NCBI GenBank assembly: GCA_007130525.1
Contig: SLSJ01000002.1
Span: 1 to 41,169 of the forward strand
Source of the DNA: Ectothiorhodospiraceae bacterium
GTDB lineage: Bacteria; Pseudomonadota; Gammaproteobacteria; Nitrococcales; Aquisalimonadaceae
Length of the DNA: 41,169 nt
Direction: 5' to 3'
Positions within the stretch are counted from its first letter, which is position 1, and each line of letters opens with the position of its first letter. This document shows, piece by piece, positions 1 to 41,169 of the stretch. Made by a program: the position numbers and the translations under genes. The notes beneath the pieces were generated by a model, which was given only the letters and a program-made list of their open reading frames with translations, was not told where the DNA came from and ran no database searches.

Positions 1-152
1 CGCACGCCGATCTGCTCGCCGTGACGGGGCGTACTCCCTGCAGCCGGCTCGACGTAGTGTCAGCTACGCCTTCGCCGTCTTCCGGTCCGTGCCCCCCGTC
101 ACTGCGGCATCTCGACGCCCTCGCGACGAACGGCGGTGAGATATGCGGGCTA
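1..152 (-). mobile_element. MITE-like repeat, copy A (cut by window edge)
   Basis: Partial copy of the dispersed element also found at 4248, 8922, 19123 and 29033. Only the arm ending GAACGGCGGTGAGATATGCG and the terminal GGGCTA are inside the window; the other end lies beyond base 1. The TA that bounds the element is at 151-152. Orientation is opposite to copies B, D and E (plus is defined as the end carrying CCGTTCG on the left). It contains no credible gene. Together with the small palindrome that follows, it fills most of the gene-free stretch before prfB; I see nothing else firm between 202 and 329. Confidence 0.85.
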
Positions 153-155
153 GGC

Positions 156-201
156 AGACGCTGATTTGTTCCCGCGAACGTGCGAATGAGAAACAGAGTC
201 T
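156..201. repeat. Short imperfect palindrome, second repeat family
   Basis: The left arm AGACGCTGATTTGTTC (156-171) is imperfectly complementary to the right arm ending CAGAGTCT (185-201). The centre contains GCGAACGTGCGAAT (174-187). The same arm sequences recur at 19040-19058 and 19457-19485 around rnc/era, and a degenerate right arm lies at 35705-35733. Here the two arms are almost adjacent, whereas at rnc/era they are about 400 bp apart. It sits directly after MITE copy A and about 130 bp upstream of prfB. Its function is unknown. Confidence 0.6.
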
Positions 202-329
202 CCGAAGGGGGCGGCGGCTCGCGGATGGCCCAGGCGCCGTGGTGATGGTTCCCGCGCCTGCCCCGTGAGAATCCGGCGCCGATCGTGTACCATCCCGGCT
301 TTTCCCGCATCGCTGGATTCAATACCGAA

Positions 330-1428
330 ATGACGGAAATCAACGCCCTGCTGAACCTCTCCGCGGACCTCCTTGAGCGCGTCGAAGCGCTTAGGGGGTA
401 TCTTTGACTATCCGGGCAAGAAGGATCGCCTGGAGGAAGTGTTGCGCACCCTGGAAGACCCCGGCATCTGGAGCAACCCCGAGCAGGCACAGGCGCTGAA
501 CCGCGAGCGGGCGCAACTCGAGGACACGGTGCAGATGCTTGACACCCTGTCGGCCAATCTCGACGACGTCGCCGAACTGGTGGAGATGGCCGCCGAGGAA
601 GACGACAAGGAGACCCTGTCGTCCATCGAGGCCGATCTGGCAACAGCCCGCCGGCAGGTGGAAAGCCTGGAATTCCGTCGCATGTTTTCCGGCGAGATGG
701 ATTCCAGGAATGCCTTCGTGGATATCCAGGCCGGATCCGGCGGCACCGAGGCGCAGGACTGGGCGGAAATGCTGCTGCGCATGTATCTGCGCTGGGGCGA
801 GCGCCGGGGTTTCAAGACAGAACTGATCGAGGTTTCCGCCGCCGAGGTGGCCGGAATCAAGAGCGCCACCATCCGTTTCGAGGGTGATCACGCTTTCGGC
901 TGGTTACGCACCGAAACGGGCGTCCATCGGCTGGTGCGCAAGTCGCCGTTTGATTCTGGAAACCGTCGCCATACGTCGTTCGCGGCGGTATTCGTGTCGC
1001 CGGAAATCGATGATTCGGTGGACGTGGACGTCAACCCGGCCGACCTGCGCATCGATGTCTACCGTGCCAGCGGCGCCGGCGGCCAGCACGTCAACCGCAC
1101 CGAGTCGGCCGTTCGCATCACCCACGAGCCTACCGGGATCGTGGTGCAGTGCCAGAACGACCGCTCGCAGCACAAGAACAAGGCCACGGCCATGAACCAG
1201 TTGCGTGCCAAGCTCTACGAACTGGAGATGCTGAAACGACGGCAGGCGGCGGAAGCGCTGGAGGACGAGAAGTCCGATATCGGCTGGGGCAGCCAGATTC
1301 GTTCCTACGTTCTCGACCAGTCACGCATCAAGGACCTGCGTACCGGCCTTGAGGTGGGCAATACCCAGGCGGTGCTGGATGGTGACCTCGATCGTTTCAT
1401 TGAAGCCAGCCTCAAGGCCGGTCTGTGA
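330..1428 (+). CDS. prfB: Peptide chain release factor 2 (programmed frameshift)
   Basis: RF2 recognises UGA and UAA stop codons in the ribosomal A site and triggers peptidyl-tRNA hydrolysis. Translation starts at ATG 330, reads 25 codons to an in-frame TGA at 405-407, and continues only after a +1 shift, so the coding sequence is 330-404 joined to 406-1428. The product is 365 aa, the same length as the E. coli protein. The catalytic GGQ falls at residues 250-252 ([13 protein letters not shown]) and the SPF tripeptide that reads the stop codon lies in [15 protein letters not shown] reading frame opened at 373 misses the true N-terminus. lysS follows after 13 bp, the usual gammaproteobacterial prfB-lysS operon. 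The ribosome binding site before ATG 330 is weak. Confidence 0.97.
393..408 (+). promoter_or_regulatory. RF2 programmed +1 frameshift site
   Basis: The sequence AGGGGGTATCTTTGAC combines an internal Shine-Dalgarno-like AGGGGG (393-398), the slippery codon CTT (402-404) and the stop TGA followed by C (405-408). It matches the classical E. coli prfB site as I recall it. It makes RF2 synthesis autoregulatory: when RF2 is scarce the ribosome pauses at UGA and slips to the +1 frame, producing more RF2. Confidence 0.97.
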
Positions 1429-1441
1429 GGACGCGTGAGAA

Positions 1442-2950
1442 ATGAGCAACGGGGCCAGGGAAAACGACGAGAACAAGCTGATTGCCCGCAGACGGGAGAA
1501 GCTCGCGGCACTGCGCGAGCAGGGTAACGCCTTCCCCAACGATTTTCGCCGCAACGCCTGGGCTGGTGATCTGCAGCGAAATTACGCCGCGGAAGATGCG
1601 GGGCAACTGGAGGCCGCCGCCATTCCGGTTCGGGTCGCCGGGCGCATGATGGCCAAACGGGTGATGGGCAAGGCCAGTTTCAGCAGCCTTCAGGACATGA
1701 GCGGCCGCATCCAGTTGTTTCTGAGTCGGGACGAACTGCCGGAAGGGCGTTACCAGGCATTCAAGACATGGGATGTGGGCGATATCGTCGCCGCCGAGGG
1801 AGTGCTGTTCCGAACGCAGAAGGGCGAGTTGTCGGTCAAGTGCTCCGACGCACGCCTGCTTACCAAGTCGCTGCGGCCGCTGCCGGAGAAATACCACGGT
1901 CTAAGCGATCAGGAAGTGCGTTACCGGCAGCGTTACGTGGACCTGATCATGAATCCGGAAGTGCGGGACGTGTTCGTTCTGCGCAGCCGGCTGATCCAGC
2001 GCATCCGCGACTTTCTCAACGCGCGCCGCTTCCTGGAAGTGGAAACCCCGATGATGCAGCAGATTCCCGGTGGCGCCACCGCCCGGCCTTTCATTACGCA
2101 CCATAACGTGCTGAACATGCCGCTCTACCTTCGGGTGGCGCCTGAGCTTTACCTCAAGCGGCTTGTCGTGGGTGGCTTCGACAGGGTCTACGAGATCAAC
2201 CGCAGTTTCCGCAATGAAGGTGTCTCCACACGACACAATCCGGAATTCACGATGCTCGAGTTCTATCAGGCGTATGCCGATTACCATGACCTGATGGACC
2301 TGACGGAAGAGCTGCTCCGTGACCTGGCCGTGGAACTCCTGGACGGCACCATGCTGCACTACCAGGGCGAGGATATCGACATCGGCAGCCGCTTCACCCG
2401 CAAGACATTGCGGCAGGCTATTCTTGAGCATAATCCGGATCTGCAGGCGGAGGATATCGACAGCCTGGAGCGGGCACGGAGTGTGGCCGAGCGTTTGGGA
2501 CTGCCGATCAGGGCCGCGGACGGGCTGGGCAAGCTGCAGCTCGAGCTCTTCGAAGCCACCGTCGAACACCGGCTTCGGGAACCCACCTTCATCACGCAGT
2601 ATCCGCTGGAAGTCTCGCCACTGGCCCGTCCACTGGATGACGATCCGTTTGTTTGTGAACGATTCGAGCTGTTTGTCGGCGGCAGGGAGATCGCCAACGG
2701 CTTTTCCGAGCTGAATGACGCCGAGGACCAGGCCGAGCGTTTCCGCAAACAGGCCAGGGAGAAGGAAGCCGGTGACGAGGAGGCCATGCACTACGACGCC
2801 GACTTCATTCGCGCCCTGGAGTACGGCCTGCCGCCGACAGCGGGCGAGGGCATCGGCATCGACCGCCTGGTCATGCTCTATGCCGACCAGGCTTCGATCC
2901 GCGACGTGCTGCTGTTTCCTGCCATGCGCCCCGAGGTGGACCAGGATTGA
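1442..2950 (+). CDS. lysS: Lysyl-tRNA synthetase, class II
   Basis: Charges tRNA-Lys with lysine in the cytoplasm. The 502-aa length fits bacterial class II LysRS. An N-terminal OB-fold anticodon-binding domain (roughly residues 60-160) precedes the catalytic core. Motif 2 is visible as [19 protein letters not shown] and motif 3 as [12 protein letters not shown] (from residue 468). The second gene of the prfB-lysS pair, it starts at ATG 1442, 13 bp after prfB, and is probably cotranscribed. It ends 13 bp from the convergent ygfZ gene, with no clear intrinsic terminator between them. Confidence 0.97.
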
Positions 2951-2963
2951 CCGCGCGTCGGGT

Positions 2964-3965
2964 TCACACTTGGTAGGGAAGTTCGCCGAATCCGACGGCC
3001 ACGCCGGCGACCGTGAGATCCTGACGGTCGCGGTTATCGAGTTTCAGAACCGCCAGCAGTTCCAGCGTATTCTCCCGGCCGGCCGCCGCGCGGACCACCT
3101 CGCCGGCGTTGCCGCCATCCGCCGTGGTTACACGCTCACCCGGCCGGGGCAGTGCAGCACCGACGGCCGGGCCGGAAAGGCGGAACATGCGTCTGCTCGG
3201 CTTGCCGAGGTAGTGCATTCTGGCGACGACCTCCTGGCCCGGATAGCAGCCCTTGCGGAAATGGATTCCGTCCAGGAGTTCCAGGTTCACTTGCTGGGGC
3301 ACGAACTTCTCGCTTGTGGAGGGATAGATTTCCGGCAGGCCATGGATGATATCCAGAAGATCCCACACACCGGCGTCGGCCACGGTCACGCCGGTGGCAA
3401 GACTTGACCATACCGCCTTCGCCTCGTCGGCGGGCGCCAGCACCAGAAGGCGATCAGGCTCTCCGCCCAGGGTGATCACCACCAGGTCACCGGCACGGTG
3501 CACCCGGCCCGGCCCTTCGGCGACGCTGCCGGCGAGTTCGTCCAGTGAATTCAGGGTGGCGGCGCCTATCAGCCCGATCCCGGCGTTATCCGCGGTAGCG
3601 TCTTCCAGGGAGACATTCGAGCGCAGCACGAACATGCGGAGTCGGCGCAACATTCCGTCCAGGAGATCCTGCCGGGTCAGCAGGAGGAAGCCCTGGTCAT
3701 TGTGCAGCACGCGGAACAGTCCGAGGAGTCGACCCTTCGGATTGCAGTAGCCGCTGAGCACCCAGCGGTCGTCGACCAGTTGCCGGATATCCTGGGTCAA
3801 CTGCGCATGCAGGAAGTCGCGCGCATCCGGGCCATGGACGCGGATCACCCCCAGATCCTCGAGCGGAACCACGGCGCCTTCACCAAAGGCGGCGCTACGG
3901 GACTGCTCCGGAGTGGAGGCGTGTTTTTCAATACCGTCCAGTAACTTGTGCCAGTCAAAGGCCAT
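2964..3965 (-). CDS. ygfZ: YgfZ/GcvT-family folate-binding protein
   Basis: Folate-dependent protein that helps maintain certain iron-sulfur enzymes, for example MiaB-type tRNA modification. The family signature KGCYPGQE lies at residues 238-245, with the functional cysteine at 240. I chose the start at 3965 (MAFDWHKLLDG), giving 333 aa, because GGAAG lies 8 bases upstream and the 47 codons before it look non-coding. It is convergent with lysS and divergent from the DUF1674 gene. In E. coli ygfZ lies near sdhE (ygfY) and ygfX; here those genes are a few kilobases away beyond the sdh operon, so the neighbourhood is loosely kept. Confidence 0.93.
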   Translation of the reverse strand: MAFDWHKLLDGIEKHASTPEQSRSAAFGEGAVVPLEDLGVIRVHGPDARDFLHAQLTQDIRQLVDDRWVLSGYCNPKGRLLGLFRVLHNDQGFLLLTRQDLLDGMLRRLRMFVLRSNVSLEDATADNAGIGLIGAATLNSLDELAGSVAEGPGRVHRAGDLVVITLGGEPDRLLVLAPADEAKAVWSSLATGVTVADAGVWDLLDIIHGLPEIYPSTSEKFVPQQVNLELLDGIHFRKGCYPGQEVVARMHYLGKPSRRMFRLSGPAVGAALPRPGERVTTADGGNAGEVVRAAAGRENTLELLAVLKLDNRDRQDLTVAGVAVGFGELPYQV

Positions 3966-4064
3966 CGTCGACGCTTCCGTATATTGCAGTGCGGAAAAAG
4001 TAATTTTGGTATGGCATAATGCCGGCAGAGCGAGATGCAGCAGTCGTTTCGGAGGCGAGGTGTC

Positions 4065-4250
4065 ATGGGACACGATATTACCGGCAGCGAATCCGGAACA
4101 ACCCAAGCGCGCTGCCGCAAGGATGCAAAGCCTACCACGATGGATCCACGGGAGCCTGGCAGCTGGCCCAAGGAAATCGGCGGTCAGCCGGGGCCGGAGC
4201 CCACCCGTTACGGTGACTGGGAAAAGAACGGACGTTGCTCGGATTTCTAG
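4065..4250 (+). CDS. DUF1674 / SDHAF4-like SDH assembly factor
   Basis: A 61-aa protein whose C-terminal half carries the DUF1674 signature: KEIGGQPGPEPTRYGDWE followed by KNGRCSDF. Mitochondrial SDHAF4 binds flavinylated SdhA and promotes its assembly with SdhB; the bacterial role is inferred from that family and from the location just before sdhCDAB. I prefer ATG 4065, with GGAGG at 4051-4055, over the in-frame ATG at 4035, which would add ten residues. The stop codon TAG (4248-4250) is formed by the left end of MITE copy B, so the element lies flush against the final codon. About 580 bp separates it from sdhC, so cotranscription is uncertain. Confidence 0.88.
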   Translation: MGHDITGSESGTTQARCRKDAKPTTMDPREPGSWPKEIGGQPGPEPTRYGDWEKNGRCSDF

Positions 4251-4431
4251 CCTGCATACCTCACCGCCGTTCGTTGCGAGGGCGTCGAGATGCCGCTGTG
4301 ACGGGCCGGCACGGAGCGGATGACGGCGAAGGCGTAGATGACACTATGTCGAACCGGCTGGAGGGAGTACGCCCCGACACGGCGAGCAGATCGGCATGCA
4401 TAGTAGAAGGGCAGGTGAGATATGCAGGCTA
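4248..4431 (+). mobile_element. MITE-like repeat, copy B (complete)
   Basis: A complete 184-bp element bounded by TA at 4248-4249 and 4430-4431 (CTAG at each end). The terminal arms are GCCTGCATACCTCACC and GGTGAGATATGCAGGC. Other copies have CCCGC/GCGGG at the tip; here both arms are changed to CCTGC/GCAGG, so pairing is kept. One further position (ATACC against GATAT) is unpaired on this strand. The interior contains a short hairpin around TAGATGACACTA. It carries no gene, although several chance reading frames cross it. It lies between the DUF1674 gene and sdhC. Confidence 0.88.
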
Positions 4432-4833
4432 GTGTCCCTGTTCGCGACAGCGGACCCGGCCGCGTCCGGCGTTTCCCGTGCGTGTCCGGCGCCTGGTGGC
4501 GGACCGGGTGGACGTGATGCGCCGGATCTCGTATCGGCAACGAGGCGTTACCGAGGCGGTTGCATGAATGCATGGGTGTCGCATCGGCGGACCCGGCTAT
4601 GCTTACCGTCGGATCCTTGTTTGACAGGACTTGGGCTACGACTGGGTTTCCGGGATATCACGATCCGCATTCGGCGGCTCGAAACCTTGGATCGGTCTTG
4701 ATGGAAAACAGCCGTTGGTGATTTGCACCGGCTGCTTGCTGCCGGACTATCGCGACGCAGCTGCGATTCTTATGCCCGGGTCCGGACCAGCCATTGCGCT
4801 GAAAATACCGTGCGCCATGTGGAGCGAGCATTC
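4432..4833 (+). other. Gene-free leader upstream of sdhC
   Basis: About 400 bp without a credible gene. It must contain the sdh promoter unless transcription enters from the DUF1674 gene. A TTGACA at 4621-4626 has no good -10 box at 16-18 bp, so I do not call a promoter. GGAGCGAG at 4821-4828 is the sdhC ribosome binding site. Reading frames across this stretch lack family features and run into sdhC in the wrong frame. Confidence 0.6.
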
Positions 4834-5226
4834 ATGCAGACTGACAATCGGCCACTTTCGCCTCACCTCCAGGTTTACAGACCCCAACTGACATCGGTGC
4901 TGTCCATTTGCCACAGGGCCGCCGGCGTATTGCTCGCCGGGGGCTCCCTCCTCCTGATTTACTGGCTGGCCGCGGTCGCCTCGGGGCCGGAGGCCTATGC
5001 CACCGCACAGGCCGTGCTGGGCAGCCTGCCAGCAAGACTGCTGCTGTTCGGCTGGACACTCGCACTGTTCTATCACCTGGGCAACGGGATACGACACCTG
5101 TTCTGGGACGCCGGCAAGGGTTTTGAACTCCGTACCGCTTATGCGTCCGGCTATGCCGTGATCGCGTCCGCCGTGGTTCTGACGCTTCTGGTATGGATCC
5201 TGGCAACGACCGTGGGAGGCGCGTGA
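4834..5226 (+). CDS. sdhC: Succinate dehydrogenase cytochrome b556 subunit
   Basis: Membrane anchor that holds heme b and forms the ubiquinone site of complex II with SdhD. Start at ATG 4834 ([17 protein letters not shown]), with GGAGCGAG upstream, giving 130 aa; upstream in-frame codons look non-coding. Three membrane segments are apparent. The quinone-site serine and arginine are in SICHRAAGV, and the heme-ligand histidine is in [14 protein letters not shown]. The gene overlaps sdhD by one base (TGATG). The sequence style resembles the alphaproteobacterial/mitochondrial subunit. Confidence 0.95.
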
Positions 5227-5612
5227 TGGCTTACAGAACCCCCGTGAAGCGCGCCGTGGGACTCGGCTCGGCGAAGGATGGCGTGCATCACTGGTGGATG
5301 CAGCGGGTCACCGCCATTGCCCTGGTTCCACTGGTGCTCTGGTTCACCTTCAGCATGGCTGTCTATGCCGGTGCCGACTTCGAGACGGTGCGGGCCTGGA
5401 TCGCGACGCCAATGGTGGCGGTTCTGCTTATCGCACTGATCGTCACCGCACTCTTTCATGCCCAGCTTGGTCTGCAGGTCGTGCTCGAAGACTACGTGCA
5501 GCCCCACGGGCTGCAATTGGCCTGCGTGATCGCGGTCAAGTTCCTCGCCGTGTTGCTCATCCTGGTGGGCGTTCTCTCCGTGCTCCGCATCGCGCTTGGA
5601 GGCCAGACCTGA
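5226..5612 (+). CDS. sdhD: Succinate dehydrogenase membrane anchor subunit
   Basis: Second hydrophobic subunit of complex II, 128 aa with three membrane segments. ATG 5226 overlaps the sdhC stop (TGATG), and GGGAGG lies just upstream. The N-terminal [10 protein letters not shown] segment carries the quinone-site arginine. The segment [14 protein letters not shown] carries the conserved histidine and the tyrosine near the quinone site. It overlaps sdhA by one base, so sdhC-D-A are translationally linked. Confidence 0.94.
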
Positions 5613-7402
5613 TGTCCAGCTATGAAATCATCGATCATACCTACGACGTAGTAGTGGTAGGCGCGGGTGGCGCCGGGCTCAGGGCGACGTTCGGTATGGC
5701 GAACCAGGGCCTGCACACGGCCTGTCTGACCAAGGTGTTTCCCACCCGCAGCCACACCGTGGCAGCCCAGGGCGGGGTATCCGCGGCGCTCGGCAACATG
5801 GGTGAGGATGACTGGCGCTGGCACATGTACGACACCATCAAGGGCTCGGACTGGCTGGGCGATCAGGACGCCATCGAGTACATGTGCCGGGAGGCGATAC
5901 CCGCCATCATCGAGCTTGAGCATTACGGCGTTCCGTTCTCCCGCACCGAGGATGGCAGGATCTATCAGCGTCCCTTCGGCGGCATGACGACACGATTCGG
6001 CGAGGGACGTGCCCAGCGGACCTGTGCCGCCGCCGATCGCACCGGCCACGCCATCCTGCACACGCTGTACCAGCAGGCACTGAAGCATGAGGCGGAATTC
6101 TTCGTCGAGTATTTCGCGCTCGATCTGATCATGGATCAGGATGGCGCCTGCCGCGGCGTCATTGCCCTGAACATGATGGACGGCACCATCCACCGATTCC
6201 GCGGCCACCAGACGGTGCTGGCCACCGGTGGCTATGGGCGCAGCTATTTCTCCTGCACCTCCGCGCATACCTGTACCGGCGACGGCGTGGGCATGGCGCT
6301 GCGGGCGGGGCTGCCGGTCCAGGATATGGAGTTCGTCCAGTTCCATCCCACCGGGGTCTACGGCGCCGGGTGCCTGATTACCGAGGGTGTGCGCGGCGAG
6401 GGCGGTTATCTGACCAACTCGGAGGGTGAGCGCTTCATGGAGCGCTACGCGCCCAATGCCAAGGATCTGGCCTCGCGCGACGTGGTCAGCCGCTCCATGA
6501 CCATCGAGATCCGCGAGGGCAGGGGCGTGGGCCCGGACAAGGATCACATCCACCTGCACCTCGAGCATCTGGGCGCCGATGTGATAAACGAGCGCCTGCC
6601 GGGCATTGCGGAAACCGCGCGGGTGTTTGCCGGCGTCGACGTGACGCGGGCCCCGATCCCCGTGCTGCCCACCGTTCACTACAACATGGGCGGCCTGCCC
6701 ACCAACTACAAGGGTGAAGTGGTCACGCTGCGCGACGGTGACCCGGATGCGGTCGTGCCGGGCCTGATGGCAATTGGCGAAGCCGCATGCGTGTCCGTAC
6801 ACGGTGCCAATCGCCTGGGCTCCAACTCCCTGCTGGATCTGGTGGTATTTGGTCGGGCAGCGGCACACCGCGCTGCCGAACTGGTCAGGGAGGAGGGAGC
6901 CAATCACCGCCGGTTGCCATCCGATTCGGCGGATCAGGCCCTGTCAAGGCTGGACAGGCTGCGTCACGCAAAGGGATCCCGCAAGACCGCGGATGTGCGC
7001 CTGGAGATGCAGAAGCACATGCAGAACTACGCGGCCGTGTTCCGGACCGGCGAGACGCTGGAGGAAGGCTGCGGCAAGGTTGCCGACGTGTTTGCGGCCT
7101 TCAGCGATGTGTCCGTGTCCGATCGTTCACTGATCTGGAACTCGGATCTGATCGAAACGCTGGAACTGCACAATCTGCTCGCCTGCTCGGTGACAACGAT
7201 CCAGTCCGCGCTCAATCGCACCGAGAGCCGCGGTGCCCATGCGCGAGAGGATTACACCGAACGCGACGATGAAAACTGGATGAAGCATACCCTGTCATGG
7301 ATGGATGAAAGGGGCAGTGTCAGGATCGACTACCGGCCTGTCCACATGACGACGCTCACGGACGAGGTCGAGGTGTTCCCACCCAAGGCCCGCGTTTACT
7401 GA
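5612..7402 (+). CDS. sdhA: Succinate dehydrogenase flavoprotein subunit
   Basis: Oxidises succinate to fumarate through covalently bound FAD on the cytoplasmic face of complex II. Start at ATG 5612 ([16 protein letters not shown]), with GGAGG at 5598-5602, giving 596 aa; a longer frame from 5294 is an artefact running through sdhD. The dinucleotide-binding motif is [11 protein letters not shown]. The FAD-linking histidine is H48 in [11 protein letters not shown]. Catalytic-site segments [15 protein letters not shown] and VVSRSM are present, and the C-terminus [19 protein letters not shown] is typical. FAD attachment would need SdhE, encoded downstream. Confidence 0.97.
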
Positions 7403-7436
7403 CCACCCGCAGCCCGTCCGACGAGGTTGAAAGTCA

Positions 7437-8216
7437 ATGGCACAGTTCAGACTACCCGCGAACTCCAGAATTACCGAGGGCACGACGTGGAGTGCGCCCG
7501 CTGACTCGAAACGGATCCAGCGCTTCCGGATCTATCGCTGGAACCCGGAGGACGGCCTGAACCCACGTGTCGATACCTACGAGGTCGACATGGACAGTTG
7601 CGGCCCCATGGTTCTGGACGCGCTGATCAAGATAAAGAACGAGGTGGATCCGACACTGACCTTCCGCCGCTCGTGCCGTGAGGGCATCTGCGGGTCGTGT
7701 GCCATGAACGTCGACGGCACCAATACCCTGGCCTGTACCAAGGCCTGCAGCGAGGTGGACGGCGACGTCCGTATCTATCCCTTACCCCACCTGCCGGTGG
7801 TCAAGGACCTGGTTCCGGACCTTACCCATTTCTATGCCCAGTACGCGTCGATCAAGCCCTGGATTCGCACCCGCACGCCGACTCCGCCCGACCACGAGCG
7901 CCTCCAGAGCAAGGATGACCGCGAGGAGCTCGACGGGTTGTATGAATGTATCCTGTGCGCGTGCTGTTCGACTTCGTGTCCGAGCTACTGGTGGAACGGG
8001 GACCGCTTTTTGGGCCCGGCGATCCTGCTCCAGGCTTATCGCTGGATCGTGGACAGCAGGGATGAAGCCACCGGCGAACGGCTCGATGATCTCGAGGATT
8101 CGTTCAAGCTCTATCGATGCCACACGATCATGAACTGCACCAGGACCTGTCCCAAGGGGCTGAATCCGGCCCGCGCCATTGCCGAGATCAAGAAGCTCAT
8201 GCTTGCGCGGCGCTGA
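7437..8216 (+). CDS. sdhB: Succinate dehydrogenase iron-sulfur subunit
   Basis: Carries electrons from FAD to the quinone through three Fe-S clusters. The 259-aa product is longer than E. coli SdhB (about 238) and closer to the mitochondrial/alphaproteobacterial form. The 2Fe-2S ligands are C80, C85, C88 and C100 ([15 protein letters not shown]). The 4Fe-4S and 3Fe-4S ligands lie in [12 protein letters not shown] (171-182) and in the [12 protein letters not shown] segment (C228, C234, C238). It starts 34 bp after sdhA with a GAGG-type ribosome site. Confidence 0.97.
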
Positions 8217-8266
8217 GTGCCGGCACGAACCACAGCCACGCCGCATCGGGAGGAGGGCGAGTTGGA

Positions 8267-8509
8267 ATGTCATCGTTGTCGCGTCTGCGCTGGCGTTGCC
8301 GCCGGGGTATGAAGGAACTGGACCTTATTTTTGAGCGGTTTCTTGAGAACGGCTTCAACAAATTGACAGAAAAGCAGAAAATGGATTTTGAACGCTTGCT
8401 GGAGTGTCAGGATGACCGACTCTATGACTGGTTCTACCAGGGACAGGAACCAGAGGACCGCGCCCTCGCCGCAATCGTCGCCCTCATACGGGACGACCTC
8501 GGATATTGA
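8267..8509 (+). CDS. sdhE: SdhE, SdhA flavinylation factor
   Basis: Small helical protein (80 aa) that promotes covalent FAD attachment to SdhA. The family motif RGxxE is present as RRGMKELD near residues 12-18, and LLECQDDRLYDWFYQG is typical of the family. Start at ATG 8267, with GGGAGGAGGG at 8248-8257. It is the fifth gene of the sdh operon, 50 bp after sdhB. Its last 98 bases overlap the likely start of the ygfX-like gene in another frame. Confidence 0.94.
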   Translation: MSSLSRLRWRCRRGMKELDLIFERFLENGFNKLTEKQKMDFERLLECQDDRLYDWFYQGQEPEDRALAAIVALIRDDLGY

Positions 8510-8924
8510 GCTTCGCGCGTCCCGCTGCCACTTGCTGCTCTGCCTGGGTCTGATCGCGTCCCTGTTCCTGGCGCCACTGCTGTCGGATCCTGGCGGATGG
8601 GAGAACGTAACGATGTGGTTACCGGGCCTGGGCGCCGCTCTGGCGCTGGTCGGGTATCGGCCCTGGCAACCGCGGTTTGCGCGTATCCGGAGTCGGGATG
8701 GAGTCTCCTGGTCCTGTAAACGGGGGATCGACACAGGATGGGAAAGCTGGCGCCTGACCGGATGGTACCGTACGCCCTGGCTGGTGGTGCTCTATCTGCG
8801 GTCTCCGGAGTCCGGACTGAGCGCACGCCGCGTACTTGTAATTCCGCATGATGCCGTATCCGGCGACGACCATCGCCGTCTGAGGATCCGGCTGGGACTG
8901 CTCGAGCGGGGGCAGATCCACTAA
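8412..8924 (+). CDS. ygfX: YgfX-like membrane protein downstream of sdhE
   Basis: A 170-aa protein with two predicted membrane segments near its N-terminus (CHLLLCLGLIASLFLAPLL and MWLPGLGAALALVGY) followed by a soluble domain. In E. coli the partner gene of sdhE (ygfX, also called cptA) encodes such a two-helix inner-membrane protein, so I assign it by position and topology. ATG 8412 has GGAG 7 bp upstream but implies a 98-bp overlap with sdhE; no nearer start codon is in frame, and the first 30 residues look poor. The stop TAA (8922-8924) is formed by the left end of MITE copy C. Confidence 0.65.
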   Translation: MTDSMTGSTRDRNQRTAPSPQSSPSYGTTSDIELRASRCHLLLCLGLIASLFLAPLLSDPGGWENVTMWLPGLGAALALVGYRPWQPRFARIRSRDGVSWSCKRGIDTGWESWRLTGWYRTPWLVVLYLRSPESGLSARRVLVIPHDAVSGDDHRRLRIRLGLLERGQIH

Positions 8925-9085
8925 CCCGCATATCTCACCGCCCTTCTACTACGCGCGCCGATCTGCTCGCTGTGTCGGGGCGTACTCCCTCCAGAGGGTA
9001 CGCCTTCGCCGCCTTCCGGTCCGTTCCCCCGTCACAGCGGCATCTCGACGCCCTCGCGACGAACGGCGGTGAGATATGCGGGCTA
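8922..9085 (-). mobile_element. MITE-like repeat, copy C (internally deleted)
   Basis: A 164-bp copy bounded by TA at 8922-8923 and 9084-9085, in the orientation opposite to B, D and E. Its arms are ACCCGCATATCTCACCGC and GCGGTGAGATATGCGGGC. It is shorter than the others because about 20 bp of the interior are missing, leaving a tight hairpin GGCGTACTCCCTCCAGAGGG with TACGCC (from 8981). It sits between the convergent ygfX-like and nadB genes and supplies the TAA stop of the former. A chance frame inside it (8972-9211) is not a gene. Confidence 0.87.
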
Positions 9086-9098
9086 ACCTTTCGGGAAG

Positions 9099-10691
9099 TC
9101 AGGCGGGGTGGAGCACCGTGGGTTGGGCGGCGCGGCTGTCATCACTCGCCGGATAGTCCAGCGTATAGTGCAACCCGCGGCTTTCCTTGCGTACGCGCGC
9201 GCTGGCGATGATCAACTCGGCAACCGTGGCCAGGTTCCGTAGTTCGATGAGATCGGCATTGATGCGGAAGTTTCCGTAATATTCCCGGATTTCCGATTGC
9301 AGCAGTTCCACCCGGTGCTGTGCCCGTTCCAGCCGTTTGTTGGTGCGCACGATGCCTACGTAGTCCCACATGAACTGGCGCAGTTCGTGCCAGTTATGGC
9401 TCACCACCACCTGTTCATCGGAATCGGTGACGCGGCTCTCGTCCCACGGCGGAATTTCCACGTTCTCCGGTGCCGTGGGCAGCAGGGCGGCTATGTTATC
9501 CGCGGCTGCCGCACCATAGACCAGGCACTCAAGCAGGGAATTGCTGGCCAGGCGATTCGCCCCGTGGAGACCCGTACAGGACGTTTCGCCGATGGCGTAC
9601 AGACCCGGACGGTCGGTGCGACCGTGCATGTCCACCATGACGCCGCCGCAGGTGTAATGCGCCGCGGGCACGACCGGAATGGGCTGACGCGTGACGTCGA
9701 TACCGAGTTCCAGGCAGCGATCGTGAATGGTGGGAAAATGTTCGCGAATGAATGCCGGATCGCGGTGACTGATGTCCAGATACATGCATTCCGCGCCAAG
9801 GCGTTTCATCTCGTGATCGATGGCCCGGGCCACGATGTCACGGGGTGCCAGCTCGCCACGCCGGTCGAAGTCGGGCATGAACCGGCTGCCATCGGGGCGC
9901 AGCAGCCGTCCGCCTTCACCCCGCAGCGCCTCCGAGATCAGGAAGGACTTTGCATCCGGATGGTAGAGGCAGGTGGGATGAAACTGGTTGAACTCCATGT
10001 TGGCGATCCGACATCCCGCGCGCCAGGCCATCGCGATACCGTCGCCGGTGGCGCCGTCCGGATTGCTGGTATAGAGGTACACCTTGCTCGCGCCACCAGT
10101 GGCAAGCACCACGAAGCGCGCGGACATGGCCCGCACCGTGTCGTTGACGGTATCAAGCACATAGGCGCCAAGGCAGCGATCATCTGCGCGTCCGAGGCGC
10201 CGGCCGGTAAAGACGTCCACGGCCAGGTGGTCCTCTAAAACGTCGATATTGGGTCGAGTCCGGACCAGGCCTTCGAGGGTGGTTTCGACCGCGCGACCGG
10301 TGGCGTCCGCCGCATGCACTATACGCCGGTGGCTGTGGCCGCCCTCCTGGTGGAGGTGAAGCGAGACGGTGCCGTCGGGTTTTTCCAGTGTCGAGAACGG
10401 CACGCCCATGCCCACCAGCCAGTGGATGCAAGCGGCCGCCTCGCGGGTGACGAACCGGGCAACACGCTCGTCAGTGAGGCCGGCACCGGCCTCGATGGTG
10501 TCCGCCACATGCGCGTCCAGGGAATCGTCCTCCTCCAGTACCGCGGATATGCCGCCCTGGGCATACAGGCTCGAGCCCTCGGACAGGGCGCCCTTGGAGA
10601 GCACGGCGACACGCGCGCTCTCCGGCAGACGCAGCGCCAACGTCAGTCCGGCAGCGCCGCTGCCGATGATGAGGACGTCATGAGATATCAT
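9099..10691 (-). CDS. nadB: L-aspartate oxidase
   Basis: FAD enzyme that oxidises L-aspartate to iminoaspartate, the first step of de novo NAD synthesis. The 530-aa product begins [16 protein letters not shown], a dinucleotide-binding motif, and carries [12 protein letters not shown] and [20 protein letters not shown], characteristic of this succinate-dehydrogenase-related family. Signature loops such as [20 protein letters not shown] are intact. It is divergent from rpoE across about 380 bp, the same arrangement as in several gammaproteobacteria. The ribosome site is weak (AGAGA). Long plus-strand frames across it are antisense shadows. Confidence 0.96.
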
Positions 10692-11071
10692 GGAAGTCTC
10701 TGGGCAGGCCCGGTGACCATTCCCGGATACCGGTCGGGACGACAGCGATCGGCCGCGGTTCCCCGGTTTCGGGGCGACGCGGCAGGGGATCGTTGACTAC
10801 GGTCACGGCAACGTTCTGTTTCAGGGCATTACCTTGCAGCAATACAGATGTATCGGCTACTCTCGGTCCGCGTTATCGAAGCCCCGCCGGGACGACATCT
10901 CCCTGCCCGGCAAGATTCACTGTTTGAGTGTTTCGCGGTCCTGTGAACACGACCGGTTACAGGCCGGGGCCCCATCTAATCACAATCCGGAATCGTGTGC
11001 GAACTATCCATGTGCAGCAATGTCTATTTCGCAGAAGCGACCGGCTACAGCGCGCCGGAAGGGCTGCCTGA
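10692..11071. other. Divergent nadB-rpoE intergenic region
   Basis: About 380 bp separate the nadB and rpoE start codons. Near rpoE it holds a candidate sigma-E promoter (11001-11027) and the rpoE ribosome site GGAAGGG (11057-11063). I see no repeat element, RNA gene or recognisable small protein in it. A plus-strand frame from 10834 runs into rpoE out of frame and lacks family features. Confidence 0.6.
11001..11027 (+). promoter_or_regulatory. Candidate sigma-E (RpoE) promoter
   Basis: GAACTA (11001-11006) and TCTAT (11023-11027) are separated by 16 bp. This resembles the extracytoplasmic sigma-E consensus GAACTT-N16-TCTGA and lies about 45 bp upstream of the rpoE start. RpoE operons in gammaproteobacteria are usually autoregulated from such a site, so function is plausible, but the -10 match is only partial. 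Confidence 0.6.
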
Positions 11072-11653
11072 ATGACCGCGCCAAGCGTCGATCAGCAGCT
11101 CGTGGAGCGCGTCCAGTCCGGTGACAAGGCTGCGTTTGACGTGCTGGTTCGGAAATACCAGCACAAGCTGGTGAAGATGATATCGCGTTATGTCAGCGAT
11201 CCCAGCGAAGCACAGGATGTAGCACAGGAGACCTTTATCAAGGCCTATCGCGCCTTGCCGAATTTTCGCGGTGACAGCAGTTTCTATACGTGGATCTATC
11301 GGATCGGCGCCAATACCGCGAAGAATTACCTGGTCGCCCAGAGCCGGCGGCCGCCTGGGTCGGACATTGATGCGCAGGACGCCGAGCAGTATGTCGGCGA
11401 TCCGCTGTTGCGGGAGACCGACACGCCGGAAGGGCTTGCACAGCGCGATGAAATAGAGAAGACCGTGTTCGATGCGATTGAGGCCTTGCCGGATGACCTG
11501 AGGACGGCAATCACCCTGCGCGAGCTGGATGGTCTGAGCTACGAGGAAATAGCACAGGCAATGGACTGCCCCGTTGGAACCGTGCGTTCGAGAATCTTCC
11601 GGGCCCGGGAGTCCATCGACAATAAGCTCAGGCCGTTATTGGAGAGCAAGTAA
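11072..11653 (+). CDS. rpoE: RNA polymerase sigma factor RpoE/AlgU
   Basis: Extracytoplasmic-function sigma factor that directs the envelope stress response. The 193-aa length is typical. Region 2 contains EAQDVAQETFIKAYRAL and FRGDSSFYTWIYRI, and region 4 contains LPDDLRTAITLRELDG with a helix-turn-helix in EEIAQAMDCPVGTVRSRI. Start at ATG 11072, with GGAAGGG upstream. First gene of rpoE-rseA-rseB-rseC-mucD; held inactive at the membrane by RseA until periplasmic stress triggers RseA proteolysis. Confidence 0.97.
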   Translation: MTAPSVDQQLVERVQSGDKAAFDVLVRKYQHKLVKMISRYVSDPSEAQDVAQETFIKAYRALPNFRGDSSFYTWIYRIGANTAKNYLVAQSRRPPGSDIDAQDAEQYVGDPLLRETDTPEGLAQRDEIEKTVFDAIEALPDDLRTAITLRELDGLSYEEIAQAMDCPVGTVRSRIFRARESIDNKLRPLLESK

Positions 11654-11667
11654 GAACAGGTGAACGC

Positions 11668-12303
11668 ATGAACCAACCGTACGATGAACAGGTTTCGGCG
11701 CTGCTCGACGGGGAGTTGGCGCCGGACGAATTGCAGCGAGTGCTCGGCCATCTGCGTCGAAACCGCGCCCTGGCCAGTCGTATAGGCCGTTATGCGTTGA
11801 TAAGGGATGCCCTGCACCGCAGTCTTCCACCGCTGAGCGACGATGGTCTGGCCGACCGGATCTCCGAATCCATCAGCCGGGAATCCGCCCATTCGGGAGT
11901 GGCTCCCCGCGGGGCCCGCCGCCATTTCGCTCCTGATCGGGCGGGCTGGATGCGCACCGCCAGCGGGCTGGCAATCGCGGCGTCGGTCGCGGTGCTGGCC
12001 ATTGTCGTGTGGCCCGTGCAGCAGCCCGGAGTCGGTCCCGAGTCCGGCGACGTGTCCACAGTCGCCCGGGAACTTGCCGCCCCATCCGCGGAAACCCTGG
12101 CGAGTCGGGGCTCCGAGGTGACGCACGAGCGGACCGATGTGCATACGGTGTCCTCCGACGACATACAGTGGGATAGGCTCGATCCGGACGTGCAGGCACG
12201 TCTTGCGGGTTATGCCATGAGCCATGGTGAACAGTCGTCCGGGCGGCAGATGGGTATTGTCCCGCGCCACGTCAGAATCGTGGGTCAGGAATCGGGCCAG
12301 TAA
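11668..12303 (+). CDS. rseA: Anti-sigma-E factor RseA/MucA
   Basis: Single-pass inner-membrane protein (211 aa) that sequesters RpoE. The N-terminal domain (about 1-75: QVSALLDGELAPDELQRVL, ASRIGRYALIRDAL) matches the cytoplasmic sigma-binding fold. One membrane helix lies around residues 98-115 (GLAIAASVAVLAIVVWPV). The periplasmic tail ends with YAMSHGEQSSGRQMGIVPR, resembling the conserved MucA C-terminus. Starts 14 bp after rpoE with AGGTGA as ribosome site. In the known pathway it is cleaved by DegS and RseP, which are not encoded in this window. Confidence 0.93.
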   Translation: MNQPYDEQVSALLDGELAPDELQRVLGHLRRNRALASRIGRYALIRDALHRSLPPLSDDGLADRISESISRESAHSGVAPRGARRHFAPDRAGWMRTASGLAIAASVAVLAIVVWPVQQPGVGPESGDVSTVARELAAPSAETLASRGSEVTHERTDVHTVSSDDIQWDRLDPDVQARLAGYAMSHGEQSSGRQMGIVPRHVRIVGQESGQ

Positions 12304-12309
12304 CGGGCC

Positions 12310-13272
12310 ATGGCAAGGCGCTTGCAGCTGATACTTGCCCTGGTCGTTCTCCTTACCACAGCGCAGCTCGCTGCAGACTGGGGACAGGAGGATCCCCGTC
12401 ATTGGCTCCAGCTGATGAGCGATGCGGCCCAGTCCGTCACATTCTCCGGGGAACTGGTCTACGGGCAAGGTGATCACCTGGTCGCGCTGCAGGTCGTCCG
12501 GGTCCACCAGGAGCCCGGCAAATTCCGTGAGCGCATCTACAGCCTGAGCGGCGCCAGCCGTGAGATATTGCGCGACGCGGGAACCATGACGCGCATAACG
12601 CCCGCGGAACGTGCCATCATGGTGGATCATACGGAAATCCGTCGACGGATCACCGACCTCACCGAAGAGCAGATACGCAGTCTCGATTCCTGGTATTCGA
12701 TGATGATTGTCGGCGAAGACCGGGTCGCTGATCGCTCCGCGCTGGTCATCCGGGTCAAGCCCGAAGACTACTATCGGTATGCATACGAGTTCTGGATTTG
12801 CCGTCAGACGGGGCTGTTGCTGCGTTCGCAGATGATGGATGCCGAGGGCGACATTCTCGAACAGTTCATGTTTGTCAGCATCCGAATCGACGATGCGGCC
12901 GAGGCTGAAGTCGAACCGACGCTCGACCATGAGGGTTTCCGGCGCATCGAGGTTGAACCCGCCCGTGAGCCGGAGGATGCGGGACAATGGTCGGTGAACT
13001 CGCTGCCCGGAGGCTACCAGCTGCTGGGTGAGGGATGGCGGAACATGCACGGGATGAGAAAACCGGTAAGGCACCTGATCTATGGCGACGGCCTCGGGTC
13101 GGTTTCCATATATGTCTCACCGGACACCGGAAAACCCTTTCACGGCCAGTCGGGGCGCGGCGCGATGCATGTCGCCGGACGCATCGTCGGTGACTACCAG
13201 GTGACGGTTGTCGGTGATGTGCCGAAACCCGCGGTGCGGCGCATACTGGAAGGGCTGGAGTATCAGCCATGA
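12310..13272 (+). CDS. rseB: Periplasmic sigma-E regulator RseB/MucB
   Basis: Binds the periplasmic part of RseA and shields it from DegS; in the known system lipopolysaccharide-derived signals release it. The 320-aa protein opens with a signal peptide (MARRLQLILALVVLLTTAQL). The N-terminal LolA-like domain includes WLQLMSDAAQSVTFSGELVY and the linker leads to a C-terminal domain with GYQLLGEGW and HLIYGDGLGSVSIYV, typical of the family. It follows rseA by 6 bp and overlaps rseC by four bases (ATGA). Confidence 0.94.
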   Translation: MARRLQLILALVVLLTTAQLAADWGQEDPRHWLQLMSDAAQSVTFSGELVYGQGDHLVALQVVRVHQEPGKFRERIYSLSGASREILRDAGTMTRITPAERAIMVDHTEIRRRITDLTEEQIRSLDSWYSMMIVGEDRVADRSALVIRVKPEDYYRYAYEFWICRQTGLLLRSQMMDAEGDILEQFMFVSIRIDDAAEAEVEPTLDHEGFRRIEVEPAREPEDAGQWSVNSLPGGYQLLGEGWRNMHGMRKPVRHLIYGDGLGSVSIYVSPDTGKPFHGQSGRGAMHVAGRIVGDYQVTVVGDVPKPAVRRILEGLEYQP

Positions 13273-13730
13273 TGGAAACGCAGGGCCAGGTGATCGGAAT
13301 ACGACACGGCCGCGTCCTGGTACGCACCGTCGGCGCCGCTGGTTGCGGTTCCTGCGCTGCGGGGCGGGGTTGCGGTGCGGGGGTGCTCGGAAAGCTCTTC
13401 CGGAGGCGGTCGCCGGAGGTCGAGGCCGTGACGGATATCGATGTCGACCTGGGAGACCAAGTGATCATCGGCATGGATGACACCGGCATGCTGTACGGCT
13501 CGCTGGCGCTCTATGGGGCGCCGCTCGCCGGTCTGCTGGTGGGTATGACCGCTACCGCAATACTGTTTCCGGGATCCGGCGACGCGGTCGTTCTGATGGC
13601 TGGACTCGCAGGAATGCTCGCCGGTCTGGTCTGGCTTACGGCTATCAGTCGTCGCATTGCCGACGAGCGGCGTTATCGGCCGGTTGTTCTTCGCCGTGTC
13701 GGGAACATGGTATCGAGCCCGTTGTCGTGA
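13269..13730 (+). CDS. rseC: SoxR-reducing system/sigma-E regulator RseC
   Basis: Inner-membrane protein of 153 aa. The N-terminal region has a cysteine cluster (GCGSCAAGRGCG, residues about 25-36) that could bind an Fe-S cluster, as proposed for RseC/RsxC-associated redox proteins. Two membrane helices follow (about 80-97 and 103-125). Basic residues after the last helix suggest a cytoplasmic C-terminus. It overlaps rseB (ATGA) and precedes mucD, the usual MucC position. Its role in sigma-E signalling is modest and indirect in studied species. Confidence 0.9.
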   Translation: MMETQGQVIGIRHGRVLVRTVGAAGCGSCAAGRGCGAGVLGKLFRRRSPEVEAVTDIDVDLGDQVIIGMDDTGMLYGSLALYGAPLAGLLVGMTATAILFPGSGDAVVLMAGLAGMLAGLVWLTAISRRIADERRYRPVVLRRVGNMVSSPLS

Positions 13731-13780
13731 CGGAGAGTGACCGCGTCGGTTTCAATTTCCTCAACCAAGAGGCTTCCCCT

Positions 13781-15244
13781 ATGCATCCGAAGCTCAAGTT
13801 GCCCATGGCAGTGCCAATCGTGCTCGCTGTGCTCATGCTGGTCGGCTGGACCGGCAGCGTCGATGCGCGGGGCGGGCTGCCGGCATTTACCGACCTGGTC
13901 GAAGTCAACAGCCCGGCGGTGGTCAACATCAGCACCACCAAGAAGCAGCGAGGCGGAACAGGCCGGGAGGGACGGGGTATGCCGGAGGACGTGCCGGAGG
14001 ATCATCCGTTCCGGGATTTCTTCGACCGCTTTGACGAAGAGGGTCCGCCCGGGCGCATGCCGCGTCGGCCAGGGCCGAGAGGAGAGTCACTCGGCTCCGG
14101 GTTCATCCTCTCCGATGACGGTCATATCGTGACCAACTACCACGTTGTGCAGGATGCCGAGGAAATTGTCGTTCGGCTCAGCGACAGGCGACAGTTCACT
14201 GCCGAGCTTGTAGGTCATGATGAGCGCAGCGACCTGGCCGTACTGAAAATCGACGCCGACGATCTTCCCACCCTGAACATCGGAAGTTCCACGGAGCTCA
14301 AAGTAGGCGAGTGGGTAGTGGCCATCGGCGCTCCATTCGGTTTCGACTACTCGGTTACCGCGGGTATCGTCAGCGCAAAGCAACGCAGTCTGCCAACGGA
14401 AAGCTACGTACCTTTCATACAGACGGACGTGGCCATCAACCCCGGCAACTCCGGCGGACCACTGTTCAATCTGGATGGTGAGGTGGTCGGTATAAATTCC
14501 CACATCTTCAGCCAGAGCGGGGGGTTCATGGGGCTGTCATTCGCCATCCCCATTGAACTGGCCATGAACGTTGTCCAGCAATTGCGGGATACCGGCGAGG
14601 TGGAACGCGGCTGGCTCGGTGTGCTGATTCAGGACGTAAGCCGTGATCTGGCGGAGTCGTTCGGGATGGACCGGCCGTATGGCGCTCTGGTGGCGCAGGT
14701 CATCAATGACAGCCCGGCGGAGAAAGCCGGACTGGAGGCCGGGGACGTGATCATCACCTTCGATGGTCAGGAGATCGGGACCTCGTCGGAACTGCCGCCA
14801 CGGGTTGGCCAGATGCCGGTGCACTCCAATATCGCGCTGGAAGTCGTGCGGGACGGCGATATCAGGGAGCTGACGGTCGAACTCGGTGCGCTCCCGGACG
14901 ATCCCCAGGCCCGTGGACAGGCGCCGCTGGAGCAGCGGTCCGAGGAACCCGCCGAGACCGAGAAGCTGGGTCTGAGGCTGCGGGACCTGACGGACAAGCA
15001 GCGTGACGAACTCGGTCTGGATCAGGGCGGTGTGCTGGTGGATCGCGTCGATGAGGGTCCGGCAAGCGACGCCGGCCTGTCGAGCGGTGACGTCATTACG
15101 ATGATCAATCAGAAGCGGGTGAGTTCACTCAGCGAGTTCGAGGAGGCGGCCCGTGACCTGCCGTCGGACCGGTCGATTCCGATCCTGGTCTATCGTGATG
15201 GCGGACCGCGATTCTTCGCATTTCGCGTACCTGACGACGGCTGA
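13781..15244 (+). CDS. mucD: Periplasmic serine protease DegP/MucD
   Basis: HtrA-family protease and chaperone that degrades misfolded periplasmic proteins. I chose ATG 13781, giving 487 aa, because it opens directly into a signal peptide (MHPKLKLPMAVPIVLAVLML, likely cut after SVDA) with AAGAGG upstream; the longer GTG frame from 13727 lacks this. The catalytic triad is H121 (TNYHVV), D151 (RSDLAVLKI) and S224 (NPGNSGGP). Two PDZ domains follow (about 260-355 and 390-480). A low-complexity basic linker (residues about 53-102) replaces part of the LA loop. Last gene of the rpoE operon. Confidence 0.95.
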   Translation: MHPKLKLPMAVPIVLAVLMLVGWTGSVDARGGLPAFTDLVEVNSPAVVNISTTKKQRGGTGREGRGMPEDVPEDHPFRDFFDRFDEEGPPGRMPRRPGPRGESLGSGFILSDDGHIVTNYHVVQDAEEIVVRLSDRRQFTAELVGHDERSDLAVLKIDADDLPTLNIGSSTELKVGEWVVAIGAPFGFDYSVTAGIVSAKQRSLPTESYVPFIQTDVAINPGNSGGPLFNLDGEVVGINSHIFSQSGGFMGLSFAIPIELAMNVVQQLRDTGEVERGWLGVLIQDVSRDLAESFGMDRPYGALVAQVINDSPAEKAGLEAGDVIITFDGQEIGTSSELPPRVGQMPVHSNIALEVVRDGDIRELTVELGALPDDPQARGQAPLEQRSEEPAETEKLGLRLRDLTDKQRDELGLDQGGVLVDRVDEGPASDAGLSSGDVITMINQKRVSSLSEFEEAARDLPSDRSIPILVYRDGGPRFFAFRVPDDG

Positions 15245-15256
15245 CGCACGACAGGG

Positions 15257-15262
15257 TAGAAT
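15257..15262 (+). promoter_or_regulatory. Candidate -10 box upstream of lepA
   Basis: TAGAAT lies 13 bp after the mucD stop codon. No strong -35 is at the right distance; CTGACG at 15231-15236 would need a 20-bp spacer. It is the same hexamer as the -10 of the tRNA-Gly promoter at 41073. If used, the transcript would pass through the leader hairpin and terminator before lepA. Confidence 0.35.
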
Positions 15263-15263
15263 A

Positions 15264-15314
15264 ACGCCGGGCCGGCCCTCCGGAGCCTCTGGTCCATACT
15301 CCGGAGCCCGGCGT
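15264..15314 (+). promoter_or_regulatory. Large leader hairpin before lepA
   Basis: ACGCCGGGC (15264-15272) pairs with GCCCGGCGT (15306-15314), and an inner pair of CTCCGGAG (15278-15285 and 15299-15306) extends the stem after a 5-base bulge. The two CTCCGGAG blocks are each self-complementary as well, so alternative folds are possible. No U-tract follows, so it is not itself a terminator. It could be part of an attenuator with the terminator that follows. Confidence 0.6.
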
Positions 15315-15331
15315 CGGCGTCTAATCACGAC

Positions 15332-15352
15332 GTGCCCTTCGGGGCACTTTTT
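15332..15352 (+). terminator. Rho-independent terminator between mucD and lepA
   Basis: A perfect 6-bp stem GTGCCC (15332-15337) and GGGCAC (15342-15347) is closed by a stable TTCG loop and followed at once by TTTTT (15348-15352). The last T is 23 bases before the lepA ATG, too close for a separate lepA promoter in between. It either ends the sigma-E operon or attenuates lepA. Confidence 0.88.
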
Positions 15353-15375
15353 CGTTACAGCAGCCGCGAGGAAAC

Positions 15376-17175
15376 ATGAAGCGCATCCGCAACTTCTCCA
15401 TCATCGCTCATATTGACCATGGCAAGTCCACGCTTGCCGATCGCCTTATCGAGAAATGCGGAGCCCTGAGCGAGCGCGAGATGGCGGAGCAGGTGCTGGA
15501 TTCCATGGATCTGGAGCGCGAGCGCGGAATCACGATCAAGGCACAAAGCGTGGCCCTCAGCTACAGGGCGAGAGACGGCGAGACGTACCAGCTCAACCTG
15601 ATCGACACACCCGGACATGTGGATTTCTCCTACGAGGTGTCACGATCGCTGGCGGCTTGCGAGGGAGCATTGCTCGTGGTGGACGCTGCGCAGGGCGTGG
15701 AGGCGCAAAGCGTCGCCAACTGTTACACGGCGGTCGACCTCGGCCTGGAAGTCATACCGGTGCTCAACAAGATCGATCTGCCTTCGGCGGAGCCGGAACG
15801 GGTCAGTCAGCAGATCGAGGAGATCATCGGGCTGGACACCAGCGGGATGCTCATGATCAGCGCCAAGACCGGGCAGGGTATCGAGGAGCTCCTGGAGACC
15901 CTTGTCGAGCGGGTGCCGCCGCCGGCGGGTGAGCCCGGCAACCCCCTCAAGGTCCTGATCATGGACTCATGGTTTGACAACTACCTGGGCGTGGTCTGCC
16001 TGGTCCGTGTCCATGACGGCGCCATCCGCAAGGGCGACAGGATCAAGGTAATGTCCACCGGCCGCCAGTTCACCGTGGACCAACTGGGGATCTTCACGCC
16101 CAAGCGCACGCAACTGGATGCGCTCGAAACCGGGCAGGTGGGCTTCGTGGTTGCGGGCATAAAGGATATAGACGGCGCGCCGGTGGGCGACACCCTCACC
16201 CACGTCCATGCACCATGCGCGGAGCGCGTCCCCGGCTTCAAGGTGGTGCAGCCGCGCGTGTTCGCGGGCATGTTTCCGATCAATTCCGACGATTACGAGA
16301 ATTTTCGCGATGCCTTGCAGAAACTGCGCCTGAATGACGCTTCACTGCAGTATGAGCCGGAAAATTCCCAGGCCCTGGGTTTCGGTTTCCGCTGCGGTTT
16401 TCTGGGTATGCTGCACATGGAAATCGTCCAGGAACGGCTTGAGCGCGAGTACGGCCTGGAACTGATTTCGACGGCACCGACCGTGGTGTACGAAGTGCTC
16501 ACCACGGCGGGGGAAACCATCAATGTGAGCAATCCTTCGTCACTGCCACTGAACAACCAGATCGAGGAAATCCGCGAGCCGATCATCCAGGCCAACATAC
16601 TCGTGCCGCAGGAATACGTGGGCAACGTGATCGCGCTTTGCGAGGAGAAGCGTGGCGAGCAGAAGGACATGCAGTTCGTGGGCAACCAGATCGCATTGAC
16701 CTATGAGCTGCCGTTGTCCGAAGTGGTGCTGGATTTCTTCGACCGCCTGAAGTCCGCCAGTCGCGGATTCGCCTCATTCGATTACGAGTTCCGGCGTTTC
16801 CAGGCGGCGAACCTGGTTCGCCTGGATGTCCTGATCAACGGCGAGAAGGTGGATGCGCTTGCCGTGATCGTGCATCGGGAGGACGCTCATCCGCGCGGCC
16901 GGGACCTCACCGAAAGGCTCAGGGAGATCATCCCCAGGCAAATGTTCGAGGTCGCCATCCAGGCGGCCATCGGCAACCAGATCGTGGCCCGCTCCACGGT
17001 CAAGGCCATGCGCAAGAACGTGACCGCCAAATGCTATGGCGGGGATATATCACGCAAGCGCAAGTTGCTCGAAAAACAGAAGGCGGGAAAGAAACGCATG
17101 AAACAGGTAGGCCGCGTCGAGATACCGCAGGAAGCCTTCCTGTCCGTACTGCAGGTGGACGGCAAGAACAGCTGA
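15376..17175 (+). CDS. lepA: Elongation factor 4 (LepA)
   Basis: Ribosome-bound GTPase that affects initiation and back-translocation. The 599-aa length is canonical. G1 is AHIDHGKST (residues 11-19), G3 DTPGHVDF, G4 [11 protein letters not shown] and G5 SAKTGQG. The C-terminal domain carries the LepA-specific segment [20 protein letters not shown]. The start ATG 15376 has GAGGAAAC directly upstream. lepB follows after 34 bp, as is usual in gammaproteobacteria. Transcription would have to read through the terminator just upstream. Confidence 0.97.
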
Positions 17176-17209
17176 ACATGCCATCCGTCACGAATGGAAT
17201 TAGCCGATC

Positions 17210-17971
17210 ATGTTTTTTGATTTCGAAGTCCTGCTGGTTCTTGTCACGCTGATCACCGGTCTGACCGTGCTCTGGAGCTACCTGTCCGCGCCCGCACGCC
17301 CGAAAGGCGCCGAGCACAAGCACGGCTGGTGGGTGGATCTGTGCCGGTCGCTGTTTCCCGTCATACTTGCGGTGCTGGTAATCCGCTCATTCATGGTTGA
17401 GCCGTTTCGCATTCCCTCCGGTTCCATGATTCCGACGCTGGTTCCCGGGGATTTCATTCTGGTGAGCAAGTTTTCCTATGGTCTGCGGCTGCCTATCACC
17501 AACACCCGGATTCTGGGGGCGGGCACTCCCGAACGGGGGGACCTGGTCGTCTTCAAGTACCCCGAAAACCCCACGCAGGATTACATCAAGCGCGTTGTCG
17601 GCCTGCCCGGAGACCTGATCAGCTTCCGTACCGGTGAATTGCTGGTAAACGGTGAGACGGTACCGTCGGAAGAGGTCGGCATTTACGACGGGGGAATGGA
17701 TTACGGTGCGCGCCTGTTCACGGAGCGCGTGAACGAACTGGAGTACACTACGCTTCGCCATCGCAGTAATGCGCATCCGGATGGTGATTACGAGGTGCCG
17801 GAGGGACATTACTTCATGGTCGGGGATAACCGCGACCGCAGTGCCGACAGCCGTCGCTGGGGGTCTGTTTCGGACGAGCTGCTGGTGGGTCGGGCATTCT
17901 TTGTATGGATGAGTTGGGACATGGACGAGAACCGCATCAACTGGAGCCGCATCGGTGAACGCATCGAATAG
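17210..17971 (+). CDS. lepB: Signal peptidase I
   Basis: Inner-membrane protease that removes signal peptides from exported proteins. The 253-aa protein has two N-terminal membrane segments (about 5-25 and 48-63). The catalytic serine is S72 in IPSGSMIPTL and the general-base lysine is K127 in DYIKRVVGLPGD. Further family boxes are RGDLVVFKYPENP and GHYFMVGDNRDRSADSRRWG. It overlaps the DUF4845 gene by 17 bases, so translation is probably coupled. Confidence 0.96.
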   Translation: MFFDFEVLLVLVTLITGLTVLWSYLSAPARPKGAEHKHGWWVDLCRSLFPVILAVLVIRSFMVEPFRIPSGSMIPTLVPGDFILVSKFSYGLRLPITNTRILGAGTPERGDLVVFKYPENPTQDYIKRVVGLPGDLISFRTGELLVNGETVPSEEVGIYDGGMDYGARLFTERVNELEYTTLRHRSNAHPDGDYEVPEGHYFMVGDNRDRSADSRRWGSVSDELLVGRAFFVWMSWDMDENRINWSRIGERIE

Positions 17972-18365
17972 ACAGTTCAACCGTCTTTCCGCGCGGTCGT
18001 TGCCGGACAGCCAATCGGGAATCACCCTCCTTGGGCTCCTTGCTGTCCTTGTTGTCGTAGCTTTTGTCGGCCTGATCGCGATACGCCTCACGCCCGTGTA
18101 CCTGGAATCGCTGGAGGTCGGATCGGTATTGCGCTCGATGGAACGTGATGACGCATTGCATGGTGCCAGCCGTGCAGATCTGCGCTCGGCACTGAATCGT
18201 CGACTGCAGGTCAACAACATTGACAGCGTTGGCCGCGACGATGTGCAGTTCAACGACGCCGGGCATGGCATGGAGATCGTTGTTGACTACGAGGTGCGCG
18301 TACCCCTGGTCGCGAATCTCGATGCCATTGCCAAGTTCCGCAAAGAGGCCTTGATTCCACGGTGA
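17955..18365 (+). CDS. DUF4845 single-pass membrane protein
   Basis: A 136-aa protein of unknown function found between lepB and rnc in many gammaproteobacteria. Start is GTG 17955, inside the end of lepB, with GGAG 8 bp upstream. A membrane helix (about residues 22-43) begins SGITLLGLLAVLVVVAFVGL, reminiscent of a type IV prepilin N-terminus, but with glycine where pilins have glutamate at position 5. The rest is a small soluble domain, VPLVANLDAIAKF near the end. It overlaps rnc by four bases (GTGA). Confidence 0.85.
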   Translation: MNASNRQFNRLSARSLPDSQSGITLLGLLAVLVVVAFVGLIAIRLTPVYLESLEVGSVLRSMERDDALHGASRADLRSALNRRLQVNNIDSVGRDDVQFNDAGHGMEIVVDYEVRVPLVANLDAIAKFRKEALIPR

Positions 18366-19051
18366 CGGAAAGTTTCGAGAGTCTGCTGGAACGGTTGCAT
18401 TACCGGTTCAGCGAACCCGACCTGCTTGAGGAAGCGCTGACCCATCGGAGTGTCAGCGAGCGCAACAACGAGCGCCTGGAGTTTCTGGGCGACAGCATCC
18501 TGAATTTCGTCATCGCGTCCGAACTCTTTGTCCTGCTGCCCAATGAAACCGAAGGCGGGCTCAGCCGTATGCGAGCCAGCCTGGTGAACCGGGAGAGTCT
18601 TGCGGCGATCGCCCGACAGCTGGACCTCGGGGAGCATCTGCGGCTTGGTTCCGGCGAACTCAAGAGCGGTGGACGCCGGCGGGAATCGATCCTCTCCGAT
18701 GCGCTTGAGGGTGTCATGGGCGCCGTGTACCTGGATGGAGGTTACGAAGCCAGCCGTGCGTTGATTCTGCGGTTGTTTCATGAGCGCCTGCGCACATTGC
18801 CCTCGGCACAGGAACTCAAGGACCCCAAGACCCGACTACAGGAGTACCTACAGTCCACAGGAAAACCGCTTCCTCTGTATGAGGTTACGGCGATTGCCGG
18901 GAAAGCGCATGAACAGGTGTTCCGGGTTGAGTGCAGTGTCGACGGGGTGCCGACCGTAACCCGCGGCGAAGCCGGGAGTCGACGTGGCGCGGAGCAGGAA
19001 GCGGCCAGGGTGATGCTCGACAAGCTCCGTTGCGGCCAAGGGAGACGCTGA
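18362..19051 (+). CDS. rnc: Ribonuclease III
   Basis: Cleaves double-stranded RNA, processing rRNA precursors and some mRNAs. The 229-aa protein has the catalytic box NERLEFLGDS (E40, D44) and SDALEGVMGAVYLDGG (D113, E116), followed by a C-terminal double-stranded-RNA-binding domain (from about residue 155; KDPKTRLQEYLQ, GSRRGAEQEAARVML). Start GTG 18362 overlaps the DUF4845 stop. The last codons and the stop TGA (19049-19051) lie inside the left arm of the inverted repeat at 19040-19058, so the C-terminal GRR comes from the repeat. Confidence 0.96.
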   Translation: MTESFESLLERLHYRFSEPDLLEEALTHRSVSERNNERLEFLGDSILNFVIASELFVLLPNETEGGLSRMRASLVNRESLAAIARQLDLGEHLRLGSGELKSGGRRRESILSDALEGVMGAVYLDGGYEASRALILRLFHERLRTLPSAQELKDPKTRLQEYLQSTGKPLPLYEVTAIAGKAHEQVFRVECSVDGVPTVTRGEAGSRRGAEQEAARVMLDKLRCGQGRR

Positions 19052-19485
19052 TTTATTCCCGCGATCTCGCTCGTGTCGCATGGCAGCCTGACAAGGCGCG
19101 GTACCGGTTCGGTAGCTCGAGCTAGCCCGCATTTCTCACCGCCGTTCGTTGCGAGGGCGCCGGGATGCCGCTGTGACGGGGGGCACGTACCGGAAGACTG
19201 CGAAGGCGTAGCTGACACTACGTCGAGCCGGCTGCAGGGAGTACGCCCCGACACAGCGAGCAGATCGGCGTGCGTAGTAGAAGGGCGGCGAGAAATGCGG
19301 GCTAGCGGGCCGGCGACCCAACACCGCCAGGGGCGAAGCGGCCGAGCCCCAAGGGGTTGGCGCCGTACATTCCGAATGCGGTGTTGCGCTGCTTGACCGC
19401 AGAGTGACTGCGGCGCTGCACAGCGCGCCTTGCCTCGGATAAAATGCGATGCCAAGGCGAACGTGCGAATAAATCAGCGTCTCCC
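19040..19485. mobile_element. Composite inverted-repeat element splitting rnc and era
   Basis: A perfect 19-bp inverted repeat, GGGAGACGCTGATTTATTC at 19040-19058 and its complement at 19467-19485, encloses 408 bp. Pairing resumes further in: TCGCAT, about ten bases, then CAAGGCGCG on the left has a matching complement on the right (about 19424-19452), so the arms are roughly 60 bp with interruptions. Inside lies MITE copy D (19123-19304) and about 115 bp with several small hairpins, such as CCGCAG/CTGCGG. No transposase or credible gene is present. In related bacteria rnc and era usually abut, so this is a likely insertion. Confidence 0.65.
19123..19304 (+). mobile_element. MITE-like repeat, copy D (complete)
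   Basis: A 182-bp copy bounded by TA at 19123-19124 and 19303-19304 (CTAG at both ends). Its arms read GCCCGCATTTCTCACC and GGCGAGAAATGCGGGC: where other copies have ATATCTC/GAGATAT, both arms here have ATTTCTC/GAGAAAT, a paired change. The interior hairpin GTAGCTGACACTAC is present. It is nested inside the longer inverted repeat between rnc and era. Confidence 0.88.
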
Positions 19486-19532
19486 AAGAGGGGGGGCAAG
19501 GTGGCGAATGAAGGGTGTGGACGTCTCCGATC

Positions 19533-20453
19533 ATGACCGTGATGGCTGAATCGGAAGAGCCGGGTATCCGCTGTGGCTTCGTCGCACTGGTGGGACGACC
19601 CAATGTGGGCAAGTCGACGTTGCTCAACCGCCTGCTGGGCATGAAGATCAGCATCATCTCCCGCAAGCCTCAGACTACCCGCAACCGCATCCTCGGCATC
19701 GATACCCGGGAAGGTACCCAGACGGTGTACGTGGATACGCCCGGTCTGCATCGCCGCCAGCATCGCGCCCTTAACAGATCGCTCAACCGCGCCGCGGTGT
19801 CCGCGCTGCACGACGTGGATCTGGCGGTGTTCGTGGTCGAGGCCCTGCGCTGGTGCGACGACGACGAGCTGGTTCTGGAGAAAATCAAGGCGGCCGGGGT
19901 TCCCGCGCTGGTTGCGATCAACAAGGTGGACAAGGTTGCGCGCAAGGAATTGCTGTTGCCGTACCTGCAGCAGCTTGCCGCACGCCACGATTTCGCCGCC
20001 CTCGTGCCGGTGTCGGCACGGCGCGGCCGTAATCTCGACGCCCTGCGCAACGACATTGTCCGACATCTGCCGGTAACCGGGCAGTACATGTTTCCCGAGG
20101 ACCAGATCACGGATCGCAGTGAGCGCTTCCTGGTCGCCGAACTGGTCCGCGAACAGCTCATGGAAACACTGGGACAGGAAGTGCCGTATTCCACGGCCGT
20201 TGAAATCGAGTCATTCGAGCGAAAGGGCGATCTGACGCGTATCCATGTGCTGATCTGGGTGGAGCGCCCCGGGCAGAAGGCCATCGTGATCGGCAAGGGC
20301 GGTCATCAACTCAAGCAGATCGGACAGAAGGCACGGCCGCAGATCGAGCGGCTGCTGGGAACGCGCGTGTTCATGGAACTGTGGGTCAAGGTGCGTGAGG
20401 GGTGGGCCGATGACGAGCGCGCCGTGCAGAGTCTCGGCTACGACGGCAACTGA
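19533..20453 (+). CDS. era: GTPase Era
   Basis: Essential GTPase that binds the 3' end of 16S rRNA during 30S assembly. The G1 motif is GRPNVGKST, switch I KPQTTRNRI, G3 DTPGLH and G4 NKVDK. The C-terminal KH domain contains IVIGKGGHQLKQIG. I favour ATG 19533 (306 aa), but GTG 19515 and ATG 19542 are also in frame and no ribosome site decides. It heads era-recO-pdxJ-acpS and is cut off from rnc by about 480 bp of repeat-rich DNA, which therefore must hold or carry its promoter activity, or be read through. Confidence 0.96.
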   Translation: MTVMAESEEPGIRCGFVALVGRPNVGKSTLLNRLLGMKISIISRKPQTTRNRILGIDTREGTQTVYVDTPGLHRRQHRALNRSLNRAAVSALHDVDLAVFVVEALRWCDDDELVLEKIKAAGVPALVAINKVDKVARKELLLPYLQQLAARHDFAALVPVSARRGRNLDALRNDIVRHLPVTGQYMFPEDQITDRSERFLVAELVREQLMETLGQEVPYSTAVEIESFERKGDLTRIHVLIWVERPGQKAIVIGKGGHQLKQIGQKARPQIERLLGTRVFMELWVKVREGWADDERAVQSLGYDGN

Positions 20454-20462
20454 GGATGGGCC

Positions 20463-21209
20463 ATGCACAGCGGACGCATGTCGACACTGGTACCAGCGTA
20501 TGTGCTGCATCGCCGGGCTTTCAGGGACTCCAGCCTGATCCTCGAGTTGTATACGCTGTCTCATGGCCGGGTAGGGGCCGTGGCACGCGGCGCCCGCCGT
20601 CCCGGTTCACGCTGGCGGGCGCTGGTCGAGCCCTTCCAGCCGTTGTTGTCAAGCTGGCAGGGCCGCGGCGAACTGATGACGCTCACGGCGCTGGAAGCGG
20701 CCGGACCACCGCAGACAGTCGCCGGCCCGCGGCTGGCCAGTGCCTTCTACGTGAACGAACTCATGCTGCGTCTGTTGCGCCGCGAGGATCCGTCGGAAGC
20801 GCTGTTCGAGGCCTATGCCCAAGTGATTTCCGGGCTGTCCCGGAACGATGCCGAAGAGGCCTGCCTGCGGCTGTTCGAGAAACGCCTGCTGGAGTGCCTC
20901 GGCTACGGCCTGCAGCTGGAGCGGGCCGCAGACACGGGGGCACCACTGGAGCCGAACCGTCACTACCGCTATGTGATCGATTATGGTCCGGTGTGCGCGG
21001 ACCGCGGCGAACGCGACGTGTTCAGTGGCCGCTGTTTGCTGGCGCTTGGTCGCGAGGAAATGCAGAGCGGTATCGAGTTGGGGGCGATCCGACGGCTCAT
21101 GCGTATCGCGCTTGAACCGCATATCGGCGACAGGCCCCTGCACAGCCGCGGCCTCTATCGTCAACTTCGTGGGCGGAAAACAGGGCCCCAGGGGGAATCC
21201 CGGTCATGA
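20463..21209 (+). CDS. recO: DNA repair protein RecO
   Basis: Loads RecA on single-stranded DNA with RecR in the RecF pathway. The 248-aa protein has the N-terminal OB-fold with [19 protein letters not shown] and [14 protein letters not shown], and a helical C-terminal domain ([19 protein letters not shown]). Zinc-binding cysteines are absent, as in many gammaproteobacterial RecO proteins. It starts 9 bp after era with GAGGATGG as ribosome site and overlaps pdxJ by four bases (ATGA). Confidence 0.93.
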
Positions 21210-21952
21210 CTTGGCAACCGCAACTGGACATTCTGCTGGGTGTGAATATCGACCACGTGGCAACGCTGCGGCAGGCTCGGGGCACGCGCTACCCGGATCC
21301 GGTGCAGGCGGCGCTCGAGGCGGAGCAGGCAGGCGCCGACGGCATAACCGTGCACCTGCGGGAGGATCGGCGGCACGTACAGGAGCGGGACGTAGACCTG
21401 CTTGCGCAGGTGCTGCAAACCCGCATGAACCTGGAGATGGCGGTCACCGCGGAGATGCTGCTGATTGCCGAACGCTTGCGTCCCGCCTGTTGCTGCCTTG
21501 TTCCCGAGCGTCGTGAGGAACTCACAACCGAAGGCGGGCTCGACGTCGCCGGTCAGCCGGAGCGTACCCGGGAAGCCTGCGAACGCTTGGCCGCCGCCGG
21601 CATTACGGTGTCGCTTTTCATCGATCCGGAACCGGAGCAGTTGCGTGCCGCCGCCGGTGCCGGCGCGCCGTTTGTCGAGCTGCATACCGGCGCCTATGCG
21701 GAAGCCCCGAATCCCGCCGCGCGCGAGGATGAACTGCAACGCATCCACGACGGTGTTGAACTCGGCCTCGAACTGGGTCTGGCCGTCAATGCCGGACACG
21801 GTCTCTCGTACCATAATGTGGAAGCGATAGCGTCCATCCCCGGAATTCATGAACTCAATATCGGTCACGCCATCGTTGCCCGCGCCGTATTCACGGGATT
21901 TCAGCAGGCGGTTCGGGACATGAAGACCCTGATGCGGGAAGCCCGGCGGTGA
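21206..21952 (+). CDS. pdxJ: Pyridoxine 5'-phosphate synthase
   Basis: Condenses 1-deoxyxylulose 5-phosphate with 3-amino-2-oxopropyl phosphate to form pyridoxine phosphate. The 248-aa TIM barrel has the signature [16 protein letters not shown] at the N-terminus, then [24 protein letters not shown] and the C-terminal [13 protein letters not shown] with [14 protein letters not shown]. Translationally coupled to recO (ATGA) and to acpS (GTGA). Confidence 0.96.
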
Positions 21953-22335
21953 GTATCATCGGCATCGGCACCGACCTGGTGGATATTCGGCGTGTTGCCG
22001 ATCTGCTCAGGCGGCATCCGGAGCGGTTTCCGCAGCGCATCCTTACAACGGCCGAGGTGACACACTGGCGGTTGCGCGGCAATGATGCTGCATGGCTGGC
22101 AAAGCGTTTTGCGGCCAAGGAAGCGGCCGCCAAGGCGCTTGGTACCGGGATAGGAGGCCGGGTCTCGTTTCAGGATCTGGTAATCGGCACCAGCACCGGC
22201 GGCGCGCCGACGCTGACGCTTCGCGGCGGTGCCCGGGCAGTGGCGGAGCGGGCCGGCGTGAATGCCGCCCATGTCAGTCTCAGTGACGAATCGCAGCACG
22301 CGCTTGCCTTCGTGGTACTGGAGAATATTTCCTGA
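21949..22335 (+). CDS. acpS: Holo-ACP synthase
   Basis: Transfers 4'-phosphopantetheine from coenzyme A to the acyl carrier protein. The 128-aa protein carries the two family signatures: [12 protein letters not shown] (metal and CoA site, from residue 5) and [20 protein letters not shown]. Start GTG 21949 overlaps the pdxJ stop (GTGA). Last gene of the era operon; it is convergent with barA across 34 bp, with no obvious intrinsic terminator. Confidence 0.95.
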
Positions 22336-22369
22336 ATCGCTTCCGCTCGCCGGCCCTGTTCGGTGCGCG

Positions 22370-25084
22370 TCAATCGGCCTTTGATTGCTCGTGCTTCTCC
22401 GTCAACAGTTGATCGACATTCTCCAGTAGCTGCTCCAAGGCGGCGGGCAACTCGTGCACCTGCTCGTTCAGCAATGTGTCTTCCACGGCCCGGCAGGCGT
22501 GCTTGAGGGCAAGCGCACCGCTGACACTGGCAGCACCGTGCAGCGTGTGCACGCGCTCCCGAAGTGTCTGAAGGTCCCGTGCAGTGTAGGCTTCGTCCAC
22601 CGCCCGGCGGTGCCTTCCGAGTTCCGCCACCAGCATCATCAGCAACTCCCGGTCCAGTGCCTGCCGATCTCCGCTCGCCAGGATGTCGTGACCGCGCCCG
22701 GCCCGGCCCGGTTGCAAGCAGCGAAGTTCGGCAGTCAGTTCCTGTTCGGTCACGGGTTTGATCAGGCAGGCGTTCATGCCCATCCCCGTCAGGCGCGCCG
22801 GTTCGCCGGGCAGCGCATTGGCGGTAATGGCGACGATTCGGCACTGGCGGTGGCCCGGGCGCAATCCCCGTATCTGTCGTGCGGCCGCCTCGCCGCTCAT
22901 CCCGGGCATGTGGATGTCCATAAATATGATGTCGTAGCTGGTACGACGGGCCAGGTCCACGGCTTGCCGCCCGTCGGCAGCCTCGTCCACCGTGACGCCG
23001 AGCCGATCCAGCAGCGTCGTGACCAGCTTCCGGTTGATGGCGTTGTCGTCCACCACCAGCGCCCGCACGTCGGCGAAACGATCGCTCACGGGCCCGCGTC
23101 CGATACCGATTGTGGCCGTTTCCGCGGATACCGGCGTGGAATATTGCGGTGACGCCGTCAGTCTGCAGAGCTCTCTGTAGAGCGAACGCCTGCGGGGAAT
23201 CTTGGGCAGGCATATATCGGCGCCCAGTCTATTCAATCTGCTCAGTTCGTTACGATCCACCGTGCTCGCAAGCACTGCCAGCGACACCTTGCCGCGGGAT
23301 CCCCTGGACAGCAGTGATTCAACATCCGCGCTGTGCAGTTCCGCGCGTGTCAGCCCGATCAACGCAAGATCCCAGCGTTCGCGCCGCAAATGCTCCAGGA
23401 ATGGCTGTTCCGCCTCCATCTCGACCACGTCCATCTGCCAGGCTTCCAGCAGATGACGGCTGGCGAGCCTGGACAGTCGATTGCGATCGAGAAGCAGGAC
23501 CCTGCGCCCGCGCAATGGGTAATCGCGGCGCGGCGGACCGGTGTGTCGCGGCTCCTTCTGACGCAGGCAACGGAGTGTGAACCAGAACGTGGAACCCTTG
23601 CCCGGAGTACTCTCGAGCCCGATACTGCCGCCCATCTGCTGAATCAGCTTCCGGCAGATGATCAAGCCGAGGCCTGCGCCGCCGAAGCGTCGCGTGATCG
23701 ACGTATCCGCCTGGCTGAATGCCTTGAACAGCTTTCGTCGATCACTCTCGGACAGACCGATTCCGGTATCGGTGACGGTGATCCTGAGCAGCACGTCGTG
23801 TCTGTTATCATCGCCGTCACGCATGACGCGGACGACGACACCCCCCTTGTGGGTGAACTTGACGGCGTTATGGATGAGGTTGGTAAGTATCTGACGAATC
23901 CGTACCGGGTCGCCATGGAGCTTGTGCGGGACATCGCTGTATATCAGATTCACCAGTTCCAGGTACTTGCCATAGGCTGCGGGCGCCATCAGCGACAGGA
24001 CTTCCTCCAGGCAGTCGCGCAGATCAAAGGGGACGGTGTCGATCACCAGTTTCCCGGCTTCGATCCTGGAGAAATCGATGATGTCGTTGACCAGTGCCAG
24101 CAAGTTGTTGGCGGAATCACGGATGGTCCGGACGTGGTCACGCTGGTCCTCATCGAGCCTTGATCGCGCGAGCAGATCGGCGAAACCGAGGATGCCGTTG
24201 ATCGGGGTGCGGATTTCATGGCTCATGTTGGCCAGGAATTCCGACTTCACCCGGCTGCCGCTTACGGCCCGCTTGCGCGCGATGTCCAGCTCCGCATTCT
24301 GGATCTCAACAGCTTCAAGGGTCTCTCGCAAGTCGCGGGTAGCCTTGTCAATTTGCTGGGTCAACTGTTTCTGCGATCGCTCCATGCTGATGGCGGTGCG
24401 ATTCACTGCGCGGGCCAGTGAGGCGAGCTCGTCGGCCGCGAGCAGGTGAGCACGGGCACGAAAGTCCCCCGCCCCCAGCCGCCGGATCACATCGGTTAAC
24501 TGGTTGATGGGCCCGACGACGCTGTGTCGGGTCACAAGCCCCGCCACCACCAGCGCAAGCCAGGCAAGAGTGACGCCGGCCAGCAGCGGTGGCAGGGTGT
24601 CCAGGCGGCTCTCGATCAGGGGCGCGGAATCCATCTGCAGTTCGATGCGACCAGAGGAGGCGGGGGACTGGAGGACTTGCGGGCCGTCGCTCAGGCCATC
24701 GGTCTGGGATGCCGGCAGCGGGGCGTTGACGCTGAACTGGCGCGAGAACAGATTCGATAAACGCCGTCGTACGGGGCCGGCCGAGGCTTTGCCGTCCGGC
24801 TCCGCGCTCAACCGGATTTCAACCCCTTCGGGGGTAAGGATACGAACGCTGCTCACGGCTGGTTCCGTCAACGCCATGGCCGCCAGCCGCGGCAGCCCGT
24901 GATCGCCTTGCTGCAGTTCGGCGGCAAGCGTCAATTGCGATGCGATCAGCGCGGCCCTGGATTCGAGTTCGGTCTGCACGGACTTGAGGCTCTGGTTGGC
25001 GAGCCAGGTCCCCGTCACCAGAAAGAGCGTGAGCGGGGCGAAGACGCAAAGCACCAGGATGCGTGTTCCCAGTCCCCAACGCAT
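22370..25084 (-). CDS. barA: Hybrid sensor histidine kinase BarA/GacS
   Basis: Tripartite sensor kinase that phosphorylates UvrY/GacA, controlling Csr small RNAs in studied species. Start at 25084 (MRWGLGTRIL, GGAGAG upstream) gives 904 aa; the longer frame to 25201 is unsupported. Two membrane helices (about 8-28 and 164-184) flank a periplasmic sensor; HAMP about 186-238; HisKA with H289 in NMSHEIRTPINGILG; ATPase domain with NLIHNAVKF (402-410) and DTGIGL. A first receiver (about 525-640) is degenerate, with glycine in place of the acceptor aspartate in DLALIGLTRAEL. The second has D723 in FMDIHMPG, and the Hpt domain has H849 in HTLHGAAS. Confidence 0.93.
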   Translation of the reverse strand: MRWGLGTRILVLCVFAPLTLFLVTGTWLANQSLKSVQTELESRAALIASQLTLAAELQQGDHGLPRLAAMALTEPAVSSVRILTPEGVEIRLSAEPDGKASAGPVRRRLSNLFSRQFSVNAPLPASQTDGLSDGPQVLQSPASSGRIELQMDSAPLIESRLDTLPPLLAGVTLAWLALVVAGLVTRHSVVGPINQLTDVIRRLGAGDFRARAHLLAADELASLARAVNRTAISMERSQKQLTQQIDKATRDLRETLEAVEIQNAELDIARKRAVSGSRVKSEFLANMSHEIRTPINGILGFADLLARSRLDEDQRDHVRTIRDSANNLLALVNDIIDFSRIEAGKLVIDTVPFDLRDCLEEVLSLMAPAAYGKYLELVNLIYSDVPHKLHGDPVRIRQILTNLIHNAVKFTHKGGVVVRVMRDGDDNRHDVLLRITVTDTGIGLSESDRRKLFKAFSQADTSITRRFGGAGLGLIICRKLIQQMGGSIGLESTPGKGSTFWFTLRCLRQKEPRHTGPPRRDYPLRGRRVLLLDRNRLSRLASRHLLEAWQMDVVEMEAEQPFLEHLRRERWDLALIGLTRAELHSADVESLLSRGSRGKVSLAVLASTVDRNELSRLNRLGADICLPKIPRRRSLYRELCRLTASPQYSTPVSAETATIGIGRGPVSDRFADVRALVVDDNAINRKLVTTLLDRLGVTVDEAADGRQAVDLARRTSYDIIFMDIHMPGMSGEAAARQIRGLRPGHRQCRIVAITANALPGEPARLTGMGMNACLIKPVTEQELTAELRCLQPGRAGRGHDILASGDRQALDRELLMMLVAELGRHRRAVDEAYTARDLQTLRERVHTLHGAASVSGALALKHACRAVEDTLLNEQVHELPAALEQLLENVDQLLTEKHEQSKAD

Positions 25085-25344
25085 GGATATCAACTCTCCG
25101 TGTTTGCAGCCGAGCCATCGCAGGCGGGACGGTCGGTATTCGTGTTCTGTCTGGTGCGGCCGCCACGCACGGCTGACGGGACGCGGTGCTGATCGCTGCA
25201 ATCACTGATTGTCCCGGTTTTTCCGGGCCGTGCCGTGAACGCTTCCGCGAACGCGGGCGATTCGGCGTGTCCGCAACCGTACCATATGGCTCGCGCCGTG
25301 CTCTGATGGTAGCCCTGAATCGTACGCGGCATTAGACTCTCGCC

Positions 25345-26235
25345 ATGACTTATCCAACCGTTGAAGATTTCGTCGGCAACACGCCCCTCGTGCGATTGCA
25401 ACGTCTCGGCGGCCCCACCAGCAATACCATCCTGCTCAAGCTGGAAGGCAACAACCCTGCTGGTTCGGTCAAGGACCGGCCGGCCATGAGCATGATCGGG
25501 CGGGCGGAGGAACGCGGCGAGATCAGCCCCGGCGACACGCTGATCGAGGCCACCAGCGGCAATACGGGTATCGCTCTTGCAATGGCGGCGGCGATACGCG
25601 GCTACCGCATGCTGCTGATCATGCCTGAAAACATGACCGCCGAGCGACGTGCGTCCATGCGCGCCTATGGGGCCGAGCTGATACTGGTGTCCCGTGAAGA
25701 GGGCATGGAAGGCGCCCGTGATCTCGCCCGGCGCATGCAGGACGAGGGCAAGGGTCGTGTCCTCGATCAGTTCGCCAATCCCGATAACTGGCGTTCCCAC
25801 TACGAGGGTACGGGCCCGGAGATCTGGCGTGATACCGAAGGCCGGATTACGCACTTCGTGGCGTCCATGGGCACCACGGGTACCATCATGGGAACCTCAC
25901 GGTACTTCAAGGAAAAGAATCCGGAGATTCAGATCATCGGGGTCCAGCCCACCGACGGTTCGCAGATTCCCGGCATACGCCGCTGGCCTGAAGCGTATCT
26001 GCCAAGGATCTACGAACCGGAGCGGGTGGACAGGATCATCGATGTCAGCCAGGAGGATGCGGAAGACATGACGCGCCGGCTGGCGGCGCGCGAGGGCATC
26101 ATGGCCGGAATCTCCTCCGGGGGCACGCTGGTGGCCACCCTGCGTTTGTCGGCAGAAGTCGAAAACGCCACCATCGTCTCCGTGGTCTGCGACCGTGGTG
26201 ACCGTTACCTGTCCAGTGGCGTTTTCCCTGACTGA
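25345..26235 (+). CDS. cysM: Cysteine synthase B
   Basis: PLP enzyme making cysteine (or S-sulfocysteine) from O-acetylserine. The 296-aa length and NPAGSVKDRPA with K43 as the Schiff-base lysine fit the CysM subgroup. The phosphate and substrate loops are TSGNTG (70-75) and GTTGTIMG, and DGSQIPGIRRW is typical of CysM. It is divergent from barA across about 260 bp, in which I see no clear promoter. The ribosome site before ATG 25345 is weak. Confidence 0.94.
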   Translation: MTYPTVEDFVGNTPLVRLQRLGGPTSNTILLKLEGNNPAGSVKDRPAMSMIGRAEERGEISPGDTLIEATSGNTGIALAMAAAIRGYRMLLIMPENMTAERRASMRAYGAELILVSREEGMEGARDLARRMQDEGKGRVLDQFANPDNWRSHYEGTGPEIWRDTEGRITHFVASMGTTGTIMGTSRYFKEKNPEIQIIGVQPTDGSQIPGIRRWPEAYLPRIYEPERVDRIIDVSQEDAEDMTRRLAAREGIMAGISSGGTLVATLRLSAEVENATIVSVVCDRGDRYLSSGVFPD

Positions 26236-26249
26236 CTGCCCGGGAATAC

Positions 26250-27053
26250 ATGCTCATGACCGTATTCGTGTTCGACATCGAGACAATCCCGGACGTCGAT
26301 GGCGGTCGCAGGTTGCTGGGACTGGACGGACTGGATGACGAAGGCGTGGTCCAGGCCATGTCCGCTCTGCGCCGCCAGCAAACCGGGGGCTCGGAATTCC
26401 AGAAACTGCACCTGCATCGTGTTGCCGTCATATCCATCGCCATGCGCAGCGCGGATCGGTTCCGTGTCTGGTCACTGGGCGAAGCGGCCGGCTCGGAGGC
26501 GGACATCCTGCAGCGCTTCTTCGAAGGCATCGAACGTTATACCCCGACACTCGTGTCCTGGAACGGCAGCGGGTTCGATCTCCCGGTGCTGCACTATCGC
26601 GCCATGCTTCACGGCATCAGGGCGCCCAGGTACTGGGAGACGGGGGTCACCGATCAGGCATTTCGGTGGAACAATTACCTCAACCGCTTCCACGAACGGC
26701 ACACGGACCTGATGGACGTGCTTGCCGGCTATCAGCCACGCGCCGGTTGCGCGCTGGACGAACTCGCCACACTTTGCGGGTTTCCCGGCAAGATGGGCAT
26801 GGCCGGCGATCAGGTCTGGCCCGCGATCCGCGACGGCGAATTCGACCGCGTGCGCAGCTATTGCGAGACCGATGTCCTGAACACCTACCTTCTTTATTTG
26901 CGCTACCAGCTCATGCGGGGCCATCTGGACGACGAAGGCTATGGGCGCGAGTGCGAACTGGTACGATCCACTCTGCGCGAGCAGAAGCGTCCTCACCTCG
27001 ACGAATTTCTGCAAGCCTGGGCAGCGAATGCCGATGTCGAACGGGAGGGTTAG
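26250..27053 (+). CDS. Predicted 3'-5' exonuclease, PolB-like
   Basis: A 267-aa ribonuclease-H-fold protein like the stand-alone DNA polymerase B exonuclease-like family (PF10108 type). DEDDy-type residues appear in VFDIETIP (D9, E11), in WNGSGFDLPVL and in YCETDVLNTYLLY. The natural substrate of this family is not known to me. ATG 26250 and ATG 26256 are both possible; GGGAA upstream is better spaced for the second. It starts 14 bp after cysM, and its end carries the rlmD ribosome site, so cysM-exonuclease-rlmD likely form one operon. Confidence 0.88.
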   Translation: MLMTVFVFDIETIPDVDGGRRLLGLDGLDDEGVVQAMSALRRQQTGGSEFQKLHLHRVAVISIAMRSADRFRVWSLGEAAGSEADILQRFFEGIERYTPTLVSWNGSGFDLPVLHYRAMLHGIRAPRYWETGVTDQAFRWNNYLNRFHERHTDLMDVLAGYQPRAGCALDELATLCGFPGKMGMAGDQVWPAIRDGEFDRVRSYCETDVLNTYLLYLRYQLMRGHLDDEGYGRECELVRSTLREQKRPHLDEFLQAWAANADVEREG

Positions 27054-27054
27054 C

Positions 27055-28380
27055 GTGTCCAGACTCAGGCGAAACCGCTTGCCGCGGGAACCAGTCAGCG
27101 CCCACATACAGAGTCTCAGCCATCAAGGCCGTGGCATCGCCCGCGTAAACGGCAAGACCGTGTTCGTGGATGCGGCGTTGCCCGGCGAGGATGTGAGCTT
27201 CCGCTACCGCAAGCGTCATCGGCGCTACGACGAAGGCTCCGTGGAGACCGTCGAGGTGCGCTCGCCACGCCGGATTGAACCACGCTGTCCGCAGTTCGGC
27301 GCCTGCGGCGGCTGCAGCATTCAGCACCTGAGCTCGGACGATCAGATACAGTTCAAGCAGGAAGTACTGCTCGACCAATTCCGGCAGTTCGGCGATGTCC
27401 AGCCGGAAGAGATTCTCCCTCCCTTGCGCGCCGAAATCTGGGGCTACCGGCGGAAGGCGCGGCTCGCGGTCAAGCATGTACCGGCCAAGGGCCGGGTCCT
27501 GGTGGGGTTTCGTGAAAAGTACGGCTCCTACGTGGCTGACATGAGGGAGTGTCATGTTCTCGATCCGCGGGTCGGATTCCTCCTAGGGGATCTGAGCACC
27601 CTGATCGGCGGGCTGTCGAAGCCCCACCGCATACCGCAGATAGAAGTCGCCATCGGTGACAATGCCGTGGCATTGGTGTTCCGGAACCTGGAACCATGGA
27701 CGCCGGGGGACCGTGATGCGCTGACCTCCTTCGGTATGCAGCACAAGCTTCATATCTACGAGCAGCCGGGAAACGAGAGCACGGTTGCGCCGATATGGCC
27801 TGATGACGCCAGCCTGCAGTACATGGCGGGGGACAGCGGTCTCACAATCGAATTCCTGCCCACTGATTTTATCCAGGTCAATGCACGGCTTAACACGCTG
27901 ATGCTCGCACGGACCATGGAGCTGCTGGACCCTCAGCCCACGGATCGGGTGCTCGACCTGTTCTGCGGCCTGGGTAACTTCAGTCTTCCACTTGCCCGGC
28001 GGGCGGGCCATGTTGTGGGCGTTGAAGGGTCGAAGCCGCTGGTGGAGCGTGCCCGCCGAAACGCCCGCCGCAATGACATAACCAACGCCGAGTTCCAGAT
28101 GGCCGACCTGGCCGACGACGTATCCGGGTTGCCCTGGCTGCAGCAACCGTTCGACAAGGTATTGCTGGATCCGCCAAGATCGGGTGCCGCCGAGGTCTTG
28201 CCCATGCTTGCCGAACTGGGGGCAAAGCGCGTGCTCTACGTCTCGTGCAATCCGGCGACACTGGCCAGGGACGCGGGAGCGCTGGTACATCGGTTCGGTT
28301 ATGGTCTTCGCAAGGCGGGGGTCATGGATATGTTCCCCCACACCGCGCATGTGGAGAGCATCGCCTTGTTCGAACGCTGA
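27055..28380 (+). CDS. rlmD: 23S rRNA (uracil-1939-C5)-methyltransferase RlmD
   Basis: Methylates U1939 of 23S rRNA using S-adenosylmethionine. GTG 27055, with GGGAGGG 5 bp upstream inside the exonuclease gene, gives 441 aa; the longer frame from 26941 would overlap that gene. The N-terminal TRAM domain (about 10-70) is followed by Fe-S cysteines C78, C84, C87 (CPQFGACGGC) and C166. The SAM motif is VLDLFCGLGNFSLPLA, and the catalytic cysteine is in YVSCNPATLARD. The DPPRSGA loop is present. Confidence 0.95.
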   Translation: MSRLRRNRLPREPVSAHIQSLSHQGRGIARVNGKTVFVDAALPGEDVSFRYRKRHRRYDEGSVETVEVRSPRRIEPRCPQFGACGGCSIQHLSSDDQIQFKQEVLLDQFRQFGDVQPEEILPPLRAEIWGYRRKARLAVKHVPAKGRVLVGFREKYGSYVADMRECHVLDPRVGFLLGDLSTLIGGLSKPHRIPQIEVAIGDNAVALVFRNLEPWTPGDRDALTSFGMQHKLHIYEQPGNESTVAPIWPDDASLQYMAGDSGLTIEFLPTDFIQVNARLNTLMLARTMELLDPQPTDRVLDLFCGLGNFSLPLARRAGHVVGVEGSKPLVERARRNARRNDITNAEFQMADLADDVSGLPWLQQPFDKVLLDPPRSGAAEVLPMLAELGAKRVLYVSCNPATLARDAGALVHRFGYGLRKAGVMDMFPHTAHVESIALFER

Positions 28381-28435
28381 GGGTTCGGCGGCCGCGTGGG
28401 CCTGCAATCCGCTCGGGGCAGGAGCGCCAACTGAC

Positions 28436-29035
28436 ATGAGCAAGAACCTGGATATTATTGAACGAAAAACAGTTTTTCAGGGTTTCTTCCGGATGGACCG
28501 GTACAAGCTCAGGCATGCGCTGTTCCAGGGCGGCATGAGCGGGACACTGACCCGGGAACTGTTCGAGCGCGGCCACTCGGTGGCGGTGCTGCTGTTCGAT
28601 GCCAACGCCGACAGCGTGGTCCTGGTGGAACAGTTCCGCGTTGGCGCACTGGACGCGCCAGCAGGTCCATGGCTGATCGAACTTGTCGCCGGCATGCTCG
28701 ACTCCGGCGTGGCGGCCGATGATGTGGCCCGCAAGGAGGCCCGGGAAGAAGCCGGCGCCGAACTCCTGGACCTGGTCCATGTCTGCGATTACCTTGCGAG
28801 CCCCGGCGGCAGCAGTGAACGGGTCAGCCTTTACTGCGCGCGTGTCGACAGTTCGGCACTGGGGGGAGTGCACGGGCTGAACGAGGAGGGCGAGGATATC
28901 TGCGTGCACGTGGTGCCGTTCGAGGAAGCGCTGGACATGATGGCAAACGGCGTCATCAACAGCGCCATGCCCATTATCGCCTTACAGTGGCTGGCCCTGA
29001 ACCACGAGCGCATGCTGGATCTGTGGCAGGATTAG
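28436..29035 (+). CDS. nudF: ADP-ribose pyrophosphatase-type Nudix hydrolase
   Basis: Probably hydrolyses ADP-ribose and other nucleoside diphosphosugars. ATG 28436 gives 199 aa (MSKNLDIIERKTVFQGFFRM), with GGAGCG upstream. The family lead-in VVLVEQFRVGAL, WLIELVAGMLD and the C-terminal NSAMPIIALQWLA fit NudF/TrgB. The Nudix box reads GMLDSGVAADDVARKEAREEAG: the usual first glutamate is valine and the arginine of REA is lysine, while the metal-binding EAREEAG core is intact. The stop TAG (29033-29035) is formed by the left end of MITE copy E. Follows rlmD by 55 bp. Confidence 0.88.
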   Translation: MSKNLDIIERKTVFQGFFRMDRYKLRHALFQGGMSGTLTRELFERGHSVAVLLFDANADSVVLVEQFRVGALDAPAGPWLIELVAGMLDSGVAADDVARKEAREEAGAELLDLVHVCDYLASPGGSSERVSLYCARVDSSALGGVHGLNEEGEDICVHVVPFEEALDMMANGVINSAMPIIALQWLALNHERMLDLWQD

Positions 29036-29214
29036 CCCGCATATCTCACCGCCGTTCGTCGCGAGGGCGTCGAGATGCCGCTGTGACCGGGGGCACGGAC
29101 CGGAAGACGGCGAAGGCGTAGCTGACACTACGTCGAGCCGGCTGCAGGGAGTACGCCCCGACACGGGGAGCAGATCGGCACGCGTAGTAGAAGGGCGGTG
29201 AGATATGCGGGTTA
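29033..29214 (+). mobile_element. MITE-like repeat, copy E (complete)
   Basis: A 182-bp copy bounded by TA at 29033-29034 and 29213-29214. The arms are AGCCCGCATATCTCACCGCC on the left and GGCGGTGAGATATGCGGGTT on the right, so pairing is near perfect. The interior contains GTAGCTGACACTAC and GGAGTACGCC, as in copy D. It lies between the convergent nudF and DUF7931-like genes and supplies the nudF stop codon. No credible gene is inside. Confidence 0.88.
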
Positions 29215-29250
29215 GGGACCCGGATCCCTGATCGGCAGGCGCCCCGAAGG

Positions 29251-29760
29251 TCAGAGACTCAGCCGTCGTAGCGCGGGCTCGATCCGTGAACGCTCCCACA
29301 GTTCATCGAAGGCACGCTCCAGTCTGAGCGCTTCGGCACGACCCTCGGTTGCCACGAAACCGTGATAGCCTGCATCGCTGTCCCAGCGTGCGAAGCCCTC
29401 TGAATCCGCGCAGACCCAGGCCGGTGTTTCGGCCCGGTCCTCCTCCGCAAGTTGCCGGATCTGCATGTAGCTGGGCAGTTGACGGGCAAGCTCGATCAGG
29501 CGATGACCGCGTTGAGCCAGTTGCGCGCCATTGGCGACCAGGATCCGTATGCGGGCCCGGCGCCCGCCGTCGACCATGATCCGGCGCAGGCTGTCGAGCA
29601 CCGGCTGCTGGTCATAGACCTGTGGGTCCAGGTCCGGAGACAGAATGTCGATCCTGTGCCGGGCTTCCTGCAGCAACGACCAGACAGCACCCCGTGCTTC
29701 GGCAAGGGATGTGGTGTGATATCGTTCGCTGCCGTCCGGATACTCGTTCGGTGTGTCCAT
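29251..29760 (-). CDS. Uncharacterised protein, probable DUF7931 family
   Basis: A soluble 169-aa protein without signal peptide or membrane segment. The central RHRIDILSPDLDPQVYDQ and GRRARIRILVANGAQLAQRG resemble half of a phospholipase-D-like fold, but no HKD motif is present, so no activity can be assigned. The ending AFDELWERSRIEPALRRL is one I associate with the DUF7931 family, from memory only. It follows the GNAT gene by 53 bp on the minus strand, which suggests a role linked to that acetyltransferase or to RoxA. Confidence 0.65.
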   Translation of the reverse strand: MDTPNEYPDGSERYHTTSLAEARGAVWSLLQEARHRIDILSPDLDPQVYDQQPVLDSLRRIMVDGGRRARIRILVANGAQLAQRGHRLIELARQLPSYMQIRQLAEEDRAETPAWVCADSEGFARWDSDAGYHGFVATEGRAEALRLERAFDELWERSRIEPALRRLSL

Positions 29761-29813
29761 GACATGTTCTCCCGTGGCGCGCTGCTCCGGTGGTCAATGT
29801 CCGCCGCGATCGG

Positions 29814-30245
29814 TCAGTTTCGGTCCGCGGTCCAGCGCATCCGGCGGTGGGGGATACCCGCGTCGTCGAAGGTCGGACCCTCGGCGAGAAAACCCAGGCG
29901 CCGATAGAACGGGATCGCCTGAAGCTGCGCATGCAGGATCAGCGCCGCCACCTGCCGCTCCAGCGCGTGCTGCTGGATGGTCTCCACCAACCTGGTGCCG
30001 ATGCCGCGGCCACGCCATTCCCGCAGCACCGCCATACGACCGAGCTGATGATCCGGGGTCAGGCGGGCGGTGGCGACGGCGTTTCCCGCGGGGCTGCGGG
30101 CAAGCCAGTGGCGTGATACCGGGTCCAGCAGGTCCAGTTCCATGTCCTCGGGGACGTTCTGCTCGAGGACGAAGACTCCATATCGGATTACAGCGGCATC
30201 GCCGCGCAGACTGTCCCAGTCTCCGGACTCGATCCGGATTGTCAT
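29814..30245 (-). CDS. GNAT-family N-acetyltransferase
   Basis: A 143-aa single-domain acetyltransferase. The ElaA-like start AVIRYGVFVLEQNVPED leads to the acetyl-CoA loop LGRMAVLREWRGRGIGTRL (motif A, about residues 68-86) and then ILHAQLQAIPFYRRLGF (motif B). The final FDDAGIPHRRM is typical of the ElaA/YjcF-like group. The substrate is unknown. Its start overlaps the roxA stop (ATGA), so it is translationally coupled to the ribosomal hydroxylase gene. Confidence 0.85.
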   Translation of the reverse strand: MTIRIESGDWDSLRGDAAVIRYGVFVLEQNVPEDMELDLLDPVSRHWLARSPAGNAVATARLTPDHQLGRMAVLREWRGRGIGTRLVETIQQHALERQVAALILHAQLQAIPFYRRLGFLAEGPTFDDAGIPHRRMRWTADRN

Positions 30246-31431
30246 CCGGCGTCCTCCGCTTCGTCTGCGAAAAACCAGTGCCCGGCGTTGACGAGTTCAC
30301 ACAGGAATTCTTCGGAGTCGGCGCACGTCATCAATTTCGAAAGCATGGCTGCGGGCGCCGGCGACTGTGCCGTAAGCGCATACACCAGCTCCTGCAAAGC
30401 AGCCGAAACCGCGCGTGGTTCGCCGTCGGCATACAGGAGCAGCCCCCGGGACGTCTCCAGCAGCGCCAGCCTCGAGGCAGGATTGCGCATCAGATCGACG
30501 CCGGCGTTCAGTCGACGACGCAGATCCCGCCTGTCCAGCGGCCGCGCCCGGTTTTTGTCCGCGAAAGCCGGTTTGGGTTCCGTGACATGGGCGGCGAAGC
30601 ACCTGTCGATTTCCCCATCATCCGTAGCCAGCGCGTTGCGCATGATGCGGCGCACCTTGTCCAGCGTATCGCCGTCGATCAGCGCCGGGTGGCTTGCCGG
30701 CGAACGCCCCGCATCATCAAGATACCTGCCGGCATCAACACGGGCGAGGAGGTGTTCCACCATGTCGGCAAGTAGCTCCTGGACCCGGGGCGCGCGAAAT
30801 CCAATCGACCAGGTCTGACAATGGTCCTCGGCGACGCCGTGATGCGGCACCCGCGGCGGCAGGTAGAGCATATCGCCGGGTGCGAGCAACCACTCGTCGG
30901 TGGCCGTGAAGTCGTCAAGCAGACGCAATGGCAGATCATCGCGTTCCCGCACGTTCACCGGTTGACGCCGATCCAGTCGCCAGCGCCGGTGACCGGCGGC
31001 CTGCAGCAGAAAAACGTCATAGTTGTCACGGTGAGGCCCGACCGAGCCTCCGGGTGCGGCGTAGCTGATCATGAGATCATCGATTCGCCAGTCCGGGATG
31101 AAGCGAAAATGTTCAATAATCCCGGCAAGCCGGGGCAAATGTTTCTCAATGTCCTGCAGCAGCAGCGTCCAGTGACTGGAAGGCAGTGTGGTGATGTCCT
31201 CCTCGGTGAATGGGCCATGCCGCAACTCCCAGCCCGGGGCCGTGCCCGTCTGCCTGACCAGTCGGGATTCGATCTCCGGTTCCAGCGCCAGTCCGGCCAG
31301 CTCCTCCGCGGACAGCGGTGAGACCAGGCCCGGGAATGCCTGTCGGATCAGCAGCGGTTCGCGTTGCCAGTAACGGGCGAGAAACCGGTCGGGGTCGAGA
31401 TTGCTGATCTGCGGGGGGAACTCGGCCGGCA

Positions 31432-31432
<1 letters not shown>
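30242..31432 (-). CDS. roxA: Ribosomal protein uL16 arginine hydroxylase RoxA
   Basis: 2-oxoglutarate/Fe(II) oxygenase (YcfD) that hydroxylates an arginine of ribosomal protein uL16. The 396-aa length and cupin fold fit. The iron ligands are H134 and D136 in VGPHRDNYDVFLL and H197 in LPPRVPHHGV. N-terminal FLARYWQREPLLIRQAF is conserved in the family. ATG 31432 overlaps the purB stop (TGATG); an upstream TTG at 31438 is also in frame but unlikely. Confidence 0.93.
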
Positions 31433-33189
<1,757 letters not shown>

Positions 33190-34572
33190 ATGAGTCGTTA
33201 CAGAACGGAAAAGGACAGCATGGGGGAACTGAAAGTCCCCGAGAATGCGTTGTACGGTGCCCAGACCCAGCGTGCGGTGGATAATTTTCCGATCAGTGGG
33301 CTGACCATGCCGCGCACCTTCATCAGAGCTTTGGGCCTGATCAAGGCGGCCGCGGCGGAAGCCAACATGGAGCTCGCGCTGCTGGACCCGGAGTTCGCCG
33401 ACGCCATTGTAGAGGCGGCCGACACGATCGCCGCAGGCGACCACGATGAGCAGTTCCCGGTGGATGTGTTTCAGACTGGCTCGGGAACGAGCAGCAATAT
33501 GAATGCGAACGAAGTGATCGCTCGACTGGCGTCGCTGTCGAGTGGCCTGCCGGTGCATCCCAATGATCACGTCAATATGAGCCAGAGCAGTAACGACGTG
33601 ATTCCGACGGCGATCCACGTTGGCGCCGCACTGGCATGCGAGGAGGACCTGTTGCCGGCGCTGCGGGCGCTGCAGCACGCGCTGGAGACACGGGCGGACG
33701 AGTTTTCCGAGGTCACCAAGACCGGGCGCACACACCTGATGGACGCCATGCCCGTGACGCTGGGGCAGGAGGTCAGCGGTTGGGCCGCTCAGGTGGCCGC
33801 CGGGGTGCGGCGCATCGAATCCGCGCAGGCGTCATTGCGTGCCCTGGCCCAGGGCGGAACTGCGGTGGGCACCGGTATCAACGCCCATCCGGAATTCGGT
33901 GACCGGGTCGCGGCCCGCCTTGAACAGCACACCGGCATTCCGTTCCGGCCCTCGGATAATCGCTTCGAAAGCCTGAGCAGTCAGGATGCCGCGGTGGAAC
34001 TCTCCGGTCAGCTCAAGGTGGTGGCGGTCAGCCTGATGAAGATCGCCAACGACCTCCGCTGGATGAACAGCGGCCCGTTGGCCGGACTGGGGGAAATCGC
34101 CCTGCCGGCGCTGCAGCCTGGATCCAGCATCATGCCCGGCAAGGTCAATCCGGTGATACCCGAGGCGGTCGCCATGGTCTGCGCTCAGGTGATCGGCAAC
34201 GACACCACGATCACCGTCGCCGGTCAGTCCGGCAACTTCCAACTCAACGTCATGCTGCCGGTGGTGGGCTACAACCTGTTGCAGAGCATTACCCTGCTGG
34301 CTGCCGGCTCCACGGTCCTGGCCGAGAGCGCGATCACGGGCTTCACCGTCAACGCCGACCGACTCGACGAGGCGCTGGAGCGGAATCCGATACTGGTCAC
34401 GGCACTCAACCGGGTCATCGGATACGAGAAGGGCGCAGCCATCGCCAAGCAGGCCTATGCGGAAGGACGGGCGATCATCGACGTCGCCGCCGAACAAACC
34501 GATCTCAGCCGTGACGAGTTGCGGCGCCTGCTGGATCCGAAACGGCTTACACGGGGGGGTATTCCCGAATAG
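33190..34572 (+). CDS. fumC: Fumarate hydratase, class II
   Basis: Iron-independent fumarase converting fumarate to malate, downstream of succinate dehydrogenase in the TCA cycle. The 460-aa protein shows the signature GSSIMPGKVNPVIPEA, the active-site segments TGSGTSSNMNANEV and VNMSQSSNDVIPTA, and KTGRTHLMDAMPV. ATG 33190 has AGGAGG 9 bp upstream. It is divergent from purB; the two share fumarate as product or substrate, though that may be coincidence. Confidence 0.97.
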   Translation: MSRYRTEKDSMGELKVPENALYGAQTQRAVDNFPISGLTMPRTFIRALGLIKAAAAEANMELALLDPEFADAIVEAADTIAAGDHDEQFPVDVFQTGSGTSSNMNANEVIARLASLSSGLPVHPNDHVNMSQSSNDVIPTAIHVGAALACEEDLLPALRALQHALETRADEFSEVTKTGRTHLMDAMPVTLGQEVSGWAAQVAAGVRRIESAQASLRALAQGGTAVGTGINAHPEFGDRVAARLEQHTGIPFRPSDNRFESLSSQDAAVELSGQLKVVAVSLMKIANDLRWMNSGPLAGLGEIALPALQPGSSIMPGKVNPVIPEAVAMVCAQVIGNDTTITVAGQSGNFQLNVMLPVVGYNLLQSITLLAAGSTVLAESAITGFTVNADRLDEALERNPILVTALNRVIGYEKGAAIAKQAYAEGRAIIDVAAEQTDLSRDELRRLLDPKRLTRGGIPE

Positions 34573-34655
34573 CGCTGTTGCCGGCCTGGTGGGGATCAGC
34601 ACACGCACGGTGGCCGTCGCACAACCGGCGTCCGGTTCCGGTGCAATGGGTTACG

Positions 34656-35501
34656 TCAACCGTTGCCAAGCTCGAAGCGCGCGTAGAGTTGGCCGGCGGA
34701 CATCGTCGCCGTATCCCGGTACAGGGAGCGCAGGTGCAGGTCGACAGGGACCGTGAATGCCGGGCCCTCGACGATCGACACCCCGGTGCCGCCGACCAGT
34801 CGATGCCGCCAGGTGAGAAAGAGGGTGTCGACGGCATTGTCCCTCAGCAGGGTGTGGAATACGTATGGTCCGGTGACCGAATACACCCTGCGGTAACCCA
34901 GGTCGTCCAGACAGCGCACCGCCGCGCGGCCGGAGACCTGCTCGCCGTCATCGAGCCGGAAAAGTCGCGCGCCGTCGGCCTCCAGCCGGCGGACGGCCGT
35001 CTCGGGGGCCCTCCTCGTGGTGAGCACGTATACGCGGCGGCCCTGCTCGAAAAGTAGTGGCGGCAGTGCGAAGTCGAGGCTGGCGCTCAATACCGCCACA
35101 TCGGGTTGTGGCGCCAGACCCTGCCGACGCCTCCAGTCGTGCAGATCCTGAAACCCGGGTTCCGGGGACACCGGCAGAATATCCTGAGCCTTGCCGGCGT
35201 GCAGGTCCCGCAAGTAGCGGCCACTGGTGAGCAGCAGGTCGGCGCGGCTCGCCAGTTCCTGGAACAGTCGCCAGTCGCGCGGATCGGCGATGCTGCCGGG
35301 AACACCCTGCTCTCCGGAATCTTCGTTCAACAGCGCAATCCGCCCGTCCAGGGTGGCTACGAAGTTGGCATAGATCCAGGGTCCGGCTCGGCCCCTGTCA
35401 GGCAAGTCGGTTTCCAGGTAAAGGCCCTTCAGTGGCCTTTCGGCGCCATCCCGCCTCGGATAGAGCGCTGTGACCGGGGATCGGAAGTCAACGTCTGACA
35501 T
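34656..35501 (-). CDS. RibD C-terminal-like (DHFR-fold) reductase
   Basis: A 281-aa protein with the RibD_C/dihydrofolate-reductase-like fold. GPWIYANFVATLDGRIAL is the characteristic N-terminal strand and loop, SRADLLLTSGRYLRDL and VAVLSASLDF follow, and GYRRVYSVTGPYVFHTLL resembles the NADPH-binding part. It lacks the RibD deaminase domain, so it is not a complete riboflavin enzyme. The pyrimidine or other substrate is unknown. Start at 35501 (MSDVDFRSP) has AGGA 7 bp upstream. It is divergent from an MFS transporter gene. Confidence 0.82.
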   Translation of the reverse strand: MSDVDFRSPVTALYPRRDGAERPLKGLYLETDLPDRGRAGPWIYANFVATLDGRIALLNEDSGEQGVPGSIADPRDWRLFQELASRADLLLTSGRYLRDLHAGKAQDILPVSPEPGFQDLHDWRRRQGLAPQPDVAVLSASLDFALPPLLFEQGRRVYVLTTRRAPETAVRRLEADGARLFRLDDGEQVSGRAAVRCLDDLGYRRVYSVTGPYVFHTLLRDNAVDTLFLTWRHRLVGGTGVSIVEGPAFTVPVDLHLRSLYRDTATMSAGQLYARFELGNG

Positions 35502-35844
35502 ACAGGTGTCCTGGTCGGGTCGGCTGGGCGTGGATGCGGTTGGCCTCACGCAACAGCCGGTACTCTGACGGTGGCTCGTTGCCATCGTCAACGGCATGCA
35601 GCCGGCGAAGCCCGGCGTAGTTTCCGCATTCGTGGGGACATCCCACATTCCGGGTCAGGTGCTTCGCACCGCCCCTTGCAGGAGCGCCGGAACCGGACTC
35701 GAGCGCGAACGTGCAAATAGCGCAGAGTTTCCCTAGGCTATCGCGCATTCGCCGGTCTGTCGCCGGCACGGCGCCCACGCCGGAGACCAGGCCGCGCGGC
35801 GACTTCCCGCCCGGAAAGCGGGTTCGGATAACGGAGGCATCGAG
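35502..35844. other. Divergent reductase-MFS intergenic region
   Basis: About 340 bp. It holds one degenerate arm of the second repeat family (35705-35733) and the MFS ribosome site GGAGG (35833-35837). No promoter could be called with confidence. Frames extending the reductase upstream to 35648 are unsupported by family features. Confidence 0.55.
35705..35733 (+). repeat. Degenerate right arm of second repeat family
   Basis: GCGAACGTGCAAATAGCGCA then GAGTTTCCC resembles GCGAACGTGCGAATAAATCA-GCGTCTCCC at 19457-19485 and the arm at 174-203. No matching left arm is evident nearby. As at prfB and era, it lies about 110 bp upstream of a plus-strand gene. Confidence 0.5.
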
Positions 35845-37188
35845 ATGGTCGACGTGCAGGCGCAGAGGCTGGAACGCGCCTATCGGGTGCTCAGCGGTGA
35901 TGACAGCGACGAGCGCAGCTGCGAGGCCATACCCGAAAGCGCCTGCACCAGTGTCCCCCGCAACTACGTCTACAACGTAGCCAACGGCGCCAGCACCAAG
36001 CTGGCCGAACAGATCGCCGGGCCCAACCTGGTCCTGCCATGGTTGTTGGCGACCTTGGGCGCGCCAGCGGCCATCGTGGGATTCCTCATGCCGGTGAAGC
36101 AGGTGGGGTCCCTTGCCCCTCAGCTGCTGTTTTCCGGTCGCATACGCAGGCTCAGGCAACGCAAGTGGGCATGGACGGTAGCGGGCAGTGTTCAGGCCTG
36201 CATGCTGCTCCTGATAGCGGTTGCGGCCCTGATTCTGCCGCCCCTCTCCGCCGGCGTTACCATCCTTGTGCTGTTCGCCGTGTTCAGCGTTTTCAGCGGC
36301 CTCGGGTCCGTCGCATTCCAGGATGTGACCGCGAAAACCATTCCCAAAGGCAGGCGAGGGCGCCTGCTCGCCAACCGTGCAGCCATCGGCGGCGGGTTGA
36401 CACTACTGGCAGGCCTGGCGCTGCAGTACGGCCCGGGTGAGTCGGCGGGAACGGAAGTATTCATCCTCTTGGTGGTTGCAGCCGCGGCGCTCTGGGCCTT
36501 TGCCGCATTACTGTTCGCGGCCATGGAGGAGGAACCCGGCGCCACCGGGGGCGGCCGCAGTCCCTGGCGGGAGCTTGAAGCGGGGCTGGCGCTGTGTCGC
36601 GACGTCCCCGGGTACCGCGGCTACCTGGCCACGCGGGCGCTCCTGCTGTCAGTGGAACTGGCCATGCCCTTCTATGCCCTGCACGGGCGGGAAGTGCTGG
36701 GCGGTGATGTTGCCGCACTGGGCCTGTTCATTGTCACCGTTGGCCTGGCCAGCGTGCTCAGCAGCCCCTTCTGGGGCTATTTCTCCGACAGATCGAGCCG
36801 CACCGTGCTTGCGCTCAGCGGTCTGCTCGGCGCTGCCGCAGGCGTGGTTGCGCTGCTGATTGCCGCGGCTCCGGAACCACTACAGAGTTCGTGGCTGTAT
36901 ACCAGCGTGTTCATTCTGATCGGGATCGCCGAGGCAGGCGCACGGTTGGGACGCAAAACTTACCTCGTGGACGCCGCACCCGCCGATGAACGGCCGCTGT
37001 ATGTCGCGTTCAGCAACACCGGCATCGGCCTGCTGGCGATAGCCGGCGGCAGCTTCGGCGTCATAGCCCAGGTTTTCGGCATCAACACGCTTGTGGTGCT
37101 GCTGATCGCGCTCGGCATCGCCGGGGCGGGCGCGGCCTGGTGGATGCCGGAAGCGGAACGCATGCTGGATGGGGCGGAGACCACCTGA
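35845..37188 (+). CDS. MFS transporter
   Basis: A 447-aa integral membrane protein with about 12 hydrophobic segments. A roughly 40-residue N-terminal cytoplasmic stretch precedes them. The MFS loop-2/3-like basic segment FSGRIRRLRQRKWAW lies between early helices, and GYFSDRSSRTVLALSG in the second half fits the equivalent loop of a major-facilitator pair. ATG 35845 has GGAGG 7 bp upstream. The substrate is unknown; divergence from a RibD-C-like reductase hints at a shared pathway but does not prove it. Confidence 0.85.
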   Translation: MVDVQAQRLERAYRVLSGDDSDERSCEAIPESACTSVPRNYVYNVANGASTKLAEQIAGPNLVLPWLLATLGAPAAIVGFLMPVKQVGSLAPQLLFSGRIRRLRQRKWAWTVAGSVQACMLLLIAVAALILPPLSAGVTILVLFAVFSVFSGLGSVAFQDVTAKTIPKGRRGRLLANRAAIGGGLTLLAGLALQYGPGESAGTEVFILLVVAAAALWAFAALLFAAMEEEPGATGGGRSPWRELEAGLALCRDVPGYRGYLATRALLLSVELAMPFYALHGREVLGGDVAALGLFIVTVGLASVLSSPFWGYFSDRSSRTVLALSGLLGAAAGVVALLIAAAPEPLQSSWLYTSVFILIGIAEAGARLGRKTYLVDAAPADERPLYVAFSNTGIGLLAIAGGSFGVIAQVFGINTLVVLLIALGIAGAGAAWWMPEAERMLDGAETT

Positions 37189-37235
37189 AAACTTGCGCGA
37201 CCTTTTCGCGTATCATGCGGAAGATCGGGTAGAGG

Positions 37236-37946
37236 ATGGTGTCGCTAATGTTGGAACAGGATGCCGATGCCGGGACTGTGGCAACGGCAGCGTCCCCGGA
37301 TGGTATTACCGTCCTGTTGGTGGACGACCACCAACTGGTACGAAGTGGCATTCGGCGCATACTCGATGATGCGCCGGGGATTCACGTGGTGGCCGATGCG
37401 GGTAGCGGTGAGGAAGCCCTGGCGCTGGTGCGGGCACATCGTCCGAGAGTGGTGCTCATGGACGTCAACATGCCGGGAATCGGCGGTCTGGAGGCCACCC
37501 GCAAGCTGCTGCTCATGGATCCGGACCTCCGCATCATTGCGCTGACCATCCATGCCGACGAACCATATCCGAGTCGCCTGCTGTCCGCCGGGGCAATGGG
37601 CTATATCACGAAGGGCTGCGACGTGGACGAAATAGTGGCCGCAATAAGGGCGGTGGACAGGGGCGAGCGCTATCTGGATACGGAAATAGCGGCTCATGTG
37701 GCCCGTGAGCGCCTGGCGGGGCAGGACAGTACAGACCGTTTCGGTGCCCTGACCCAGCGCGAGGTCCAGGTCATGCTCATGCTGATACGCGGATACCGCC
37801 TGCAGGAGATTTCCGACACGCTCTGCCTGAGTCCGAGAACGATCAGTACCTACCGGCAACGCCTGTACGAAAAGCTGGACGTCAGTACCGACGTGGAACT
37901 TACCCACCTGGCCTTGCGCCACGGCATGCTTGAGCCCGGGCAGTAG
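37236..37946 (+). CDS. uvrY: Response regulator UvrY/GacA
   Basis: LuxR-type response regulator, the known partner of BarA/GacS, which activates Csr small-RNA genes in studied bacteria. The receiver domain starts GITVLLVDDHQLVRSGIRRI and has acceptor D76 in LMDVNMPGIGG. The helix-turn-helix is in LTQREVQVMLMLIRGYRLQE and LSPRTISTYRQRLYEKL. ATG 37236 gives 236 aa, with about 24 extra residues before the receiver compared with E. coli UvrY; ATG 37248 is also possible. Followed by a glycosylase and uvrC, and the uvrY-uvrC linkage is conserved in gammaproteobacteria. Confidence 0.92.
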   Translation: MVSLMLEQDADAGTVATAASPDGITVLLVDDHQLVRSGIRRILDDAPGIHVVADAGSGEEALALVRAHRPRVVLMDVNMPGIGGLEATRKLLLMDPDLRIIALTIHADEPYPSRLLSAGAMGYITKGCDVDEIVAAIRAVDRGERYLDTEIAAHVARERLAGQDSTDRFGALTQREVQVMLMLIRGYRLQEISDTLCLSPRTISTYRQRLYEKLDVSTDVELTHLALRHGMLEPGQ

Positions 37947-37979
37947 CGGGCATCGGGCCACGGCAAAACCTGTGTTTTC

Positions 37980-38618
37980 ATGCGTATAGAGCCCTTTGAT
38001 CAGCACTGCCGGCGCTGCAAGCGCCTTGCGCAGCACCTGGACGCGGTGAAGTCCGCATGTCCGGAATATTACGCCGCGCCGGTACCGTCATTCGGTGAAC
38101 CGGATGCGGCACTGCTCGTCGTCGGTCTGGCGCCGGGCATGCACGGGGCCAACCGCACCGGTCGCCCGTTCACGGGCGACCACGCGGGCATTATTCTCTA
38201 CGAGACACTGCATCGACACGGCTTCTGCAACCGTTCGCGCGGTGACCGCGTCGACGACGGACTGCGACTGCTGGGCGCGCGTATCACCAACGCGGTCCGT
38301 TGCCTGCCGCCGCAGAACAAGCCGCTGGCGGCGGAAATTCGGGAGTGTCGAACGTTTCTGGCCCATGAACTGTCCCAGATGCCCGACGGCGGCGTGATCG
38401 TCGCCCTTGGCCGCATCGCCCATGACTCCGTATTAGCGGCTGCAGGTGAACGTGCCGCGGCTTTCACGTTCGGGCACGGCAGGGAGCATGTGCTGGGAAA
38501 GCTGATCCTGCTGGATTCCTATCATTGCAGCCGTTACAACACCCAGACCCGGCGCCTGACGCCAGCCATGTTCGATGCGGTGTTCTCCCGCGCCCGTGCG
38601 CTGTGTGATGCGACATGA
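37980..38618 (+). CDS. Uracil-DNA glycosylase, family 5 (UDGb)-like
   Basis: A 212-aa DNA repair glycosylase removing uracil and related damaged bases. Motif A is VVGLAPGMHGANRTGRPFTGD and motif B is the histidine-containing DSYHCSRYNTQTRRL. Four cysteines, C10, C13, C108 and C123, are placed like the 4Fe-4S ligands of family 4 and 5 enzymes. The GLAPG form and HGANRTGR segment favour family 5 over family 4. It starts 33 bp after uvrY and overlaps uvrC by four bases (ATGA), so it is coupled to nucleotide excision repair. The ribosome site is weak. Confidence 0.85.
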   Translation: MRIEPFDQHCRRCKRLAQHLDAVKSACPEYYAAPVPSFGEPDAALLVVGLAPGMHGANRTGRPFTGDHAGIILYETLHRHGFCNRSRGDRVDDGLRLLGARITNAVRCLPPQNKPLAAEIRECRTFLAHELSQMPDGGVIVALGRIAHDSVLAAAGERAAAFTFGHGREHVLGKLILLDSYHCSRYNTQTRRLTPAMFDAVFSRARALCDAT

Positions 38619-40465
38619 TCGATGACAACATGAACCAGGGCGGCCAGGCTGCATTTGACGCCCGATCGCTCGTCAGCACCCTGCCCGAGAAGCCCGGCGT
38701 CTACCGGATGCTGGACGAAAGCGGTCGCGTGCTTTACGTCGGCAAGGCGCGAAGGCTTCGGCGTCGTGTGGCAAGCTACTTCGTGAGGACCAGCAAAGGC
38801 CCGCGCATCGAATCGATGGTTCGGCAGGTCCGGGGCATCGAGTTCACCGTGACGCACACGGAGGCGGAAGCGCTGATTCTCGAGAACAACCTGATCAAGC
38901 GTCATGCGCCGCGATACAACGTCTTGCTGCGCGACGACAAGAGCTACCCCTACATACATCTCTCCGACCATGCGGATTTTCCGCGCCTGGGTTTCCACCG
39001 CGGCAACAAGCGCGAAGGAGGCCGTTATTTCGGTCCGTTCCCGAGCGCCGCCGCTGTTCGCAGCACACTTAATCATCTGCAGAAGGTATTTCCTGTAAGG
39101 CAATGTGAAGACAGTTTTTTCCGTAACAGATCCAGGCCTTGTCTGCAGTACCAGATCAAGCGCTGTACGGCCCCCTGCGTCGGCTACATATCGCCGGAAG
39201 CCTACGCCCGGGATGTGCAGCATGCCGTCAAGTTTCTCGATGGCCGCAGCGGCGAGGTCATCGACGAGCTGGTCCGCGATATGGAATCCGCCGCCGACAA
39301 CCTGGACTTCGAGGAGGCCGCAAGGCTCCGTGACCGGATCGCGAGTCTGCGCCAGATCCTGGAGCGACAATACATCAGCGGCGAGAAAGGTGATCTGGAC
39401 GTGGTGGCGTGCGTGGGCGAGGGCCAGCAGGCGTGCGTGCAGGTGTTCTACTTCCGAGGCGGGCAGAATCTGGGCAATCGAAGTTATTTCCCGGGCGTTC
39501 CGGAACAGACGGATGAGACCGAGGTGCTCGCCGCGTTCCTTGCGCGTTATTACCTGGGACGCCGGGCACCGCGGGAAATCCTGGTCAACCACAGCGTCGC
39601 GGGACGAGACATCCTGGAGGAGGCACTGTCACGCGAATCAGGCCATTCGGTGCATGTCCGAAGCAGGGTCCGCGGTGAACGCCGGCGCTGGCTGGACATG
39701 GCGGTGACCAACGCCCGGGCGGCACTGACGGCGAGGCTTGCAAGCCGCGCCAGCCAGGTGCAGCGATTCGAGGCCTTGCAGCGCGTTCTGGATCTCGACG
39801 AGGTTCCGACCCGGATTGAATGTTTCGATATCAGCCATACCGCGGGCGAAGCGACAGTGGCATCCTGCGTTGTGTTTAATCAGGAAGGCGCGGTGAAGTC
39901 CGATTACCGACGCTTCAACATCCGCGACGTCGTGCCGGGAGACGATTACGCCGCCATTCGGCAGGCGCTGACGCGACGCTATACGCGGGTCAGGCAAGGC
40001 GAGGGCGTTCTGCCGGACCTGCTCATGATCGACGGCGGCGCAGGGCAGCTCGCGCAGGCCGTCGAGGTGCTCGAGGAACTCCAGGTTACCGGCGTGACGC
40101 TGCTGGGCATTGCCAAGGGGCCCGATCGCAGACCCGGTGAGGAAAAGCTGTTTCTGCCCGGCAGACATGGCCCGGTTATACTGCGCGCGGACTCTGCGGC
40201 TCTGCACCTGCTGCAGCAGATACGCGACGAGGCGCATCGTTTTGCCATCACCGGACATCGGCAGCGCCGGGACAAGGCGCGACGGACGTCGAGTCTGGAG
40301 GAGATTCCCGGCCTGGGACCGAAGCGGCGGCAACTGCTGTTGCGGCAATTCGGCGGCCTGCAGGGCGTTTCCCGCGCCGGTGTCGAGGATCTGCAAAGCG
40401 TGCGGGGCATAAGCCGCGAACTCGCGCAGAGAATATACGACACGTTCCATCAGGAGTCGGCCTGA
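38615..40465 (+). CDS. uvrC: Excinuclease ABC subunit C
   Basis: Makes the two incisions flanking a lesion in nucleotide excision repair with UvrAB. The 616-aa protein has an N-terminal GIY-YIG nuclease domain (PGVYRMLDESGRVLYVGKAR), a cysteine-rich segment (QYQIKRCTAPCVGYI), a UVR domain (NLDFEEAARLRDRIASLRQI), an RNase-H-like domain (ECFDISHTAG, LLMIDGGAGQL) and C-terminal helix-hairpin-helix repeats (IPGLGPKRRQLLLRQFGG). Start ATG 38615 overlaps the glycosylase stop; ATG 38630 is an alternative. pgsA follows after 3 bp. Confidence 0.97.
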   Translation: MIDDNMNQGGQAAFDARSLVSTLPEKPGVYRMLDESGRVLYVGKARRLRRRVASYFVRTSKGPRIESMVRQVRGIEFTVTHTEAEALILENNLIKRHAPRYNVLLRDDKSYPYIHLSDHADFPRLGFHRGNKREGGRYFGPFPSAAAVRSTLNHLQKVFPVRQCEDSFFRNRSRPCLQYQIKRCTAPCVGYISPEAYARDVQHAVKFLDGRSGEVIDELVRDMESAADNLDFEEAARLRDRIASLRQILERQYISGEKGDLDVVACVGEGQQACVQVFYFRGGQNLGNRSYFPGVPEQTDETEVLAAFLARYYLGRRAPREILVNHSVAGRDILEEALSRESGHSVHVRSRVRGERRRWLDMAVTNARAALTARLASRASQVQRFEALQRVLDLDEVPTRIECFDISHTAGEATVASCVVFNQEGAVKSDYRRFNIRDVVPGDDYAAIRQALTRRYTRVRQGEGVLPDLLMIDGGAGQLAQAVEVLEELQVTGVTLLGIAKGPDRRPGEEKLFLPGRHGPVILRADSAALHLLQQIRDEAHRFAITGHRQRRDKARRTSSLEEIPGLGPKRRQLLLRQFGGLQGVSRAGVEDLQSVRGISRELAQRIYDTFHQESA

Positions 40466-40468
40466 TCG

Positions 40469-41044
40469 ATGCCAATGAATCTGCCCAACGTGCTGACCCT
40501 TGGCCGGATCGCGCTTATTCCGGTGTTCGGATTGGTGTTCCTGCTGCCCGTTGGCTGGGCCAACGTTGCGGCGGCCGGCATATTCGCGCTTGCTGCGGTC
40601 ACCGACTGGCTGGACGGTTACCTGGCCCGGCGTCTGGGCCAGACCTCGGCCTTCGGAGCCTTCCTGGACCCCGTGGCGGACAAGCTCATGGTTGCCGTTG
40701 CCCTGGTCGCCCTGGTTGCCGTGAACTCCTCGCCGCTGCTGGCATTTCCGGCTGCCGTGATCATCGGTCGCGAGATTGCTGTCTCGGCGCTTCGCGAATG
40801 GATGGCGGAACTTGGCAAACGTGCCCGCGTGGCAGTCAGCTCGGTGGGCAAGGTGAAGACGGCAGCCCAGATGATTTCCATTGTGATGCTACTGTATGCC
40901 GACACCCTGCTGGGCATATCCATGTACGGGCTGGGGCTGGCGCTGCTGTATCTCGCCGCGGCGCTTACCCTGTGGTCCATGGCTCTGTACCTGCTGGCAG
41001 CCTGGCAAGTGCTGGTCGAGGGTGACCGCGGATCGAAGGCCTGA
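40469..41044 (+). CDS. pgsA: CDP-diacylglycerol-glycerol-3-phosphate 3-phosphatidyltransferase
   Basis: Inner-membrane enzyme making phosphatidylglycerol phosphate, the precursor of phosphatidylglycerol. The 191-aa protein has the CDP-alcohol phosphotransferase motif DWLDGYLARRLGQTSAFGAF followed by LDPVADK, with all motif residues present, and about six membrane helices. It opens MPMNLPNVLTLGRI, typical of the family. It starts 3 bp after uvrC and ends 47 bp before the tRNA-Gly gene. Confidence 0.96.
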   Translation: MPMNLPNVLTLGRIALIPVFGLVFLLPVGWANVAAAGIFALAAVTDWLDGYLARRLGQTSAFGAFLDPVADKLMVAVALVALVAVNSSPLLAFPAAVIIGREIAVSALREWMAELGKRARVAVSSVGKVKTAAQMISIVMLLYADTLLGISMYGLGLALLYLAAALTLWSMALYLLAAWQVLVEGDRGSKA

Positions 41045-41050
41045 GCAGGC

Positions 41051-41078
41051 TTGACAGCTTCGCCGGTCCCACTAGAAT
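41051..41078 (+). promoter_or_regulatory. Promoter of tRNA-Gly
   Basis: TTGACA (41051-41056) and TAGAAT (41073-41078) are 16 bp apart, a near-consensus sigma-70 promoter. GGCGCC follows the -10 box; a GC-rich discriminator is typical of stringently controlled stable-RNA promoters. Transcription would begin a few bases before the tRNA at 41092. Confidence 0.85.
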
Positions 41079-41091
41079 AGGCGCCAAACAA

Positions 41092-41167
<76 letters not shown>

Positions 41168-41169
41168 GA

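Follow-up and report, generated by a model that had tools for sequence, protein, structure and literature searches.

Nested insertion of two transposon-derived elements as the very likely origin of the rnc-era spacer in an Ectothiorhodospiraceae bacterium

The DNA that separates rnc from era in this genome is almost certainly the product of two successive insertions of non-autonomous transposons, an IS5-type element and, within it, an IS1380-type element. The locus lies in a 41,169-nucleotide stretch (here, the window) whose gene order is lepA, lepB, a small gene, rnc, era, recO, and pdxJ; judging by its position, the small gene is presumably DUF4845-like, and it had no NCBIfam match. According to its translation, rnc (18362 to 19051, forward strand) matches the RNase III model TIGR02191 over its full length (residues 9 to 222 of 229), and era (19533 to 20453, forward strand) matches NF000908/TIGR00436, with a likely ATG at 19533. 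From the rnc stop to this ATG we count 481 nt, in line with the roughly 480 bp of the initial annotation, whose structural reading, a long inverted repeat that encloses a MITE and splits rnc from era, is correct. The anatomy of the spacer, its target-site duplications, the empty sites for both elements, and the terminal repeats shared with transposase genes can be read directly, and they resolve to the base a MITE inserted into a MITE inside a normally tight, conserved operon.

The outer element spans positions 19041 to 19484 and ends in 18-bp terminal inverted repeats, GGAGACGCTGATTTATTC on the left (19041 to 19058, forward strand) and its counterpart on the right (19467 to 19484, reverse strand). 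An identical 4 bp, CAAG, stands beside both repeats as the target-site duplication (19037 to 19040 and 19485 to 19488). A 19-bp perfect inverted repeat with longer arms had been described here. The arms exist (19040 to 19081 and 19444 to 19485; 42 nt, 79% complementary, with the outermost 19 bp perfect), but the 19th pair is not part of the terminal repeat: it is formed between the two target duplications, by the last base (G) of the left CAAG and the first base (C) of the right CAAG. Six uninterrupted copies of the outer element, all without the inner MITE, occur in the same genome (contigs C225, C50, C81, C111, C187, and C183). The copy on C225 is exactly 264 bp long, that is, the 444 bp of the window copy minus the 176 bp of the inner element and one 4-bp duplication. 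The stretches that flank the inner MITE align with these uninterrupted copies, which rules out an unrelated third segment; the 115 bp previously set apart as other hairpin-rich DNA form the right-hand portion of the outer element.

We searched the genome (2.65 Mb in 287 contigs; incomplete, at 87%) for further copies, whose numbers are derived from pattern counts. With up to three mismatches, the outer end had 56 matches against none for the reversed control, so its occurrences are not due to chance. A looser pattern gave 41 outer ends in this genome, 252 to 285 in three congeners, and between 3 and 179 in each of ten further genomes from the same bacterial family. Congeneric copies measure 269 to 271 bp, and at least eight have exact YTAR-type duplications, CTAG/CTAG and TTAA/TTAA among them. 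The flanking consensus over 50 outer ends is YTAR, from which the CAAG in the window deviates at the second base, where an A is found in 6 of the 50. Insertion of IS5 elements typically comes with a YTAR target duplication (PMC10359306).

In another genome of the same family (G004), a 1202-bp element is present four times, bounded by ends GGAAACGCTGATTTATTC and GGAAGCGCTGATCTAATG and by YTAR flanks, which agree between the two sides in three of the four copies. Its product is a 327-aa transposase with a match to the IS5-family model NF033581 (E = 1.5e-101). The GGAAACGCTGATTTATTC end of the element shows one mismatch to the outer end in the window; the other end is more diverged. Because similar ends accompany an IS5-family transposase in G004 and the duplications are of the YTAR type, we classify the outer element, on sequence grounds, as an IS5-type MITE. 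Like IS5-derived MITEs, it shares its ends with a transposase-bearing element, is flanked by a 4-bp duplication, and is short, free of transposase, and present in many copies; unlike them, its family is strongly base paired along the whole length, with paired changes. The 87% complete genome yielded no DDE_Tnp_1 transposase gene and no intact member of either transposase family searched, and the literature searched offered no matching name for the 264- to 271-bp sequence family. Near-perfect palindromes of 48 bp, made of two outer-type ends only and flanked by YTAR, are minimal derivatives of this MITE (L045, positions 393 to 440, on C142; L047, C163:22529-22576; L048, C186:6206-6253). A core of about 53 nt (positions 163 to 215 of the outer element) recurs with 77 to 84% identity in other genera of the order, in several copies per genome (loci L168 to L174, in G011, G034, G006, G010, G004, G005, and G038).

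The MITE that the initial annotation had placed within the inverted repeat ("copy D") occupies positions 19126 to 19301. It is 176 bp long, has ends CCCGCATTTCTCACCGCC, and is bounded by its own CTAG duplication (19122 to 19125 and 19302 to 19305), as judged from an empty outer copy and from other inner copies, 24 of which are listed with their flanks. A further inverted repeat with 27-nt arms (19121 to 19147 and 19280 to 19306; 93%) belongs to it. The best-matching empty outer copy has CTAC once at the inner target place, where the empty copy on C187 reads agctcgagCTACcggg. The tetranucleotides beside inner copies are CTAG, TTAA, or TTAG, and in most copies the two sides agree. The inner end gave 577 matches at up to three mismatches and none in the reversed control, which excludes chance and corresponds to about 290 copies in the genome.

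On contig C260 of this genome, the end CCCGCATATCTCACCG lies within about 200 bp upstream of the N-terminal remnant of an IS1380 transposase, only about 85 residues long (PF13701, E = 3.4e-16; NF033539). With a terminal repeat shared with this remnant, at one end only, and a short target duplication, the inner element can be assigned by its sequence to the IS1380-type MITEs. For piggyBac, whose target duplication is TTAA, IS1380 serves as the outgroup from prokaryotes (PMC10813416). Like IS1380 ends, the inner ends begin with CCC, and the 4-bp duplications resemble TTAA. Unlike IS1380 elements, the family is represented here by a truncated transposase remnant and numerous 176-bp copies; a full IS1380 element with inner-type ends was not found, one such end being seen. 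In the C260 locus (L213, positions 1 to 5200), a copy of the inner MITE is inserted downstream of the remnant. No inner copy was found in the three congeners, and one inner-type copy, with 77% identity, occurs in a genome from another family of the class. The window holds more inner copies at 1 to 153 (cut by the contig start), 4247 to 4432, 8918 to 9085, 29033 to 29215, and 33018 to 33063 (partial). At the contig start, an outer-type end (154 to 203) directly adjoins the inner MITE, and one CTAG is common to both. About 5 of the 59 outer ends in the loci examined adjoin an inner end in this way, since both elements target YTAR.

The inner MITE came second, because it lies inside the outer element and is bounded by a target duplication of its own. 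It resembles its other copies in this genome more closely (93 to 96% identity) than the outer element resembles its own (81 to 90%, best long matches), which fits its later arrival. On C262, match coordinates point to a second outer copy that appears to be interrupted by an inner one. The sequence of events would thus begin with the 264-bp IS5-type MITE entering near the 3' end of rnc with duplication of CAAG. A TGA within its terminal repeat would then have supplied a new stop, pushing the native tail of rnc downstream, and the 176-bp IS1380-type MITE would later have entered the apical loop of the outer element, duplicating CTAG.

Translation confirms that the last three rnc codons (GRR) and the stop come from the left end of the outer element and its target duplication, much as had been noted for the left arm. 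When the two flanks are joined through a single CAAG, rnc stays open for 702 nt and ends in CGQEGGQGGE and a stop at 19511, with 21 nt from there to the era ATG. The displaced ancestral tail and stop now lie in non-coding DNA at 19489 to 19511 (forward strand). As the joined flanks restore both a longer rnc and a short gap to era, we conclude from the sequence that the rnc tail has been truncated and replaced by the insertion. RNase III itself is probably intact despite its new tail, given that the TIGR02191 model still matches over the full length.

To place the insertion in context, we compared the junction across 29 relatives, the nearest in the same genus and the farthest in the same order. 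In all of them the two genes overlap or are almost contiguous, as the initial annotation had stated for many gammaproteobacteria. With one exception, era or its alignment starts between -14 and about +45 nt from the rnc stop; in the exceptional relative (L036), the alignment begins at +80, yet a start codon is present at -4. The orthologous junctions, which had been proposed as a check, lack the insertion in 29 of 29. The idea of a conserved host regulatory element is rejected on this absence. Since the junction is empty in relatives and both elements are dispersed, the insertion is most likely a chance, lineage-specific event that was tolerated, rather than an evolved control element.

The long stem expected in the transcript is borne out by prediction: the spacer RNA folds far more stably than its shuffles (z = -9.7); for the uninterrupted copy on C225, z is -12.0. 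Across 25 copies of the outer element, taken from four genomes, 97.7% of pair cells are standard. Two-sided changes affect 18 of 96 pairs, compared with a mean of 9.6 in shuffles and 3 to 5 when partners are slid. These figures call for caution: many of the changes separate two subfamilies and may represent few events, and the pairing of the terminal repeats and of the palindromic YTAR target has its reason in transposition. Some constraint on pairing outside the ends is nevertheless likely, because the internal helix 33-59/113-136 of the outer element also varies on both sides. An Rfam search returned only chance matches to microRNA families.

What the insertion means for expression can be approached by analogy. 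In Escherichia coli, the rnc stop and the era start overlap and are translationally coupled, and RNase III controls its own expression by way of a stem in the rnc-era 5' UTR (PMC10582724). Direct coupling of era to rnc translation would have been broken by the insertion and is probably lost here. A read-through transcript would fold into a long hairpin open to RNase III, as with the Correia elements (CREE/NEMIS) of Neisseria, MITE hairpins that are bound and cleaved by RNase III in neisserial mRNAs (PMC2649163). Cleavage of the rnc-era transcript at the spacer is therefore plausible by this comparison. Correia elements are likewise small, hairpin-forming, high-copy MITEs that enter mRNAs; they differ in terminal repeats, size, and target, and the motifs AACAAAAA or AAATTTAAA that mark the variants of their terminal repeat (PMC2649163) occur in neither the outer end GGAGACGCTGATTTATTC nor the inner end CCCGCATTTCTCACC. 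The E. coli operon likewise places a stem in the mRNA of RNase III itself, and there the enzyme acts on it (PMC10582724), but that stem consists of host sequence upstream of rnc, whereas here a transposon insertion lies between rnc and era. Nothing links the spacer hairpin specifically to rnc, and any cleavage would be a by-product of the insertion, given that both elements are dispersed, the junction is empty in relatives, and two transpositions explain the anatomy.

Among the alternatives, one has the insertion uncoupling era from rnc and supplying a promoter within the MITE, as Correia elements sometimes do. A promoter-like TGCACA-17-TAAAAT is present at 19417 to 19445 (9 of 12 matches; mean of 0.0 in shuffles), no terminator-like site was seen, and era begins 481 nt beyond the rnc stop. 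We consider this scenario unlikely, as the site is a consensus match only, with 4 of 6 matches in the -35 hexamer, and it needs bases that most outer copies lack. Selection of the nested repeat as a regulatory RNA, whose stem RNase III would cut to tune its own expression and that of Era, seems quite unlikely to us. It would account for the very stable fold and would accord with the two-sided changes that keep the stems of the outer family and with the cleavage of Correia hairpins in mRNAs (PMC2649163). Yet no element stands at this junction in any relative examined, both elements occur at many unrelated sites, and the known autoregulatory stem is in the 5' UTR, not intergenic; moreover, the paired changes of the outer family arose at other sites and are silent on the rnc-era locus. 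It is decidedly improbable that the transposon hairpin has replaced the coupling, with RNase III setting the ratio of itself to Era through MITE cleavage in a young feedback loop made by the insertion.

The nested insertion thus brings to light two abundant MITE families that are new but of an already known kind. The IS5-type family is common to the whole bacterial family and appears to have kept its base-paired structure through two-sided changes, and the IS1380-type family has reached its high copy number in one species, with none found in three congeners. If RNase III does cut the hairpin, the locus would be a natural experiment on how an operon is rewired by mobile DNA when it encodes the nuclease that acts on that DNA.

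That the spacer is an assembly artifact joining repeats is hardly credible: contigs of this assembly do often begin or end within the inner MITE, but both elements are complete with their duplications intact, and, as would not be expected of a misjoin, the flanks restore an rnc frame followed closely by era. Contigs C28, C141, and C146, for example, start in the inner MITE, whose abundance probably caused the fragmentation of the assembly into 287 contigs.
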